Positions 1 through 64,000 of a stretch of 64,000 bases of DNA are shown here, in pieces. The stretch is taken from the NCBI GenBank assembly GCA_026387665.1, contig JAPLLG010000012.1, positions 1 to 64,000 on the forward strand. The letters run 5' to 3'. Under the pieces are notes generated by a model, which saw only the letters and a program-made list of their open reading frames with translations, had not been told where the DNA came from and made no database searches. The stretch is from Nitrospirota bacterium. Lineage in GTDB: Bacteria; Nitrospirota; Nitrospiria; Nitrospirales; Nitrospiraceae. Position 1 is the first letter of the stretch. Each line of letters starts with the position of its first letter. Both the position numbers and the translations under genes were made by a program.

Positions 1-94
1 CGAGGACTTTCAGGTTGCCTACCCGTCACTGAATCCGTCCCTCTCGCGCAACGGGTTGCGGCTATCTCGCAGGCTATTGATTTATTGACGTATT

Positions 95-170
<76 letters not shown>

Positions 171-227
171 ACCGGGTATGTCTCTGGCAGATATCGTACG
201 TGCGGCTACTGTTTCTTGCCTGTTTGC

Positions 228-304
228 TGGTGCGCCTGACAGGATTTGAACCTGTGGCCCTCAGCTCCGGAGGCTGATGCTCTATCCAGCTGAGCTACAG
301 GCGC
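228..304 (-). tRNA. tRNA-Arg (CCG)
   Basis: The reverse strand gives a full cloverleaf with acceptor stem GCGCCTG/CAGGCGC, T-arm CAGGTTCAAATCCTG and anticodon loop CTCCGGA, so the anticodon is CCG (reads CGG). The CCA end is encoded. It is the first gene of a two-tRNA unit with tRNA-Lys. Confidence 0.96.
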
Positions 305-324
305 TCCCGCAACCAAGATTGGAG

Positions 325-354
325 ACAGTAGCACAGGGTTTTATCTTCTGTCTA
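325..354 (-). promoter_or_regulatory. Candidate sigma-70 promoter of the tRNA-Arg/tRNA-Lys unit
   Basis: On the minus strand there is a -35-like TAGACA (349-354), an 18-nt spacer and a -10-like TACTGT (325-330), ending about 20 nt before the tRNA-Arg 5' end. The -35 box abuts the left arm of the adjacent palindromic repeat. This is a pattern match only. Confidence 0.4.
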
Positions 355-478
355 GCCGGATGCTGAAAAAGTCCTCCGGCGTCGTTCTCGCTTTACTCAG
401 AGGCTCAACGTACTAAAACGTACGCCTCGCCCCTTCGCTCGCTGTGGCCTTGCCGGACGGCCTTTTTGAGCATCCGGC
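355..478. repeat. Palindromic-ended dispersed repeat (REP/MITE-like), full copy
   Basis: A 124-bp non-coding unit has imperfect terminal inverted repeats of about 27 bp: 355-380 begins GCCGGATGCTGAAAAAGTCC, and the reverse complement of 452-478 begins GCCGGATGCTCAAAAAGGCC. The interior has direct ACGTAC motifs. Half-copies of the left arm occur at 19021 and 58400, both exactly at gene ends. No transposase is encoded, so it would be a non-autonomous or purely structural repeat. Confidence 0.8.
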
Positions 479-539
479 GTTGCCACGGGCATGCGACCTG
501 GATGGCACTGACGTGTGCACAAAGCTTTTCCGTCGTCTG

Positions 540-1184
540 CTAGCGCGGGTCTCTGTCAGATCTTTTCTGACTACGGTTGGCTAAGAATCCATAGGGCAGG
601 AAGACTTCTTCCCCGGCTGACCCCGTAGCCAGCCGCAACGCGTCCAGGGCGGCTGATTCTTCCTGGATCAAACGGTCTTCCTCCTCTCGGAATGATGAGG
701 GGAGCCGCAGAATTGGAATGAAGGTTTGGACCTCGCAGGCACCCTGGGCCAGCCCCTGCTGCTCTGTTGGGATACCCATCGATCGGCAGACTAGGGGGCG
801 GTGCTCGTAGAGGCCGCAGCCTCCGTCAGCCTCTAATGCCGGGCAGGGATGCTGGTGGAATTCTGTGGCCAACCGGTCGATCTCCTGATCGGACCAGGTA
901 TCGAGCAGATCGGTCTGGGTCAGTTGCGGGAAGGCTGTTTCCATCGCAGTGGTCTGTTCGATGGCGCGTTGTTCGATGCGCTGGCGGTGGTCTGCCGGGA
1001 GGCCGGCCAGTCCCTCTTGGAGGATCTGGACGTCGAGGATAGTGATGGGAAAGGGGCCGATGCAGCAGCTGGTGCAGCCGAGCCGGCAGGGCACTTCACC
1101 AAGCAGGGAGGCGGTGGCCCGCTGGAACCAGCGATCAGTCTTTTGATACAGGGGGGCAGGGTTAGGTTGCGTTGGACCTGCCAC
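540..1184 (-). CDS. YkgJ-family cysteine-cluster protein (putative metal-binding)
   Basis: This 214-aa protein has a CRLGCTSCC cluster near residues 33-41 and downstream cysteines in CPALEADGGCGLYEHRPLVC. That is the CxxxCxxCC...C...C layout of the YkgJ / 'zinc- or iron-chelating domain' family, whose biochemical role is unknown. No signal peptide or membrane segment is seen, so it should be cytoplasmic. It starts 6 bp after the stop of the upstream hypothetical gene and is probably its operon partner. Confidence 0.8.
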   Translation of the reverse strand: MAGPTQPNPAPLYQKTDRWFQRATASLLGEVPCRLGCTSCCIGPFPITILDVQILQEGLAGLPADHRQRIEQRAIEQTTAMETAFPQLTQTDLLDTWSDQEIDRLATEFHQHPCPALEADGGCGLYEHRPLVCRSMGIPTEQQGLAQGACEVQTFIPILRLPSSFREEEDRLIQEESAALDALRLATGSAGEEVFLPYGFLANRSQKRSDRDPR

Positions 1185-1190
1185 GGTCGC

Positions 1191-1748
1191 TCATTCCACT
1201 TTGACGGAGAGGTCGACGATGAGATCGCCCTTGGGGGAGTAGAAGCCCTGGTTGTCGATCTGGACGATCCCATTGCACTGTTCTTGGTAGAACTCCAGGA
1301 TCCATCCGTTGAAGTCGTAGCCCTCGTCGGTCATGTCGTTTAAGGAGAATCGAGTCGTGAGCACAAATCGCGCACGCTCGACATATTCGCGCACGAGTCC
1401 TGCTTCGATATCGTCGTGAGCGGAGAGGAGGTCGAGAAACTGCGTCTTTTCTTTCTCGAACACGTCTTGATAGGTGCCTCGATCCCGGACGCAGAATATC
1501 TGAATCGGCTTCCGGTCACGATCGTATCCGAGCGTGACCTGGACCCAGGCCCATTCGTCCAGCATGGTTTCGTCCATGTCCGGCGGGGCAATCGGCGTTT
1601 GGCTACGGGACTTGAGGAACTCCAAGAGCAGCCGGAGCGGGGGGGAGTTTTCTTTTTGACAAAACACGCGAGAATAGAGGAATTCCTCTGCTGGCGCGGC
1701 CTCAGCCGGTTGGGCGGCCGAGGGCAGAATCGGTAGTTCTTTTCCCAT
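1191..1748 (-). CDS. Conserved hypothetical protein
   Basis: The protein is 185 aa with no family I recognise. It is acidic and rich in charged and aromatic residues, has no signal peptide or transmembrane segment, and has a mixed alpha/beta look (segments such as WVQVTLGYDRDRKPIQIF). I chose the ATG at 1748 because GGAG lies 8 nt upstream. A longer form from 1784 lacks a ribosome-binding site. It sits 6 bp upstream of the YkgJ-family gene on the same strand, so a joint function is possible. Confidence 0.65.
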   Translation of the reverse strand: MGKELPILPSAAQPAEAAPAEEFLYSRVFCQKENSPPLRLLLEFLKSRSQTPIAPPDMDETMLDEWAWVQVTLGYDRDRKPIQIFCVRDRGTYQDVFEKEKTQFLDLLSAHDDIEAGLVREYVERARFVLTTRFSLNDMTDEGYDFNGWILEFYQEQCNGIVQIDNQGFYSPKGDLIVDLSVKVE

Positions 1749-1878
1749 GCTAGCGACTCCGAGGATACGGCAACATTGCCCCATAAAGGCTATACAGGCC
1801 TGTACTTTACGCTGGCTGGTCTCGAAACTGCAAGAGTCAGCGAAGACGTTTCCCTATGCCTGGCCTGTGTTTTTCCGG

Positions 1879-1907
1879 TTGACAGCCTTCAATCGCTTGG
1901 ATAGACT
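1879..1907 (+). promoter_or_regulatory. Candidate sigma-70 promoter for the HU gene
   Basis: A perfect TTGACA (1879-1884) is followed by a 17-nt spacer and TAGACT (1902-1907). It lies about 130 nt before the HU start codon, in the otherwise gene-free stretch 1749-2036. The rest of that stretch shows no further ORF, only AT-rich leader sequence before a strong ribosome-binding site. Confidence 0.5.
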
Positions 1908-2036
1908 CCCGCTGGTTTTCGTCGAATACAGCAGTACGACTGTTCGTTTATGAATGTGGATCGAGTTTGAGCGGAGTCAAGAAGAGGCGGGTTTTGTTGT
2001 TTTTCACCATCTTGTTTTTTTAAGGAGGTTACTTGC

Positions 2037-2324
2037 ATGGCTAAATCAATGACCAAGTCGCAGATTGCTGAACATATGGCCGCGAAGACCGGCTTAACCA
2101 AGAAGGCCACGGTCCAGATGATCGAGGACTTTGCCGCCTTGGCCTACAAAGAAGCGAAGAACGTCTTCGTGGTGCCCGGGATCGGGAAGCTCGTCTTGGC
2201 GAACCGCAAGGCTCGCATGGGACGGAATCCGCAGACCGGTGAGCCCATCAAGATCCCAGCCAAGCGCGTGGTCAAGTTCCGCGTGGCCAAAGCCGCCAAA
2301 GACGCGATCCTCGGCAAGAAGTAA
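2037..2324 (+). CDS. hup: HU-family DNA-binding protein
   Basis: A 95-aa bacterial histone-like protein that bends and compacts DNA as a dimer. It shows the HU pattern: an N-terminal helix pair (residues 5-42), then the beta-arm region with GKLVLANRKARMGRNPQTGEPIKIPAKRVVKFRVAKAAKDAI. This includes the conserved RxGRNPxTGE and IPA motifs of the minor-groove-inserting arm. AAGGAGG sits 7 nt before the ATG. The N-terminus MAKSMTKSQI carries a few residues more than E. coli HU. Monocistronic by context, followed by a stable hairpin. Confidence 0.95.
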   Translation: MAKSMTKSQIAEHMAAKTGLTKKATVQMIEDFAALAYKEAKNVFVVPGIGKLVLANRKARMGRNPQTGEPIKIPAKRVVKFRVAKAAKDAILGKK

Positions 2325-2373
2325 GCGGAGGCCGTCCGGCGCAGATCGGACGAGACTCGCTGTAGAGAGAACG

Positions 2374-2409
2374 ACAGGGCCGGCTCCCCGCGAGGGGCGT
2401 CGGCCCTGT
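2374..2409 (+). terminator. Terminator-like hairpin after HU
   Basis: The inverted repeat ACAGGGCCG (2374-2382) / CGGCCCTGT (2401-2409) is perfect over 9 bp, with an additional GC-rich internal hairpin. The T-tract that follows is weak (ACTTTGAG). It lies between the convergent HU and MoaD-like genes and could serve both strands. Confidence 0.5.
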
Positions 2410-2424
2410 ACTTTGAGGGACTGG

Positions 2425-2697
2425 CTACATCGAGGGCCCGAGCCCGCTGCCCCCCATCCCGTCGTGACCAACCAGCCTGATTGCATCACCGTCCTGAACC
2501 AGTGAGTCGTCGCTGGCGATCTTTTTATTGATGGTCACCAGTACTTTCTTCTCGCGGATGAGCTGGAGGAGGTGGCGCAACTGAATGCCCTGCCGCTGGA
2601 TCACCTGGCGGACCGACATGGGGGAGGGTACCTCGCAGGCGAGATCTCGCTCTCCATCGGCGGTTTGCAGTTGACCCATCAGCGAAATGGTAATCAT
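2425..2697 (-). CDS. MoaD/ThiS-family ubiquitin-like protein
   Basis: A 90-aa beta-grasp protein of the sulfur-carrier type. Visible features are the N-terminal MITISLMGQL strand, a central helix (SVRQVIQRQGI), VLVTINKKIASDDSLVQDGDAIRLV near residues 50-75, and a GG. The ThiS/MoaD C-terminal Gly-Gly is not terminal here: the chain reads GMGGSGLGPSM. Sulfur-carrier function would therefore need trimming, or the protein is a non-carrier relative. The ATG at 2697 has AAGGAG nine nt upstream. No E1-like or MoaE partner lies nearby. Confidence 0.75.
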   Translation of the reverse strand: MITISLMGQLQTADGERDLACEVPSPMSVRQVIQRQGIQLRHLLQLIREKKVLVTINKKIASDDSLVQDGDAIRLVGHDGMGGSGLGPSM

Positions 2698-2793
2698 GGT
2701 CGGATGCTCCTTATACTCAGTCGTGGCGGCTGTCTGTGGGGCGGGGCCATGGCCCGTTGACTCCATGCCGGTGGCCATCGATAATGCCCAGCC

Positions 2794-3198
2794 ATGCCCT
2801 CATTGGATATCCAGAATCCCGGGATGCCGGATTTGCAATTCGTTCTGTTCGTGTCGGCCCTCTGCACGGCTGATCTGACGACGTTGAATGTGCCGGCTGA
2901 GCTTCGCACGGCCCTCTTCGACCGTTGTTGGGCGCTCATTCATACAGAAACGCCGCCGACCGATCCCAAAGAGCGGGTGCTCGATCTTCGTCAAGGCACA
3001 GAACTGACCTTGGAAGCCTGTCAGTCTATCATCCGCTCCCTGCTGACAGAAGCCGGTATTTCTGTCCTTGTCTGGGACCATCCGGTGAGTGAGCCGACCC
3101 GCGAAAGCACGCCAGCCGCGAGGCCCTTGATCGATCGGCTGGGGCAATTGTACCCTGATCCCCCTGAGATCGTCGATCCAGAAAAACCGGCAGAATAA
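2794..3198 (+). CDS. Hypothetical protein
   Basis: A possible 134-aa protein (124 aa if the second Met at 2824 is used) that I do not recognise. The N-terminal half is hydrophobic-helical (LQFVLFVSALCTADLTTL) and the C-terminal third is proline-rich. No clear ribosome-binding site precedes either start, so the start is uncertain. It ends 30 bp before rfbC on the same strand. Confidence 0.5.
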   Translation: MPSLDIQNPGMPDLQFVLFVSALCTADLTTLNVPAELRTALFDRCWALIHTETPPTDPKERVLDLRQGTELTLEACQSIIRSLLTEAGISVLVWDHPVSEPTRESTPAARPLIDRLGQLYPDPPEIVDPEKPAE

Positions 3199-3228
3199 GC
3201 GACAGACAAGCGAGCGAAGAGGAGCATC

Positions 3229-3789
3229 GTGCTGGTCATACAAACTGATATCCCAGGCCTCTTACTCATTGAACCGGACCTATTCAGGGATCCACGGGGA
3301 CTCTTTCTTGAAACGTACCATGCTCGCCGGTATGAGGAGGCGGGCATTCCCGGCCCCTTTGTCCAGGATAACTATTCACAGTCGATGAGGGGCACCTTGC
3401 GCGGCCTTCACTATCAAGAGCCCCATGCCCAGGGGAAACTCGTGATGGTGACGGAAGGGGCGGTCTACGATGTCGTGGTGGACATCCGAAAGGGGTCGCC
3501 CGGCTTTGGTAACTGGTACGGGGTCGAGCTCTCAGCGGAGAACCGGCGCCAACTCTATGTGCCGCCAGGCTGTGCCCATGGATTCTGCGTGACCAGCGAT
3601 CGCGCCTCGTTCCTTTATAAATGCACAGACTATTATGCGCCGAACGACGAGCATGGCATCATCTGGAACGATCCAGCCCTGGCCATTCCCTGGCCGGTTG
3701 CCACCCCCATCTTGTCCGCGAAGGACCAGGCCTATAAAACTTTAGCCGAGATGGAGTCCTTGTTGCCACGTTATCGGCCGGTCGGATGA
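3229..3789 (+). CDS. rfbC: dTDP-4-dehydrorhamnose 3,5-epimerase
   Basis: This 186-aa cupin converts dTDP-4-dehydro-6-deoxyglucose to dTDP-4-dehydrorhamnose in the cytoplasm, step 3 of dTDP-L-rhamnose synthesis for cell-surface polysaccharide. Family motifs are [15 protein letters not shown] (residues ~22-36), [20 protein letters not shown] (~44-63), [36 protein letters not shown] and [21 protein letters not shown]. Length is typical. GTG start with GAGGAG just upstream. No rfbA, B or D is adjacent, so the rest of the pathway lies elsewhere. Confidence 0.95.
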
Positions 3790-3904
3790 GAATCGCTGCG
3801 GCCCATTGATCTCGCGAGGATAGCTATGTTATTCAGCGAGGAGACAGTGGTACGATTGCGGTGACGGTGGCCGGACGATTTCATCGTATATGGAGGAGGA
3901 AGCA

Positions 3905-4333
3905 ATGGGGAAAAGTTTGAAGGGAACCAAGAGCCACGACAATCTTAAGGGAGCCTTTGCCGGCGAGTCCCAGGCCAATCGGCGTTATCTCTATTTCGCA
4001 CGTCGGGCTGATATCGAAGGATTTCCCGATATTGGCGGCCTCTTCCGCGACACCTCCGAGGCGGAAACGGGCCATGCCTTCGGGCATCTGGACTTCTTGA
4101 AGGAAGTCGGGGATCCGGCGACCGGGGTGCCGATCGGCAATACCGAAGCCAACCTCAAGTCGGCGATCGAAGGCGAAACCTACGAGTACACGCAGATGTA
4201 TCCCGGGATGGCCAAGACGGCACGGGACGAAGGATTTCCTGAACTGGCCGAATGGTTCGAAACGCTCGCCAAGGCGGAGCGGTCTCATGCGAATCGCTTC
4301 ACCAAGGGGCTCGAGAGCCTGAAGCAGCTCTAG
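3905..4333 (+). CDS. Rubrerythrin-like diiron protein without rubredoxin domain
   Basis: A 142-aa ferritin-like four-helix protein. The first iron-binding ExxH-type helix is [17 protein letters not shown], followed by [40 protein letters not shown] and [14 protein letters not shown]. These supply the conserved Glu/His diiron ligands. The C-terminal CxxC rubredoxin domain of classical rubrerythrin is absent. The ATG at 3905 follows GGAGGA, so an upstream ATG at 3890 is rejected. It leads a cluster with a GlpC-like Fe-S protein and DUF3501, suggesting peroxide or redox defence, but a strong terminator separates it from them. Confidence 0.9.
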
Positions 4334-4352
4334 TTCTGTTCGTTGTCTGATA

Positions 4353-4396
4353 GCACAAGGGTGGGCTGGGATGACCCGGCCCACCCTTTGTGCTTT
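4353..4396 (+). terminator. Rho-independent terminator after rubrerythrin
   Basis: A perfect 14-15-bp stem, GCACAAGGGTGGGC (4353-4366) with GCCCACCCTTTGTGC (4379-4393), is followed by TTT. It lies entirely between the rubrerythrin stop and the next gene, and supports the downstream start at 4430 rather than 4343. Confidence 0.85.
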
Positions 4397-4429
4397 CCGA
4401 TCTTGTATTGCGGGCCCTCACAGGAGACA

Positions 4430-5713
4430 ATGGACACCGTGAATGGTCTGATTCTGATCAATCCCATCGATCCCGCGCAGCTCCACAAAGACACGCAGCG
4501 TATTTATGAAGTCTGCGATGGCTGCCGGCGCTGCTTCAATCTTTGTCCTTCGTTCAACACGCTGCTGGACGGCATTGACCAGTATGAGGGCGATGTCGCG
4601 AAGCTGACGCCGACTGACCATCAGAAGGTCGTCGACGAATGTTACTACTGCAAACTCTGCTACAACCATTGCCCCTATACGCTGCCGCATCAGTATGGTC
4701 TCGACTTCCCCCGTTTGATGATCGCTTGGAAGAAGCACCTGGCCGTCACGCGCGGGGTGAGCTGGCGCGATTGGTTCCTGATCAAGACAGATCTGATCGG
4801 CAGCCTCGGGAGTTTGATGGCGCCGGTGGCCAATTGGCTGTTGGGACTTCGACCCCTTCGTGGCTTGATGGAGTCCTGGGTCGGCCTGCATCGTGATCGG
4901 CAGGTCCTGCCCTTTGCGCCTGAGACCTTTACCCATTGGTGGAAGCGGCGAGGGACGGCACAGGTTCCTGCTTCTGCGGTGCGGAAGGTCGCGCTCTTCG
5001 GGAGCTGCCTGATTAACTATCAGGCGACCGATGTCGGGAAAGCGACGATTCAAGTCCTTGAGAAGAACGGTGTGCATGTGGTGATTCCCGAGCAACAATG
5101 TTGCGGCATGCCTTCGTTCGATATTGGCGATACAGTGGCGATTCAAAAAGCCGCCGCGGCGAATATCGCGTCTTTTCTGCCCTGGATAGAGAAGGGCTAC
5201 GAGATCGTTGTGCCGGTACCCAGTTGCAGCTTGATGTGGAAACGGGAATATCCCGAAATTGTCGGCGGGGCTGAGGCTCAGCGAGTGGCGGAACGGACCT
5301 TCGATGTCTGTGAATATTTCATGAGGCTGAAGCGGGAGGGAGCCCTGGCCACCGACTTTACCCAGAAGCCAGGGCGGGTGGCCTACCAGGTTCCCTGCCA
5401 TCTGCGTGACCAGAACATCGGATTCAAATCCAAGGAGCTGATGGAATGTGCCGGAGCCCAGGTTGAGCTGATTGAGAAATGCTCCGGTCACGACGGCTCC
5501 TGGTCTGCCAAAACGGAGTTTTTCCCCCTGTCCATGCTGATTGCGAAAAAGGCTGTGCGCATGATTGAAGAGGCCCCGGCCGATCTGGTTGCCTCTGATT
5601 GCCCATTGGCGGGATTGCAGCTGGATCAGGCGGGTGCCATGGCCCATGCCGGCGGCCGATCAACGAAACATCCGATTCAAATCGTGCGCGACGCCTATGG
5701 GTTGCCATCATGA
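4430..5713 (+). CDS. GlpC/HdrD-like (Fe-S)-binding CCG-domain protein
   Basis: A 427-aa protein. Two [4Fe-4S] motifs near the N-terminus (CDGCRRCFNLCP and CYYCKLCYNHCP, residues ~28-75) precede two cysteine-rich CCG-type domains: GSCLINY...EQQCCGMP and CHLRDQ...KCSGHDG. The second CCG is modified to CSG. The layout matches anaerobic glycerol-3-phosphate dehydrogenase subunit C and heterodisulfide-reductase subunits, so it probably relays electrons from an unknown donor. The ATG at 4430 follows CAGGAG. Its TGA overlaps the next gene's ATG (ATGA), so it is translationally coupled to DUF3501. No glpA or glpB is present, arguing against a glycerol-phosphate role. Confidence 0.85.
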   Translation: MDTVNGLILINPIDPAQLHKDTQRIYEVCDGCRRCFNLCPSFNTLLDGIDQYEGDVAKLTPTDHQKVVDECYYCKLCYNHCPYTLPHQYGLDFPRLMIAWKKHLAVTRGVSWRDWFLIKTDLIGSLGSLMAPVANWLLGLRPLRGLMESWVGLHRDRQVLPFAPETFTHWWKRRGTAQVPASAVRKVALFGSCLINYQATDVGKATIQVLEKNGVHVVIPEQQCCGMPSFDIGDTVAIQKAAAANIASFLPWIEKGYEIVVPVPSCSLMWKREYPEIVGGAEAQRVAERTFDVCEYFMRLKREGALATDFTQKPGRVAYQVPCHLRDQNIGFKSKELMECAGAQVELIEKCSGHDGSWSAKTEFFPLSMLIAKKAVRMIEEAPADLVASDCPLAGLQLDQAGAMAHAGGRSTKHPIQIVRDAYGLPS

Positions 5714-6291
5714 ACGTCCTGACTTCTCAAGATCTCCTGCCCACAGCTGAGTATGAGCAGCAGCGTGAGCAGTTCCGCGCTCAAATCATTGCGCTGAAGC
5801 AGCGGCGCCGGATTTCCCTGGGGCCGCTCATTACGCTCGTTTTTGAAAATCGTGAGACCCTGCGGTTTCAGACTCAGGAAATGATCCGGGTCGAGCAGAT
5901 CCTCGATCCCCATAAAGTCCAAGAAGAATTGGACGTCTACAATGCCCTCATGCCAGGGTCCGGTGAGTTGAGCGCGACCTTGCTGATTGAGATTACGGAG
6001 CCGGAGCGAATGAAGGAATGGCTGGACGTCTTCATGGGACTCGACCATGGAGAAACGGTTGCGATCTGCGCCGGGGGTGAGCAGGCCTTTGGGTTATTCG
6101 AAGGGGGCCACAGTCATGAAACGAAGATCAGCGCTGTGCATTTCGTGCGTTTCGCACCGACCGCAGCAATGACTGCCGCCTTTGCCGATTTGCATCTGCC
6201 GGTGACGTTGACGGTAAATCATCGCGAATACCACGCGGAGGTTCCTGTTCCCGGAAGCCTGCGCGAAGAGTGGCTGAAAGATCTGAGGTAA
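5710..6291 (+). CDS. DUF3501 family protein
   Basis: This 193-aa protein matches DUF3501 by recollection of conserved segments: an N-terminal RRRISLGPLITLVFENRETLRFQTQEMIRVE, then ELDVYNALMPGSGELSATLLIEI, and a C-terminal HHETKISAVHFVRF-like stretch (HSHETKISAVHFVRF). Function is unknown. Its start overlaps the stop of the GlpC-like gene by 4 nt, and rubrerythrin is one gene further upstream. That set of neighbours recurs in other bacteria, so an oxidative-stress or electron-transfer role is an inference from context. Confidence 0.85.
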   Translation: MNVLTSQDLLPTAEYEQQREQFRAQIIALKQRRRISLGPLITLVFENRETLRFQTQEMIRVEQILDPHKVQEELDVYNALMPGSGELSATLLIEITEPERMKEWLDVFMGLDHGETVAICAGGEQAFGLFEGGHSHETKISAVHFVRFAPTAAMTAAFADLHLPVTLTVNHREYHAEVPVPGSLREEWLKDLR

Positions 6292-6292
6292 C

Positions 6293-7045
6293 ATGGCATC
6301 TGTTTTACTGACGAAACGGATCGAATTTGCGGCAGCCCATCGCTATATCAAGCCTGAATGGGATGAGGCGAAGAACCGCGCCGTGTTCGGCCTCTGCTAC
6401 AACCCTCCGGCCCATGGTCATAACTACATGGTCGAGGTGACGGTGGTCGGTGAGGTGGATGCCAAGACCGGCATGGTCGTGAATCTTTTTGATTTGAAAC
6501 GGATCCTGCTCGATGTGCTGGAGGAATTCGACCATAAGAATCTGAACCTGGATATGGCCTACTTCAAGGACCGGGTTCCCACGTCGGAAAACCTGGCGCG
6601 GCTTCTTTGGACCAAGCTGGAAGTGCAGAAAGACATCGGCACGCTCCACACGGTTCGTTTGTATGAAGACGAAGATCTCTATGCGGAGATTACGGCAGAA
6701 GGCGGACTCGACGTCGCCAGCGTGACGAGGCGCTATTCCTTTACGGCAGTGCAGGAAGGCAACCAAGGCCGCGAGTGGGATTGTTTCGTTACGGTCCATG
6801 GAACCATCGATCCTGTCATCGGCATGGTGACCGACATCGGAGCTCTCAACCGGTTGGTCCAGGGCAAGGTGTTGTCGGCCTTAGATCGCCGCGATCTGTG
6901 CCAGGTTCTCGGAACTCAGACCGTGACTGGGGAGCAACTGGTCGAGCATATCTGGAGACAGCTGGTCTCGTCGCTTTCGGCTGGGCGGTTATCGAATGTG
7001 CGTCTCGTTCAGTCCCGTGACCTGTCTTTCGACTACGCAGGCTGA
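6293..7045 (+). CDS. Tandem 6-pyruvoyltetrahydropterin synthase / QueD-like protein
   Basis: A 250-aa protein, twice the usual length. Residues 1-~125 form a PTPS/QueD domain with zinc ligands His15 (AAAHRY) and the HGH pair (CYNPPAHGHNY), and the catalytic-type Cys in FGLCYNPP. Residues ~140-250 (RRYSFTAVQ...GTIDPVIGMVTDIGALNRLV...) repeat the fold pattern (compare GMVVNLFDLKRIL in domain 1), but the HxH and Cys are gone. The family makes 6-carboxytetrahydropterin for queuosine or tetrahydrobiopterin. It starts 1 bp after the DUF3501 stop, so it is in the same operon. The second half may be structural. Confidence 0.85.
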   Translation: MASVLLTKRIEFAAAHRYIKPEWDEAKNRAVFGLCYNPPAHGHNYMVEVTVVGEVDAKTGMVVNLFDLKRILLDVLEEFDHKNLNLDMAYFKDRVPTSENLARLLWTKLEVQKDIGTLHTVRLYEDEDLYAEITAEGGLDVASVTRRYSFTAVQEGNQGREWDCFVTVHGTIDPVIGMVTDIGALNRLVQGKVLSALDRRDLCQVLGTQTVTGEQLVEHIWRQLVSSLSAGRLSNVRLVQSRDLSFDYAG

Positions 7046-7076
7046 TGCCTCTACCTTCATTTGGTCCGATCATCTT

Positions 7077-7550
7077 ATGAGCAGACGTTGTATTTATGTA
7101 TTGCTGATGCTGTTCCTCTCTTGGACGGGGCAGGCTTGGTCTGCCGAGGAGGGGGAGGCGATTGAGAAGACCATCAAAGCAGCAGCCATGGCTGCTGCTA
7201 CCTTCTCAGAAACCAGAGACAGGCAAGCGGTCTTGAAGCTGTACAGCAAGGACTATGTCGGGATTCAGGATGGCGAAACGGAGACGAGGGATTCAATCGA
7301 GCAGTGGCTGGCTGACTATGACGCTGAGCTTAGCAAGGGCAGCGCATTGCGCTTTATCGGTTCAGTGTCGAGGGTGAATGTCCGGATGACAGGCTTCATG
7401 GCCTGGGCGACCTACGACTATGTGTTTCAGGCGGTGAGAAAAGGCGAGCTGGAAGCGCAGGACTTTGGGCAATGTACCGCGCTCCTGCGCAAGGACAGTT
7501 CCGCCTGGCTGATCTTCCACGAACATTGTTCGAAGCCCAGACGTCCGTAG
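7077..7550 (+). CDS. Exported SnoaL-like / DUF4440-type protein
   Basis: A 157-aa precursor with a clear Sec signal peptide (RRCIYVLLMLFLSWTGQAWSA, cleavage after AWSA). The mature part has a helix and then YSKDYVGIQDGETETRDSIEQWLADYD...FMAWATYDYVFQ, resembling the NTF2-like fold of SnoaL/DUF4440 proteins that serve as small ligand-binding or accessory domains. The specific role is unknown. The ATG at 7077 is the natural start because the signal peptide begins there. It is 31 bp after the PTPS-like gene and probably transcribed with it. Confidence 0.65.
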   Translation: MSRRCIYVLLMLFLSWTGQAWSAEEGEAIEKTIKAAAMAAATFSETRDRQAVLKLYSKDYVGIQDGETETRDSIEQWLADYDAELSKGSALRFIGSVSRVNVRMTGFMAWATYDYVFQAVRKGELEAQDFGQCTALLRKDSSAWLIFHEHCSKPRRP

Positions 7551-7593
7551 CCATTCCCTGTTTCATCGCCTTGAAGTCGGATAGGCCAAAGGC

Positions 7594-7636
7594 CCGAAAG
7601 TCTGAAAGCCTCGACGTGAGGACTTTCGACTTTCGG
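7594..7636. terminator. Bidirectional terminator-like hairpin
   Basis: CCGAAAGTCTGAAAGCCTC (7594-7612) pairs with GAGGACTTTCGACTTTCGG (7618-7636), interrupted by one bulge. It lies between two convergent genes, with A/T-rich arm ends on both sides. Confidence 0.6.
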
Positions 7637-7652
7637 ACTTTGTGACTGAGGG

Positions 7653-8123
7653 TTAGCTCAACTTCGCGAGGGCTTCGAGGATTTCCTTGTCCTCACGCGC
7701 CACTTTGATTTCCTGCACCTTCACGTAGGCGACCTTGCCGTTCTTGTCCACGATGACGGTCGCACGCTTGGAGCAGTTCAACGGCTCGAAATAGAGGCCG
7801 TAGGCCTTGGCGGTGGTCCGATGCACGTCCGACAGGAGTTGATGCTTGAGCTTCAGGGAGTCAGCCCAGGCCTTGTGCGAAAAGAAGCTGTCGCAGCTGA
7901 TGCCGAACAGTTCTGAATTGGCCGATTGAAACTTGGGGAAGTCGTTCGTCAAGCAGGCATTTTCGCCCTGACAAACCGGGCTCCAATCCAACGGATAGAA
8001 ACAGAGCACCACGTTCTTCTTGCCGCGGTAGTCGCTCAGCTTCACGTCCTTCTGGTCCTGATCCTTCAAATTGAAATCCGGTGCCGTATCGCCAACCTTA
8101 ATTTCTGCTGCTACGTCGCTCAT
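7653..8123 (-). CDS. Peroxiredoxin (AhpC/TSA, BCP/AhpE-like)
   Basis: A 156-aa thiol peroxidase reducing H2O2 and alkyl hydroperoxides in the cytoplasm. N-terminal [47 protein letters not shown] carries the peroxidatic P-x3-S/T-x2-C motif, Cys51. Further family marks are [42 protein letters not shown] and the C-terminal dimer region. Cysteines at ~57, ~77 and ~118 could act as resolving residues. ATG preceded by AAGGAGG. Faces the preceding operon convergently. Confidence 0.9.
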
Positions 8124-8268
8124 CTGGATGCCTCCTTCTGCTGGGTTTAGTCAGATCGCTGACATACTCGTATGCATTTTTGTACCGTGCGGCTTGAAAC
8201 CTTGTCAACGGGCCGGAAGGCCTAGAGATGGCCCTGCTGGCCTAGAAGTGCTGAATAACGAAGGAAAA

Positions 8269-9024
8269 CTATGGAAAAGATTTAATTTCCCGAAAGCTCA
8301 GCATGCGGCCGGCCGGTGCGGCGGTGCGGTGGTTGGCGATCTCAATATTCCGGCCCAGGAGTCCGAGGCGGACACGGCTCCCGACTTTGGGAGACTGCCC
8401 TGTTCTGGTCAACTCGTCTGCCGTTTCCCTCAGGAGATCGCGGATCGGCTGGTCCGGGAGACCGGGGGCGAGAAACATTTCGAGTTCATCCACACCGAAC
8501 TTGCTGAGGCCGAGGGTGTAGCACCAGGTTCGGTGTTGTTGCTCGTCCTCGCCCTGCATGATCGGGATATGATCGCCGACGATGAAATGGGTGAGGGGGC
8601 GATCCCGCCAGTCCGAGGGGTTCACATACTGGTTGGTGGTGACGTCGTAGGCTGTGCCTTGCGTGAGGAGCGTGAGGCCCCTGGCAAGTCGAGCAGCAAA
8701 CAGGATCGTATCCGGCATGTCACGTGGAGGCACAAGCGAGGGAGCCACGGCCCCCATATGCTCATGTTCCCAGGCGAGCTGTTCTTTCAAGCCTGCGACA
8801 TGGGTGGCAGGGAGCGGCATCACGATATGAGCCGTCCAGGGTCCATGGGCCGCATGCCAGGACTCCGTGGCCTGCTCCTCGGCGCGCAGCGTCAGAGGCC
8901 CGCCGTACTCGAGGTCATACCAGGTCTTGAGTTCTGCGAGAGCCGGCGCGGTCCCCCGATAGCCGACAAAGTAGAGCGGGGGACGGCGCGCGGAAGGTTT
9001 GGGACTTTTCTTCCTGATCCTCAT
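8269..9024 (-). CDS. Conserved hypothetical protein (possibly DUF4261-like)
   Basis: A 251-aa soluble protein. Residues ~15-150 include YFVGYRGTAPALAELKTWYDLEYGGPLTL and TILFAARLARGLTLLTQGTAYDVTTNQYVNPSDW. The C-terminal part has TWCYTLGLSKFGVDELEMFLAP, which recalls DUF4261-type domains; I hold that loosely. A basic, proline-rich N-terminus (MRIRKKSPKPSARRPP) precedes the domain. It begins 12 bp after the typA stop and is presumably its distal operon partner. Confidence 0.65.
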   Translation of the reverse strand: MRIRKKSPKPSARRPPLYFVGYRGTAPALAELKTWYDLEYGGPLTLRAEEQATESWHAAHGPWTAHIVMPLPATHVAGLKEQLAWEHEHMGAVAPSLVPPRDMPDTILFAARLARGLTLLTQGTAYDVTTNQYVNPSDWRDRPLTHFIVGDHIPIMQGEDEQQHRTWCYTLGLSKFGVDELEMFLAPGLPDQPIRDLLRETADELTRTGQSPKVGSRVRLGLLGRNIEIANHRTAAPAGRMLSFREIKSFP

Positions 9025-9036
9025 CGCAGCCGGAGG

Positions 9037-10932
9037 CTATTTGCTGGATTTCTTGGCCCGGCGGCGTTCATCCGAGTTGAGGATCTTTTTGCGGATCCGC
9101 AGACTCTTCGGCGTCACTTCGATCAGTTCATCCGGGCCGATATATTCAAGCGCGAACTCCAGACCCATTTCCCGCGGCGGCGTGAGGACCAAGGCCTCGT
9201 CTGTGCCGGATGCCCGCATGTTGGAGAGCTGCTTTTCTTTACAGACGTTCACGTCCATGTCTTCATCCCGGCTGTTCTCGCCGACGACCATTCCGCGATA
9301 GACGTCCACAACCGGCCCGATGAACATGGTTCCGCGATCCTGGGTCATGAAGATGGCATAGCCTGAGCTGGTGCCGTCTTCGCAAGCGACGAGCGACCCG
9401 TGTGACGCCACTGCGAGGTCGCGCTGCTCCAGCGGCTCGTAGGCGGCGAAGACATGGTGCATGATGATGGTGCCGCGCGTCTTGGCGACCAGGAGGTTCT
9501 TGAGTCCCATGATGCCACGGGTGGGGATATGGTACTCCAGGTGCATTTCGCTTGTCCCGACGTCGGAATGGATGAGCCGCATATGGCGCAACTCGCCACG
9601 GCGTTTGCCCAGCTCTTCAATCACGGCGCCCTGATAGGTTTCCGGCACCTGGATGGTCAGTTCCTCATAGGGCTCGAGGACCTTGTCCCCGTCCCGGTGG
9701 ACAATTACTTCCGGTTGCGAGACTTGCAGTTCGTAGCCTTCCCGGCGCATCGCTTCGATTAAGACGCCGAGATGCAGTTCGCCGCGGCCTGCCACGAGGA
9801 ACTTGTCCGCACTGTCCGTTTCTTGTACGCGCAGCGACACGTTGGTTTCGAGTTCTTTAAAGAGGCGATCGCGCAAATGCCGGGAGGTCAGGTACTTGCC
9901 TTCCCGTCCGGCGAACGGGCTATTGTTCACGGAGAAGGTCATTTGGACGGTCGGCTCGTCGACCGTGACCCTGGTCAATGCGACCGGGTTTTCCGCATCG
10001 GCAATGGTGTCGCCGATGCTGACTTCGTCCAGGCCTGCCACTGCGACGATTTCCCCTGCTTCTGCCTGTTCCACATCCGTCCGTTCAAGGCCGGAGTAAA
10101 CGGCGAGGTCTGATACTTTCCCAGGGAACTTGGCGCCATCCTTCCCGAGGACGACCACATTTTGTCTGCGGGCGATCGAACCGGATTGAATCTTGCCGAC
10201 TCCCATCTTGCCTTTGTAGAGGTCCTGAATCAGGGAGAGGATCAGAATTTGAAGCGGCGCCTCGGCATTGACGGCCGGTGCGGGAATCTTTTCCAGCACG
10301 GTGTCGAGGAGCGGCGTAATGTCCGTGCCTGGCTTCGCGAGATCGTTGGTCGCGGTGCCCTTGATCGCGGCGGTATAGACGATGGGGAAGTCGAGCTGCT
10401 CGTCTGTCGCGCCGAGATGGACGAACAGGTCGAAGGTCCGGTTCACCACATCGTCGATGACCGCGTCAGGCCGGTCGATCTTGTTGATGACCACGATGGC
10501 CTTGTGGCCGAGCGCGAGGGCTTTCCGCAAGACGAAGGTTGTTTGCGGCATGGGGCCTTCTTTGGCGTCGATCAGGATGAGGACTCCGTCCACCATGCGC
10601 AGGGTCCGCTCGACTTCACCGCCGAAATCGGCGTGGCCCGGCGTGTCGACGATGTTGATTTTCACGCCCTTGTAGATGACGCTGGCGTTCTTGGCTCGGA
10701 TCGTGATGCCGCGCTCGCGCTCCTGGTCCATTGAGTCCATGATCCGCTCGCCCATGTCTTCAATCTTGCGATGGACGTGGGTCTGTCGGAGCACGGCGTC
10801 AACCAGCGTCGTCTTGCCATGGTCAACGTGCGCGATAATGGCGATATTGCGGATGTCGCCACGACGCCCTGCGGGGGCGATCTGGTCTGCGACGGGAGAT
10901 TCTTCTGTGGTGGCGATTGGGTCCATAGACAT
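9037..10932 (-). CDS. typA: Ribosome-associated GTPase TypA/BipA
   Basis: A 631-aa translational GTPase acting in 50S assembly and stress adaptation. Domains are the GTPase (G1 [10 protein letters not shown]2 GITI, G3 DTPGH, G4 NKID), an EF-Tu-like beta-barrel (~230-330), EF-G-like domains III and V, and the BipA-specific C-terminal domain from ~510 with a Lys/Arg-rich end. I chose ATG 10932, which has GGAG 8 nt upstream. An upstream TTG is inside the ribosome-binding site. The leader carries a terminator-like hairpin directly against that site. Confidence 0.95.
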
Positions 10933-10945
10933 TGCGGTATGCTCC

Positions 10946-10973
10946 AAAAAAAAGACGCCCGGAAATCCAGGCG
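10946..10973 (-). terminator. Intrinsic terminator/attenuator-like element in the typA leader
   Basis: Read on the minus strand, stem CGCCTGG/CCGGGCG (10956-10973, ATTT loop, one G-U pair) is followed by TC and a run of eight T (10946-10953). The T-run merges with the GGAG of the typA ribosome-binding site. The element is over 220 nt from the end of the upstream HPt gene and only about 14 nt from the typA start. Confidence 0.65.
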
Positions 10974-11059
10974 CCGTGGGTTAGTATACCCGAAGCATGG
11001 TGCTCGGCACAAGCGATGCAGGCAGGAAGATGTGGACAGGCTGACTCGTTGGCGTAGCC

Positions 11060-11149
11060 TTGAGTTTTGAGGATCCGCGGGGTGTGGTCGCTTCGATAGT
11101 CTTCCCAGTAAAGTAAGACTTTTCAGAGCGTAAGTCAGTGTAATTATGA
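11060..11149 (+). repeat. Direct repeat copy 1 flanking the phosphorelay module
   Basis: Gapless alignment with 16548-16637 gives 61 of 90 identical bases, beginning with the shared TTGAGTTTTGAGG and ending with TAATTATGA. In the other copy, that final ATG is the PBP start codon. Here the frame stops after four codons (ATGATAGATATCTAG). It occupies most of the gene-free stretch 10974-11197, where I see nothing else. Confidence 0.65.
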
Positions 11150-11197
11150 TAGATATCTAGTTATAGCCGTAGCAGTCTTAGTCTCGCCAACCATCGC

Positions 11198-11533
11198 TCA
11201 GTCAAAGACAACCTGTATCTGTTCCAAGTAGGTGTCGAGCTGCGCCAGCTTTGTCTCAATGGTTGCCGTAGTTCCCATTTTCGCAGCCTGTTCGATGGTT
11301 GCGGCCATCTCCGAGATACGGTCGAAACCGTAACTCCCGCCGGCGCCTTTCATCCCGTGCGAGACTTTCCGCACTGTCTCGAAATCCTGAGCAGCGACGG
11401 CTTCGCGCATGACCACCGTCTCCTTTTTGCGGTTGGCCATGAATTTCGGTATGAGCGGCTCAAAAGAGGCGTCCACATGTACGATCTCCCCTTCCGGTGC
11501 TGCAGCGTTGCCGCGAGGGTTGATGTACGTCAT
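11198..11533 (-). CDS. HPt (histidine phosphotransfer) domain protein
   Basis: A 111-aa stand-alone HPt domain. The four-helix bundle carries VRKVSHGMKGAGGSYGFDRISEMAATIEQAAK, with phospho-accepting His59 in the SHxxKGxxxxxG motif. AAAGGAGA precedes the ATG. It would shuttle phosphate between the hybrid kinase and the double-receiver protein immediately upstream on the same strand. No output domain is present. Confidence 0.9.
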   Translation of the reverse strand: MTYINPRGNAAAPEGEIVHVDASFEPLIPKFMANRKKETVVMREAVAAQDFETVRKVSHGMKGAGGSYGFDRISEMAATIEQAAKMGTTATIETKLAQLDTYLEQIQVVFD

Positions 11534-11571
11534 GCGGGAATCTCCTTTCGCGAATACCGATTGGCCGCTCG

Positions 11572-12420
11572 TTAGGATGCCAGTTCCTCTGAATCTTGGG
11601 TTCGGAACCGCCGGAGCCTGGCAATCAGAGCCTCCCGTTTGAACGGTTTCAAAATATAATCCTTGGCGCCGAGGGCGAAGGATTCACGGATATCTCGTGC
11701 ACAGCTATCGGCGGTCAACATGACTACTGGGACCTTCTTCCAGGCCGGTCGTGCCAACCGGGTGATATGGTCCAGCAGCTTTACTCCGTCGGCAAAGGGC
11801 AGCTGCATATCTAGCAATACCAGCGCCGGCGCTGGCATCGATTTGATGAGCTTCAGCGCCTCGCGGCCATCGGCGGCGCGCACGACCTGGTAGCCTTCTT
11901 TTTCCATGATCAAGGTGACGAGATCCGCCGTGTCGTCTTCGTCCTCGACGAGAAAGAGGGTCGGTTTGGCAGGTACGCCCGGCTCGTTCATAGGGTACCC
12001 CTGCTGCACGTGCTGGCCGGGAGCCGACGTCTCGGACCCCTCATAGGCCAGGGAAGACAAGACTTGCTTCACCGTCTGCACCAGGTCTTGCAACCCGGGC
12101 TTTTTCACCACGTAGGCCGTGGCTCCTTCAGACAATGCCCGTTGGATATCTGGCTCGTAGTAGTCGGCACTGACCATGATGATCGGCACATGTTTCCACT
12201 CATGATGTTGGCGGAACGCCGTCAACAGCTCGAACCCATTGGCATAGGGGACTACGATATCGAGCAGGATCAGCATGGGGGGCTGCATGGTGCCAATGAG
12301 GCTAGTGGCCTGGCGGCCATCGACCGCTCGCACCACCCCATAGCCTTCACGTTCAAGGATCGTCTGGAGCAGATCCCCTGTGTCCTGTTCGTCTTCAATG
12401 CATAGAATTGTTCGAGCCAT
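11572..12420 (-). CDS. Tandem-receiver response regulator (REC-REC, no output domain)
   Basis: This 282-aa protein has two CheY-like domains. REC1 (residues ~2-120) has acidic pair IEDEQD, phospho-acceptor Asp in LILLDIVVPYANG, and a Lys in VVKKPG. REC2 (~150-272) has VEDEDD, Asp in LVLLDMQLPFADG, and Lys in ILKPFK. They are joined by a Pro/Gln-rich linker. No DNA-binding or enzymatic domain follows. GGAGG precedes ATG 12420. Located between the hybrid kinase and the HPt protein, it is probably part of a multistep phosphorelay with an output elsewhere. Confidence 0.9.
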   Translation of the reverse strand: MARTILCIEDEQDTGDLLQTILEREGYGVVRAVDGRQATSLIGTMQPPMLILLDIVVPYANGFELLTAFRQHHEWKHVPIIMVSADYYEPDIQRALSEGATAYVVKKPGLQDLVQTVKQVLSSLAYEGSETSAPGQHVQQGYPMNEPGVPAKPTLFLVEDEDDTADLVTLIMEKEGYQVVRAADGREALKLIKSMPAPALVLLDMQLPFADGVKLLDHITRLARPAWKKVPVVMLTADSCARDIRESFALGAKDYILKPFKREALIARLRRFRTQDSEELAS

Positions 12421-12549
12421 GCGACCCTCCTCACTGCTCCCGTATCGAGGCGGTGCGATACGGATCACACAGGGCGATCCCCCGTGTGTGCCCCATAGGC
12501 GCCCAATATCGTGCTGTCAGGCAGACCTGTTTCTGCGAAGTGGTCATTG

Positions 12550-15500
12550 TTACGCGGCCTCCTGTCCTGGGCGCGGACTTGTGTAGATACGAATCGCGTC
12601 CAGTAGCGTTTTTTTCTTAATCGGTTTGGTGAGATGTGCGGTACAGCCGGCGGCCAAACTCTTATCGATTTCGTCCTGAAACGCATTAGCCGTAAGGGCC
12701 ACAATAGGGGTCGGTGTTTGGCCCTGAGTCCGTTCCCATTCACGGATCGTTTGTGTCGCGGTGTAGCCGTCCATGACCGGCATCTGGATATCCATCAAAA
12801 CCAGGTCGTACCGGCCTGCCTTGAATTTGTCCACGGCTTCCAACCCGTTTTCCGCCATCTCTAAGGCGAGCAGGCTGTTTTTGAGAAAGAGCGCGATGAT
12901 ATCGCGGTTGTCCTCCAGATCCTCGACGAGAAGGACTCGCATGACGGCTGTCGAGGGGCGCTGGGGTGCTGCAGGGGCGGCGGGTGGAGGGCTCGGCAAC
13001 GCGGTGGCCTGAACGCCTAAGATAGAATGAATCAGATCGAGAAAGGCTTTTCGGTGAATCGGTTTGGTGACGTGGGTGTACGTTTCAGTGTCGGCTCCCG
13101 GGGCCATACCGGGTTTCCGCGGGTTCGAGGTCAGCATCATGATTGGGACGGCTTTCCACTCAGGGGTGGCGTGGATCTGCCGGGCCAGTTCGTAGCCGTC
13201 TATGCCGGGCATCTGGCCATCGAGAATCATCAGATGCAGAGGTTGCTTGTCTGTATAGAGCCGCTGTAAGAGCGCCAGCGTGGTTGGGCCATCCTCCGCT
13301 TCAACAATCTCTCCGCCGGCACGGGTGAGCAATTCCCGGACGATCAGACGATTGGTGTCGTTATCATCGACGACCAGAATGTGCCGTCCGACCAAGTCTG
13401 CGGCGGGAATTCTTGCTGGCTCCATCGCGCCGGTGCCAACGGGAAGGCGGAGGAGAGCATGGAAGGTGCTGCCCTGGCCCTCGTTGCTGTGCACCCAGAT
13501 TCGACCGCCCATCATTTCTGTCAGGCGCGCACTGATGCTCAAGCCGAGGCCGGTGCCGCCGTATTTGCGGGTGGTCGAGGAATCGACTTGGGTAAAATCT
13601 TCAAAGATCACCTGACATTTGTCTTCGGGAATTCCGATTCCGGTATCGGCGATCGTCAGGTGGATTATGTCCGGGGTCTCGAGGGGATTGTCCCGCTTGA
13701 TGTGGACGAGGACATGCCCGCTCTCCGTGAATTTAATGGCATTGCTGAGCAAGTTGATCACGATCTGCCGTACGCGTGTGGGGTCTCCGACCACCAGATC
13801 TGGCACCAGCGGATCGATATGGGTAATGAGCTCAAGCCCCTTCGCCTGCGCACGGACGGCCATGAGTTCTGCTGTGTTTTCGATGAGGTCTGGGAGGTCG
13901 AAGTTGATGGACTCCAGCTCGACGTACCCGGCTTCGATCTTGGAGAGGTCTAGGATGTTGTAGACCAGATCGAGCAGGGCCGTGGCTGCCCGGTTGAAGC
14001 GGTTTACATAGTCGGCCTGTTCGGCGGTCAGGTTGGTCTCGCTCAATAAATCCGCCATGCCGATGATCGCATTCATCGGCGTCCGGATTTCGTGGCTCAT
14101 CGTGGCGAGGAAGTCGCTCTTTGCCTTGGTGGCAGCCAGCGCCTGGTCGCGCGTGACGATCAATTCGGCATTGCGGTTTTTGAGGAGGGCCGTGGTCTTG
14201 GCGAGGGCGGCTTCCGCGCGTTTACGTTCAGAAATGTCGCTAAACGCCACGACGGCGCCGGCCAGCGAATCGGATTCGTAGATGGGGCAGGCAACCATCG
14301 CGGCAGCAAAGGCGGTACCGTCCTTTTTCCAGAAGACCCCCTCACTCAGGCGATCACAATTTTCGGCAGCGAAGGCTGAACTGCTCTTTTTCTGGAGGGT
14401 CTCCTTGCCGAGGCGGCACCCTTTCCCGGTCCGGCCAACCTGCTCCAGCACACAGGCGTCTGCAGGGTACGGGGAGCCATCTTCGTGGGAATGGTGAATC
14501 AGGGCATGCATCGGTTGCCCCAATAACTCTTCGCTGGTGTAGCCTAACATCGCCGCTCCAGCCCGGTTGACAAATGTGCATCGCCCCTCTCGATCGGCTC
14601 CGTACAGTCCTTCCGCAGTCGAGTCGAGGAGGAGCCTGATATGGCGATCCAGTCGCTCCTGTTCATGCTGAGTCTGTTTGAACTGGGAGATGTCACGGAT
14701 GGCCGATAGCACATAGGTGCCACTTTCCATCTCGACATGGCTGAGGCTGATTAAGACGGGAAATTCTCGTCCGTCTTTGTGCTGGGCGAACAGATCTGTT
14801 GCGCGACCCATTGGTCTGCGATAGGGCGCGGCCATATACTGTGTGCGCTGTGCGGGGTGCTGACGGCGGAACCGTTCCGGCATCAGCTGCTCGATTTTCT
14901 GGCCTAGCAGTTCATCGGGTGTATAGCCGAAGGTCTCTTCAACTATGTGGTTGACGTAGACGATCAGTCCCGCTGCGTCCGCCATCACAAAGGTATCGGG
15001 CGTGGCATCCAGGACCGTCGCAAAGTGGGTGAGGCTGCCGGTCAATGCCTGGGCGTGTTTGACGAGGGTAACGGTCATGAAAAACGTGATGATTACCACG
15101 ATGCTTAGCATGGTCAGGATGATGAGCCGGATGATTTCCTGGCGATGGTAGGCCTCTGAGGTATCCATTTCTGTGGCAAGCCCGATCCCTAAGTCTTCAT
15201 CCCATATCCAGGCACCCACGAAGGGGACTCCGCGGTAATCGCGGTAGCCGTCGAGGTTGAGACCGGAGTTCCCATCCACAGCTTGTTGCGCCATATAGGT
15301 TAGCGGCTGTTGGTCGCGGGATATTGTCGGCCGGAAGCCTTCGACTATGTTGCCGCCAGGATTGCGGATATCAATGTTCAGGATTCCTCGTCCATCGGGA
15401 CGATCGGCCGAGATGAGGCCGCTTGTTCGTAACTGCGCATCAAATCGGCTTTCGGTGATGAGCCTGCCGGTGCGGTCGAAGGCGTAGGTCTCTCCCGTGT

Positions 15501-16173
15501 TGCCCAGCCGGCCTAGCTGTGCGATGTGGGTGAAATTCTTGGTGGGGTCGAGGATAAACGCAAGGGCGGCGATGACCGCTCCCTGCCCGTTCCGAACTGG
15601 AGTGGCAACAATCATGGCGGGGCTTTTAGCGGGGAGATAGGATCCGTAGCCCAAATCGATATCGGAGGCTGTGAGAAAGGGCAGGCCAAGAGTCGCCGTT
15701 CCGGACAGAGCTCCGGCGATCACCTCAGGGGCATATCCTGAAATATCCTGTCCGCCCACCATGGCATCGGCGTTCGCGGCAATCTGCACACCATCCGGGG
15801 CGATGACCACAAATCCGAGCGTCTGAGCGTCCTGCGGCGACAGAGGGCGCAACAGCGCCCGGAGAGTCTTCAAAGGCTGGCTGATCCGTAACGTCTTGGA
15901 GGTTCGGCGCACAAGAAGTTGCGCAGCGATGATGTGCTCAATTTCCTGGGATTGCGCCCAGGCGGTCACATTGATTTTCCGATCGGTGGCCCAAATCCGC
16001 AACCCTCCTTGAGTCGTTTTTAGGACGGTTTGTAGTTCATTGCCGAGGCTCTCTCGCATCCCCTTCTCGATCGTGTGGAGCGCCATCCAGACAATGAGGG
16101 CGATCGGAATCAGCACGAGCAGGAGCAAGTAATATTTGTTTTTCCGTCCCAGGGGACTTTTTGACGTCTTCAT
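12550..16173 (-). CDS. Hybrid sensor histidine kinase: dCache-PAS-PAS-HisKA-HATPase-REC-REC
   Basis: A 1207-aa inner-membrane sensor. TM1 (~14-32), extracytoplasmic Cache-type sensor (~40-340, with [18 protein letters not shown]), TM2 (~348-370), PAS1 (~383-500), PAS2 (~508-650, with an extra ~30-residue Cys-containing insertion around 585-615), HisKA with His694 in [12 protein letters not shown], HATPase with DTGIGIP and GGTGLGLSI (~845-880), REC1 with Asp985, REC2 with Asp1128. The HPt needed to complete the relay is encoded separately at 11198. A decayed copy of the REC2 end lies just upstream at 16239. Confidence 0.93.
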
Positions 16174-16238
16174 ACGATCTCTCAGTCACCTCAACCTGGT
16201 AGGCTGCCGGGCATAGTTCGTGGTCGCGTTCAGACACG

Positions 16239-16390
16239 CCATTGTCGAGTCGGTTTCGTCAAGTGGGCGGTACAGCCAGCGACAAGGCTTTTGTCGAATT
16301 TCCCTTGAAAATATTGGTTGTGATGGCCAGGATCGCGTCGGTGCGGTTCTCATAAGAAGTCAGATCGTTTCTGGTGGCCATGGTGGCGTG
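16239..16390 (-). pseudogene. Decayed receiver-domain remnant
   Basis: The reverse strand of 16239-16330 translates as ILAITTNIFKGNSTKALS and, after a +1 shift, CTAHLTKP. This closely parallels the REC2 end of the adjacent hybrid kinase ([28 protein letters not shown]). Weaker nucleotide similarity to the preceding REC2 helix (around AAACGATC) extends to about 16390, with in-frame stops. It lies in the 460-bp gap between the kinase and PBP genes. Confidence 0.75.
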
Positions 16391-16547
16391 TCAAATCCAA
16401 GGTTGTCCTCTTGTTGACGCAATGCCGTAGGAGTGCAGATCTACGCATCTGCTCCGGCTTCTTTCTCGGTAATTTCCAGTACTTCTTGAGCGGCTACTGT
16501 GCTGGAGGCAGTAGAAGGGATGAGCTCGTACCGATCAGAGTCCTTGC

Positions 16548-16637
16548 TTGAGTTTTGAGGGTCCGCACGGTATGGTGACCTTCCTGTTCTTGCCAGAGAC
16601 GCAATCCATATTCGATGGTAACCCCGCGTAATTATGA
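16548..16637 (+). repeat. Direct repeat copy 2 (PBP upstream region)
   Basis: This partner of 11060-11149 is colinear without gaps. It spans the 86 bp before the PBP start plus the first bases of that gene. It may contain the PBP promoter, but no good -10/-35 pair is obvious. The two copies bracket the whole HPt / REC-REC / hybrid-kinase module. Confidence 0.65.
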
Positions 16638-19045
16638 CGGATCGTCAGATATATAGGCAGTATCCGCCTCGTCAGCCACCGCGTCGCCGGTCGTGGCGCT
16701 GGTGGCAGGTCTCGCTCCTCAGCCTCGTTGCGGCGTTCCTAGGAGGGATGCTGGGCCTGGGTGGATTGGTCTGGCACCTTGCGAATGATCTTCCTCCATT
16801 AGATCAGTTGGAGACGTATCAGCCGAGTCTGGTCACGCAGGTCTATTCCAGCGATCAGCAGCGCATCGGTCAATTTTTCATTGAACGTCGCATCCAGACT
16901 CCTTTGGCGGAAATTCCCGAACGGTTCCGTCGTGCTGTCATCGCGGTCGAGGATGTTCGGTTTTTTGAACATCCCGGGCTCGATTACATCGGCATGCTCC
17001 GTGCGGCCTGGACGAACGTACGCCGAGGGGGGAAGGTTGAGGGGGCCAGCACGATTACCCAGCAGTTGGCTCGGTCGTTGTTCCTCTCGTCGGAACGCAC
17101 TTTCGACCGCAAGGTCCGCGAGTTGATTCTGGCTTATAAAATGGAGTTGGTGCTGACGAAGGATAAAATTCTTGAGCTGTATCTGAATCAGATTTATTTC
17201 GGGCAAGGCGCCTACGGGATCGCCTCGGCGTCCCAAACCTATTTCGGGAAAGACCTCTCGGCCCTCACGACGGCGGAAGCGGCATTTTTGGCAGGCCTTC
17301 CGAAATCCCCCAATAATTATTCGCCGTTTAAAGCCTACGAGCGAGCCAAAAAACGACAAGAGCATGTGCTGACCCGCATGGAAGAGGCAGGATTTTTGAC
17401 TGAAGCAGAGCGTGAAGAGGCGGCGGCGGAAACGTTGAATTTCAGGCGGCCAGGCGGAGAGCAGGCAGCGCCCTATTTTGTAGAGCATGTCCGGCAGTTG
17501 TTGGTCGCCAAGTACGGCGAGGCCCTGGTCTATAAAGGCGGGCTCAAGGTTTTTACGACATTGAATATGGAAATGCAGAAGGCTGCTGAAACGGCCTTTG
17601 CGGCCGGCTTGCGCGAATTGGATAAACGTCAAGGGTGGCGTGGTCCGCTTCGAACGGTCGATCCAGCCGTCCTGGCTCCCTCCGTTGTTGGGGTGACTGC
17701 CAGTCAAGCTTTGAAGACGGGGGACTATCGAGAGGCGGTCATTACGAAAGTGGCGAAGGATCATTTCCTAGCGCAGGTCGGTCCGGTGACCGCCAGGCTC
17801 GCCTTTGAAGATATGGCTTGGGCGAAGCGTCGGCTGACTGGGCCGGACACCGCGAAGGACGCCTTCGTCAATCCGAATCTCAAGCAGGTGCTGAAGCCGG
17901 GCGATGTTGTCGAGGTGATGGTGAAGAAGTTGGAGCGTGACGTTGTGCACGTTCAGCTGGAGCAGACGCCCCTCGTTGAGGGAGGGTTGATTGCGCTGGA
18001 GCCGGCTAAGGGCGCCATCAGGGCCATGGTTGGCGGATACGATTTCGGCCGCAGTGAGTACAATCGCGCCATCCAGGCCCATCGCCAGCCCGGGTCCGCC
18101 TTCAAGCCGATCATCTATGCGGCAGCTCTTAATCAGGGGATGAGCCCTGCGTCAATGATCCTTGATGCGCCGGTTGTCTACGAGCGAGAGCTCGAGGAAA
18201 AAACATGGAAGCCTGAAAACTATGGGCATAAGTTCCACGGCATGGTGAGTTTGCGGGAAGCGCTGGCCCATTCCTACAATCTCGCGACAGTTCGGCTGCT
18301 GGATAAGGTGGGGATCAGGAATGTGCTTGAGTTCGCCAAAACGGTCGGGATTACCAGCCCGCTGGCCGCAGATTTGTCGTTGGGGCTCGGTTCGTCCTCT
18401 GTGGGATTGCTGGAACTGACCTCCGTCTATTCGGTATTGCTCAATGAGGGGAACCGGGTGGAGCCCTACGCGATCGTGTCCGTGGAGGATAGCGCGGGAA
18501 AGGTGCTGGAGTTGGCGGAATCGCAAGCCTTGCCGGTGATCTCCAAGGAAACTGCCTACGGGATCACCAACATGATGGAAGATGTGATTCAGAAGGGGAC
18601 CGGTCAAGCGGCCAAATCTATTGGTCGGCCGATTGCCGGGAAGACCGGAACGACGAACGACTTCATCAATGCCTGGTTCATCGGCGGGGCGCCGAACTTG
18701 GTGGCGGGCGTGTATGTGGGCTTTGACGATGGCCGCCCGCTCGGCGAGACGGAATCGGGGGCTCATGCCGCGCTGCCGATTTGGATCAATTTCATGAAGG
18801 AGTCGCTCAAGCAGGTCCCTGTGATGGCTTTCACCGTTCCGGAAGGCGTCACGTTTGTGAATGTCGATCCTGCGACGGGGTTGCTCGATGGCGAACAGGA
18901 AGGCCAGACCGGCACAGTTGAACTCTTTATCAAGGGCAGCGAGCCGACCCAAGCGCCTCAGCGCCGGCTGGACCCGACGGACTTTTACAAAATGGACCAA
19001 ATCCCCGAGGGGGTACAAGAGCAGGCTGCTGAAAAAGTCCGCTAG
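16634..19045 (+). CDS. Class A penicillin-binding protein (PBP1A type)
   Basis: An 803-aa bifunctional peptidoglycan synthase anchored by one N-terminal TM (~24-48) after an Arg/Pro-rich cytoplasmic tail. The GT51 glycosyltransferase domain has catalytic Glu106 in EDVRFFEHPGLD, EGASTITQQLARS and the KILELYLNQIYFGQGAYGI motif. An OB-like insert (~340-450) precedes the transpeptidase domain: Ser488-x-x-Lys (GSAFK), Ser547-Tyr-Asn, Lys670-Thr-Gly. The last codons (EQAAEKVR, stop) are written by a half-copy of the dispersed repeat. The ribosome-binding site is weak. Confidence 0.95.
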   Translation: MTDRQIYRQYPPRQPPRRRSWRWWQVSLLSLVAAFLGGMLGLGGLVWHLANDLPPLDQLETYQPSLVTQVYSSDQQRIGQFFIERRIQTPLAEIPERFRRAVIAVEDVRFFEHPGLDYIGMLRAAWTNVRRGGKVEGASTITQQLARSLFLSSERTFDRKVRELILAYKMELVLTKDKILELYLNQIYFGQGAYGIASASQTYFGKDLSALTTAEAAFLAGLPKSPNNYSPFKAYERAKKRQEHVLTRMEEAGFLTEAEREEAAAETLNFRRPGGEQAAPYFVEHVRQLLVAKYGEALVYKGGLKVFTTLNMEMQKAAETAFAAGLRELDKRQGWRGPLRTVDPAVLAPSVVGVTASQALKTGDYREAVITKVAKDHFLAQVGPVTARLAFEDMAWAKRRLTGPDTAKDAFVNPNLKQVLKPGDVVEVMVKKLERDVVHVQLEQTPLVEGGLIALEPAKGAIRAMVGGYDFGRSEYNRAIQAHRQPGSAFKPIIYAAALNQGMSPASMILDAPVVYERELEEKTWKPENYGHKFHGMVSLREALAHSYNLATVRLLDKVGIRNVLEFAKTVGITSPLAADLSLGLGSSSVGLLELTSVYSVLLNEGNRVEPYAIVSVEDSAGKVLELAESQALPVISKETAYGITNMMEDVIQKGTGQAAKSIGRPIAGKTGTTNDFINAWFIGGAPNLVAGVYVGFDDGRPLGETESGAHAALPIWINFMKESLKQVPVMAFTVPEGVTFVNVDPATGLLDGEQEGQTGTVELFIKGSEPTQAPQRRLDPTDFYKMDQIPEGVQEQAAEKVR

Positions 19046-19046
19046 G
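19021..19046 (+). repeat. Half-copy of the dispersed repeat inside the PBP 3' end
   Basis: GCAGGCTGCTGAAAAAGTCC matches the left arm of the element at 355-380. It provides the last codons and the stop of the PBP gene. The right arm is missing. Confidence 0.7.
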
Positions 19047-19074
19047 TAGCAGGGTTCTTGGATTGCCCAGTGGA

Positions 19075-19287
19075 TTAGGATTTCGAGTCCTGATATTCCT
19101 CGTGCCAAGCCATCTGAATCGCTTCCAGAATCTTCTCGTTCGACTTCTTGCTATCGTCCTTGAAATCCGGAAGCGCCACGACCCAGGCATGCAGGTCGGT
19201 GAAGCGAACCGTGAGCGGGTCCGTCTCCGGATGCTCTTCAACTAAGCGAATGGCGATATCTTCTGTGTCGTTCCATTTCAGATCCAT
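19075..19287 (-). CDS. iscX: Iron-sulfur cluster assembly protein IscX
   Basis: A 70-aa acidic protein matching IscX/YfhJ: N-terminal LKWNDTEDIAIRL, then TDPLTVRFTDLHAWVVALPDF and SNEKILEAIQMAW. IscX binds IscS and Fe(II) and tunes cluster assembly. It is the last gene of the isc operon, 54 bp after hscA, in the usual end position. Confidence 0.93.
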   Translation of the reverse strand: MDLKWNDTEDIAIRLVEEHPETDPLTVRFTDLHAWVVALPDFKDDSKKSNEKILEAIQMAWHEEYQDSKS

Positions 19288-19341
19288 CTGAACTCCTTCG
19301 TCGTTCGTGAAGCGCTGCGAAACAGGCTTTCCGAGGCCGCG

Positions 19342-21162
19342 TCACGTTAGGTCCGAGACCTTCTTGCCCTGGAGCCCTCGTGTGAGCGAATCGTTCAGCA
19401 TAGCGACGGTCAGGCGCTGCGCCGATCGTTCGAGGTCGGCCATGCGCGCGCGGATGGCGCGGAGATCGTTACCCTCCCTTGCGGCTGCCAGGGCCGAGAG
19501 GGCCGCTTGAATGGCCGTGACCTCTTCCGGGGCGACAAGCTGACGCCCTTCGCTCAGGGACTTCTCCGTCGTCGTGATCAAGGCGCCGGCCTCGAGCCTC
19601 GTCTCGATCAATTTGCGGGCACTGACGTCCTCTGCTGCAAACTTGAACGAATCCTCGATCATCTGCTCCACTTCGCGGTCGGATAACCCATATGAGGGTT
19701 TCACCTCGATGGACTGGCTCTGTCCGGTTCGCATGTCGCTGGCCTTCACGTTCAAGATCCCATTGGCGTCGATAAGGAACGTGACTTCGATGCGCGGCAC
19801 GCCGGCCGGGAGCGGGGGCACTTTTAGGCGAAATTTTGCCAGGCTGCGATTGTCGTTCGCCAGTTCTCGTTCCCCTTGGAGGATGTGGATATCCACGCCG
19901 GTCTGCCCATCGACATAGGTGGTGAACATTTCTTTCGCGCTTGCCGGGATGGTCGTGTTCCGGCGAATCAAGCTGCTCATTACGCCGCCCATGGTTTCGA
20001 TGCCGAGCGAGAGAGGCGTGACGTCGAGCAAGAGCATGTCCGTCGTGCCGCCGCTGAGGATGTCCGCTTGCACGGCTGCGCCCAGGGCCACGACTTCATC
20101 CGGATTGATCTCACAATGGGGGGTCTTCCCGAACAACTCCTGAACCCGTTGCCGCACGAGCGGCATGCGGGTGGAGCCCCCGACCAGCACGATTTCGTCG
20201 ATCGCGTCCGGAGTGAGCCCCGCGTCTTTCAGGGCCATCCGGCAGGGGGCCAGGGTCCGTTCGATAATTCCCATGGTCAAAGTTTCGAGTTGGTCCCGCG
20301 TCAATTCTCGCGTGAAGCGGCCCTTGTTGTCTGGCAGCTCGACCGACACCTGTATTTTCAGTTCGTCGGACAGTTGGATTTTGGCCCGTTCCGCCTCGAG
20401 CCGGATCGTTTGCATATGGTCCGGGTAGGCACTGAGGTCGATTCCATGCTGGCTGCGAATGTCTGCCAGGAAGAGGTTGGCAATCTCACGGTCTAGATCG
20501 TCTCCGCCTAGGTGGGTGTCGCCGTTCGTAGCCAACACTTCGAAGATGCCGTTTTTAAGTTTGAGGATGGAGATGTCGAAAGTACCCCCGCCGAAGTCGT
20601 AGACGGCGATCGTGCCCTGCGTTTTTTCTTGCAGTCCGTAGGCGAGCGAGGCGGCGGTCGGTTCGTTGATAATTCGTAACACGTCCAGCCCGGCGATCAT
20701 GCCGGCGTCTTTCGTGGCTTGGCGTTGGCTATCGTTGAAGTAGGCTGGGACGGTGATGACGGCTTTCGTGATGCTTTCGCCGAGATGTTCTTCCGCCCGC
20801 TGTTTCAGCTCTTTTAAAATCATCGCCGAAATTTGCGGGGGCGAATAGGATTTTTCGCCGAGCTTGATCCGGATCACGCCGCCTTGCTCGGTGAGCGAGT
20901 AGGGGAAGTAGGCCAGTTCGCCCTGTACATCCTCAAGGGCCTTTCCCATGAAGCGCTTCACGGAGTAGACCGTCCGCTCGGGATTGCGGGTCAGGTGTTC
21001 CTTCGCCGGGTCGCCGACGATCAGGCCATTGTCAGTCATGGCCACGACGGAGGGCACCATCGTACGCTCGTTCCGTCCTGGAATGATGCAGGGGTGGCCC
21101 TCTTTCATATAGGCCACGAGCGAATTCGTGGTGCCGAGATCGATGCCGACGATGCGTGACAT
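19342..21162 (-). CDS. hscA: Fe-S biogenesis Hsp70 chaperone HscA
   Basis: A 606-aa Hsp70 that uses ATP to help transfer clusters from IscU. The nucleotide-binding domain starts with VGIDLGTTNSLVAY and has VITVPAYFNDSQRQATKDAGMIAGL, NEPTAASLAYG, VYDFGGGTFDISIL and VLVGGSTRMPLVR. The substrate-binding domain has DVTPLSLGIETMGGVMSSLIRRNTTIP. It is short for DnaK and lacks the acidic EEVD-like tail, as HscA does. Its neighbours hscB and iscX settle the assignment. Six bp separate it from hscB. Confidence 0.95.
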   Translation of the reverse strand: MSRIVGIDLGTTNSLVAYMKEGHPCIIPGRNERTMVPSVVAMTDNGLIVGDPAKEHLTRNPERTVYSVKRFMGKALEDVQGELAYFPYSLTEQGGVIRIKLGEKSYSPPQISAMILKELKQRAEEHLGESITKAVITVPAYFNDSQRQATKDAGMIAGLDVLRIINEPTAASLAYGLQEKTQGTIAVYDFGGGTFDISILKLKNGIFEVLATNGDTHLGGDDLDREIANLFLADIRSQHGIDLSAYPDHMQTIRLEAERAKIQLSDELKIQVSVELPDNKGRFTRELTRDQLETLTMGIIERTLAPCRMALKDAGLTPDAIDEIVLVGGSTRMPLVRQRVQELFGKTPHCEINPDEVVALGAAVQADILSGGTTDMLLLDVTPLSLGIETMGGVMSSLIRRNTTIPASAKEMFTTYVDGQTGVDIHILQGERELANDNRSLAKFRLKVPPLPAGVPRIEVTFLIDANGILNVKASDMRTGQSQSIEVKPSYGLSDREVEQMIEDSFKFAAEDVSARKLIETRLEAGALITTTEKSLSEGRQLVAPEEVTAIQAALSALAAAREGNDLRAIRARMADLERSAQRLTVAMLNDSLTRGLQGKKVSDLT

Positions 21163-21167
21163 GGTGG

Positions 21168-21908
21168 TTATCCGATGGTTGCGACGAGGTCGTTGACGAT
21201 GCTCTTGACGTAGGTGCGGTTGGAGAGGATCTCTCGCATCTGCTTCAGCAGACGGTCCCGTTCGGCACGGGCGTGGCTAGTTGCGTCGCCTTGATTCTGG
21301 AGCGCATCCCAGTCGGTGAAGAGTTGCTGGAGGCTGCTCTCCATGTCCTGTTTGCGCTGCTCCAGGGTCAGTTGTTCCGCTTGGAGTTTGGCGCGAAGCT
21401 GTTGCCCTGTTCCCGATGTGGGGTCGGCGGCCCGGTATTCGTTCAGCGTGTCTTGGAGTTCAAGGATTTCCTCGAAGAGGTCGGCCGGAGGCGAGTTCCG
21501 GATCTCCTTCACGGCCCCCGCTTCCAGGTCGAGCAGATATTCGGCCCGCTGAATCGGATCGCGGAGGGTGCGATAGGCCGAATTGAGCGTGGCAGAGTTG
21601 CCCAGGCTGATGGTCTGTTCCGTCTCGCTTTTGTTCTGATAGAAGTCCGGATGGAAGGCGCGGCTGAGTTCGTAAAACTTGGCTTCCAGCTTGCTTTGGT
21701 CGATGGTGAGACGGCGAGGAAATCCGAAGCAGGTGAAGTAGTCGGTTTCTTTCGACACAGGCTGGACCTTGACGCAGCGGTCGCAGAAGTATTCTCCGGA
21801 CACCTCCGATTGACAGTGCCAGCACATGCTCCTGGCCATCTGTAGCTCACGAGGGTTTGAGCTGTGAGTGTGGTGATGGTCCATCCCGTTACCTCTGTTG
21901 TCGTTCAT
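21168..21908 (-). CDS. hscB: Fe-S co-chaperone HscB with N-terminal Cys4 motif
   Basis: A 246-aa J-protein for HscA. The J-domain (~65-130) has YFTCFGFPRRLTIDQSKLEAKFYELSRAFHPDFY with the HPD motif. The C-terminal coiled-coil (~150-240) binds IscU. Residues ~28-46 hold CWHC-x9-CDRC, a zinc-ribbon-like motif absent from E. coli HscB but known in eukaryotic HSC20. The ATG at 21908 overlaps the iscA stop by one base (TAATG). A second Met at 21884 has AGAGGT upstream and is a fair alternative. Confidence 0.93.
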   Translation of the reverse strand: MNDNRGNGMDHHHTHSSNPRELQMARSMCWHCQSEVSGEYFCDRCVKVQPVSKETDYFTCFGFPRRLTIDQSKLEAKFYELSRAFHPDFYQNKSETEQTISLGNSATLNSAYRTLRDPIQRAEYLLDLEAGAVKEIRNSPPADLFEEILELQDTLNEYRAADPTSGTGQQLRAKLQAEQLTLEQRKQDMESSLQQLFTDWDALQNQGDATSHARAERDRLLKQMREILSNRTYVKSIVNDLVATIG

Positions 21909-22264
21909 TACGCCGAGAAGGACTCTCCGCAGCCGCACGTTTTGTCGGCGTTCGGATTGACGAACTTGAAATTGCCGCCCAGCAGGTCTTTCTGGAAGTC
22001 CAGCTGTGTGCCTTGCAGATAAATGGCGCTCTTGGCGTCGACAATAACTTTGACCCCGTCGATGTCATGGATCTGGTCATGGGGCCCGATCTTTTCGTCG
22101 AAGTTGATCGTGTAGCTGAGGCCTGAGCAGCCGCCGCCCTTCACGCCGAGACGGAGCCCGCCTTCAGTGAGGCCCTGCACGTTGATGAGGCGTTTGACTT
22201 CCTTGAGCGCCGCCTCGCTGAGCGTAATCACTGGAGCCTGGGTTTCTGCGTTGGTTGTGTCCAT
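21908..22264 (-). CDS. iscA: A-type iron-sulfur carrier IscA
   Basis: A 118-aa HesB/IscA protein that accepts or delivers iron and clusters. The three ligand cysteines are in GGGCSGLSY and the C-terminal CGCGESF motif. Conserved EAALKEVKRLI, GGLRLGVKGGGCSGLSYTINFDE and IDGVKVIVDAKSAIYLQGTQLDF are visible. ATG 22264 has GGGAG upstream. Any longer frame would run into iscU. Confidence 0.95.
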   Translation of the reverse strand: MDTTNAETQAPVITLSEAALKEVKRLINVQGLTEGGLRLGVKGGGCSGLSYTINFDEKIGPHDQIHDIDGVKVIVDAKSAIYLQGTQLDFQKDLLGGNFKFVNPNADKTCGCGESFSA

Positions 22265-22284
22265 GGTGCGCTCCCTTTCTGACG

Positions 22285-22683
22285 TTACTTCGCGTCGGTC
22301 GCGGGTCCGTCGGCTTTCTTCTGGTAGTCTGCGAGGGCGGCTTTGATCGCATCCTCGGCGAGCACGGAGCAATGGATCTTCACCGGTGGCAGGTTCAGCT
22401 CCTGCACGATGTCGGTATTCTTGATCTTCTGGGCTTCCTCGATGGTCTTGCCCTTCAGCCACTCGGTGGCGAGGCTGGAGCTGGCGATGGCGGATCCGCA
22501 GCCGAAGGTCTTGAACTTCGCGTCCACGATCATATCGTTCTGCACCTTAATCTGAAGCTTCATCACGTCGCCGCACTCCGGGGCTCCGACCATGCCGGTG
22601 CCGACCCCTTCCTCATCCTTCTTGAAGCTCCCCATGTTGCGGGGGTTATTGAAATGATCGACGACTTTGTCACTGTAGGCCAT
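22285..22683 (-). CDS. iscU: Iron-sulfur cluster scaffold IscU
   Basis: A 132-aa scaffold on which IscS-derived sulfur and iron are assembled. It has the three invariant cysteines (PECGD ~37, FGCGSA ~63, HCSVLAEDAI ~106), the catalytic-type Asp after the first Cys, and the LPPVK motif recognised by HscA. Opens with the typical AYSDKVVDHFNNPRNMG. Located between iscS and iscA. Confidence 0.97.
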   Translation of the reverse strand: MAYSDKVVDHFNNPRNMGSFKKDEEGVGTGMVGAPECGDVMKLQIKVQNDMIVDAKFKTFGCGSAIASSSLATEWLKGKTIEEAQKIKNTDIVQELNLPPVKIHCSVLAEDAIKAALADYQKKADGPATDAK

Positions 22684-22710
22684 GATGCATCCTCCTCTTG
22701 CCTGCCCTGG

Positions 22711-23928
22711 TTAGTGGGCCGCCCATTGGACCGATTTTAAATCGACGCCTTCTTTTGCCATCTCGTACAGCGGGGACATTTCGCGCAACTTGGTGACGAT
22801 TTCAATCACCTTTGTGATCGTATAGTCGATTTCGTCGTCCGTGTTGAAACGGCCCAAACCGAAGCGGATCGAGGAATGCGCCAGTTCCGTTCCGACTCCC
22901 AGGGCGCGGAGCACGTAGGAGGGCTCCAATGTGGCCGAGGTGCAGGCCGAGCCGGACGAGAGGGCGATATCCTTCATCCCCATCAGCAACGATTCGCCTT
23001 CCACGTAGGCAAAGGAGATATTGAGGTTGCCGGGGAGCCGGTTGGTCGGATGGCCGTTCAGATAGCTTTCCTCGAGAGCCTTCATAATGCTGGTCTCCAG
23101 CCGGTCGCGCATCGCGATCAACCGGGCCGTTTCCTGGACCATCTCCTGCTCGCAGAGTTCGCAGGCCTTCCCGAATCCCACGATCAAGGGCACAGGAAGC
23201 GTGCCGGAGCGCATGCCTCGCTCATGTCCGCCTCCGTCCATTTGTGCCACGATGCGAACCCGCGGATTCTTTTTTCTCACGTAGAGAGCCCCGACCCCCT
23301 TGGGTCCGTATAGCTTATGGGCCGAGAAGGACATCAGATCGATGCCCATCTCCTGCACATCGACCGGGATCTTGCCGACGCCCTGCGTGGCGTCGCAGTG
23401 AAAGAGGATGCCCTTCTCCTTAGCGATCTTGCCGATTTCTTTGACGGGGTTGATCGTGCCGATTTCATTGTTCGCCAGCATGATGGAGATGAGGATCGTC
23501 TTCTCTGTGATCGCATTGCGCACATCTTCGGGATTCACCATGCCGAATTTATCGACGGCGAGGCAGGTGACCGTCGCTTTGCCCTTGCCTTCCAACGCTT
23601 TGACTGTGTCGAGCACGGCGCGATGTTCGGTGGAGGAGGTAATGATGTGGGTGCCCTTCTCCCCGTACATCTCCAGCACGCCCTTGATCGCGAGGTTGTC
23701 CGATTCGGTGGCGCCGCTGGTGAAGACGATTTCTTTCGGGTCGGCCTTGATCAGCTTCGCGATCTGCTTCCTGGCGTTTTCGACGGCTTCCTCCGCGGCC
23801 CACCCGAAGGCGTGGTTCCGGCTGGCCGCGTTCCCGAACTTCTCGACGAAGTAGGGGAGCATGGTCTCCAGGACGCGGGGATCCATCGGGGTGGTGGAGT
23901 GGTTGTCTAAGAAAATCGGCAATTTCAT
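22711..23928 (-). CDS. iscS: Cysteine desulfurase IscS
   Basis: A 405-aa PLP enzyme producing persulfide sulfur from cysteine. It shows [37 protein letters not shown], the PLP-lysine region [20 protein letters not shown], and the active-site Cys loop [21 protein letters not shown]. Length and motifs are the group I (IscS) type. Its ATG overlaps the iscR stop by 4 nt, so the regulator and enzyme are translationally coupled. Confidence 0.97.
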
Positions 23929-24398
23929 CGTGCAACTCCTTGTGCCGCGGAAGACTGAATCGTAATGAGGGGTGTGCCACCCATCATGTCTTGCAGGGTC
24001 ATGTTATTGAGCAATTGGGCGATGCTGTCCTGAACCTTCAACAGCGGTGTGCGGATATTGCAATTGTCCCGCTGCATGCAGAAGTCGCCATCCTTCTCGT
24101 GCGAACAATCGGTGATACCCAATGGCCCTTCGATGCTTTCGAGAATTTGCGCGATCGTAATTTTATCTGCGCGCCGCGCCAGCACATACCCGCCTTTCGG
24201 GCCATTGTGGCTTTCGATCAGCGCGTTCTTGGCCAGGGTCTGGAGCACTTTGGCCAGGAGTTCGAGGGGAATGTTATATTCCTCCGCGATTTCCTTCGTA
24301 TTCACGACGCGGCCCGGCATCACGTCGCCGAACTGGGCGGCTGCGATGTGTTGAAGAGCCATGAGGGCGTAGTCTGCTTTTTTTGAAATTTTCAACAT
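23925..24398 (-). CDS. iscR: Rrf2-family iron-sulfur regulator IscR
   Basis: A 157-aa transcription factor. The winged helix opens with [19 protein letters not shown], followed by [43 protein letters not shown]. The cluster-binding cysteines lie in [20 protein letters not shown]. IscR with a [2Fe-2S] cluster classically represses its own isc operon. ATG 24398 is chosen because the Rrf2 domain starts there. Palindromes just upstream are the likely operators. Confidence 0.95.
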
Positions 24399-24419
24399 TG
24401 CTATTGCCGATCTCCAGGG

Positions 24420-24456
24420 TCGGAGACTATAATGATCTCCGATCAATAAGGTCGGA
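24420..24456. promoter_or_regulatory. Candidate IscR operator(s) in the iscR-fdx intergenic region
   Basis: TCGGAGA (24420-24426), a 9-nt spacer and TCTCCGA (24436-24442) form a perfect inverted repeat. TCCGA/TCGGA (24438-24442, 24452-24456) form a second overlapping one. They lie 22-58 nt upstream of the iscR ATG, and a TATAGT-like -10 on the minus strand falls within the spacer. The divergent ferredoxin gene could be controlled from the same sites. Confidence 0.6.
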
Positions 24457-24532
24457 TTAAGGATAGCACGCAGGTTTCTGGCCTGTCAACAATAGGAACG
24501 AAGACTGAATTTGGCCTCGAAAGGAACGGTAT

Positions 24533-24949
24533 ATGGGCGGAACCAATCCCTATATTGAAAAAGCTAACTATGAGCTGCCTCAGCGAGCCTATAGCGTCAC
24601 CTTTGTCGCTCCCGATGGAGTGACGACGAAGGTTTTGGTCGATCCAGCCAAGATCCCCTACGGCCCGACAGGGCTTCCGGGAAGTCTCCTGGATGTGGCG
24701 ATGGGTAGCGGGGTGGCATTGGAACATGTCTGCGGGGGGGTCTGCGCCTGTTCGACCTGCCACATCATCGTGAAGCAGGGGCTGGAGAGCTGTAGTGAAG
24801 GGACGGACGATGAGTTCGACCAGTTAGAGAAGGCGCCGCTCACCACGTTGCAGTCACGGCTCGGCTGCCAATGTGTGCCGAACGGTACGAAAGATATCGT
24901 GGTTGAGATCCCGGCTGTGAACAAGAACCTCGTGAAGGAAGGGCACTAG
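24533..24949 (+). CDS. fdx: ISC-type [2Fe-2S] ferredoxin
   Basis: A 138-aa adrenodoxin-like ferredoxin. The four ligand cysteines are C-x5-C-x2-C (CGGVCACSTC, ~residues 66-75) and a distal Cys in RLGCQC. Conserved GVALEHVCGGVCACSTCHIIVKQG and DEFDQLEKAPLTTLQSRLGCQ are visible. It probably supplies electrons for cluster assembly. AAGGA precedes the ATG. Unlike many isc operons, fdx is not inside the operon but divergent from iscR, sharing its operator region. Confidence 0.92.
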   Translation: MGGTNPYIEKANYELPQRAYSVTFVAPDGVTTKVLVDPAKIPYGPTGLPGSLLDVAMGSGVALEHVCGGVCACSTCHIIVKQGLESCSEGTDDEFDQLEKAPLTTLQSRLGCQCVPNGTKDIVVEIPAVNKNLVKEGH

Positions 24950-25650
24950 TCGTAGGCTTCAGTTTTCACTTCTTTCCGCTCGTATCCCGTTTCCATAAGA
25001 TAGGCTCTCAATGGCCGCACGAATCCCTTCACCCCGCTGAGGAATGGCGTCATTTTCTGTTTGCCTGCGACGAGGGGGCGCAGGACGGTCAGCGTCGCTT
25101 CGACCACTTCCTCGTCTGTCCCCTTCAGCACCATCGGTATATATCGGAATGAGGGTTGCTGTGCGGCTAAGGCCTGCAGTTCAGCGTGGTAGAGCCGTTC
25201 ACTCTCAGCCGGACCGACCGCAATCAAGGTGGTGGCCGGTAGCAGGCCTGCTATCGCCAACTGCTTCAACATGCAGCGGATCGGCACGATGCCGGTGTAG
25301 CGACTGACGAGGAGCAGTTCTCGATCGAGGGAGGGGGGCAGTGAGAAGTTCCCATAGGGGCCGGACAGCAGGAGCTCATCGCCCGGCTTGAGCCCGTAGA
25401 GATAGTTCGAGCCGGTTCCATCAGGAACTCGATCGAAGACCAGGGTCAGTTGCCCTGCCTGGGAAGGGGGCTCTGCCAACGAATAGGCGCGATTGAGGGG
25501 AGGTTTGATGCCGACAGGGAGTTGCATGGAGACCCACTGACCTGGCTGGAAGAGGATCTTCTGAGTTTTGGGGAGCAGAACCAATTGACGAACGTGGGGC
25601 GTGAGATCCATGACCGAGAGGACCGTTGCCGGTTGTGTAGGTTCCGCCAT
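24946..25650 (-). CDS. Flavin/NAD(P) oxidoreductase of the ferredoxin-reductase family
   Basis: A 234-aa FNR-superfamily protein. FAD-binding barrel motifs: FQPGQWVSMQLP and NRAYSLAEPP (the RxYS flavin motif), then YLYGLKPGDELLLSGPYGNF. The NAD(P)-binding half has LLLVSRYTGIVPIRCMLKQL (a GTGxxP-like turn with Tyr-Thr-Gly-Ile-Val-Pro) and SGVKGFVRPLRAYLME. No Fe-S domain is fused. It ends tail-to-tail with fdx, the two TAG stops sharing one CTAG, so a ferredoxin-reductase role for the neighbour is plausible but inferred. Confidence 0.8.
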   Translation of the reverse strand: MAEPTQPATVLSVMDLTPHVRQLVLLPKTQKILFQPGQWVSMQLPVGIKPPLNRAYSLAEPPSQAGQLTLVFDRVPDGTGSNYLYGLKPGDELLLSGPYGNFSLPPSLDRELLLVSRYTGIVPIRCMLKQLAIAGLLPATTLIAVGPAESERLYHAELQALAAQQPSFRYIPMVLKGTDEEVVEATLTVLRPLVAGKQKMTPFLSGVKGFVRPLRAYLMETGYERKEVKTEAYD

Positions 25651-25781
25651 GACGATCTCCTCCCTATTCTCTTATCAGATGACCGCTCCGGATGAAAGGG
25701 CGCGCCACAAGCGATTCTGTACAAGACTTTTCACCCCATGCTATAGATACCGACCGTTCCGCAACGATATAGGATTATTCG

Positions 25782-27197
25782 ATGAGCCAAGTCAGAGTGA
25801 GATTTGCCCCCAGCCCCACAGGTTTTCTCCACATCGGTGGGGTTCGCACAGCTCTGTTCAATTGGCTCTTTGCTCGTCAGCAGAAGGGCGTGTTTGTCCT
25901 TCGCATCGAAGACACGGACCAGGACCGCTCGACCGATGAGTCGATCCAGGCCATCCTTGAGGGGCTGAAGTGGGTGGGGCTAGATTGGGACGAGGGGCCC
26001 TTCCGTCAGACCGAGCGTATCGACCTCTATCGCAGCTATGCGATGCAGCTGTTGGAGAAGGGCCAAGCCTATTGGTGTTCCTGCAAAGCGGAAGAACTCG
26101 AAGCCAGGCGGAAGGAAGCAGAGGCCAAGGGGCTGTCTCCGAAATACGATAGCCGTTGCCGTGATCGTGGCCTGGCCAATCCAGCCGGCGATGCGGCCCT
26201 GCGTTTCAAGGCTCCGTTAGAGGGTGAGACGGCGGTCGACGACCTGATCAAGGGCAAGATTGTCTTCGATAATAGTGTGCAGGACGATCTGATCATTCTC
26301 CGGTCGAACGGTTACCCGACATACAACTTTTCAGTGGTGGTCGATGATGCGCTGATGAACATTACTCATGTGGTGCGGGGCGACGATCACTTGACCAATA
26401 CGCCGCGGCAGATCCCAATCTTTCAAGCGCTCGGGTTTCCCGTTCCTCAGTTCGGGCATTTGCCGATGATTCTGGGTGCGGATAAATCCCGCCTGTCGAA
26501 GCGGCATGGAGCCACTTCGATTATGGCCTATAGAGACATGGGTTATCTGCCGGATGCCATGGTGAATTATCTCGTGCGGCTCGGGTGGTCGCATGGGGAC
26601 CAGGAGCTCTTCACTCGCCAGGAGCTGATCGAGAAGTTTTCCTGGAAGAATGTGCAGACCTCACCTGCCGTGTTCAATCCTGAGAAGCTGATCTGGGTGA
26701 ACGCGGAATATCTCAAGGTCAGCCAGCCGGCTTTGGTCGCTCAGGCTCTGGTGCCCCTCCTGGAGGCCGCGGGCCTGACAGGCGAAGTCCGGGCTGTTGC
26801 GCCCGATTGGCTCGCACAACTGGTCGTCCTCGTGAAAGAGCGGGCGAAGACGCTGGTGGAGATGGTCGAATGGGTAAGGCCCTATTTCGGGCAGGCCGTG
26901 ACCTTCGATGAGGACGCGGCGAAGAAGTTTCTGACGCCGGCTATCGCGCCGGTCCTTGGTAAATTGCTCGTTCGCTTCGAATCCTTCCCTGTCTTCTCCA
27001 AGCAGCAATGGGAAGAGGCCTTTAAGCAGCTGGTCGAGGCAGAAGGGATGAAGATGGGCCAGCTGGCTCAGCCGGTCCGTGTGGCCTTGACCGGCCGCAC
27101 AGCCAGTCCTGGCCTTTTTGAAGTGATGGAGGTCTTAGGGCGAGACAGGACCATTTTTCGCCTTCGCCAGGGGCTCGACCGGGCCTCGCAGGCCTGA
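25782..27197 (+). CDS. gltX: Glutamyl-tRNA synthetase
   Basis: A 471-aa class I aminoacyl-tRNA synthetase. HIGH motif in FAPSPTGFLHIGGVRTALFNWLFAR, KMSKS equivalent in DKSRLSKRHGA (~residue 240), and the GluRS-specific ARQQKGVFVLRIEDTDQDRS and GLDWDEGP. The C-terminal helical anticodon-binding domain spans ~330-470. Whether it is discriminating cannot be told by eye. A GlnRS gene is also present, so misacylation of tRNA-Gln may be unnecessary. Two tRNA-Gln genes follow directly. Confidence 0.97.
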   Translation: MSQVRVRFAPSPTGFLHIGGVRTALFNWLFARQQKGVFVLRIEDTDQDRSTDESIQAILEGLKWVGLDWDEGPFRQTERIDLYRSYAMQLLEKGQAYWCSCKAEELEARRKEAEAKGLSPKYDSRCRDRGLANPAGDAALRFKAPLEGETAVDDLIKGKIVFDNSVQDDLIILRSNGYPTYNFSVVVDDALMNITHVVRGDDHLTNTPRQIPIFQALGFPVPQFGHLPMILGADKSRLSKRHGATSIMAYRDMGYLPDAMVNYLVRLGWSHGDQELFTRQELIEKFSWKNVQTSPAVFNPEKLIWVNAEYLKVSQPALVAQALVPLLEAAGLTGEVRAVAPDWLAQLVVLVKERAKTLVEMVEWVRPYFGQAVTFDEDAAKKFLTPAIAPVLGKLLVRFESFPVFSKQQWEEAFKQLVEAEGMKMGQLAQPVRVALTGRTASPGLFEVMEVLGRDRTIFRLRQGLDRASQA

Positions 27198-27225
27198 GAA
27201 AGTTCCGTTCCGATCAGCATCGATC

Positions 27226-27255
27226 TTGACGAAGCCAAGAGCCTTATATTATTGT
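27226..27255 (+). promoter_or_regulatory. Candidate promoter of the tRNA-Gln pair
   Basis: TTGACG (27226-27231) and TATTGT (27250-27255) are separated by 18 nt, ending 10 nt before the first tRNA-Gln. An alternative -10 TATTAT at 27247 gives a short 15-nt spacer. Confidence 0.45.
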
Positions 27256-27265
27256 GGCTCTAGGT

Positions 27266-27339
27266 TGGGGGATCGTCTAGCGGTAGGACGTCAGTTTCTG
27301 GATCTGACTACCTAGGTTCGATTCCTAGTCCCCCAGCCA
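27266..27339 (+). tRNA. tRNA-Gln (CTG)
   Basis: TGGGGGA/TCCCCCA acceptor stem, T-arm CTAGGTTCGATTCCTAG, encoded CCA, and anticodon loop TTCTGGA giving CTG (reads CAG). One T-T mismatch closes the anticodon stem. Outside the anticodon arm it is nearly identical to the next tRNA, indicating a local duplication. Confidence 0.94.
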
Positions 27340-27393
27340 AATAATCTTTCCCGCCCCGTACTTTCAGATCCATGCCTCGATTCCGTACCGCGC

Positions 27394-27467
27394 TGGGGGA
27401 TCGTCTAGCGGTAGGACGCCGGCCTTTGGAGCCGGCTACCTAGGTTCGATTCCTAGTCCCCCAGCCA
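27394..27467 (+). tRNA. tRNA-Gln (TTG)
   Basis: Same acceptor, D and T arms as the preceding tRNA. Anticodon stem CCGGC/GCCGG and loop CTTTGGA give TTG (reads CAA and, by wobble, CAG). CCA is encoded. 54 bp separate the two genes. Confidence 0.95.
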
Positions 27468-27601
27468 TTTTCTTTGATCGCTTCTCTCATTCCCCCCACG
27501 CTATGGCAAGTCGTACTTCTTTCCGCGCGTAGCGGCAAGAGCTGCATGGAATCGCTATCGTTTTCGACGAATGCCAAGGAGGAAGGATGGAGAGGCGTGT
27601 C

Positions 27602-28066
27602 CTAGGAAGCTCTTCGAGCCAGTTCAGCTGAAAATATATTGCAGACGCGGTCGAACTCTTGTCGTACCACCGGGATGAGCGTCGACGCTTCTTCCAGGGA
27701 TTGAGAGGTTCTGAGCCCTTCAAGCTGATCGCACAGTTCGGAGAGCCGGACGGCACCTACTATGGCGCTGCAGGATTTTAACCCGTGGGCCGATTCTAAG
27801 AGGGCCTTGCTATCCCGGTTTGCGAGCGCTGCCAGCAGCGTATCGACCAATTTCCTCGAATCCTTAAGGTAGAGGTCTAGTATTTTTGCGAGAATATCGG
27901 GGCGTCCTGGTCTCTGGGCCTCCAAGATCGGTTGCCAGGCCTTAGGATTAACGGAAAGGGAGGGTGGCTGTTTGTTATCCTTGTGGTTGAGATGTTCGCC
28001 AGTCCCCTGTGGTTCGGTTGTGCCTGCCTTGAGCTGCAGTTTCAATGTTTCCCGCGATTGACGCAT
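27602..28066 (-). CDS. HPt domain protein
   Basis: A 154-aa protein. An N-terminal ~45 residues look disordered, then an HPt four-helix bundle has DSKALLESAHGLKSCSAIVGAVRLSELCDQLE with phospho-accepting His in SAHGLKSxxxxxG. ATG 28066 has AAGGA 9 nt upstream; a TTG at 28114 is less likely. No kinase or regulator is adjacent, so it is an orphan phosphotransfer protein, possibly a partner of hybrid kinases elsewhere. Confidence 0.85.
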   Translation of the reverse strand: MRQSRETLKLQLKAGTTEPQGTGEHLNHKDNKQPPSLSVNPKAWQPILEAQRPGRPDILAKILDLYLKDSRKLVDTLLAALANRDSKALLESAHGLKSCSAIVGAVRLSELCDQLEGLRTSQSLEEASTLIPVVRQEFDRVCNIFSAELARRAS

Positions 28067-28120
28067 GAGGGGGCTTCCTTCCACAGAAACAGGAACGTCG
28101 TCAGTTTGGCACAAGAGTTC

Positions 28121-29164
28121 CTACGTCATTGACCCGAGATCGATGACGAATCGAAACCGCACGTCGCCGCGGAGGACTCGTTCGTAGGCTTCGTTGACTT
28201 GTTGAATGGGAATCACTTCAACATCTGACTCGATCTGGTGCGTCGCGCAAAAGTCGAGCATCTCCTGCGTTTCACGGATGCCGCCGATGACGGAGCCAGC
28301 GATGCGGCGGCGATGCAGGATGAGGGGAAAGGGTTCCAGGAGTGTCGGTTTATCCGGCACACCGACGAGAATCATCGTGCCGTCGGTTTTCAATAAATTA
28401 AGATAGTCGTTGTAATTGTGCGGCGCGGAAACGGTATCGAGGATAAAGTCAAAGCGCCGCTGCAGTTTGGCAAAGGTCTCGGGCTGGGAGGTGAGGGCGA
28501 AGTCCGATGCGCCGAGCCGCTCTGCATCTTTCCGTTTCCGTTCGGAGGTGCTCAAGACGGTGACCTGGGCTCCGAGCGCCTTGCCAATCTTCACCGCCAT
28601 ATGGCCCAGTCCGCCCAATCCTACGACCGCCAGCTTGTGATACTTGCCGACGCCCCAATGGCGCAGCGGGGAGTAGGTCGTGATTCCCGCGCATAAGAGC
28701 GGGGCGGATCCGGCAGGCGACAGGGCTGAGGGAATCCGCAGCACGTACTGTTCGTCTACGACGATCTGAGTAGAGTAGCCGCCTTGCGTCGGTTGGCCGT
28801 CTTTATCGCGGCCGCTATAGGTGAGGAGCATGCCGGCTTCGCAATATTGCTCCTGGCCCTCGCGGCAGGCGGGACAGGTCCGGCAGGAATCCACGAAACA
28901 GCCGACGCCGGCTGTTTCGCCCACATGGAACCGTGTGACCGAGCTCCCGACCTGCGTGACCCTGCCGACAATTTCATGACCCGGCACCATGGGGAAAATC
29001 GAGCCGCCCCATTCGTCGCGGGCTTGATGAATATCAGAATGGCAGATGCCGCAATGGGTGATCGCGATGAGCACGTCATGGGAACCCACGTCCCGTCGTG
29101 TAAAGGAGAAGGGTTGCAGGGCAGCCTTGGCGGTCATTGCTGCATAGCCGTTGGTCGGCAGCAT
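28121..29164 (-). CDS. Zinc-dependent NAD(P) alcohol dehydrogenase (YahK/cinnamyl-ADH-like)
   Basis: A 347-aa medium-chain dehydrogenase reducing aldehydes or oxidising alcohols. Catalytic zinc ligands are Cys in CGICHSDIHQARDEWG and His in GHEIVG. Structural zinc is in CRTCPACREGQEQYC. Rossmann motif is GLGGLGHMAVKIGKALG. Typical family length. Start at 29164 has AGGAG 8 nt upstream. Substrate cannot be inferred. Confidence 0.9.
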   Translation of the reverse strand: MLPTNGYAAMTAKAALQPFSFTRRDVGSHDVLIAITHCGICHSDIHQARDEWGGSIFPMVPGHEIVGRVTQVGSSVTRFHVGETAGVGCFVDSCRTCPACREGQEQYCEAGMLLTYSGRDKDGQPTQGGYSTQIVVDEQYVLRIPSALSPAGSAPLLCAGITTYSPLRHWGVGKYHKLAVVGLGGLGHMAVKIGKALGAQVTVLSTSERKRKDAERLGASDFALTSQPETFAKLQRRFDFILDTVSAPHNYNDYLNLLKTDGTMILVGVPDKPTLLEPFPLILHRRRIAGSVIGGIRETQEMLDFCATHQIESDVEVIPIQQVNEAYERVLRGDVRFRFVIDLGSMT

Positions 29165-29256
29165 GGCTTGTGCTCCTAGTGAGGGGTCTAATCGGACCGT
29201 AACCATAGCAAGATGTCAGAGGCTTGCCAACCAGGAAACGCGCAAACGGGATTGCG

Positions 29257-29460
29257 TCACCCGGTGTCTCGATCGTCGCCGTCTTCCGATGAGTTGGAGA
29301 ACGAGGTGTCGAGGGTGAGAGGGGGGCCTGGTATGCGGTAGCGGTCCGTTGCCCAGGCGCCGAGGTCGGTCACTTGGCATCGTTTCGAGCAGAAGGGGCA
29401 CCAGGGATTGCCGTCCCACGTAGTGGGTTGGCGGCAGAGGGGGCAAGTCATATTCGGCAT
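29257..29460 (-). CDS. yacG: DNA gyrase inhibitor YacG (zinc protein)
   Basis: A 67-aa protein with the YacG zinc finger, CPLCRQP...NPWCPFCSKRCQVTDLGAWATDRYRIPG, the four cysteines and DLGxW being diagnostic. The family binds GyrB and blocks DNA binding in E. coli. The acidic C-terminal tail (SSEDGDDRDTG) is variable in the family. It lies 46 bp after glnS on the same strand. Confidence 0.92.
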   Translation of the reverse strand: MPNMTCPLCRQPTTWDGNPWCPFCSKRCQVTDLGAWATDRYRIPGPPLTLDTSFSNSSEDGDDRDTG

Positions 29461-29506
29461 TATACCATGCTGAATTCGAGAGTCGATGAGGCGACCACCC
29501 TGTCCC

Positions 29507-31201
29507 TTACTTGGAGGGTTGCGCCTTTTCGATTTTGGCCCAGGCGTCCTTGAGTGGCACGGTGCGGTTGAAGACCAGCGCCTCTGCTGTCGAATCTTGG
29601 TCGGTACAGAAGTAGCCCAGCCGTTCGAATTGGTACCGGGCGCCGGGTGCCGTTTGCTGCAAACTGGGCTCGACGAGGCAGCCTGTGATTCGTTCCAGCG
29701 ACGTGGGGTTGAGATAGGTCGTCCAATCCTGGTCCTGCGGCACCTTCGCCAGGTCGGTCGTCAGTAAAGGATTATAGAGACGGACTTCGGCTTTCACCGC
29801 ATGGTCTGCGGATACCCAATGGATCGTGGCTTTGACTTTGCGTTGCTCCTGGGATGCGCCGCTCATGGTCGTGGGGTCGTAGGTGCAATGGAGTGCCGTG
29901 ATTTCTCCGGTCTGCGAATCTTTCGTCACCCCGACGCATTTGATGATGTAGGCGTAGCGGAGCCGCACTTCACGTCCCGGGGCGAGGCGGAAGAATTGCT
30001 TGGGCGGATCTTCGCGGAAATCGTCCTGCTCGATATAGAGGACGCGGGAGAAGGGGACCTGTCTGCTCCCTGCCGCGGGATCTTCCGGGTTATTGATGGC
30101 GCCCAATTCCTCGGACTGGCCTTCGGGATAGTTGTCGAGGATGACCTTGAGCGGCCGCAGGACTGCCATAACGCGCGGCGCTCGCTTGTTCAGGTCCTCG
30201 CGAATGAAGTGTTCGAGCAGTTGCATCTCGACAGTGGCCTCGCGCTTGGCGACCCCGATATGTTCACAGAAGGCTCGAATCGCTTCCGGGGTATAGCCGC
30301 GGCGGCGCAGGCCCTTGATCGTCGGCAGGCGCGGATCGTCCCATCCGGTCACCAGTTTTTTGCTGACCAATTCCAGCAGCCTTCGCTTACTCATGACGGT
30401 ATAGGTCAGGTTCAAACGGGCAAATTCGATCTGTTGGGGCCGGTGCGGCGCGTCGGCCTGTTCGACCACCCAGTCATAGAGAGGCCGGTGATCTTCGAAT
30501 TCCAAGGTGCAGATCGAGTGCGTGATGCCCTCAAGCGCGTCCGAGAGGGGATGCGCATAGTCGTAGGACGGATAGAGGCACCAGGCGCTGCCGGTTCGAT
30601 AATGGGTCGCATGTTTGATGCGGTAGAGGACCGGGTCGCGCAGGTTGATATTGGGCGAGGCCATGTCGATCTTGGCTCGGAGGGTGTGGGTGCCGTCGGC
30701 GAATTCGCCGGCCCTCATGCGTCGGAAGAGGTCCAGGTTGTCGTCGATGGAGCGGCTGCGCGAGGGGCTGTTCTTCCCCCGCTCCGTGAGGGTGCCGCGG
30801 TAGGCCCGCATCTCGTCCGCCGTCAAGGTGTCGACATAGGCGAGACCCTTCCGGATCAGGTGCACCGCAAATTCGTGGAGCCGCTCGAAATAATCCGAGG
30901 CGAAAAACATCTTCCCCTGCCAGTCGAATCCCAGCCAGCGGACGTCCTCCTGAATGGCCTGGACATATTCAGGGTCTTCGGTGGTCGGGTTGGTATCGTC
31001 GAATCGCAGGTGGCAGATGCCGCCCGGAGTGCCGTTCGCCAGGCCGAAGTTTAGACAGATGGATTTCGCATGGCCGATATGGATATAGCCGTTAGGTTCG
31101 GGCGGGAAGCGTGTGACGACTCGGCCGCCATGTTTGCCGGCTGCGTGGTCGGCAGCCACGATCTCGCGAATGAAATTTGACGCACTGGACGGTTCAGACA
31201 T
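29507..31201 (-). CDS. glnS: Glutaminyl-tRNA synthetase
   Basis: A 564-aa class I synthetase charging tRNA-Gln. N-terminal SNFIREIV...[18 protein letters not shown] with HIGH equivalent, [11 protein letters not shown], and KMSKS equivalent [12 protein letters not shown]. The C-terminal two beta-barrel anticodon domain includes [25 protein letters not shown] 31201 matches the E. coli GlnS start pattern, so the longer form from 31219 is not used. GlnRS is a horizontally acquired eukaryotic-type enzyme in bacteria; here it coexists with gltX. Confidence 0.96.
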
Positions 31202-31367
31202 GTGCGGCTGTTCTACCATAAGAACGGCACAGGGGAGAAGGCCTTATCTCAGGCGGGCGGAGGCGGAGCGCTGGGCGGCAGGACGTCCGATATGCCGCTG
31301 TTGTACGAGAGTTCTGTCACTTGTCAAAAGGATGGATGGGTCAGCGGGAGATTTAAGGAGACGCTGA

Positions 31368-31904
31368 TTAGCCGATGGATGCGGCGTCGCCGCGGCTTTC
31401 CGTCACATCGCCAAAGAGGGTGAGGCCTGTGCCGATGCGGCAGTAGTGCGGGCTGATAGTGACCAGTTCGCCCTGGTGGGTATAGAAGTGTCCGACGGTG
31501 ATGCGGACTTTTCTTCTTTGTATGAGGCAGGCTTCGAACACCGTGTGGCCGCTTGCCCGGTCGGCCACGGTGACGGAAGGAGAGTCGTCCTGAGTCGCCT
31601 CGCGTCCGGTCTTGGCCTGGACGGTGAAGCGGCCCGCGCTGTGAGCGGAGAGCGCGTTCCGTCTGATGTGCCCGATGCGCGTGCCCTGGTCATCGTAAAA
31701 GTCCATGGTGAGGAGCAGCGCCAAGGGATCGGACTGCATCTCCAGCACCACCTGCTCCTTGCCTTGGAGCGTGAGGACGCCATTCGTATTTCGAAACACG
31801 TTCGAACCGACCTGCAATTCAAGGCCTTGCTCGGGTTTTTCGAGGTCGATCAGCTCCGGAGAGTCTGTGATGCCGGTGGTTTTTGTTTGGAGCGGATTGT
31901 TCAT
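31368..31904 (-). CDS. Hypothetical protein
   Basis: A 178-aa protein not matched to a family. It looks all-beta, with alternating strands such as GVLTLQGKEQVVLEMQ, LALLLTMDFYDDQGTRIGHIRRNA and VRITVGHFYTHQGELVTISPHYCRIG. It resembles small beta-barrel domains sometimes found in nuclease-associated or sensory proteins, but I do not assign it. Start 31904 is chosen by sequence character only; no ribosome-binding site is clear. It faces away from tRNA-Glu. Confidence 0.6.
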   Translation of the reverse strand: MNNPLQTKTTGITDSPELIDLEKPEQGLELQVGSNVFRNTNGVLTLQGKEQVVLEMQSDPLALLLTMDFYDDQGTRIGHIRRNALSAHSAGRFTVQAKTGREATQDDSPSVTVADRASGHTVFEACLIQRRKVRITVGHFYTHQGELVTISPHYCRIGTGLTLFGDVTESRGDAASIG

Positions 31905-32131
31905 GTTTTCGGATGGGTCTGCTGATGGGGAGCGGGGCGACCATCGAAGAATCCCCTCTCCCTGAGGCCCGTCACGCGTATTTTCTTCAAGGTAGGCTAT
32001 GCCACGGTCTCTGTCAAGTCGTGGGCCTGTCAGCGGTGTAGGGACCTGACCACCGTGCCGCCCCATCAGGAATTGAAAAGTGAAAAGCCCCTGTGCTACT
32101 GTGGCCATTCGATTCCACGTCATGGATGTCT

Positions 32132-32209
32132 GGTCCCATCGTCTAGCCTGGCCTAGGACGGAGCCCTCTCAAGGCTTAAACACGGGTTCAAATCCCGTTG
32201 GGACCACCA
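32132..32209 (+). tRNA. tRNA-Glu (CTC)
   Basis: Acceptor GGTCCCA/TGGGACC, T-arm ACGGGTTCAAATCCCGT, encoded CCA and anticodon loop CTCTCAA giving CTC (reads GAG). The D-arm contains AGCCTGGCCTAGGAC, a long D-loop. The 172 bp between it and the next gene show no further feature. Confidence 0.93.
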
Positions 32210-32381
32210 CACCATGCTTACCAAGCCCTTACCCCGTCTCTTCGCTGCAGGCATTTCTCGCCCGCTTTTCTCGTCACGTCTTGCGCGGCAACTTCGTTGA
32301 CGCCTCTATCGCCGGTTGTGTATGTTGTGCGGAAAGAATGTGCCGTGCTGCTCTTCACTTCTATGGCAGGTAGACTTTCCT

Positions 32382-33488
32382 ATGGGTGCACGTGAATTCC
32401 GCGATGGGGCGCAAGATGGGCTCGAGGCGCTCGAGCCTCTCGATCCGGACCAAATCGCATCGTTCGATGGCCTGCTGACTGCCATGCGAAAGACCGCCTT
32501 CGGAGGCCGCCGCTTAGGCGAAGCTTACGAAGTGCTCTGGGCGATGATCGAGGATCCCGATTGCTTCGTCGTGCTGACTCTGTCCGGGGCGATGACCATT
32601 GCCAAGATGGGCAAGATCATCAGCTCGATGATCGATCACGGGATGGTGCAAGCGGTCGTCTCGACTGGCGCCTTGATCGCTCATGGGCTGAGCGAGTCGG
32701 TCGGTAAGACCCATTATCGGCACCATCCGTCCATGTCCGATGAAGAGTTGTTCCAAAAGGGCTACAACCGGGTGTACGACACCTTGGAGATGGAATCCAA
32801 CCTGAACTACGTGGAGCAGGTGGTTTCTCAGACGATGAAACGGGTCAAGCCTGAACAGACTCTGTCCTCCGAGATCCTGACCCGTGAACTGGGTCAGACG
32901 CTTGCGGAAGAATATGACGGGGCTGGTATTCTCAAAAGCGCCTATCTGAAAAATGTCCCTGTTTTCATTCCGGCCTTTACCGATTCCGAGATGGGGTTGG
33001 ATGTCGGGACCTGGGCGATGGGGCGGGAGCTCGATCGGGCTCGTGCGCAGCTCCAAGGGGGCAGCGACCTTGATGTGTTGCGGGCGATTCATGGCGCCTA
33101 TCCCTCGTTCAATCCCTATCTCGATCTCAATAGTTATGCGAGCCACGTCGTGTCGGCTAAGAAGCTGGGGATCTTTACGATCGGCGGGGGCGTGCCGCGC
33201 AATTGGGCGCAGCAAGTCGGCCCCTACATCGAGATCAGCAATTCGCGGCTCGGCCTCAATGTGCAGCCGCCTCGGTTTCAGTACGGCGTGCGCATCTGTC
33301 CGGAACCGGATTATTGGGGCGGATTGAGCGGCTGTACCTACCAGGAAGGCATTTCGTGGGGAAAGTTTGTGCCGCCGGAAGAAGGCGGGCGTTTTGCGGA
33401 AGTCTTGAGCGATGCTACGGTTGTCTGGCCTCTTCTCATGGTCGGATTGCTGGAGCGCGCCAAAGCGAAGCGCGCGGCCCGCCCATGA
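32382..33488 (+). CDS. Deoxyhypusine synthase-like protein (putative aminobutyltransferase / homospermidine synthase-type)
   Basis: A 368-aa member of the DHS fold. NAD-binding region VLTLSGAMTIAKMGKIISSMIDHGMVQAVVSTGALIAHGL, THYRHHP, IPAFTDSEMGLDVG, and C-terminal GIFTIGGGVPRNWAQQ...YGVRICPEPDYWGGLSGCTYQEGISWGKF. Bacteria lack eIF5A, so such proteins are thought to transfer the aminobutyl group to polyamines or other acceptors. The residue aligned with the catalytic lysine of eukaryotic DHS (GGGxxK) appears to be Arg273. Arginine decarboxylase and agmatinase genes lie 3 kb downstream. ATG overlaps the next gene (ATGA). Confidence 0.85.
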   Translation: MGAREFRDGAQDGLEALEPLDPDQIASFDGLLTAMRKTAFGGRRLGEAYEVLWAMIEDPDCFVVLTLSGAMTIAKMGKIISSMIDHGMVQAVVSTGALIAHGLSESVGKTHYRHHPSMSDEELFQKGYNRVYDTLEMESNLNYVEQVVSQTMKRVKPEQTLSSEILTRELGQTLAEEYDGAGILKSAYLKNVPVFIPAFTDSEMGLDVGTWAMGRELDRARAQLQGGSDLDVLRAIHGAYPSFNPYLDLNSYASHVVSAKKLGIFTIGGGVPRNWAQQVGPYIEISNSRLGLNVQPPRFQYGVRICPEPDYWGGLSGCTYQEGISWGKFVPPEEGGRFAEVLSDATVVWPLLMVGLLERAKAKRAARP

Positions 33489-34189
33489 TGGCGGCGCGCC
33501 TGTTTCGCACAATGGCGGCGCTGGTGCTGGCCCTCGTGCCATTGACTCAGGCAAGCGCCGGGTCGATCATAGACGACGGCCGCATCAGAGGGCGGGTAGA
33601 TGCGCCGCTGACCCTGATCGAGTATTCCGATTTTACGTGCGGGTACTGCGTCAAGTTTTTCAAGGAAACCTTGCCCCGGTTGCAGGCCAAATATATCGAT
33701 ACGGGCAAAGTGCGGTTTGTGTATCGGGATTATCCAAGGGCGGATCAGGGAGTTGCCGTTGAAGCGGCAGTGGCGGCGCGTTGCGCCGGAGCGCAGGGCC
33801 GGTATTGGCCGATGCATGACCGGCTCTTCAGCGGCGGTGGCCGGTTGGATTCGGGATCGTTCAAGGGCTATGCGAAGATGATGGGCCTGGATCAGGCGGC
33901 CTTTGCCAAGTGTTTCGATGAGCGCCAACATCTGGAAGCCATTTTTCAGGATCGCCAAGAAGCGAACCGGTGGGGGTTTCATGGCACTCCCGGCTTTATT
34001 CTGATCCGGACGGTCGGGGGACCAACGGAAAAAGAGCCGGCCATCGCGATCCCCGGCGCATTTCCGTTCGAAGAATTTGCGGAAGAGATTGATCGCATGC
34101 TGGCCACGGCTCCGCGTTCCCAGGGAGCTCCCCTGGAGCCTTCCGGACCGACGGCGGTGGCACAGAATAGTCAGTCCATCATTCATTAA
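33485..34189 (+). CDS. DsbA-family thioredoxin-fold protein, exported
   Basis: A 234-aa precursor with signal peptide (AARLFRTMAALVLALVPLTQASAG). The mature protein opens with RVDAPLTLIEYSDFTCGYCVKFFKETLP, the CGYC active site of DsbA/DsbG-like oxidoreductases, then VRFVYRDYPRADQG and the cis-Pro loop GFHGTPGFILI. It should form or isomerise disulfides in the periplasm. ATGATG start: the first ATG overlaps the DHS-like stop, so the two are translationally coupled although their functions do not obviously match. Confidence 0.88.
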   Translation: MMAARLFRTMAALVLALVPLTQASAGSIIDDGRIRGRVDAPLTLIEYSDFTCGYCVKFFKETLPRLQAKYIDTGKVRFVYRDYPRADQGVAVEAAVAARCAGAQGRYWPMHDRLFSGGGRLDSGSFKGYAKMMGLDQAAFAKCFDERQHLEAIFQDRQEANRWGFHGTPGFILIRTVGGPTEKEPAIAIPGAFPFEEFAEEIDRMLATAPRSQGAPLEPSGPTAVAQNSQSIIH

Positions 34190-34200
34190 GGATCACCCCT

Positions 34201-34470
34201 ATGTCTGCCACACAATCGTTTTGGTCCGTTCCTCCGCGCGCAGGGGAGCCTGCCTACCGGGTTTGCATGTCCTGTCTGTCGGAAGTCTTCTATCTCAAGG
34301 TGCCCATGCCGGATTGTCCGACCTGCCACGGCGTCTCGACCTATGAGGCCTTCACGCTCGAAGCGATTCGTGACTGGGGCACAGAGGACCTGATTGCCAA
34401 GGCCGGTATCGCCCAGCAAGAGGCCAGCCTTGAGCCGGTCCCTGCAGCATCGGTCAAGTCCGTCGACTAA
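34201..34470 (+). CDS. Small zinc-ribbon-like hypothetical protein
   Basis: An 89-aa protein with two CxxC pairs, VCMSC and DCPTC, about 15 residues apart, forming a likely zinc ribbon near residues 22-42. The remainder is helical (TLEAIRDWGTEDLIAKAGI). No known family is recognised. It lies 11 bp after the DsbA-like gene and 27 bp before the aldehyde dehydrogenase, within one transcription unit. Confidence 0.65.
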   Translation: MSATQSFWSVPPRAGEPAYRVCMSCLSEVFYLKVPMPDCPTCHGVSTYEAFTLEAIRDWGTEDLIAKAGIAQQEASLEPVPAASVKSVD

Positions 34471-34497
34471 GGCTTCATTATCCGCGGGGCGTCTCTC

Positions 34498-35937
34498 GTG
34501 CAAGACCCACGTCCATTTTTAATCGGAGGCCTGTGGCGGCAGGGGGAAACCTCTGTCCCTGTGAACAATCCGTTTACGGGGGAGCGGCTTGCCACGGTCT
34601 CCTACGCCAGCTCTTCCGATGCAGAGGCTGCGATCCAATCGACGGTCGATGCCGCTGCCGTGATGGGAGCCCTGCCGTCCCATGCCCGCTATCAGTTGCT
34701 GCAAAAGATCGCCGGTGCCATCCATGACCGGCGCGAGGAATTTGCCCGTCTGATGACGGCGGAAGCAGGCAAGCCGATCGCCGATGCAAAGCGGGAAGTC
34801 AGCCGGGCCGTCCAGACCTTTACCATTGCGGCAGAGGAAGCGAAGCGCATTCCCGGCGAGGTGATTCCTCTCGACTGGACGCCGGGGACTGATTCGCATC
34901 TCGGCATTCTCCGCCGGGTTCCGATCGGTCCGGTGCTCGGGATTACGCCCTTTAACTTTCCTCTGAATCTTGTCGCGCACAAGGTTGCTCCGGCCTTGGC
35001 TGCCGGCAATGCCATCCTCATCAAGCCTGCGCCACAGACGCCTCTGACTGCGCTCCTCCTGGGCGAAGTGGCGCTGGAGGCAGGGCTTCCTCCCGGCGCG
35101 CTGAACATCCTGCCCTGCGACAATACAGTGGCGGAGCAGCTCGTCGTCGATCCCCGCTTTAAGCTTCTGAGCTTTACCGGCAGCGCTCCCGTCGGATGGA
35201 TGTTGAAGGCCAAGTGCGGGAAGAAAAAAGTGGTGCTGGAGCTGGGCGGGAATGCCGGTGTGATCGTGGAGCCAGATGCCGATCTGGAGTTCGCCGCGCA
35301 GCGCTGCGCAGCCGGCGGGTTCGGCTATGCAGGCCAGACCTGTATTTCCGTGCAGCGAATCTTCGTCCATCATTCCATCGCAGAGTCTTTCACGGCGAAG
35401 TTGCTGGCGCAGGTCGCGCGGCTGAAGGCTGGGGATCCCAGCGATGAGGCGACGGTCGTCGGCCCCTTGATCGATCAGGCCGCTGCCCATCGTGTGGAGG
35501 AGTGGGTTGGGGAAGCGGTCTCGCAGGGGGCGTTGGTGCTCCTGGGGGGTACACGTGTGGGCTCGGTCATGGAGGCCACGGTGCTGTCGCAGGTCACGCC
35601 GACGATGAAAGTTTCTTGCCGGGAAGTGTTCGGACCGGTGGTGACGGTGACTCCCTATTGCCATTTCAACGAAGCGATTGCGGCGTTGAACCAGTCCGAC
35701 TACGGGCTGCAGGCCGGGGTCTTCACTCAGGATGTGAATGCCATTTTCCATGCCTTTCGGCAGCTTGAAGTCGGGGCGGTGCTGGCCAACGAGATTCCGA
35801 CCTTTCGGGCCGATCACATGCCTTATGGCGGCGTGAAGGACTCGGGGATCGGGCGCGAAGGGATTCAGGCGGCGATGGAGGATATGACGGAGCCTCGCAT
35901 GCTGGTGTTGAACCTGAAGCCTCCGGCCGGGGCCTAA
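34498..35937 (+). CDS. NAD(P)-dependent aldehyde dehydrogenase
   Basis: A 479-aa ALDH-superfamily enzyme oxidising an aldehyde to an acid. GPVLGITPFNFPLNLVAHKVAPALAAGNAILIKPAPQTPLTAL (NAD-binding, catalytic Asn), catalytic Glu in LELGGNAG, catalytic Cys in GYAGQTCISVQR, and EVFGPVVTVTPY. It looks closest to lactaldehyde/phosphonoacetaldehyde-type ALDHs by general pattern; the substrate is unknown. GTG start. A role in amino-aldehyde oxidation beside the polyamine genes is possible but unproven. Confidence 0.88.
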   Translation: MQDPRPFLIGGLWRQGETSVPVNNPFTGERLATVSYASSSDAEAAIQSTVDAAAVMGALPSHARYQLLQKIAGAIHDRREEFARLMTAEAGKPIADAKREVSRAVQTFTIAAEEAKRIPGEVIPLDWTPGTDSHLGILRRVPIGPVLGITPFNFPLNLVAHKVAPALAAGNAILIKPAPQTPLTALLLGEVALEAGLPPGALNILPCDNTVAEQLVVDPRFKLLSFTGSAPVGWMLKAKCGKKKVVLELGGNAGVIVEPDADLEFAAQRCAAGGFGYAGQTCISVQRIFVHHSIAESFTAKLLAQVARLKAGDPSDEATVVGPLIDQAAAHRVEEWVGEAVSQGALVLLGGTRVGSVMEATVLSQVTPTMKVSCREVFGPVVTVTPYCHFNEAIAALNQSDYGLQAGVFTQDVNAIFHAFRQLEVGAVLANEIPTFRADHMPYGGVKDSGIGREGIQAAMEDMTEPRMLVLNLKPPAGA

Positions 35938-35972
35938 ATAAAAAAACGCCTCGGGATATTGCGAAGCGGCGT
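35938..35972 (-). terminator. Terminator-like hairpin oriented against the flanking genes
   Basis: Read on the minus strand, ACGCC...CGA/TCG...GGCGT (35946-35972, three-base bulge) is followed by a run of six or more T (35940-35946). Both neighbouring genes are on the plus strand, where the downstream T-tract (CAATTCTT) is poor. Confidence 0.5.
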
Positions 35973-36083
35973 CAATTCTTGGTAGAACAGCCACCCTGCA
36001 TGTGTAGGAAGGTTTGAGAGCCGTATTTCAGCTAACGAGGCGTCCGGCATCCGGTTGGTCGGACGAAGTAAGGAGAAGAGACG

Positions 36084-36650
36084 ATGGTACCTACGCAGAT
36101 GTTTCTGACGCGAGGCGTTGGAGTTCACAAAGAAAAGCTGGCCTCCTTCGAGGAGGCCTTGCGTAGTGCCGGCGTCGCGTATTGCAATCTCGTCACGGTG
36201 TCGTCGATTCTTCCGCCGAATTGTAAAATCATCCCGCGTGCACGCGGCGAGAAGTTATTGAACCCCGGTGAGATTACGTTCTGTGTGATGGCGCGGTCGG
36301 AAACGAATGAACGGAATCGCCTGGTCTCTGCGTCAATTGGGTTGGCGGTTCCCACGGATCGTCGCACCTACGGCTATCTGTCCGAGCACCATGCGCATGG
36401 CGAAACCGATGAAGAGACGGGCGAATATACGGAAGACTTGGCGGCACAGATGCTGGCCACAACGCTCGGCGTCGAGTTCGATCCGAACATCGCGTGGAAA
36501 GAACGGGAACAGGTCTTCAAGATGGCCGGGAAGATCGTTCGGACCCAAAACATCACTCAGTCCGCTATTGGGAAACCCAATCGCTGGACGACGGTAGTGG
36601 CGTTTGCCGTGTTCATCCCGGAAGAAAATATCCCGAAGCGGCGCCGGTAG
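36084..36650 (+). CDS. Pyruvoyl-dependent arginine decarboxylase (PvlArgDC)
   Basis: A 188-aa proenzyme that makes agmatine from arginine. The N-terminal part reads [41 protein letters not shown]. The SS in TVSSILPP is the family's self-cleavage site, where the second Ser becomes the pyruvoyl group. Further conserved: [25 protein letters not shown] and [26 protein letters not shown] precedes the ATG. The next gene is agmatinase, 23 bp on. Confidence 0.93.
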
Positions 36651-36673
36651 TCCTGCCACGTGAGCATACGCCC

Positions 36674-37606
36674 ATGACACTTCCCGCCGGATGGGAAGGC
36701 ACCGACCAGAACTTCCTCGGGCTTGAAGAGCCCTGGTGCCATCCTGATCGCGCGGGCGTCTACGTCCTGCCCGCGCCCTACGAACATACCTCCAGCTACG
36801 TGCGGGGCTCCGATCGGGGTCCATCAGCCATCATCGAGGCCTCGCAGCAAGTCGAGTTGTACGACGAAACGCTCGGCTGTGAACCCTATCGTGAGTGGGG
36901 CGGGGTGGCGACCATCCGCTCGCTTGATCTTGCCGGCAAAGTCGATAAGCAGGCGGTGGATGCGATTGAATCGTTCGTTGCGCCCCATGTCGGAGCCGGG
37001 CGGTTTGCCGTCACCTTGACCGGTGAACATACAGGCGCGCTGGGGGCGATTCGAGCCCATGCCAAACGCTATCCCGATCTTTGCGTGGTCCAAATCGATG
37101 CGCATGGGGACTTGCGGAAGGCCTATCAAGGCAATCCCTATAGTCATGCCAGCGTCATGGCCCGCGTGGTTGACGACGGGTTGCCGCTGGTCCAAGTCGG
37201 CATTCGCTCCATCTCCCCCGAAGAAGTGGAGCTGATGAAGAGTACGGATCGCATCGCCACGTTCTTTGCCGCCAACATCCTCGATCCCTCAGGTCCTTAC
37301 GAAGGCAAGGCCTCCCGCTGGATTCCAGAGGTGGTGAAGGCCTGTCGCGGGCCGGTCTATCTGACGTTCGATTGTGACGGGCTCGATGCCTCGCTGGTCC
37401 CGGCGCTGGGCACTCCTGAACCTGGCGGGTTGGGGTGGTACGATACGCTGAACCTCATCACGGCCTTGGCCAATGGGCCTGGCATCCTCGGGATGGACAT
37501 CAGCGAGATCGCCCCGATCGAAGGGTTCGTCGCGCCCCAGTTTTGTATCGCCAGGCTGATCTACCGCATGCTGGGACGGATCAAAGCGGGCCGGCGCGTT
37601 CATTGA
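36674..37606 (+). CDS. speB: Agmatinase (ureohydrolase family)
   Basis: A 310-aa Mn enzyme hydrolysing agmatine to putrescine and urea. Metal ligands: His in LTGEHTGALGAIRA (GGDHS position), DAHGD in VVQIDAHGDLRKAY, and YLTFDCDGLDASLVPALGTPEPGGL. Typical length. It follows the arginine decarboxylase by 23 bp, so the pair forms arginine-to-putrescine. Start 36674 is the first Met fitting the domain; its ribosome-binding site is weak. Confidence 0.93.
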   Translation: MTLPAGWEGTDQNFLGLEEPWCHPDRAGVYVLPAPYEHTSSYVRGSDRGPSAIIEASQQVELYDETLGCEPYREWGGVATIRSLDLAGKVDKQAVDAIESFVAPHVGAGRFAVTLTGEHTGALGAIRAHAKRYPDLCVVQIDAHGDLRKAYQGNPYSHASVMARVVDDGLPLVQVGIRSISPEEVELMKSTDRIATFFAANILDPSGPYEGKASRWIPEVVKACRGPVYLTFDCDGLDASLVPALGTPEPGGLGWYDTLNLITALANGPGILGMDISEIAPIEGFVAPQFCIARLIYRMLGRIKAGRRVH

Positions 37607-37622
37607 AACGGCATACCACCTC

Positions 37623-38357
37623 GTGACTGAGAAACTGCGCATCAATAAGTTTTTTACGCACCACGGGATTTGTTCCCGGCGAGAGGCGGATCGCCTGGTT
37701 GAATCCGGTCGCGTGACCATCAATCAGCGGGTGGCGTCCCTGGGAGATAAGGTCAGTCCTGAGGACGTGATCGCGCGGGACGGCCAGGTGATTCCCTGGG
37801 GGACGGCCCCGGTCTATATCAAGTATTACAAGCCGGTAGGCGTGACGACGACCAGTGAGTCGCATGTGACCAGGAACATCATTTCGGAGATCGGTCATCC
37901 GGAGCGGATTTTTCCGATCGGTCGGCTCGACAAGGACTCTTCCGGCCTCATTCTGCTCACGAACGATGGAGACATCGTGAATGAGATTCTCCGAACCGAG
38001 CATGGCCATGAACGGGAATATGAGGTGTCCGTCGATCATCCGTTCGATCAGACGTTTATCGACCACATGGCGCAAGGGGTCGTCATTCTCGACCGCCCGA
38101 CCAAGCCCTGCCGGGTCGAACGAATCGGTCCCGCGAGGTTCCGCATCATCCTCACCGAAGGACGCAATCGGCAGATCCGGCGCATGTGCCAGCTCTTGGG
38201 CTATCGGGTGCTTGCGCTGCATCGCGTCAGGATCATGCATATTACGCTTGCGGGGCTGGTTCCCGAATCCTGGAAACCGCTGACCGATGAGGAGCGCAGG
38301 CAGCTCTTTCAGGCGGTCGGGCGGGGGGGCAGTCATGGTGAGACGCAGAGCGGGTGA
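37623..38357 (+). CDS. rluF: 23S rRNA pseudouridine synthase, RluF/RluB family
   Basis: A 244-aa protein. S4 RNA-binding domain (LRINKFFTHHGICSRREADRLVESGRVTIN, residues 4-33) then RsuA-type catalytic domain with GRLDKDSSGLILLTNDG (catalytic Asp), EYEVSVDHPF and RFRIILTEGRNRQIRRMCQLLGY. The sequence resembles RluF (U2604) more than RluB, a judgement by eye. GTG start, 16 bp after agmatinase. Confidence 0.88.
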   Translation: MTEKLRINKFFTHHGICSRREADRLVESGRVTINQRVASLGDKVSPEDVIARDGQVIPWGTAPVYIKYYKPVGVTTTSESHVTRNIISEIGHPERIFPIGRLDKDSSGLILLTNDGDIVNEILRTEHGHEREYEVSVDHPFDQTFIDHMAQGVVILDRPTKPCRVERIGPARFRIILTEGRNRQIRRMCQLLGYRVLALHRVRIMHITLAGLVPESWKPLTDEERRQLFQAVGRGGSHGETQSG

Positions 38358-38369
38358 CTCGGCAGTGAA

Positions 38370-39158
38370 TTAGTCCTGGCGCAGCGCCTGTTGTGGGCTG
38401 TCATCGGCCAGCGGGACAGGGTGGGGGCGGGAGTCGATCGCAGGCTCGTTTGAGCCGCCGGCCCGAGGGGCTGTCTCTCCGCGCTGCCTGGTGAAAAAGA
38501 GATTTAAAAAGGCGACAAAGAAACTCCCCCCTACGATCAGCAGACCTGTACGCTGAATCGCTTTCGTCCCTTCATCGCGCATATCCTTGGCCACGTCCGC
38601 CACGGTGTCCAACAGTCGATCCAGCGCCAGACTCACCTGAATCATTTTCGGACCGGCGTTGTCGGAGGCATGCTCTTCCGCTTTCCGCCTGATGGCTTCC
38701 CGCTCTGCCGGGGAGACAGCCGTCCATTCCTGCGTCAAGAGTTGCACGGTCGTGCTGGCCACAGAAAAGTATTGGTCGAGACTCTGCCTGACCGCTTCGA
38801 TATCTTCCGGTTCACTGCGGCCGCTTCGTGAGACGCGGAGTCCGGCTGCCGCATAGCGATCGACGGCATGTTGAATTTTTGCGCGCTGGCCCGGCAAAGA
38901 CTCCGTGATCCGTTCGAAGTCTTTCTGGCTGTCCGCTGCGAGGGCGCGGATGATGGTGTTCCGGTAGCGCATGGCGTCTGCGGAAATGTGGGCGAGATCG
39001 GCGGCGCCGAGCGTGTACTCGGTGTACATGATTCGCAGGTCCTGGTCGACGCTGCTCAAGGCCTGTCCGCTCATCCAGCCCAGTCCTGCGATGAGCAGGC
39101 TGATGAGCAGCTGCGAGGCGCTCGGGCGAAATGATCGAAGAAAGGTTATAAGTCCCAC
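38370..39158 (-). CDS. Inner-membrane protein with four-helix (4HB_MCP-like) periplasmic domain
   Basis: A 262-aa protein. TM1 at ~10-30 (SQLLISLLIAGLGWMSGQAL), an extracytoplasmic helical region ~35-195 resembling the 4HB sensor of chemoreceptors, TM2 at ~205-225 (GLLIVGGSFFVAFLNLFF), and a short Pro-rich cytoplasmic tail. No HAMP or signalling domain follows. GTG 39158 with AAGGAG is chosen; it is 14 bp after the ABC-protein stop. As last gene of the HlyD-TolC-ABC operon it may be a structural or sensory accessory. Confidence 0.7.
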   Translation of the reverse strand: MGLITFLRSFRPSASQLLISLLIAGLGWMSGQALSSVDQDLRIMYTEYTLGAADLAHISADAMRYRNTIIRALAADSQKDFERITESLPGQRAKIQHAVDRYAAAGLRVSRSGRSEPEDIEAVRQSLDQYFSVASTTVQLLTQEWTAVSPAEREAIRRKAEEHASDNAGPKMIQVSLALDRLLDTVADVAKDMRDEGTKAIQRTGLLIVGGSFFVAFLNLFFTRQRGETAPRAGGSNEPAIDSRPHPVPLADDSPQQALRQD

Positions 39159-39171
39159 CGTACTCCTTCGC

Positions 39172-40836
39172 TCAATCAAGAATGATTCGCCGGTCGACGT
39201 GCGGTGTGAGGTTGGGATCGTTCGATACGAAGATCGTCGACCAGGGCTCATCTTTGGAGCAGAGCCGCCGTAAGATGGTCTCGCGCAGGGTCGGTTGCAT
39301 GGTATGGAGGATGCCGTCAAAGATCAGAATTTGCGGGCGGGCCAGGATCGTCCGCGCGAGCAAGATCCGTATGATATGCGTCGGGGCCAGCGCCTTCCCG
39401 GGCGCCCTGATGTGGGTCTTGAGTCCCTGCGGGAGCGCATCGACCTCTTCTTCCAGTTCGGTGAAGCGCAAGGCCCACCGGATGTCGCCATACGGAACAT
39501 AGGACCGCCCGAGGACGATATTATCCTCGATCGTGCCTTCAAACAGGGTGAGTTGGGAGTCGATCATGAACCCCCGGCAACGATTGATCGTGTGAAGGTC
39601 GAGATGGCGAAGGTCCACTCCATTGTACCGAATGACGCCGCCGGTCGGCGCTTCCATGCCGGCCAGGATTCGCGCGAGTGCTGTTTTGGCTGCCGCTGTG
39701 CCGGCGTAGATGCCGATCTTTTCGCCGGGGGTGACTTCAAGATTGAAATGTTCGAAAGTCGGCGGCATGCCTGGGTGGGTGAATGCCAGGTCTTTGCAGG
39801 TCACGCGAATGCCGTGAATGGTTGGATCCGGCAGCGTGACGGACAGGGCGATGGAGGCTTGGTCCTTCGGAAGTGAGAACAGAAAATTGAGCTCGTACAG
39901 TCCGGTTAAGAAATAATAAATGTGTCCCATGCGTTTGACAACGGCATCGAGACTCAAGAGGAGGCCACTGACGACGACTTCGGCAGCCACCAGTTGTCCG
40001 AGCGTCAACTGCCCCATGGACAACAACCATCCGGCGGTAGCGAGGAGCCCGCTGTGGGCGACGGCTTGCCAGCCGACCGATCCCAGGTACTGGCGGATCA
40101 GAATGCCAAAGCGGGTTTGTCTGGTCTCGACGTAGGAGTGGACTAACTCGTCCGTTCTTGTCATCACCAGCGCTTGGCTGTCCGTGGATTTGAAGTGCAG
40201 CAGATTGTGTGCGATCTCCTGCAGCCAGTGCAGGGCCTCATACTTCGCATGGGACATATCGATGGTGGCCTTGAGCCCTCCATGCGACATGAGAAAAAAG
40301 ACGACGCTGAATCCTGCCAGGAGCAGTGCGTTATACAGCAAGAAGTAGGGATGATAGAAGACGAGGATGGTCAGGCCCACTGCGCCGCCTACGATGACAT
40401 TGATCAGGTCAACGAGGAGCACCGAGAGCGCCCGCTGCATGAAGACTGTTTCCATGAAGAAATTGGCATAGCGGGGCTGGAATTCCTGAAATTGCAGATG
40501 GGGCAGCTGTTGGGCCATGCCGAGGGCGACGCGAGCGAAGATCCGGCGCTCCAGCACTTCGACGGCGTAGAACTGTAGGGCGCGAAACGTTCCAACGAAC
40601 ATGAGCCCGGCCACCATGACACCTGCGAGGGTCACAATGGTGATGGGCTGAATGGCAAAGGCAAAGGTGTTGACGAGTTCTTGGACGGTGAGCGGGACGA
40701 TGAGCGAGAAGAGTCCGATGGCAATCGAATACGAAAAAATCAGGGCGAGGATCCGCCGTTCCAAGCGGAAGAGGACGCCCAGGCAACCGAGCATCAGCTG
40801 AAACAAGTTTGGCTGGCTACCGACCGGATTTTGCAC
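39172..40836 (-). CDS. ABC exporter-type protein with degenerate ATPase
   Basis: A 554-aa half-transporter. Residues 1-~320 hold a type IV exporter membrane domain with about six TMs and LERRIF coupling-helix region. The C-terminal nucleotide-binding domain (~335-554) retains the overall fold, Lys384-Thr385, a Q-loop (Gln428, LTLFEGTIEDNI) and Walker B Asp507. Walker A reads AGTAAAKT (glycines to Ala), the LSGGQ signature reads LAPTH, the catalytic Glu is Gly508, and the H-loop His is Asn539. ATP hydrolysis is therefore doubtful. No N-terminal peptidase domain. Operon with HlyD- and TolC-like genes. Confidence 0.85.
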   Translation of the reverse strand: MQNPVGSQPNLFQLMLGCLGVLFRLERRILALIFSYSIAIGLFSLIVPLTVQELVNTFAFAIQPITIVTLAGVMVAGLMFVGTFRALQFYAVEVLERRIFARVALGMAQQLPHLQFQEFQPRYANFFMETVFMQRALSVLLVDLINVIVGGAVGLTILVFYHPYFLLYNALLLAGFSVVFFLMSHGGLKATIDMSHAKYEALHWLQEIAHNLLHFKSTDSQALVMTRTDELVHSYVETRQTRFGILIRQYLGSVGWQAVAHSGLLATAGWLLSMGQLTLGQLVAAEVVVSGLLLSLDAVVKRMGHIYYFLTGLYELNFLFSLPKDQASIALSVTLPDPTIHGIRVTCKDLAFTHPGMPPTFEHFNLEVTPGEKIGIYAGTAAAKTALARILAGMEAPTGGVIRYNGVDLRHLDLHTINRCRGFMIDSQLTLFEGTIEDNIVLGRSYVPYGDIRWALRFTELEEEVDALPQGLKTHIRAPGKALAPTHIIRILLARTILARPQILIFDGILHTMQPTLRETILRRLCSKDEPWSTIFVSNDPNLTPHVDRRIILD

Positions 40837-40974
40837 GGATTCCGTCTTCTTCCTCAGCTCGGTCCCGCCTTGTGTCGCACAGTCTGGCGAGGGTCGGGAT
40901 GAGTTGTCTATGGGAACGGGCGCACATTTTTCTCACGCTATCAAAGCACAAAAATAAAAGCCACTTCTGATTCC

Positions 40975-42456
40975 TCAGTCTTTGGTGCGATAGGTGACGG
41001 GAGTCGTGTACGGCGTGGTTTTCGCCCAGGCTCCGATCGCCCATTGGTAGAGGGCCAGGGCTTTTTGATAGTCCGCTTTGGCGCGGATGACCTGGTTTTC
41101 CGAGTCGACCGAATTCCGTTCCCGCAAGTTGACGAAGAGGACGCTGGTGGCTCCCAGGCTAAACCGGAACCGTTCCCCTTCTTCGAGCGTCTTGGCCAGG
41201 CGGAGCGACTCGGTTGCGGCCGCCACCCGTTCTTTGGCTCGTTCAATGGCGGAGAGGGCATTGTCCACGTCGACGAGTACTTGTTGCTCGCGGAACTGCT
41301 GCATGAAGACAAATCGATCTGCCTTGCCTTGCGCTTCCAGGACTTCGCCGCGGCTCTTGCGCTGGAGAATGGGAATTCTGAGCTCCAGCCCGAAGCGGTA
41401 GCCGAGCCCCAATACGAACTTTTCCGGCGCGCGGGCCGGCGCCGCCTCTGCATCCAGGCTTGGGAGGAGGTTATTTTTGGCCAGCTCAAGGTCGATATTG
41501 TTCAGTTTGGCCTCGATGCCGATTTCCTTAATCTCCGGGCGCTCGACCTTGGCTTGGAGTTTGTGGGCCTGGATGGTGTCGGGCGCCGGCACCAGCATCT
41601 GCGACGGGAAGTTCGGGACTCGCTCTAACGGTGGGGTCACGGGGGCATTGTTGTCCCAGAGGAACATGGAGAGTTTCAGTTGCTCCTGCTCTACCAGCCG
41701 CTGCACGGCGATGGCCGTTTCGCGCCGGCGCTGGACTTCCTGATTGGCTTCGACCACGTCGAGCGGCGCGACGGCTCCCGCTTTGGCGCGACCTTCGACC
41801 TGTTTATGGCGATCTTCAGCCACTCCCACGGCCCGGCGCTGCACGTCCGCCAGCTTCACCGCTGTGACCCAATCCCAGAACTGCGTGGCGGCCGCGAGGA
41901 AGAGGTCCTGCCTCGTTTGGGCAATTTGCACCTCTGCGCGGGGATTGGCCAATTCGGATCGCTGGAGTTCGGCATTCTCAGGATTCATCATGAGGCCTCG
42001 GAGGAGGGGCAGGTAGCCTCCGAGGAGGACTTGATTGTTGTGGCCGAACGAGAGGTCTGGAATGGTGGCGTCGCCGATCGCCTTTCGCACGCCCGCGCTG
42101 TAGCGAAATCCCCAGGGATGGCGGGCTTCGACGAGGGTATCGTTGAAGCCCATGGTTTGAGTGCCTTTGCCTGGCTCCGAGCTCTTGATGAATCGTTCGA
42201 TTTCCGTATCGTTGACGAGGGTCGGCTCAAAGGCACCGAGCGCTTTGAGCATTTTCCCGCGGGCCATCGTTTTCTCCGTGCCGGCGCCCCTGAGGAGCGG
42301 GTGGGAACGATCGATCCAGGCGTGAATCTCTTCCACGCTCAAGGGGATCGGGGGCAGCGGTTTTGATTTTGCCGCCTCTCCCGCAGCAGCGGGGAGGGGG
42401 CACAGCCAGATCGTTCCCAGGAGCAGGACGATCGGGATGCAGCGGCTGGCATTCAT
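40975..42456 (-). CDS. TolC-family outer-membrane efflux protein
   Basis: A 493-aa precursor with signal peptide (ASRCIPIVLLLGTIWLCPLPAAAG) and two OEP repeats of long helices rich in Ala, Gln and Arg (e.g. VAEDRHKQVEGRAKAGAVAPLDVVEANQEVQRR and AIERAKERVAAATESLRLAKTLEEGERFRFSLG). It would form the trimeric outer-membrane and periplasmic tunnel of a tripartite exporter. ATG 42456 has AAGGA upstream; an ATG directly after the hlyD stop would spoil the signal peptide. A 138-bp gap separates it from the ABC gene. Confidence 0.88.
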   Translation of the reverse strand: MNASRCIPIVLLLGTIWLCPLPAAAGEAAKSKPLPPIPLSVEEIHAWIDRSHPLLRGAGTEKTMARGKMLKALGAFEPTLVNDTEIERFIKSSEPGKGTQTMGFNDTLVEARHPWGFRYSAGVRKAIGDATIPDLSFGHNNQVLLGGYLPLLRGLMMNPENAELQRSELANPRAEVQIAQTRQDLFLAAATQFWDWVTAVKLADVQRRAVGVAEDRHKQVEGRAKAGAVAPLDVVEANQEVQRRRETAIAVQRLVEQEQLKLSMFLWDNNAPVTPPLERVPNFPSQMLVPAPDTIQAHKLQAKVERPEIKEIGIEAKLNNIDLELAKNNLLPSLDAEAAPARAPEKFVLGLGYRFGLELRIPILQRKSRGEVLEAQGKADRFVFMQQFREQQVLVDVDNALSAIERAKERVAAATESLRLAKTLEEGERFRFSLGATSVLFVNLRERNSVDSENQVIRAKADYQKALALYQWAIGAWAKTTPYTTPVTYRTKD

Positions 42457-42480
42457 GGGACGGATTCCTTTGTGCCGCAT

Positions 42481-43917
42481 TTACTTTGCCCCTCGCCCTG
42501 CTTTCGGCAAGAGGGTGTCGATCAGGCTCGGCGGGCGCTCTTGATAGTCCGGCGGGAAGAGGTTGAAGCGCCGCCAGAGTTCGTACCAGAGGGGGACCCG
42601 GTTCAAGATGACCCATCCCATCGCTTTCGTTCCCTGGCGGACATGTTCCTGGGGGGGCCAGGACCGGTCGTTTGGGTCCGGGACCACCCAGAAGCGAAAG
42701 CTGCCCTTGCCGTCGTCGACTTGATCGATGACCTTGATCAATCCTCCATAGGTGCCGGCCATGATTTCCGGCCAGGCCGGGAGCGGAATGGCGGGGATCC
42801 CGTAGAACAGAATGCGAACTTTGCGGCCCACGTTGAGCAGCGGCGCGTCGATTCCGTCAGCCACCATCTCAATGGCTTTGTCGGTGCTCGTCGGAGAAAG
42901 CTTCACGAGTTTATCCCCGGGACGGACGGTTTCCCCGGCCCCGGCGTGAGCCATTTTCACTACGGTGCCATCGATCGGGGCGAGGATGCGGCTGGCGAGC
43001 CGGCGTTGCTCCGCATTGGACATCCGCAAGGAGACATCGGCCAGTTGGTCGGTGGCTTTGGCCGCGTCGCCGATGGAGGCTTCACGGGCCGCTTCGGCAT
43101 CGAGCAATCGCTGCAGGACCTCGGCGCTGATTTGGTCGCGGCCAAAGCTGAGGGCTTTCATCGCCTGTCCCGCGCCCTTGAGGTTGGCCTGCGCCCCGGT
43201 CAGATCGGCTTTGGTGGCGATCGCCGACTGGATGGTTAGCTCGAGTTCGCGTTGCGATACGAGGCCCTGTTCCGCCAACTGTTTGTGCCGGTTTACGTTT
43301 AGTTCAGCGGTGGAGACCGCAATTTTTGCCGATTCGACCTTCTGGTAGGCCTCCCGCACCTTATTTTCCGCTTCGATCACCCGCGCCTGGGCGGAGGGGA
43401 CCGCGGACTTGACGAGGTTCTGCATCTCCACGATCCGCTTATCCAATTGCTCGGCGCGCGCGAGCGCGGCTTTGCGAGACTGGTCCAGCGCCTTGCGTCG
43501 TTGGTCCAGAAAAGGCAGGAGGTCCGGGGCCATGAAGTTGGGATCGTAGTCGTCCAATTCCAGGATGAGGTCGCCTTGCTTGACGCGCACCCCCTCAAAG
43601 ATGTGCCATTTCTTGATCCGCCCGGTGATCTGGGCTTCGATATCTTGCGGCCGTTCGTAGGGCATATAGGCGGAGAGTTGCCCGGTGACGGTAATCGTCT
43701 GGGTCCAGGGCAGGAAGGCAATGATCACGAGAAACAGCAGCACCAGCTTAATGGCGAGGCGCGAGGAAAACTTGAGACGTTCGGGGATTTGGACCTCTTC
43801 CCAGGACTGGAGCTTGGTCGAAGTCGCCAGGTCGTCGATCGCGATCTCGTCCAGACCTGTGTCCTGTTGAACGAGGGAGCGGACTTTATTTCGCAAATTC
43901 TGCGTGAAACGCGCCAC
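42481..43917 (-). CDS. HlyD-family membrane-fusion/adaptor protein
   Basis: A 478-aa protein. A long cytoplasmic N-terminus (~50 aa), TM at ~52-72 (LAIKLVLLFLVIIAFLPW), split lipoyl motif (AQITGRIKKWHIFEGVRVKQGDLILEL and ASRILAPIDGTVVKMAHAGAGETVRPGDKLVKL), alpha-helical hairpin (~130-300), beta-barrel, and a membrane-proximal end with a Trp-rich segment (WVILNRVPLWYELWRRFNLFPP). First gene of the operon with tolC-like, ABC and 4HB genes. The non-canonical C-terminus suggests a specialised partner. Confidence 0.85.
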   Translation of the reverse strand: MARFTQNLRNKVRSLVQQDTGLDEIAIDDLATSTKLQSWEEVQIPERLKFSSRLAIKLVLLFLVIIAFLPWTQTITVTGQLSAYMPYERPQDIEAQITGRIKKWHIFEGVRVKQGDLILELDDYDPNFMAPDLLPFLDQRRKALDQSRKAALARAEQLDKRIVEMQNLVKSAVPSAQARVIEAENKVREAYQKVESAKIAVSTAELNVNRHKQLAEQGLVSQRELELTIQSAIATKADLTGAQANLKGAGQAMKALSFGRDQISAEVLQRLLDAEAAREASIGDAAKATDQLADVSLRMSNAEQRRLASRILAPIDGTVVKMAHAGAGETVRPGDKLVKLSPTSTDKAIEMVADGIDAPLLNVGRKVRILFYGIPAIPLPAWPEIMAGTYGGLIKVIDQVDDGKGSFRFWVVPDPNDRSWPPQEHVRQGTKAMGWVILNRVPLWYELWRRFNLFPPDYQERPPSLIDTLLPKAGRGAK

Positions 43918-44104
43918 CGAGTTCTCCTCGCCAGAGCAGGGAAGCTAATACAACGGTCCTATCATAGTGGAAGCGGCGTATCTGGTCAATTTTTCAGCGC
44001 ATCTGGTTATTCTGGAGAGGGCTGCGCTTGACCATCAGTCAGAGAATCGCTAAGGTGAGGGCTTCGTTGAGAGCCATGATCCGCAAGAGAAAGGCCGCAC
44101 GAAT

Positions 44105-44689
44105 ATGCCCCGTCTTAGCAAAACCCCACGATCACAAGCCAGGCGTCGAAAGACGGAGCGCGCACAGCCCTTGGTCGGGGTGTTGGGCGGCAGCAAGTCC
44201 GATTTCCCGATTTTAGAAAAGGCCGTGGCGATGCTGGCGGATCTCGGGATCACGAGCGAGCTGCTGGTCGTCTCCGCGCATCGGACGCCGGACCGCTTGT
44301 TTGCCTATGCAGAACAGGCTCCCGGCCGGGGGATTGAAGTCATTATTGCCGGAGCCGGCGGGGCCGCCCATCTGCCCGGGATGCTGGCGGCAAAGACCCA
44401 TCTGCCGGTTATCGGGGTTCCGATCCCGACGGAGAATCTTCGCGGACTCGATTCGCTTCTCTCCATCGTGCAAATGCCAAAAGGAATTCCCGTCGCGACC
44501 GTGGCGATCGGAGGGGCGGAGAATGCCGGCTTGTTGGCTGCGCAAATCCTGGCCGGCCGGTATCCGGCGATTGCTACCCGCGTGAAATTATTCCGTCAGA
44601 CTCAGACCGACAGCGTGCTCCAGTCTCCTGAAGCGAAGGGTCTGGTGACCGGCACGAAGGGCCCCGGCCGTCCGAGTCGCTGGCCGTGA
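44105..44689 (+). CDS. purE: N5-carboxyaminoimidazole ribonucleotide mutase
   Basis: A 194-aa enzyme converting N5-CAIR to CAIR in purine synthesis. Class I motifs are [18 protein letters not shown] (residues ~24-41), [15 protein letters not shown] (catalytic His), [29 protein letters not shown] and [23 protein letters not shown]. The first ~20 residues are Arg/Lys-rich and outside the usual fold. C-terminal tail is also extended. Divergent from the hlyD operon. Overlaps purK by 4 nt. Confidence 0.95.
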
Positions 44690-45852
44690 AGCGAGCGGTC
44701 ATCGAGCCAGGATCGGTCCTGGGCGTGCTAGGCGGAGGACAATTGGGCGCCATGTTCACCCTGGCGGCGCTCCGCCTCGGTTATCAGGTCGCAGTCTGGG
44801 ATCCGGATCCAGAGGCGCCGGCCCATCGTGTCGCCACCCACAGTTTCCCCTTCTCGTTTACCGATCAACAGGCTCTTGCGCGATTCGCTGACCTGGTCAG
44901 CGTCGTGACCTATGAATGGGAGAATATCCCCGCGGAGCTCTGTCGTTCGTTGGAACAGCGAAAGCCGGTTCGTCCATCGAGCGCCGTCCTGAGCGTGATT
45001 CAGGATCGCCTTGAGCAAAAGGGTTTCCTCTCCTCCCACGGATTCCCCGTTCCCTCCTTCGCGATCCTGACATCTCCCGATCAATTGGCGCCGGCCCTCC
45101 GACAGGTCGGGTATCCAGCCCTCTGTAAGACGGCTACGGCTGGTTATGATGGCAAGGGCCAGTGGCGCATTAGCCGGGAGCCCGATGTCCGTGAGGTGGA
45201 ACGGGCCCTGTCGAAATCCGCTTGCCCCGGCATGCGATGGATCGTGGAGGCCTTTGTCCCGTTTGAACGGGAACTCTCGATCCTGGTGGTCCGTGGATCT
45301 GACGGACAGAGTTGCACCTATCCCTTGGTGGAGAATGAACATGACGAGGGGATTCTGCGAACTACCAAGGTGCCGGCCCAGGCTTCTTCAGTGGTGGCAG
45401 AGCGGGCGGCTGTGCTGGCGCGTCAGGTGGTGGATCGGCTGGAAGGGGTCGGGGTCTTCTGTCTCGAACTGTTTGAGTTGTCTGGCGGAGAGTTGCTGAT
45501 CAATGAGGTTGCGCCGCGGCCCCATAACTCAGGCCATTACACGCTCGATGCCTGCAGCGTGTCTCAATTCGAGCAACAGGTTCGTGCGACGTGCGGGATG
45601 CCGCTCGGTGAGGTGCGGCTGCTGAGTCCAGCCGTGATGGTGAATCTGATCGGAGAAGAGGCCGCGGCCTTTGTGAAGGGGGCAGGGAGCCGAGCGCTGT
45701 TGGCTATTCCCGGTGCAGTACTCCACCTCTATGGCAAGCCGGAAATCCGCCCTCGTCGTAAGATGGGCCATGTCACATTTCTCGGCGGGACGCTCGATCT
45801 CGCCCTTGCACGCGCGCAGCAATTCCGCGTCAGTTTTTCGCATGAGCGCTAG
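44686..45852 (+). CDS. purK: N5-carboxyaminoimidazole ribonucleotide synthase
   Basis: A 388-aa ATP-grasp enzyme making N5-CAIR from AIR, bicarbonate and ATP. Features: [46 protein letters not shown] (ATP-binding), [40 protein letters not shown] start inside the purE stop (GTGA). Its TAG shares CTAG with the convergent rhomboid gene's stop. Confidence 0.95.
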
Positions 45853-46553
45853 CGTTCCCATCTGTTTCTGTGGCTTGGCGCGAAGAATGGCACGTCCTTC
45901 CGTTTGAACAGACCGATCAGCGCCATTCCTGCGAGAAACCCGCCGATATGGGCGAAGAAGGCCACGCCGCCTCCCTTACTGCCGATACTCATGCCCCCGC
46001 TGAAGAGTTGCATCACGAACCACATGCCGAGGACGAAACCCGCGGCCACCTTCGTGATGCCTAGTCCCGGTATCAGGACCAGCACGCGAGCTCGCGGGAA
46101 CAACAATAGATAAGCGCCTAGGACACCGGAAATGGCGCCGCTGGCTCCGATCATGGGGACCGTCGAAGAGGGATCGGTCAGGGCGTGGCTCAAGGCGGCG
46201 AGGACTCCGCACGTGAGGTAGAAGAGGGCATATTTCGCGTGGCCCATGGCGTCCTCGATGTTGTTCCCGAAGACCCAGAGGTACAGCATATTGCCGATGA
46301 GGTGCATCCAGCCGCCGTGGAGAAACATGCTCGTGAGCAAGGTTGCATAGGCGGGAATGGCCACGACCGTCTCCGGGAGGTTGGCCTGTCCGAACAGGAG
46401 GGCGGGGATCGCCCCGTATTGGAACGCGAAGGTGTTGTCCGGTCCGGCAGGGAGGCTGATCTGATGGAGAAAGACGAGGACGCAGGCCACAATGGACGCG
46501 ATTGTGACGACTGGTGTTAGCTCGGTTGGGTTATCGTCGTGGAGGGGGATCAC
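45849..46553 (-). CDS. Rhomboid-family intramembrane serine protease
   Basis: A 234-aa polytopic membrane protein with about six TMs. Catalytic Ser in GASGAISGVLGAYLLLFPRARV, catalytic His in FFAHIGGFLAGMALIG, and the upstream HxxxN (FLHGGWMHLIGNMLYLWVFG). It cleaves membrane-protein substrates. GTG 46553 begins 4 bp after the stop of the DHH phosphoesterase, which suits translational coupling. Confidence 0.92.
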   Translation of the reverse strand: MIPLHDDNPTELTPVVTIASIVACVLVFLHQISLPAGPDNTFAFQYGAIPALLFGQANLPETVVAIPAYATLLTSMFLHGGWMHLIGNMLYLWVFGNNIEDAMGHAKYALFYLTCGVLAALSHALTDPSSTVPMIGASGAISGVLGAYLLLFPRARVLVLIPGLGITKVAAGFVLGMWFVMQLFSGGMSIGSKGGGVAFFAHIGGFLAGMALIGLFKRKDVPFFAPSHRNRWER

Positions 46554-46557
46554 GGTG

Positions 46558-47457
46558 TCACGACGAGGAGGGAGGGCGGCGACGGTCGATGACTTTCCGT
46601 GGCAGTGCCGGATTATCCGGCAAGGTGCCATCAGGGCCCAGCAGGACGGAGAACCCCGCCGCATGCGTATGGCCTCCGCCGCCGAAGGACGCGGCGATGG
46701 CTCCCACGTCCGCTCCGTCCTCGCGCGAACGCATACTGTAATAGCGGCGGCCATCGCGATCGTGCCACATGACGCAGAACGGATGTTGCGCGGAGAGGCG
46801 CTCGCCGACCTGACTGGTCAAGATCGCGGTTTGGACCGAGGGCACGATGGCTCCCTGAAAGTCGATCAAGGTGGCCTGCGCCGCGAGTTTGCTCACGAGT
46901 TCGTTTTCATAACGGAGGATGGCGCGTCCCTCCTGTTCCAGATCTTTTTGCTGGAAGCTGCTCCAGAGCTGATAATCGAACGGATGGGAGGCCAGGGCCG
47001 CGCTGATTTCACGGCTGGAGGGGAGGGCCCAGGTCCAGAGGTCTTTGTCTTGGATATAGTTGAGGAGCCAGGGCGCCGGCTGATCGTGCGCCCATTCCCA
47101 GGCCAGGACCGCTCCGGACTTTTTCATGTCGAAGTAGGCATAGGGAAGGCCGGCCAGGGCCTTTTCTGCGGTGATGTGGTGATCGAGGACGAGAAGGGCC
47201 TGCGCGTCAGCGGCGATGGCGTCCAATATCTCGCGGGTATAGCTGAAATCTACGATGACGACTCGTTGGCCCTGCAGTCCTTCCGGAGGGGGATTCCCAT
47301 GTTTGACGGGGATGAATCGAGCCGCGGGAAATTTATTCCGGATCGCCCAGGCTGCGCCGAATCCATCGGCGCATTCCGCGTGATAGAGGACGACCGTGGG
47401 GGGGGCAGCGAATGGGTGTTGTGAACGGGAGCCAGCCATTGATGCGGAGCATACCAT
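46558..47457 (-). CDS. DHH-family phosphoesterase
   Basis: A 299-aa (or 293-aa from Met at 47439) Mn-dependent phosphoesterase. Motif I YHAECADGFGAAW, motif II VVIVDFSY, motif III LLVLDHH, and a DHHA1 domain ending GADVGAIAASFGGGGHTHAAGFSV. Family members degrade oligoribonucleotides, pAp or cyclic dinucleotides; the length and lack of GGDEF or TM segments fit a soluble nano-RNase/pAp-type enzyme, but the substrate is not certain. It lies directly upstream of the rhomboid gene. Start uncertain; neither Met has a good ribosome-binding site. Confidence 0.88.
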   Translation of the reverse strand: MVCSASMAGSRSQHPFAAPPTVVLYHAECADGFGAAWAIRNKFPAARFIPVKHGNPPPEGLQGQRVVIVDFSYTREILDAIAADAQALLVLDHHITAEKALAGLPYAYFDMKKSGAVLAWEWAHDQPAPWLLNYIQDKDLWTWALPSSREISAALASHPFDYQLWSSFQQKDLEQEGRAILRYENELVSKLAAQATLIDFQGAIVPSVQTAILTSQVGERLSAQHPFCVMWHDRDGRRYYSMRSREDGADVGAIAASFGGGGHTHAAGFSVLLGPDGTLPDNPALPRKVIDRRRPPSSS

Positions 47458-47495
47458 GACGCTTCGTCGAGACTAAAGCGTCTTGTACGAAGAGG

Positions 47496-48539
47496 TCAGA
47501 ACCTGTTCAGGTGATCGATCAGTTGACGCAACCGGCTTGCGCTCTGGCGGTTGGAGGCAAAGACCAAGCGAGGCAAGTTTCTGAGATTCGGTTCGTCGAG
47601 TTCTTCCGGAAGGGCCGCGCGCAGCTCAAAGGTCCCCTCGGACAACAGATCGCCGAAGGTCTGGTGAAGGCCCGCCACTTGCTCAGGGGAGATGCCTGTT
47701 TTTAGCCGCAGGGCCAATTGCCGCCCGACATAGCGCATGGAATGGAATCGGCGGTAGAACGTGTGGATTTCCTCGATGGCCTCGTCCACAGACGTGGTGA
47801 TCTTGAACAGGCTGAGATCTTCCTGGTTAATCAGTTTCCTGGCCAGGAGCTGCTTGGTGACGAAGGCATACCAGTCGTCCCAATAGTCGCAGCCTGGCGC
47901 TTGGAGGCAGACGATCGGCTGGGGGTCGCTCTTGCCGGTTTGGGCGAGGGTCAAAATTTCAAACCCTTCGTCATGGGTGCCGAAGCCGCCGGGAAACAGC
48001 GCGATCGCGTTCGCTTCTTTCTGGAAAATGAGTTTGCGGGTGAAGAAGTATTTGAACGTGACGAGCTTCGGGTCGTCGGCAATGGTCCGATTCGGGCCCT
48101 GTTCGAAGGGCAGCATGATATTGACCCCGAAACTGTTCTCCCGGCCCGCGCCCTCTTGGCAGGCGCGCATGATCCCGTCGGCTCCGCCGGTAATGACCAT
48201 GAACCCTTCTTCGACGATCTGACGGGAAAACCGGGAGGCCATCTCGTAATTCGGATCGTCTGTGGCGGTGCGGGCTGAGCCGAAGATGCTGATCTTGCGC
48301 CGGTTGCGGTAGTCGTGGAAGACATGGAAGGCGTGACGGAGTTCTTTGACGGCGCGGTTGACGATCTTGAGATCCAGGGCGTCCAGATGGGAATCGTGGA
48401 GCCGGAGCGTCCCGGCCAGGAGTTCTTTCATGATCGCGGCCTGGAGGTCGTCCTCCGGACTGTCGAGCAGGAGCCGAATTTGGCTGAGCAACTCGTCGTT
48501 CGAGGGCATGGGGCGGGAACGGTTCGTGGAAGTTTTCAT
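47496..48539 (-). CDS. LOG-family (TIGR00730-like) Rossmann protein
   Basis: A 347-aa protein. The LOG/lysine-decarboxylase-like core has ISIFGSARTATDDPNYEMASRFSRQIVEEGFMVITGGADGIMRACQEGA and the hallmark PGGFGTHDEGFEILTLAQTGK. LOG proteins are cytokinin-riboside-monophosphate or nucleotide N-ribosyl hydrolases. The N-terminal ~100 and C-terminal ~80 residues extend the usual core. ATG 48539 follows AGGGAT. Separate transcription from the CBS gene is possible. Confidence 0.88.
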   Translation of the reverse strand: MKTSTNRSRPMPSNDELLSQIRLLLDSPEDDLQAAIMKELLAGTLRLHDSHLDALDLKIVNRAVKELRHAFHVFHDYRNRRKISIFGSARTATDDPNYEMASRFSRQIVEEGFMVITGGADGIMRACQEGAGRENSFGVNIMLPFEQGPNRTIADDPKLVTFKYFFTRKLIFQKEANAIALFPGGFGTHDEGFEILTLAQTGKSDPQPIVCLQAPGCDYWDDWYAFVTKQLLARKLINQEDLSLFKITTSVDEAIEEIHTFYRRFHSMRYVGRQLALRLKTGISPEQVAGLHQTFGDLLSEGTFELRAALPEELDEPNLRNLPRLVFASNRQSASRLRQLIDHLNRF

Positions 48540-48635
48540 GGGGTCATCCCTATGCGATGAGGGGGCCAAATGACTGTAGAAAAACTCTACCAGCTGATCG
48601 CTGATTGGTCAAAGGAATGGAGAATTATGTGTACG

Positions 48636-49391
48636 TTAGGAACGGCTGGGGGTGGCAGGCATGGTCTGAAGCGCCCAGGCCCTGATGCGGGTGAGGTTGG
48701 AGGAGGTGAGGTCGGTGAACTGCACATCGACCTGCCAGGCGCGAGGCTCTGTTTCCGGGTTTTCGCAGGCCAGCACCTTCCCACGAATGGTCAGGGGCGT
48801 GTTTTGGCCGGAGATGGAAAAGGCCAGGACGACGTTCGTCTTGGGCGCGAGTTTCGTCGCCGATTCGATCAAGGCGCCGACGTGGTTCAGCTGGATGATC
48901 ATGGCGTTATAGTTGAGTCCCTGCGCCAGGGCCTGTCCGGGCACACTCACCACGACGGGGATCCTTGCCGCATGTCTGGGCGGGCTGAGCATCAGGTCTT
49001 GGGCGCTGAGCACCCCGATCGGCTGGTTCTGTTTCGTGACGATCAAGAGGGACGCGCCGGTCGCCAGCATGAGGGTCGAGGCTTCTGCCAGGGCCTGATC
49101 ATGCTCGATGAACTGGACCGGGCGGGTCATGATGGCCCGGACTTCGATGTCGTGCGGCTCAAGCCCCTGCGCGACGACTTTTTTCACGATGTCGGTCGCA
49201 GTCATCAAGCCGAACTGCGCATCCGTATCCTTCACGAGCAGGCAGGGGGCCTGTTCGTGTTCGAGCAATAGCGCCGCCTCACTGACGGAAAGGTCTCCGG
49301 GAATTTGCACAACGCCTGGTGTCATCATATGGGCAATCACAGTTGGTATCAGATGTGTAGCCTTGGAGGGCTTGTTCTGGGCGTCCGGCAT
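48636..49391 (-). CDS. CBS-domain protein with C-terminal PilZ-like region
   Basis: A 251-aa protein. Two CBS motifs: HMMTPGVVQIPGDLSVSEAALLLEHEQAPCLLVKD (residues ~20-60) and IMTRPVQFIEHDQALAEASTLMLATGASLLIVTKQNQPIGVLSAQDLM (~80-130), forming a nucleotide-sensing Bateman module. Residues ~135-251 are a beta-rich region (RIPVVVSV...) that looks PilZ-like, without a clear RxxxR motif. AGAGGT precedes ATG 49391. Confidence 0.8.
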   Translation of the reverse strand: MPDAQNKPSKATHLIPTVIAHMMTPGVVQIPGDLSVSEAALLLEHEQAPCLLVKDTDAQFGLMTATDIVKKVVAQGLEPHDIEVRAIMTRPVQFIEHDQALAEASTLMLATGASLLIVTKQNQPIGVLSAQDLMLSPPRHAARIPVVVSVPGQALAQGLNYNAMIIQLNHVGALIESATKLAPKTNVVLAFSISGQNTPLTIRGKVLACENPETEPRAWQVDVQFTDLTSSNLTRIRAWALQTMPATPSRS

Positions 49392-49503
49392 GGGTGTCAA
49401 ACCTCTTCCGACTCGCGTCCGCACGATTCGTGAGGGTTCCGCCCCCGGCGACGTCAGCCAAGTATAGCAGACGGGGCGTTCTCGTCTGGGACCGGGGCGT
49501 TCC

Positions 49504-49533
49504 TTGTCAAACAAGGGGTTTGGCGAATAGACT
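49504..49533 (+). promoter_or_regulatory. Candidate promoter of the DUF692-dus-maf operon
   Basis: TTGTCA (49504-49509), 18-nt spacer, TAGACT (49528-49533). The first ATG (49544) is only about 10 nt from the -10 box, which would make the mRNA nearly leaderless unless the second ATG (49568) is used. Confidence 0.4.
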
Positions 49534-49543
49534 AGAATGATTC

Positions 49544-51052
49544 ATGGGCCAATACAAGAATCGATCGATGGGCAATCACAACGCCATGCAACAGGATTTT
49601 CAACGCCGTCTCAGGCCGATTCCCCCACAGGGGATGGGCCTGTCGGTCGACGTCTATTCCCCCGATCTGTTCGAACTGATGACGCAGCTCAAGGCGCGAG
49701 GCCTCAGGCCGAACTATCTTGAAGCCTTTAAGGCGACGACGACCGCTCTGACCGCGGTTCGACAGGCGCTGCCAGATCTGGCGCTGGCCTATCACGGAGA
49801 AGGCCTTTGGATCACCCAGCCGGACGTGCAAGGGTCGCCGTTCTTCCAGCAGGACGTCGACGAGATGGTCATGCAGCTTAATTGTATACAGAGTCTCTGG
49901 CTGAATCATGAATGTGCGATGAAGCAGATGGCCGGCTACTCGTTCGGCACCTATGTGCCGCCGTTGTATACGCCGCTGAGCGCCGAAGTGGTGGCGGATA
50001 ATATCGCCACGGTGCAGCAGGCGATGGATCGGCAGGGTGCCCGCGCGGACGGAACCGCGCCGCTCTTTCTTTTGGAGTTGCCGCCGCTCACCTATTTTTC
50101 AGCCGGCAGGATCACGATTCCTCATTTTTTCAGGCTGGTGGCGGATCTCGTGCCCTGCGGTCTCGTCTTGGACATCGGGCACCTCTGGACGGTCTATCGC
50201 TATACAACGGCCTGCCGACGGATGTCCCTTGAGCAATTCGTCAGGGAGTTTCTCGATGAGTTTCCTCTGGAGCGGGTGGTTGAAATTCATGTGGCCGGCT
50301 TGGCCTGTCATGAATCGGCCGGTGAGTCGGAGTTGAGAGCGGAGCCTCCAGCCTGGCTGGATGCCCATGCAGCCTCGATTCCAGCGGTCCTCTTCATGAT
50401 GCTCGAACAGGTCCTGGCCCATCCGAACCTCGTGAGCCTGAGGGCTGTGGCGTTGGAGGTGGACACCAAGCCGATCGAGACGATTGTGGAGGAATATGCA
50501 GAGGCGGTCCGGCGTTTCGACCCTGTCGTTCAGCGGACGATGGCCAGAGGGTTGGGCGCTGAACAGATGGATCGGGCGTTGCCGTCCTGTTCAACCCAAG
50601 AGCCGGTCAGTCAATCTGCTCGGCAGCAGTTGCGTGACGACTATGGTCTCTATGCGCAAATTATTTCCGGGCAAGTTCCTGTGACAGGACCCGACTGGCA
50701 GGAAACGGCGGAAGATCAAAGAGGACTTACGTCCTACAGCACGACCTATTTGCCCTACGAGATCCTTCATTGGGGCGGCGATCTGAGCGAGATGTTTCCG
50801 CAGACCTGCAGGCTGTTAGCGGCGCGAGGCGTCGATCTGGCCGAGTTTGTATCCTTCTGGTTTCGCGCGCCCCGTCCCCTCACCGAGTCCTACGATTTCT
50901 TTCTGCTCAAGATCGAACGGTTCATCGAGTTTGTGGCGGAGTTCACGCCGGAGGCGCTGGCCTGCGTCGAAGAGGAAAGTGCTGTGCTGAGGCAGGCCTA
51001 TGCGGAGGCGAATGAAGTGGTGGGGCCTGTGATGGAGATCGGACAAGCCTGA
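49544..51052 (+). CDS. DUF692/MNIO-family protein with C-terminal extension
   Basis: A 502-aa protein. Residues ~30-310 fit the DUF692 TIM barrel of multinuclear non-heme iron oxidases (MbnB/TglH type). Metal-ligand candidates are His84 (AYHGEGLW), His122-Glu123 (LNHEC), Glu178 (LLELPP), Asp210 and His213 (LDIGHL), Glu247 and His249 (EIHVAG), Asp273-x-His275 (LDAHA), Glu305. Known relatives modify Cys or Asn in ribosomal peptides. Residues ~330-502 are an extra helical domain I do not recognise. No precursor-like peptide gene is adjacent. It overlaps dus by 1 nt (TGATG). Confidence 0.8.
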   Translation: MGQYKNRSMGNHNAMQQDFQRRLRPIPPQGMGLSVDVYSPDLFELMTQLKARGLRPNYLEAFKATTTALTAVRQALPDLALAYHGEGLWITQPDVQGSPFFQQDVDEMVMQLNCIQSLWLNHECAMKQMAGYSFGTYVPPLYTPLSAEVVADNIATVQQAMDRQGARADGTAPLFLLELPPLTYFSAGRITIPHFFRLVADLVPCGLVLDIGHLWTVYRYTTACRRMSLEQFVREFLDEFPLERVVEIHVAGLACHESAGESELRAEPPAWLDAHAASIPAVLFMMLEQVLAHPNLVSLRAVALEVDTKPIETIVEEYAEAVRRFDPVVQRTMARGLGAEQMDRALPSCSTQEPVSQSARQQLRDDYGLYAQIISGQVPVTGPDWQETAEDQRGLTSYSTTYLPYEILHWGGDLSEMFPQTCRLLAARGVDLAEFVSFWFRAPRPLTESYDFFLLKIERFIEFVAEFTPEALACVEEESAVLRQAYAEANEVVGPVMEIGQA

Positions 51053-52227
51053 TGAGCTTCTGGCAATCACTGACCGGGCCGATCATCGGTATGGCACCGA
51101 TGGATGGGGTCACCGATGCGACCTTTCGCCATACCGTGGCGCTGCAGGGGAAGCCGGATGTCTCATTCACGGAGTTCACGCATGTGCATGACGTCTGCCG
51201 GGGGCCGGAGTTCCTGCTGGACTCCCTCGTGTATCACGAGGCGGAACGGCCGGTCGTCGCGCAGCTCTACGGGAAAGATCCGGACCTCTTCTATCAGGCG
51301 GCCCATGCAGTCTGTGAGTTGGGGTTCGATGGGCTGGATATCAACATGGGCTGCCCTTCGCGCAGCGTCGCCTCGTCCGGATCAGGCGCAGGGCTGATTC
51401 GAACGCCGGATGTGGCCCATGCGATCATGCAGGCCACTCGACAGGGGATCGCCGATTGGGCGGCAGGCCAGACCCTTGAGCGAGCGGGGCTCAAACCAGG
51501 CAGAGTCGAGGCCATTCAGCGGATGAACGAGCAACGGCAGGATGCTCGCCCGCTCGTTCGCGAAACGATTCCCCTGTCCGTCAAGACCCGCCTCGGCTAC
51601 GACGTGGCGATCGTCGACCGTTGGATCGAACATCTTCTCCTGGAACAGCCGGCCGTGATTTCTCTGCATGGCCGCACCTTGCAACAAATGTATCGAGGGG
51701 AAGCGGATTGGAGCGCCATTGCCCGGGCGGCAGAGATTGCGCGGGGCAGCGGAACCCTCTTGTTCGGCAATGGCGATGTGCATAGTCTCCAGGATGTCGT
51801 GCGCCGCGTGCGCGAGACAGGCGTCGATGGTGTGTTGGTTGGCCGGGCCACCCTCGGAGCCCCCTGGTTCTTTCAGCAGAAAGAGGAGGCGCGAGCCCTG
51901 TTGCGGCAGCAGCTCCCTGGCGGAGGGCCCGAGCCGGTCACGCCGTCACTCGACGCTCGTTTTGAGATGCTGCTCGATCATGCCAGACGGTTCGAGGCTG
52001 CCTGTGGAACCGGGCAGTTCAGGCGGATGCGCAAACATCTGGGGTGGTACTGCAAGGGATTTCCCCATGCCGCGTCGCTTCGAGCCAGCATGGTCCGGGT
52101 CTCGTCGGCTGCCGACGTGGAAGAGGTGCTGGCGAACTTTCGCAAGACCTGCGCGACGCTCCCTGAGGTTCCTGACCAGCTGCAGTCCGAACCCTTTGCC
52201 TCGACGCAACCCTCTCCGGCTCTATAG
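51052..52227 (+). CDS. tRNA-dihydrouridine synthase (DusB-like)
   Basis: A 391-aa FMN enzyme reducing uridine to dihydrouridine in tRNA. GPIIGMAPMDGVTDATFR, VAQLYGKDPDLF, INMGCPSRSVASSGSGAGLIR with catalytic Cys, LSVKTRLGYD, ISLHGRTLQQMYRGEADW, LFGNGDV and DGVLVGRATLGAPWFF. An insertion of about 35 residues (WAAGQTLERAGLKPG...) lies between the GSGAGL segment and SVKTRLGY. Translationally coupled to the DUF692 gene upstream. Confidence 0.93.
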   Translation: MSFWQSLTGPIIGMAPMDGVTDATFRHTVALQGKPDVSFTEFTHVHDVCRGPEFLLDSLVYHEAERPVVAQLYGKDPDLFYQAAHAVCELGFDGLDINMGCPSRSVASSGSGAGLIRTPDVAHAIMQATRQGIADWAAGQTLERAGLKPGRVEAIQRMNEQRQDARPLVRETIPLSVKTRLGYDVAIVDRWIEHLLLEQPAVISLHGRTLQQMYRGEADWSAIARAAEIARGSGTLLFGNGDVHSLQDVVRRVRETGVDGVLVGRATLGAPWFFQQKEEARALLRQQLPGGGPEPVTPSLDARFEMLLDHARRFEAACGTGQFRRMRKHLGWYCKGFPHAASLRASMVRVSSAADVEEVLANFRKTCATLPEVPDQLQSEPFASTQPSPAL

Positions 52228-52860
52228 ATGTCACTCATTCTGGCCTCCACCTCTCCACGCCGCCGCGAACTCCTCGCCCTGCTGGGTATTCCGTTCGACG
52301 TACAGAGCCCCTCGTTCGAAGAGCGGCTGGAACCTGGCCGGACCGCAACCGAGCAGGTGCAGGATTTTGCGCAGGGCAAGGCCAGATCTGTGGCGCAACA
52401 CAAGCCTGAGGCGGTCGTGCTGGGGAGTGATGCGGTGATCGAGCTGGACCATGAGGTGATGGGGAAGCCGGCCGATCTGGCGGAGGCTCGTTCGATGCTC
52501 CGGCGCCTGGCAGGCCGTGACCATCGAGTCCTCACATCGGTCGCGCTCGTCTGTTCAGTTCGCGCGCTCGACCAGGTTGCCCTGTCCTCAGCCGTCGTGA
52601 GGATGAAGCCCTACGATGAGCGAGCGTACGAGGGCTACCTGGCGACAGGAGAAAGTCTCGGCAAGGCTGGCGCCTATTCGATCCAGGGAGCAGGCGGGGA
52701 CTTAATCGAGTCCATCGATGGTGACTTTTTGACCGTGGTCGGCCTGCCGCTCCGTCTGGTCGCCCGGTTGCTTGCGCAAGCCGGGATGAGCCTGCCGGTC
52801 GATCTTGAAAGCCTGTACGTCACCAAGCCCTACCCCAACTGGACTCGCTTCTCCGGTTGA
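52228..52860 (+). CDS. maf: Maf-family nucleoside-triphosphate pyrophosphatase
   Basis: A 210-aa house-cleaning enzyme hydrolysing dTTP/UTP or modified nucleotides. LILASTSPRRRELLALLGIPFDV (Walker-like SxSPRR), ARSVAQHKPEAVVLGSDAVIELD, GKPADLAEARSMLRRLAGRDHRVLTSVAL, and GKAGAYSIQGAGGDLIESIDGDFLTVVGLPL. It abuts the dus stop with no gap and is the third gene of that operon. Confidence 0.95.
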   Translation: MSLILASTSPRRRELLALLGIPFDVQSPSFEERLEPGRTATEQVQDFAQGKARSVAQHKPEAVVLGSDAVIELDHEVMGKPADLAEARSMLRRLAGRDHRVLTSVALVCSVRALDQVALSSAVVRMKPYDERAYEGYLATGESLGKAGAYSIQGAGGDLIESIDGDFLTVVGLPLRLVARLLAQAGMSLPVDLESLYVTKPYPNWTRFSG

Positions 52861-52932
52861 TTGCAAAGGGGGGAGGGTTTTCGTACAATGCCGCCCCATC
52901 ATTCATTCCTGGTGTTGCGTACGGAGGAAGTT

Positions 52933-53604
52933 ATGATTGTGAGAGGTCTGACATCTATGGCGCGAGTCGGTGGCGTCGCCACCTGTGTAGTCGTGGGCCT
53001 GTTGACGGTCGTCGGTCTTCGTCCTGCCTTGGCGATCGACGTGAAACTGTCCCCGGAAGAGGCGCAGAAGGCCTTGGAGGCAGGGCGGGCGCCGATGGAG
53101 AAGGCCAGCAGTCCTGAAGAGGTGAAGAAAATCCTCCAGCATGCCTCGATGGTCACGCGGGTCGGAGCCGACCCGGAAAAAGATTCTTGTGGCGCCAGCG
53201 CCATCCTCCGGACCAAGCGCTATCGGCTGGAAGCCTTCGGCCGGCAGGAAGCGGCGGAGTCCAAGAAGCGGAAGACGGATGTGCGCATGCCCGACGAGTT
53301 CATCAAGAAGGTCGTGGACATGTCGAACATGGAGATTGAAGTGCAGCTCTGCGGCGATGACGAATATTTTGCCGAAGGCGCGTTGATCGAGTTGCAGCAG
53401 GGCTCCAAAAAGATCAAGCCCATCGATATTGCCGCCGCCGACCGTGGCCGCAAGAACGAGGGCAGTGGGCCGGCCTACCGGTCGCGTTTTACTGCGCGGT
53501 TTGCCTATGAGAAATTCGATCCCAACGCGGCGTCCGTGTTTGTGATCAATCTTCAGGACGGAAAAGAAGTGAGAATCCCTGCCGACTTTTCCAAGGTGAA
53601 ATAG
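52933..53604 (+). CDS. Exported hypothetical protein
   Basis: A 223-aa precursor of unknown family. Signal peptide ~1-36 (ARVGGVATCVVVGLLTVVGLRPALA, cleavage after ALA). The mature part is beta-rich and charged, has two cysteines (DSCGASAIL and VQLCGDDEYF) that could form a disulfide, and a Lys/Arg-rich middle. ATG 52933 has GGAGG 5 nt upstream, so the earlier alternative starts are rejected. Confidence 0.7.
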   Translation: MIVRGLTSMARVGGVATCVVVGLLTVVGLRPALAIDVKLSPEEAQKALEAGRAPMEKASSPEEVKKILQHASMVTRVGADPEKDSCGASAILRTKRYRLEAFGRQEAAESKKRKTDVRMPDEFIKKVVDMSNMEIEVQLCGDDEYFAEGALIELQQGSKKIKPIDIAAADRGRKNEGSGPAYRSRFTARFAYEKFDPNAASVFVINLQDGKEVRIPADFSKVK

Positions 53605-53622
53605 GTTCCGTTTTTCGGTCCT

Positions 53623-53654
53623 GACTGATAGAGGACTCTGGTCCTCTGTCAGTC
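53623..53654 (+). terminator. Hairpin after the exported protein gene
   Basis: GACTGATAGAGGAC (53623-53636) pairs with GTCCTCTGTCAGTC (53641-53654) at 13 of 14 positions with a TCTG loop. There is no T-run, so it could be a Rho-linked or mRNA-stabilising structure. Confidence 0.5.
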
Positions 53655-53745
53655 GGGAATCGTCCTAGCCGCTCCGTCAGTGATCTGGCCCTGCCCTTGC
53701 ATTTTCATCCTGCTCAGTTGCTTGAACCATCCTAAAGCTGGCAAA

Positions 53746-53764
53746 TTGGGGCATTTGTCCCCAA
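53746..53764. promoter_or_regulatory. Inverted repeat upstream of the sigma-54 activator gene
   Basis: TTGGGG, 7 nt, CCCCAA; perfect 6-bp arms, about 100 nt before the activator start. It is a possible operator in the 258-bp gap 53605-53862; no convincing promoter is seen beside it. Confidence 0.4.
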
Positions 53765-53862
53765 CTGGTAGGTTTGTCTGTCGCATTTTGCAGCAGGATG
53801 ATGGGCTTTCATCGTATCCATAGCTTATTTCTGGATTGTAGTGATTGAGGGAGGATTGTGGC

Positions 53863-55236
53863 ATGACCGAAGAATGGGGCGCGATTCTCGTTGTGGACGA
53901 TGATGCGGAAATGCGAGAGCTGGTCCATGATGTGCTCAAGGATCGTGGGCATCAGATCACGACGGCGGGTAGCGGCCAGGAGGCCCTCACATTATTGGGG
54001 GGGGCAGACTATGCGGTCGTGCTGACCGATCTACGGATGAAAGGGATGCTTGGGACGGAGTTGCTGACGGAGATCCGGCGTCTCTATCCAGATATCGGGG
54101 TTGTGCTCATGACGGCCTTCGGAACAGTGGACACGGCGGTGGAGGCCATGAAGCGGGGCGCCAGCGATTATTTGACCAAGCCGGTGAAGAACGACGAGTT
54201 GGTGCGGGTCGTCGAGCGGGTGATCCGAGAAGCCGGATTACGGCGAGAAGTGAATCGGCTTAGACGGGAAGTGCATAAGGAATATAGTTTTCATCACATC
54301 ATCGGCAAGAGCAAGCCGATGCAGGAGGTGTTCGATCTGATCCGGCGCGTCGCCGACAGCCCCACGAATCTGTTGATCACCGGCGAGAGCGGCACAGGCA
54401 AGGAATTAGTGGCGAAGGCCATCCATTATAATAGCGACCGGAAGGATGCGCCCTTTATCCCTGTCAACTGTGCCGCCATTCCAGAGCAACTGCTCGAAAG
54501 CGAGCTGTTCGGCCATATGAGAGGGTCGTTCACCGATGCGAAGATGGACAAGCGGGGCCTTTTCGAAGAGGCGCAGAAGGGCACGTTGTTTCTGGACGAG
54601 ATCAGTGAGCTGCCGCTGATGCTGCAGGCTAAGATCTTGCGCGCGATTCAGGAGAAAGAGATTCGCCGTGTGGGCGCAAATAAGCCGATCGCGGTTGATG
54701 TGCGCATCATTGCGGCGACGAATCTCCATCTGACGGAGGAGGTGAAGGCGAAGCGTTTTCGGGAGGACCTGTACTACCGGCTCAATGTGATCGAGCTGCG
54801 CTTGCCTCCCTTGCGCGAGCGCCGCGAAGATATTCCTTTGCTCGTGGATGCGTTCATGAAGAAGTGCGCCGAGGTTCGCGGGAAACAGATTCAGGGGGTG
54901 AGCGAGTCGGCCTTGGCGATGTTGGTGGATTATGCCTGGCCGGGCAATGTGCGCGAATTGGAAAATGTGATCGAACGGGCCGTCACGCTCACCAGGAGCG
55001 AAAAAATCGTTCCTGGCGATCTCCCTGCGGCGATCCAGGGAGCCAGGGGCGATCGGCGCATCCTCGACGATGCGGCGGAACGGACCCTGCCGCTGGACGA
55101 AGTGGAAAAGGAATATATCCTCAAGATCCTCGAAAAGACCGGCGGCAATAAGTATCAGGCGGCTCAGATACTGGGGATCGACCGCAAAACGCTCTATCGG
55201 AAATTGGGCGAGATCGAGGGGAAGACGCCAGCGTGA
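53863..55236 (+). CDS. NtrC-type sigma-54-dependent response regulator
   Basis: A 457-aa activator. REC domain (residues 6-120; acidic VVDDDAE, phospho-acceptor Asp56 in LTDLRM), AAA+ domain (~140-375; Walker A GESGTGKE, Walker B TLFLDEIS, sigma-54 loop reading GSFTDA instead of GAFTGA), Fis-type HTH at the C-terminus (GGNKYQAAQILGIDRKTLYRKLGEI). ATG 53863 follows GGGAGG. The cognate PAS kinase gene overlaps its end by 4 nt. Confidence 0.93.
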   Translation: MTEEWGAILVVDDDAEMRELVHDVLKDRGHQITTAGSGQEALTLLGGADYAVVLTDLRMKGMLGTELLTEIRRLYPDIGVVLMTAFGTVDTAVEAMKRGASDYLTKPVKNDELVRVVERVIREAGLRREVNRLRREVHKEYSFHHIIGKSKPMQEVFDLIRRVADSPTNLLITGESGTGKELVAKAIHYNSDRKDAPFIPVNCAAIPEQLLESELFGHMRGSFTDAKMDKRGLFEEAQKGTLFLDEISELPLMLQAKILRAIQEKEIRRVGANKPIAVDVRIIAATNLHLTEEVKAKRFREDLYYRLNVIELRLPPLRERREDIPLLVDAFMKKCAEVRGKQIQGVSESALAMLVDYAWPGNVRELENVIERAVTLTRSEKIVPGDLPAAIQGARGDRRILDDAAERTLPLDEVEKEYILKILEKTGGNKYQAAQILGIDRKTLYRKLGEIEGKTPA

Positions 55237-56339
55237 ACTCAGAATCGTTCGACAGCGAGGAACAGTTTCGTCTCATTGTGGAGGCCGCTCCCAATGGCAT
55301 GTTGCTTACTGACGAGAACGGGACGATTGTGATGGCGAATGCCTCAGCCCTCCGCCAATTCGGCTACGAGCGGGATGAGTTGCTCGGTCGGTCTGTCGAG
55401 GTGCTCATTCCTGGGTCCTCTCGATCTGATCACCGGCAGCACCATGCCGGCTTTATGAAGGCGCCTGAAGCCCGGTCGATGGGGGGGCGGCGCGAGCTGT
55501 TCGGTTTGCGGAAGGACGGCAGTGAATTTGCCGTTGAAATCGGACTCACGCCCATTCAGACAGCCAAGGGGCGCGGAGTGGTGGCGTCGATCGTGGATAT
55601 TTCTGAGCGCAAACGTCTGGAGGCGCAGCTCCGACAGGCGGAGCGGTTGGCGGAGTTGGGCACCTTGGCGTCCGGCATGGCGCATGAAATTGGGACGCCG
55701 ATGAATGTGATCCTGGGGCGCGCGGAATATCTGCTCCATCGCACCGCCGACGAAGGAATGAAGAAGGGGCTTACCACGATCGTCACGCAGGTTGAGCGCA
55801 TTACCAAGGTGATGAATCAGCTCCTGGCCTTTGCCAGGCGGAGGACTCCGGAGCGGCGGGCTGTCGATCTCGGTGCGATCGTGGAGGATAGTCTGGAGAT
55901 GTTCCAGGAGCGGATCGCCCACAGCCGCATTAGGGTCGACAAGATGTTTGCCTCGCCATTGCCTCCTGTTCGTGCTGATCGGGACCAGGTCATGCAAGTG
56001 CTCATCAATCTCGTGATGAACAGTCTCCATGCCATGTCGGAGGGGGGGGCGCTCAGGCTGAGCCTCGCTCGTGATGGCAATTACGCGCGACTCGACGTTG
56101 CCGATACAGGCCATGGCATGCCGGAGGAGATCCGTTCGAAAGTCTTCGATCCGTTTTTTACCACCAAAGAGTTCGGAAAGGGGACGGGCTTGGGCCTCAC
56201 GGTGGTGAAGGGCATCATCGAGGAACATGGTGGAACTATTATGCTGGAGAGTGTTGTTGAAAAGGGCACGACCTTTACCATCCGTCTTCCCCTCGATCTG
56301 GCTGAGACGGCCGGGACTTCTTCATCGACAGGAGCCTAA
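55233..56339 (+). CDS. PAS-domain sensor histidine kinase
   Basis: A 368-aa soluble kinase. PAS (residues ~8-125: GMLLTDENGTIVMANASALRQFGYERDELLG), HisKA with His151 in ASGMAHEIGTPMNVIL, HATPase with NLVMNSLHAM, DTGHGMPEE and GTGLGLTVVKGI (~245-355). No membrane segment, so the signal is intracellular. GTG start overlapping the response-regulator stop (GTGA), which makes the two a cognate pair. Confidence 0.92.
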   Translation: MNSESFDSEEQFRLIVEAAPNGMLLTDENGTIVMANASALRQFGYERDELLGRSVEVLIPGSSRSDHRQHHAGFMKAPEARSMGGRRELFGLRKDGSEFAVEIGLTPIQTAKGRGVVASIVDISERKRLEAQLRQAERLAELGTLASGMAHEIGTPMNVILGRAEYLLHRTADEGMKKGLTTIVTQVERITKVMNQLLAFARRRTPERRAVDLGAIVEDSLEMFQERIAHSRIRVDKMFASPLPPVRADRDQVMQVLINLVMNSLHAMSEGGALRLSLARDGNYARLDVADTGHGMPEEIRSKVFDPFFTTKEFGKGTGLGLTVVKGIIEEHGGTIMLESVVEKGTTFTIRLPLDLAETAGTSSSTGA

Positions 56340-56568
56340 CGGACGGCCGATGGATGCGGAGCCTCCTCTGGCGCGATCTGCGACAGAAATCGGCAGGCCT
56401 CTGTCCCAATTCTCACCAGACTCATAGCCGTTCCTGCTGCAAGTTCTCGGATTGCGCCAGAATATTAAGCTGGCTGGCTCACTTACGAGTCTCCTGTTCT
56501 AGCGACCGATCGGGACCAGGCTGGCATGGGTCGTGAAGTCTTTCCCTCGCAAGGGGGCCAAGGGGGCA

Positions 56569-56970
56569 ATGAATGTGATGGTGGAAAGGAAGCCAGTGGT
56601 GTTACTCATCGCTGAAGATGATCAGGAAATGCGGAGCCTCCTCTGTGATGAACTCTGGGATCTGGGGGTGTCGATCCGGGAAGCCGCCGATGGGGACGAG
56701 GCGCTTCGATCGGTGCTTGATGCCCGCCCGACGCTGATTCTCACGGATCTTCGTATGCCGGCTGGCGGCTTGGATTATATTTCCAGGCTTCGGACCTTTG
56801 CTCCCGGCGTGCCGATTGTATTGCTCACGTCATTTGGAGATTCGAAAACGAGAGCCGATGCCTTGGCGATCGGCGTGGAGGCCTACTTCGATAAGCCGGT
56901 GCGCCTGAGCGAGCTCAAAGGGGCCGTGCGGCGTCTCCTAGGCCCGGCATTGGATGGAAAAATCGACTGA
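56569..56970 (+). CDS. Single-domain response regulator
   Basis: A 133-aa REC domain with acidic AEDDQE, phospho-acceptor Asp60 in LILTDLRMPAGG, Thr/Ser in VLLTSF and Lys in YFDKPV. No output domain. Start taken at ATG 56569 after AAGGGGGCA; a GTG at 56533 and a further ATG at 56578 are alternatives. It sits between the kinase and the second activator and may feed either. The preceding 229 bp (56340-56568) hold nothing I can identify. Confidence 0.85.
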   Translation: MNVMVERKPVVLLIAEDDQEMRSLLCDELWDLGVSIREAADGDEALRSVLDARPTLILTDLRMPAGGLDYISRLRTFAPGVPIVLLTSFGDSKTRADALAIGVEAYFDKPVRLSELKGAVRRLLGPALDGKID

Positions 56971-57014
56971 ATTTCTGTATCGTACAACATCGTTAGTATA
57001 TTGCGAGGTATGAG

Positions 57015-58400
57015 ATGGCCGGATCTCAAAAGCCCCATTCGGTAGTTCCTCCCTTTGCAGATCCCGTTCTTGCCGCTCGACTGGAAGCCATCAAGCAATT
57101 AGCCGGTGGGTTTTCCGAGCGAGTGGCGGTGGTGGATCGAAATTTCAATGTGGTGTATGCGAATGAATCTGCCTGGCTGGAGGAAGCCGCTCCGTCGTCT
57201 GATCATTCGGCCAAGTGCTATGAAGCCTTTGCTCACCGGGAAGATCCCTGTGGCGCCTGCCCTGCGACGAACCTGTTCGAATCGCCCGATGTCCGGTCCG
57301 TGGCCTGTTCTTCCGGAGGGGATGGTGTGGCCTGTGGCATGCATCAGGCCTTTCCGCTTGTCTCGAGCAGCGGAGAGGTCGAGTCTGTGTTGGTGCGGTT
57401 CAAGGCGCCGTTGAATCCTGCGAGTGCTGCCGGGGGCGATGCTTCGGCTGTGCGGGATGACGTGAGGCTCGGTGAGCTGATCGGTTCGAGCAAGCCGATG
57501 CGGGAGCTCCTCGACATGATCCGGCTGGTGGCCGACAGCAGCGCGACTGTGTTGATTCAAGGGGAGAGCGGCACCGGGAAGGAACTGGTCGCCAAGACGA
57601 TTCACCGCACCAGCTATCGACGGGATAAGCCCTTCGTCGTGGTCGATTGCGGTTCGTTGCCGGAAACATTGTTGGAAAGCGAGCTGTTCGGACATGTGAA
57701 GGGGTCCTTCACGGGCGCCCACGCTTCGAAGCGAGGGCTCTTTGAGGAAGCCGACGGAGGCACGATCTTTCTGGATGAGATCGCGGACACAACGGCGACG
57801 TTTCAAGCCAAGTTGCTGCGGGTGCTGCAAGAGGGAGAGATCAAACCGGTCGGAGGCAATCAATCGATCAAGATCGATGCGCGGGTGATTTCCGCGACGA
57901 ATAAGGATCTCGTCGAACTCGTCAAGGCCAAGGCCTTTCGCCAGGATTTGTATTATCGGCTCGCCGTGCTCCCGCTCTATCTTCCGGCGCTCCGGGATCG
58001 ACGAGAGGATATTCCTCTCCTGGTACAGCATTTCGTCGAGGTGTCCTGCAAGCGCCATGGGCAGGAAGTCCGTCATGTGCCGCGGGAGATGATGCAGGCC
58101 CTGACCCAGGCCCCCTGGCCCGGCAATGTGCGGGAGTTGCAACATTACCTTGAGCGGGCGGTCGTCACCACGAGCGGGTCCGAGTTGCAGTGCAAGGATC
58201 TCGTGGCGGCGGGACGGGAGCAGGCGGGAGATGATCTCCGCACTGTGGCGCGTGGGGCCGCCCAACAGGCCGAACGCGCAAGAATTCTGCAGGCCCTCCA
58301 GCAGACTGGAGGCAATCGCGCTAAAGCGGCCAAGCTCCTCAAGGTTAGCCGCGCCAGCCTCTATAACAAGCTTCGCACCTACGAATTGGGCGACGTCTAG
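57015..58400 (+). CDS. Sigma-54-dependent activator with N-terminal PAS-like domain
   Basis: A 461-aa protein. Residues ~25-135 are PAS-like with a cysteine cluster (KCYEAFAHREDPCGACPATNLF, plus SVACSS and VACGMH) that might bind a metal or cluster or sense redox. AAA+ domain ~155-385 with GESGTGKE, canonical GSFTGA, TIFLDEIAD. Fis-type HTH ~415-455 (GGNRAKAAKLLKVSRASLYNKL). No receiver domain, so it responds to a ligand rather than phosphorylation. It is the gene immediately upstream of the giant multicopper oxidase. Confidence 0.92.
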   Translation: MAGSQKPHSVVPPFADPVLAARLEAIKQLAGGFSERVAVVDRNFNVVYANESAWLEEAAPSSDHSAKCYEAFAHREDPCGACPATNLFESPDVRSVACSSGGDGVACGMHQAFPLVSSSGEVESVLVRFKAPLNPASAAGGDASAVRDDVRLGELIGSSKPMRELLDMIRLVADSSATVLIQGESGTGKELVAKTIHRTSYRRDKPFVVVDCGSLPETLLESELFGHVKGSFTGAHASKRGLFEEADGGTIFLDEIADTTATFQAKLLRVLQEGEIKPVGGNQSIKIDARVISATNKDLVELVKAKAFRQDLYYRLAVLPLYLPALRDRREDIPLLVQHFVEVSCKRHGQEVRHVPREMMQALTQAPWPGNVRELQHYLERAVVTTSGSELQCKDLVAAGREQAGDDLRTVARGAAQQAERARILQALQQTGGNRAKAAKLLKVSRASLYNKLRTYELGDV

Positions 58401-58426
58401 CAGGCTGTTGAAAAAGTCTGCCAGCA
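58400..58426 (+). repeat. Half-copy of the dispersed repeat at the activator 3' end
   Basis: GCAGGCTGTTGAAAAAGTCTGCCAGC resembles the left arm at 355-380 and starts at the last base of the activator's TAG. The right arm is not found in the following 100 bp. Confidence 0.7.
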
Positions 58427-58584
58427 TCGCTCTCAAGAGCCATAAAAAGTAAAACGTAGGGATATCGAGTGATTCCCCCTCTGAATCGTTGTACCTCTTA
58501 CATCTCACGTTTGACGTTCCCTGCCCGCGTTTCTGTTCTTGGGCTAGCTTCTGCCCGTTTCCGCCCCATCATATGGCTGCAATT

Positions 58585-58600
58585 GTCTAATGGATTGGAC
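58585..58600. promoter_or_regulatory. Candidate upstream activator site (inverted repeat)
   Basis: GTCTAATGGATTGGAC is a near-perfect 16-bp palindrome (GTCyAAT-N2-ATTrGAC). It lies about 180 bp upstream of the -24/-12 promoter, at a typical distance for NtrC-type activator binding. A half-site TGTCTA recurs near 58650. Confidence 0.5.
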
Positions 58601-58765
58601 AGTGCATCTACTTGAAATGTAGTGGCTTGTCGGTATTCCTGCTTTTGGCTGTCTAGTCTTGTGGAAGTTTGACCGAGATAGGCCTCTTGGCCTCACCGTG
58701 CCATCAATTGCAAATCGCCAGGATTAGAGCGGAATAACGGCTGATTTATGCCAATAGCTTCAAGA

Positions 58766-58780
58766 GGGCATGTAAGTTGC
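58766..58780 (+). promoter_or_regulatory. Candidate sigma-54 (-24/-12) promoter of the giant multicopper oxidase
   Basis: GGGCATG-TAAG-TTGC aligns with the sigma-54 consensus TGGCACG-N4-TTGC. The invariant GG (58767-58768) and GC (58779-58780) have the exact 10-nt spacing and only two core mismatches occur. Predicted transcription start is near 58791, giving a leader of about 200 nt. Two sigma-54 activator genes lie directly upstream. Confidence 0.7.
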
Positions 58781-58949
58781 GAATACGTAGCGCTGCTGGT
58801 GGGGGTCTGGGTAATTTTGGACCGGCCTCCGAATGACCCTCTCCTCCGCAAAGAGGAACCCCCCACCAGCGCTTAACGAAGGCCATGAGACGTGATGCGG
58901 GCTTTGTCGGACAGGCAACGAAATACGAGCGACGAGTAGTTTCAACCAA

Positions 58950-58967
58950 CCCGCCTGGTGAGGCGGG
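58950..58967 (+). other. Leader hairpin before the multicopper oxidase ribosome-binding site
   Basis: CCCGCCT-GGTG-AGGCGGG is a perfect 7-bp GC stem ending 8 nt before GGGGAGG, the ribosome-binding site. It could stabilise the message or affect initiation. Confidence 0.5.
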
Positions 58968-58988
58968 CATAACAGGGGAGGCCGTACT

Positions 58989-61900
58989 ATGAGGGGTGAT
59001 GTGTTTCAACCAACGCGCAGGCGGCGCCGTACGGGGTTGGCGTTGATGCTGCAGAGCGTCTTGCTGGTCGGCAGTCTGGTGGCAACACCAGGGCTGTTTG
59101 CGGCGGGATCGGGAGAGGGGGCCCATCAGGGGCATGCCACTCCGGTTGCGATGCCGGGCTGGACCCAGCAGTTGAAAGGCCAGACGGTGGTGGAAAACGC
59201 CATCGAAGGCCGTTCCGGCAATGCAGAGAAGATGGAGATGCAGCATCATCGCCTGATGGAGAAGCTCGAGCAGCAGGCGCAGAAAGACGCCAAGGCTCAG
59301 CAGACGTCCGGTGCATTCAACGAAATGTCGATGATGCACCAGTATATGGGACAGGACGGCAGCAGCTTCCTGCTCATGTCGGACGGCACCAAGGGCGAGC
59401 CGGTGATGGCCTCGGGCGGGAAGTGTCCCGCCGGTGTGCCGGTCAAGAAGTATGACGTGTCGATGATCAATGTCGAGATCACGTTGAACCGGTGGCTCGA
59501 TTTCTATCCTGGGTACATGTACGCGCTGACTCAGGACCTCGACAAGGTCCGCAGCGAGGAGGCCAAGAACAAGGCCTCTCGCGACAAGGATGGTTTCGAT
59601 CCGGGAGCCGTGTCGACCGGGTTGCAGGGCGACATGATTCAGCCTCTGGTGCTCCGTGCCAACCAGGGCGACTGCGTGAAGATGACGCTCCGCAATCAGA
59701 TGGAGGGCGAGGACGGCAGCTTGTTCATCAGCGCCTCCAGCATGATTGTGAGCGCGACCGGCAAGCCGGCCCTGACGACGAACCCCGAGTCCATCGTGGC
59801 TCCGGGCAAGGCGCAGGAGTTCGAGTGGTACATCCATCCGCAGATGCAGGAGGGTGTGCGGCAGTTCCATTCCTACAGCCATGACCGTGAGTTGACCGTG
59901 TTGGGCCTCTTCGGCGCGTTCATCGTGGAGCCGAAGGGATCGAGCTACGTCGATGCGTTGGGGACCGGCCCTGACAAGCAGGTCACGAGCGGCTGGCAGG
60001 TGAACATCGATAACGGGTCCGGACCGGACTTCCGCGAATTCGTGCTCTTCTATCACGAAATCGGCGACGAAGCCTTCCGTCCCTTGAACAAGAAGGGCGA
60101 CTTCCTGCCCCAGCGCGATCCGCTGACGGATGCCTATCGTCCGGGTGGCCGTGCGATCAACTATCGCAGCGAGCCCTTCGGCATCGATCAGATGCATTTG
60201 CAGCATGAGTATTTCGGCTTCGAAGACGAGTCGATGGCCTACAGCGCCTATACGTTCGGCGATACGCCGACCACGATTGCCCGCGGTTATCTGGGTGATC
60301 CGGTCAAGTGGCGGCTGGTCCATGGTGGATCGGAAGTGTTTCACTCCCACCATCCGCATAGCGGAACGATTCGTTGGCAGCGCAGCCCGCGCGCCGATCA
60401 GGACGAACATTGGTACAAGGGCCAGGATGGTCCGGTGAAGTATCCGGTCGTCCGGACCAAGTCTGATCGCGTGGACGTGGAAGTCATCGGGCCCTCAGAA
60501 GCCTTGGACCTCGAACCGGAATGCGGCGGCGGTGGCTGTCAGCATTTGGCGGGCGAGTTCCTCTATCACTGCCATGTTGCGCACCACTATGTGGCGGGCA
60601 TGTGGGGCTACGGACGTTTCTACAATACGTTGCAAGTCGGTTCGGCCCACACAGACACGATGCCGGACTTGGCAGAATTGCCGGACCGCAAGGGCCGGAT
60701 GAAGATGGGCGTGTCGTCCGACAAGTTGATCGGGACGACCGTCGATTGGTTCGGGAAGGTCTTCAAGATTGTCGACAAGAGCCAGAAGACCAACTGGAAG
60801 TCCGATCCTGTCATTGTGAACATCAAGGATTGGGTCGAGATATTTGTGCCGGCCGCTGGTCAGCCAGGCCACACGAACGATGAGAAGGCCCAGATCATGT
60901 CCTACGATTCCACCGTATGGGATTGGAAGTGGGATGGCAACATTGCCCGTGGCGAGCGCGAAAGCACCGCGGCAAATCCGAAGTACCCGGCGGCAGCCAA
61001 GTGGGATGACAGCACCAGACCGGCCATCCTGTTTGATCCGACCACGGCCAAGATGTCCTGGCCGTTGTTCAAGCCGCACTTCGGCAAGCGGGTGCCCTTC
61101 TCCGCGAACCACAGTGGTGCGCCATGGCTGGAGCCGATTCACCAGGACGCAAACGGTGAGCGGACTTCCGAGCCGGCGCAGCCGGGCGAGCAGGGCCGTT
61201 GGAGCCTCTGCCCCGACAATGCCAATCGCAAGCATTACAACATCCACTTCGTCCGTATGCCGATCACCCTGGCCAAGAAGCAGGGGAAAGAGCCGGCGAT
61301 GGTCGACAAGGACGGTCTGATCTACGTACTCCATGAAGAGGAGACCCTGACCAGAGCGAACGACGACCTCAAGCTCCCCGCCGTCATCCGCGCCAACGTG
61401 TATGACTGTGTGGACTTGCTGTTGACGAGCGAGTGGGACGACGACGATTACACGAATTTCCAGTCGTCCAAGATCAACATCCATCCCCACTTCTTCCAGT
61501 TCGACACGGGGAATTCGGATGGTGTCATTTCCGGGTTCGAGTATGAAATGTCGGTCCGGCCGTTCACCATGTGGGGCAAGAAGACCAAGCATGGGTTGCC
61601 GGCTCCGATGGTCGGGAAGTTGACGGGTGCCGTGAAGGCGGGCACTGCGTCCATCAATATTCAGATGGCGCCTGGCGCCACGCCGTTCCATGTGAACACC
61701 GAAGTGATGGTGGGCATGGATTGTTTGGAAAAGGGTAACGATGCCGCGGCGTCATTGCCGCGGGATAAGAGCTGTCAGGAAGTCGCCCGGATCAAAGAGA
61801 TCAAGGGCGCGACCGTGACGTTCTTCAAGCCGCTGAAGCAGAACCATCCGGCGGGCGATCTCGTGTCGCCGGAGTTCGTCCGCTACCGGTGGTGGGTGGA

Positions 61901-63929
61901 CGTCGATATGGGGACCGTGTTCTGGCACGACCACGCGTTCGGCGCGACGACCTGGCCGCATGGCGGGTTCGGCGTGACGATCGTGGAGCCGTTCGGGTCC
62001 ACCTATCACGATCCGAAGAACGGCAAGCTGGTGTATAGCGGCCCGATCGCCGATATTCACAGCAACGAGCCGATCGGAGCCGGTGTCAGCGGCAGCTTCC
62101 GTGAGTTGATGGTGTCGATCCATGACACTGTTCCGCACACGGTGAACACCATCGAGGCGGGCAATCCTCCGGGACAGCCCATCGAAGTGGCGTTGGAAGC
62201 AGGTAAGACCATTTCGTTCCAGATGCCGGATAAGATTCTGGCCTCTCCGAACAAGTATATCAACGGCGGTACGCATACGACCGGCAGCGGTTTCAACTTC
62301 CGCGCGGCCCCGTTTGCGCAACGTTTGTCCAACAATCCGGATACGTCCAAGCTGTTCAGCAGCGCGATCCATGGCGATCCCGGTACGCCGCTCTTGCGGG
62401 CGTACACAGGGGACACCATGGTGTTCCGTTTGTTGCACCAGCTCATGAACGAATCCCACGTCTGGACGATCTCCGGCCATACGTTCCTCACGGAGCGCTA
62501 TGCGGCGGATGCCAATCGGAAGAACTCGATTCACGTCGGGATCGCCGAGCGGTATGACCTCGTGACCAAGGCGGGCGGATTCCAGGGTATGCCGGGCGAC
62601 TACATTCACTTCAACGGCAGAACGTCACACTTTGCCGAAGGTGGATGGGGCATCGTGCGCGTACTCGACAAGGAAACGGCGGATCTGAAGCCGCTCCCGA
62701 AGGGAACCAATCCTCTCGGGATTCCCGCGACGCCAAGCTCGGTCTGTCCGGCCGATGCTCCGGTGAAGAACTTCAACGTCGTGTCCTTGGACCGTCCGTT
62801 GAAGCTCCATCCGAAGGCGCCGGATACGATCGAAGTCGATTTCGAGCGCAAGATTGAAATGACGGTGCCGGAAGGCAAGATCTTCGCGCTGGAAGAAGAA
62901 GCGACCACCGTGTCGGGCAATGTGATGCCGAGTCCGCTCACGTTGCGCGTCAACCTTGGTGACTGCATCAAGGTGAATCTGAAGAACAAGATGAAGGCAA
63001 GCCGGGCGTCATTCTTTGCGCCGGGTCTGGCCTTCGATCCGAAAGACAGCCAGGGCTTGAACGTCGGCAACAATGCCGGCGATCAGACGGTGGCCCCGGG
63101 CGAGAGCCGCACCTATACCTACTACGCACATCCGGCGAACAAGGAAACGACGTCGCTGGTGTGGGACGGTGGCAACATCGTCGTGAATCCGCGCAACGGA
63201 TTGTACGGCGCCATCGTGGTCGGTCCGCGCGGGTCGCAGTATCGCGATCCGGTGACCGGTGCGGATCTGTCGCAGAAGAATGCCTGGAGAGCTGACGTCA
63301 TTGTCGACGCCAGCTTGACGGAGAATGTCGGCAAGCGGAATTACCGTGACGTGGCCCTCTTCTTCCAAGACGAGGACAACATCATCGGCACCGCGTTCAT
63401 GCCTTATGTGCAAAACGTGGCCGGGTTGACGTCGGTCAACTACCGCGCGGAACCCTATAAGTTCCGTGAGGAGCAAGGCTGCTCGCTGGGCAAGATTTTC
63501 CAGCCCTGCGTGGTGGACAAGCCGGAAGATCCGGTGACGCCTCTGATCGAGGCGCATGCCGGTGACGCGGTCCGTATCCATGTGATCGGCGCGAACAGCG
63601 AACAGAACGGGATGTTTGCGGTCGAAGGCCATGAATGGCCGATCGAACCCTACATGCCTGGCGCCGACCAGATCAGCGTCGTGGAGTACGCCGGGTCCGA
63701 GATCCTCGATGTCTTCATCCGTGGCGGTGCGGGCGGCCCGTATCGTCAGGTGGGAGACTTCGTGTGGTCCAATGCGCGGCTGCCCTACACGCAGTCGGGA
63801 CAATGGGGCTACCTCCGTGTGTTGCCAGCCGGTGACTCACGGATCCAACCGCTGGGCGCGCACGGAGCTGGCGCCAAGCATGCGGATGTGCAGCCCGAGC
63901 CTCGCGCTATTCCGACTGCGATGAAGTAG
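58989..63929 (+). CDS. Giant exported multicopper oxidase (MofA/MnxG-like)
   Basis: A 1646-aa precursor with signal peptide ~1-39 (TGLALMLQSVLLVGSLVATPGLFAAG) and several cupredoxin domains. Copper-ligand clusters: HSHHPH (452-457), type-1 site HCH-x3-H-x4-M (His527-Cys528-His529, His533, Met538), HPHFFQF (832-), HDH (980-982) with WPH (991), further His pairs near 295-298. Size and the scattered HxH pattern fit giant oxidases such as Leptothrix MofA (~1660 aa) and MnxG, implicated in Mn(II) oxidation; substrate unproven. The N-terminus is Met/His-rich. GGGGAGG precedes ATG. Confidence 0.88.
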   Translation: MRGDVFQPTRRRRRTGLALMLQSVLLVGSLVATPGLFAAGSGEGAHQGHATPVAMPGWTQQLKGQTVVENAIEGRSGNAEKMEMQHHRLMEKLEQQAQKDAKAQQTSGAFNEMSMMHQYMGQDGSSFLLMSDGTKGEPVMASGGKCPAGVPVKKYDVSMINVEITLNRWLDFYPGYMYALTQDLDKVRSEEAKNKASRDKDGFDPGAVSTGLQGDMIQPLVLRANQGDCVKMTLRNQMEGEDGSLFISASSMIVSATGKPALTTNPESIVAPGKAQEFEWYIHPQMQEGVRQFHSYSHDRELTVLGLFGAFIVEPKGSSYVDALGTGPDKQVTSGWQVNIDNGSGPDFREFVLFYHEIGDEAFRPLNKKGDFLPQRDPLTDAYRPGGRAINYRSEPFGIDQMHLQHEYFGFEDESMAYSAYTFGDTPTTIARGYLGDPVKWRLVHGGSEVFHSHHPHSGTIRWQRSPRADQDEHWYKGQDGPVKYPVVRTKSDRVDVEVIGPSEALDLEPECGGGGCQHLAGEFLYHCHVAHHYVAGMWGYGRFYNTLQVGSAHTDTMPDLAELPDRKGRMKMGVSSDKLIGTTVDWFGKVFKIVDKSQKTNWKSDPVIVNIKDWVEIFVPAAGQPGHTNDEKAQIMSYDSTVWDWKWDGNIARGERESTAANPKYPAAAKWDDSTRPAILFDPTTAKMSWPLFKPHFGKRVPFSANHSGAPWLEPIHQDANGERTSEPAQPGEQGRWSLCPDNANRKHYNIHFVRMPITLAKKQGKEPAMVDKDGLIYVLHEEETLTRANDDLKLPAVIRANVYDCVDLLLTSEWDDDDYTNFQSSKINIHPHFFQFDTGNSDGVISGFEYEMSVRPFTMWGKKTKHGLPAPMVGKLTGAVKAGTASINIQMAPGATPFHVNTEVMVGMDCLEKGNDAAASLPRDKSCQEVARIKEIKGATVTFFKPLKQNHPAGDLVSPEFVRYRWWVDVDMGTVFWHDHAFGATTWPHGGFGVTIVEPFGSTYHDPKNGKLVYSGPIADIHSNEPIGAGVSGSFRELMVSIHDTVPHTVNTIEAGNPPGQPIEVALEAGKTISFQMPDKILASPNKYINGGTHTTGSGFNFRAAPFAQRLSNNPDTSKLFSSAIHGDPGTPLLRAYTGDTMVFRLLHQLMNESHVWTISGHTFLTERYAADANRKNSIHVGIAERYDLVTKAGGFQGMPGDYIHFNGRTSHFAEGGWGIVRVLDKETADLKPLPKGTNPLGIPATPSSVCPADAPVKNFNVVSLDRPLKLHPKAPDTIEVDFERKIEMTVPEGKIFALEEEATTVSGNVMPSPLTLRVNLGDCIKVNLKNKMKASRASFFAPGLAFDPKDSQGLNVGNNAGDQTVAPGESRTYTYYAHPANKETTSLVWDGGNIVVNPRNGLYGAIVVGPRGSQYRDPVTGADLSQKNAWRADVIVDASLTENVGKRNYRDVALFFQDEDNIIGTAFMPYVQNVAGLTSVNYRAEPYKFREEQGCSLGKIFQPCVVDKPEDPVTPLIEAHAGDAVRIHVIGANSEQNGMFAVEGHEWPIEPYMPGADQISVVEYAGSEILDVFIRGGAGGPYRQVGDFVWSNARLPYTQSGQWGYLRVLPAGDSRIQPLGAHGAGAKHADVQPEPRAIPTAMK

Positions 63930-63955
63930 GCAGCAGCGGAATAGTATCGGTCGAG

Positions 63956-63996
63956 ACGGGGGAGCTGCGCGTAAGGTGTGGCTCCCCCGTTTTCTT
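63956..63996 (+). terminator. Rho-independent terminator after the multicopper oxidase
   Basis: ACGGGGGAGC (63956-63965) pairs perfectly with GCTCCCCCGT (63981-63990), followed by TTTCTT. It closes a single-gene transcript running from the sigma-54 promoter. Confidence 0.9.
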
Positions 63997-64000
63997 AGAA

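Follow-up and report, generated by a model that had tools for sequence, protein, structure and literature searches.

A predicted sigma-54 promoter and a conserved structured leader RNA precede a giant MnxG-like oxidase gene in Nitrospira and relatives

We analyzed the region preceding a giant multicopper oxidase gene in a 64-kb window, by which we mean the whole stretch of 64,000 nucleotides from a Nitrospirota contig (JAPLLG010000012.1). Judging by sequence comparison, this region very probably holds a functional, bEBP-driven sigma-54 promoter at positions 58766-58780, with a conserved structured leader RNA behind it. The promoter is of an ordinary kind in a new place. The main interest lies in the leader RNA, which lacks an Rfam match and is tied to one oxidase family. 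The oxidase (58989-63929, forward strand; 1646 aa) is MnxG-like by homology. It is homologous to Bacillus MnxG (PDB 9bxa, E = 3e-83), contains Cu-oxidase Pfam domains and an HCHVAHH motif at residue 527, and matches NCBIfam NF041487 partially (111 bits), not reaching the equivalog cut-off of 3100 bits. Elsewhere in the window, positions 49544-51052 encode a protein that weakly resembles the MNIO-type RiPP maturases (BufB-like; E = 4e-11) and falls far short of the cut-off.

The -24/-12 element reads GGGCATGTAAGTTGC at 58766-58780 of the forward strand (GGGCATG-TAAG-TTGC). Its GG (58767-58768), N10 spacer and GC (58779-58780) are all exact, and 9 of the 12 defined positions agree with TGGCACG-N4-TTGCW. 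The preliminary description of this DNA, which reported a near-consensus site here, was exact in both letters and coordinates. It also placed the site in a gene-free gap of 590 bp between an activator and the oxidase, and called it the best GG-N10-GC match of that region; the gap between the stop codon of the activator (58400) and the ATG of the oxidase (58989) measures 588 bp, and the site is the top scorer within it. That statistic would not have sufficed by itself. The element might have arisen by chance, with the oxidase transcribed from another promoter, and 14% of dinucleotide shuffles of the 588-bp region do reach an equally good score (P(max score >= 9) = 0.136), while 24 sites of score 9 or better are present in the window. 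In genome-level pattern scans with the reversed pattern as a control, GGCAYRNNNNTTGC was found 19 times versus 13 for the control. Judgment by score alone was dropped as not decisive (P = 0.14), and the significance of the site derives instead from the comparison of orthologs.

Oxidase orthologs (77-99% identity) were collected from Nitrospira and its relatives, and their upstream regions were compared. When 64 distinct upstream regions were aligned on the site, the pattern GG-C-A-(C/T)-(A/G)-N4-T-T-G-C proved to be near-invariant amid randomised flanks: the core columns carry up to ~2 bits each, versus 0.02-0.33 bits for nearly all columns of the upstream flanks (~0.05 being typical; n = 64). 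In nearly all orthologs, the start codon follows the best GG-N10-GC match at a distance of 160-440 bp. Relative to the loop of the leader RNA described below, GG-N10-GC is kept 50-54 nt upstream in 64 of the 66 core-bearing ortholog leaders; in the remaining two (L052 and L057) AG replaces GG. The spacing between promoter and RNA is fixed among orthologs, and that between RNA and ATG varies. No comparable -24/-12 site was found in the upstream regions of paralogs at 65-68% identity, and no sigma-70-like site in 56900-59100 of the window. The rpoN gene was found in all 31 genomes tested.

Upstream of the element there is a dyad, TGTCYA-N6-TRGACA, that looks like an enhancer. In the window it reads TGTCTAATGGATTGGACA (58584-58601, forward strand; labeled UAS1) and precedes the -24 element by about 180 bp, the distance being 174-195 bp in most orthologs. 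The dyad followed at 150-180 nt by GGCAYRN4TTGC gave 33 matches in 101 genomes, versus 0 for the reversed control. To our knowledge, this enhancer sequence is not known from any other activator. A degenerate copy (TGTCTAGTCTTGTGGAAG, 58650-58667, forward strand), 66 bp after UAS1, is a candidate second UAS; half sites resembling it, at an identical +66 spacing, can be seen among the pattern matches listed. A second enhancer-pattern match in the source genome (C3:216582) was rejected, as no sigma-54 site stands behind it.

The search with the dyad alone also reached other transcription units having a -24/-12 site 180-182 bp downstream, which indicates that the layout is the architecture of a small regulon and not a peculiarity of one gene. 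In relatives (L207-L210), the gene behind an enhancer and sigma-54 site arranged in this way codes either for a small lipoprotein-like protein, with a desaturase-like gene next in line, or for another secreted protein. One of these units, L207, is located just downstream of a giant-oxidase copy, and two proteins tested from these units had no match in Pfam. At a further locus (L239, genome G025), the enhancer and sigma-54 site in front of a lipoprotein-like gene have a decayed-looking leader RNA behind them, hinting that this unit was duplicated from an oxidase gene.

The gene preceding the promoter (57015-58400, forward strand) encodes a sigma-54 activator (bEBP), as indicated by Pfam domains, synteny, and the conservation of its cysteines and contact loop. 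Its AAA+ domain matches PF00158 (Sigma54_activat, 6.5e-70) and its Fis-type HTH matches PF02954 (7e-12). The sigma-54 contact loop is GSFTGA, the receiver domain is absent, and the N-terminal domain has five conserved cysteines (68, 79, 82, 98 and 107). Cysteines 68, 79, 82 and 107 are kept in 29 of 29 bEBP orthologs and Cys 98 in 28 of 29, and the G(A/S)FTGA loop is intact in all 29. With a strict search threshold, no close orthologue turned up outside the family. The bEBP gene is syntenic with the oxidase in most orthologs and located elsewhere in the genome in some; in several clades the promoter is kept with no bEBP adjoining. Most likely, judging from its position, the adjacent bEBP activates this promoter, and its Cys-rich sensor suggests a metal or redox signal. 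Upstream of the cluster, the window also codes for an NtrC-type response regulator (53845-55236) that has G(A/S)FTDA in place of GAFTGA, a replacement kept in six orthologs. This regulator may act other than through sigma-54 in the usual way.

Overall, the site combines consensus letters, conservation at a fixed position, RpoN in the genome, and an enhancer together with a bEBP bearing G(A/S)FTGA. We judge the promoter to be real because of the ortholog footprint, the enhancer, the absence of the site in paralogs, and the 33 versus 0 combined matches. Chance resemblance is very improbable in view of the near-invariance of the site in 64 orthologs against randomised flanks, the constant enhancer distance, the paralogs without the site, and the lack of a sigma-70-like site in the region searched. 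The -24/-12 site, the enhancer and the spacing between them are strongly supported computationally. Transcription is predicted to start at 58791-58792 of the forward strand, as sigma-54 geometry (~12 nt past the -12 GC) indicates and the constant spacing between the -24 element and the RNA supports. The promoter reading of the preliminary description was therefore right, given the footprint, the enhancer dyad at a fixed distance, rpoN in 31 of 31 genomes and the neighbouring bEBP; what it overlooked was the enhancer and the structured RNA at the predicted +1.

This RNA, about 75 nt long and composed of three helices, lies at the expected start of the transcript. In the window its 5' domain spans 58795-58870 (forward strand) and consists of a closing helix (P1), a helix with an invariant apical loop GGACCGGCCUCCG (P2) and a hairpin (P3). 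The window's loop reads GGACCGGCCTCCGAA (58819-58833, forward strand), of which GGACCGGCCTCCG is invariant and AA nearly invariant in alignment A1. Among orthologs the block takes the form GCUGGUGAAGGU-nn-GGGU-GA-UUNGGACCGGCCUCCGAAUGACCC-nn-hairpin-ACCUUCACCAGC. Because the loop follows the -24 element at a steady 50-54 nt, the RNA is taken to start at the expected +1. Double-sided (compensatory) changes occur at 15 of 24 pairs, and 88.8% of cells are paired across 42 distinct sequences. The observed covariation values were reached by none of 500 shuffles, and slid versions of the structure were only 36-57% paired. RNAalifold returned identical helices plus a 3-bp loop closing, GGA/UCC, that never varies. 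For the window, the 5' domain has an MFE of -43.4 kcal/mol (z = -4.8). The fold of the whole leader was uninformative (z = -0.7), the stable part being the 5' domain. The leader thus has a covarying secondary structure of the kind seen in riboswitches. No relevant Rfam family was found for it, either at the gathering threshold or at E <= 10, and this strongly conserved leader RNA is unlisted so far. A 34-codon open reading frame starting at 58885, with a stop that overlaps the oxidase ATG, was attributed to chance; the equivalent ATG is absent in close relatives.

Since the conserved block lies close to the promoter, it could instead be a DNA element such as a regulator site. Compensatory changes in three helices, unmatched in 500 shuffles, argue against this, as does the occurrence of the element without a sigma-54 site before oxidase copies of ~50% identity; we regard a DNA element as highly improbable and treat the block as RNA. 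Its presence in that divergent group with no sigma-54 site further means that RNA and promoter are separable. The divergent copies carry variant leader RNAs (UCUGGUGAAGGAG... with the loop GGAC(C/U)GGCCUCCU; L183-L190, L193, L199 and L200), and their oxidases show ~50% identity (65% for L199) and no -24/-12 site. On the oxidase tree of the main groups (n = 101, the ~50% identical group left out), RNA and promoter need three changes each.

A covariance model detected the RNA in 115 of 396 Nitrospirota genomes, the window copy scoring 86 bits. The matches are confined to the order Nitrospirales, except for a single weak one in another family of the phylum (L182, E = 0.008) that was judged to be chance. 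Perfect matches to the loop core not located before oxidases (L144-L147) were also ascribed to chance, as they lack both the structure and a sigma-54 site. In nearly every structured match checked, a giant multicopper oxidase gene lies downstream. As for the exceptions, the contigs of L142 and L149 are too short to tell, and in L140 and L137 an oxidase remnant or no oxidase follows the RNA.

What the RNA might do is suggested by its loop. In the window the loop sequence CGGCCUCC is perfectly complementary to the Shine-Dalgarno sequence GGAGGCCG (58977-58984, forward strand) just before the ATG, and the same holds in most orthologs. This Shine-Dalgarno sequence is present in RNA-less paralogs, too. 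Of 67 genes with the RNA, 47 have the extended form GGAGG-CCG, versus 17 of 31 without it (nearly all paralogs) and 11% of other genes having a GGAGG site. Because the extended form is common in RNA-less paralogs, masking of the Shine-Dalgarno sequence by the loop in cis is not specific, and we did not accept it as a proven mechanism. Leaders also contain further loop-complementary sites beyond the Shine-Dalgarno sequence, up to 12 nt long (UCGGAGGCCGGU). An internal site of 8-12 nt is found in many relatives; the window retains a 5-nt relic of it, AGGCC (58880-58884, forward strand). With the Shine-Dalgarno sequence excluded, 45% of leaders contain a perfect loop complement of at least 10 nt; the figure is 0.2% for shuffled sequences and 1.5% for stretches of equal length taken upstream of the promoter. 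This enrichment suggests switch-like base pairing. Just before the ribosome-binding site, the window has an additional hairpin, P4 (CCCGCCTGGTGAGGCGGG, 58950-58967, forward strand). Most orthologs have a hairpin at this position, with differing stems (e.g. TCCGCC/GGCGGA or CCCGCG/CGCGGG).

Most likely, the RNA would provide a second layer of control over the MnxG-like oxidase, acting after initiation (on translation) and either riboswitch-like or protein-dependent. If the leader were a true riboswitch, a small ligand or metal ion would stabilise the fold, and mutually exclusive pairings of the loop would thereby free or mask the ribosome-binding site; Mn or Cu would be natural candidates for this gene. 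The invariant unpaired loop inside covarying helices, the alternative loop-complementary sites and the restriction to one gene family fit such a role. Nevertheless, riboswitches often serve several genes and this RNA is carried by one gene family only; moreover, the complementarity to the Shine-Dalgarno sequence recurs in RNA-less paralogs. We therefore hold the riboswitch reading only tentatively. The leader might otherwise be a protein- or sRNA-binding RNA or a stabiliser of the mRNA 5' end, with a loop that may act in trans on the ribosome-binding site of paralogs (AAGGAGGCCGGU). The position of the RNA at the predicted 5' end is in keeping with this, and RNA-less paralogs, including that of the source genome, contain a 10-nt stretch complementary to the loop, GGAGGCCGGU. 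However, the 12-nt sites extend past the Shine-Dalgarno sequence on the side that fits a loop acting in cis, and we rate this alternative somewhat short of an even chance. Before the start of the source genome's own RNA-less paralog (L203, contig C8), a second giant oxidase, AAGGAGGCCGGU(U/C)CAU occurs twice in tandem, and both copies contain a 10-nt complement of the first oxidase's leader loop.

Under the preferred reading of promoter plus translational control, the following course of events can be proposed. The bEBP encoded upstream, or its orthologue from elsewhere in some genomes, would bind one or more TGTCYA-N6-TRGACA dyads ~180 bp upstream and remodel the sigma-54 polymerase, so that transcription starts near 58791. 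The mRNA would begin at once with the three-helix RNA, whose invariant loop could pair with complementary sites down the ~200-nt leader, the ribosome-binding site included, and such alternative pairing would control oxidase translation. A bolder version, which we consider rather unlikely, is a new class of riboswitch, restricted to Nitrospirales and sensing metal or redox state, at the very 5' end of a sigma-54 transcript, in which the one invariant loop would toggle between the internal site and the ribosome-binding site and promoter and RNA would jointly gate the MnxG-like oxidase.

Nitrospira are major nitrite- and complete-ammonia-oxidisers. In the open-licence literature, we found no work on Nitrospira that treats this promoter or leader, and none giving the function of the giant MnxG-like oxidases of Nitrospira. 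Control in two layers, by a sigma-54 enhancer and a conserved leader RNA, suggests tight regulation by a specific signal, for which the Cys-rich activator and the leader RNA offer two direct handles. Should a metal or metabolite prove to bind the RNA, this would establish a new class of riboswitch and reveal the signal to which the oxidase responds.

Several known systems share parts of this arrangement. With classical bEBP/sigma-54 promoters (NtrC, NifA and PrpR type) it shares GG-N10-GC, a palindromic UAS 100-200 bp upstream, and an AAA+ activator with G(A/S)FTGA and a Fis-type HTH; it differs in its own enhancer sequence and in the invariant coupling to one structured RNA. Like translational riboswitches and leader-RNA regulators, the leader has a conserved fold, an invariant loop and several complementary sites, one of which overlaps the Shine-Dalgarno sequence, yet it matches no relevant Rfam family and serves a single gene family. 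The oxidase is homologous to Bacillus MnxG but considerably longer (1646 versus 1227 aa), and Mn oxidation by the Nitrospira protein is putative. The Mn-oxidase promoters of Pseudomonas are a close functional parallel. According to excerpts of two papers, mnxG and mcoA have predicted IHF-sigma-54 promoters and are Mn-responsive/Mn-requiring (PMC11930936), and Pseudomonas MS-1 loses Mn oxidation when a transposon disrupts its rpoN (PMC11409713). There, too, a sigma-54 promoter stands before an MnxG-type oxidase, and the activator MnxR is required (PMC11409713, PMC11930936). These excerpts describe IHF and the MnxS1/S2/R two-component system and mention no leader RNA. In contrast to that system as the excerpts present it, the neighbouring bEBP of Nitrospira lacks a receiver domain, and the promoter is followed by a conserved structured leader.
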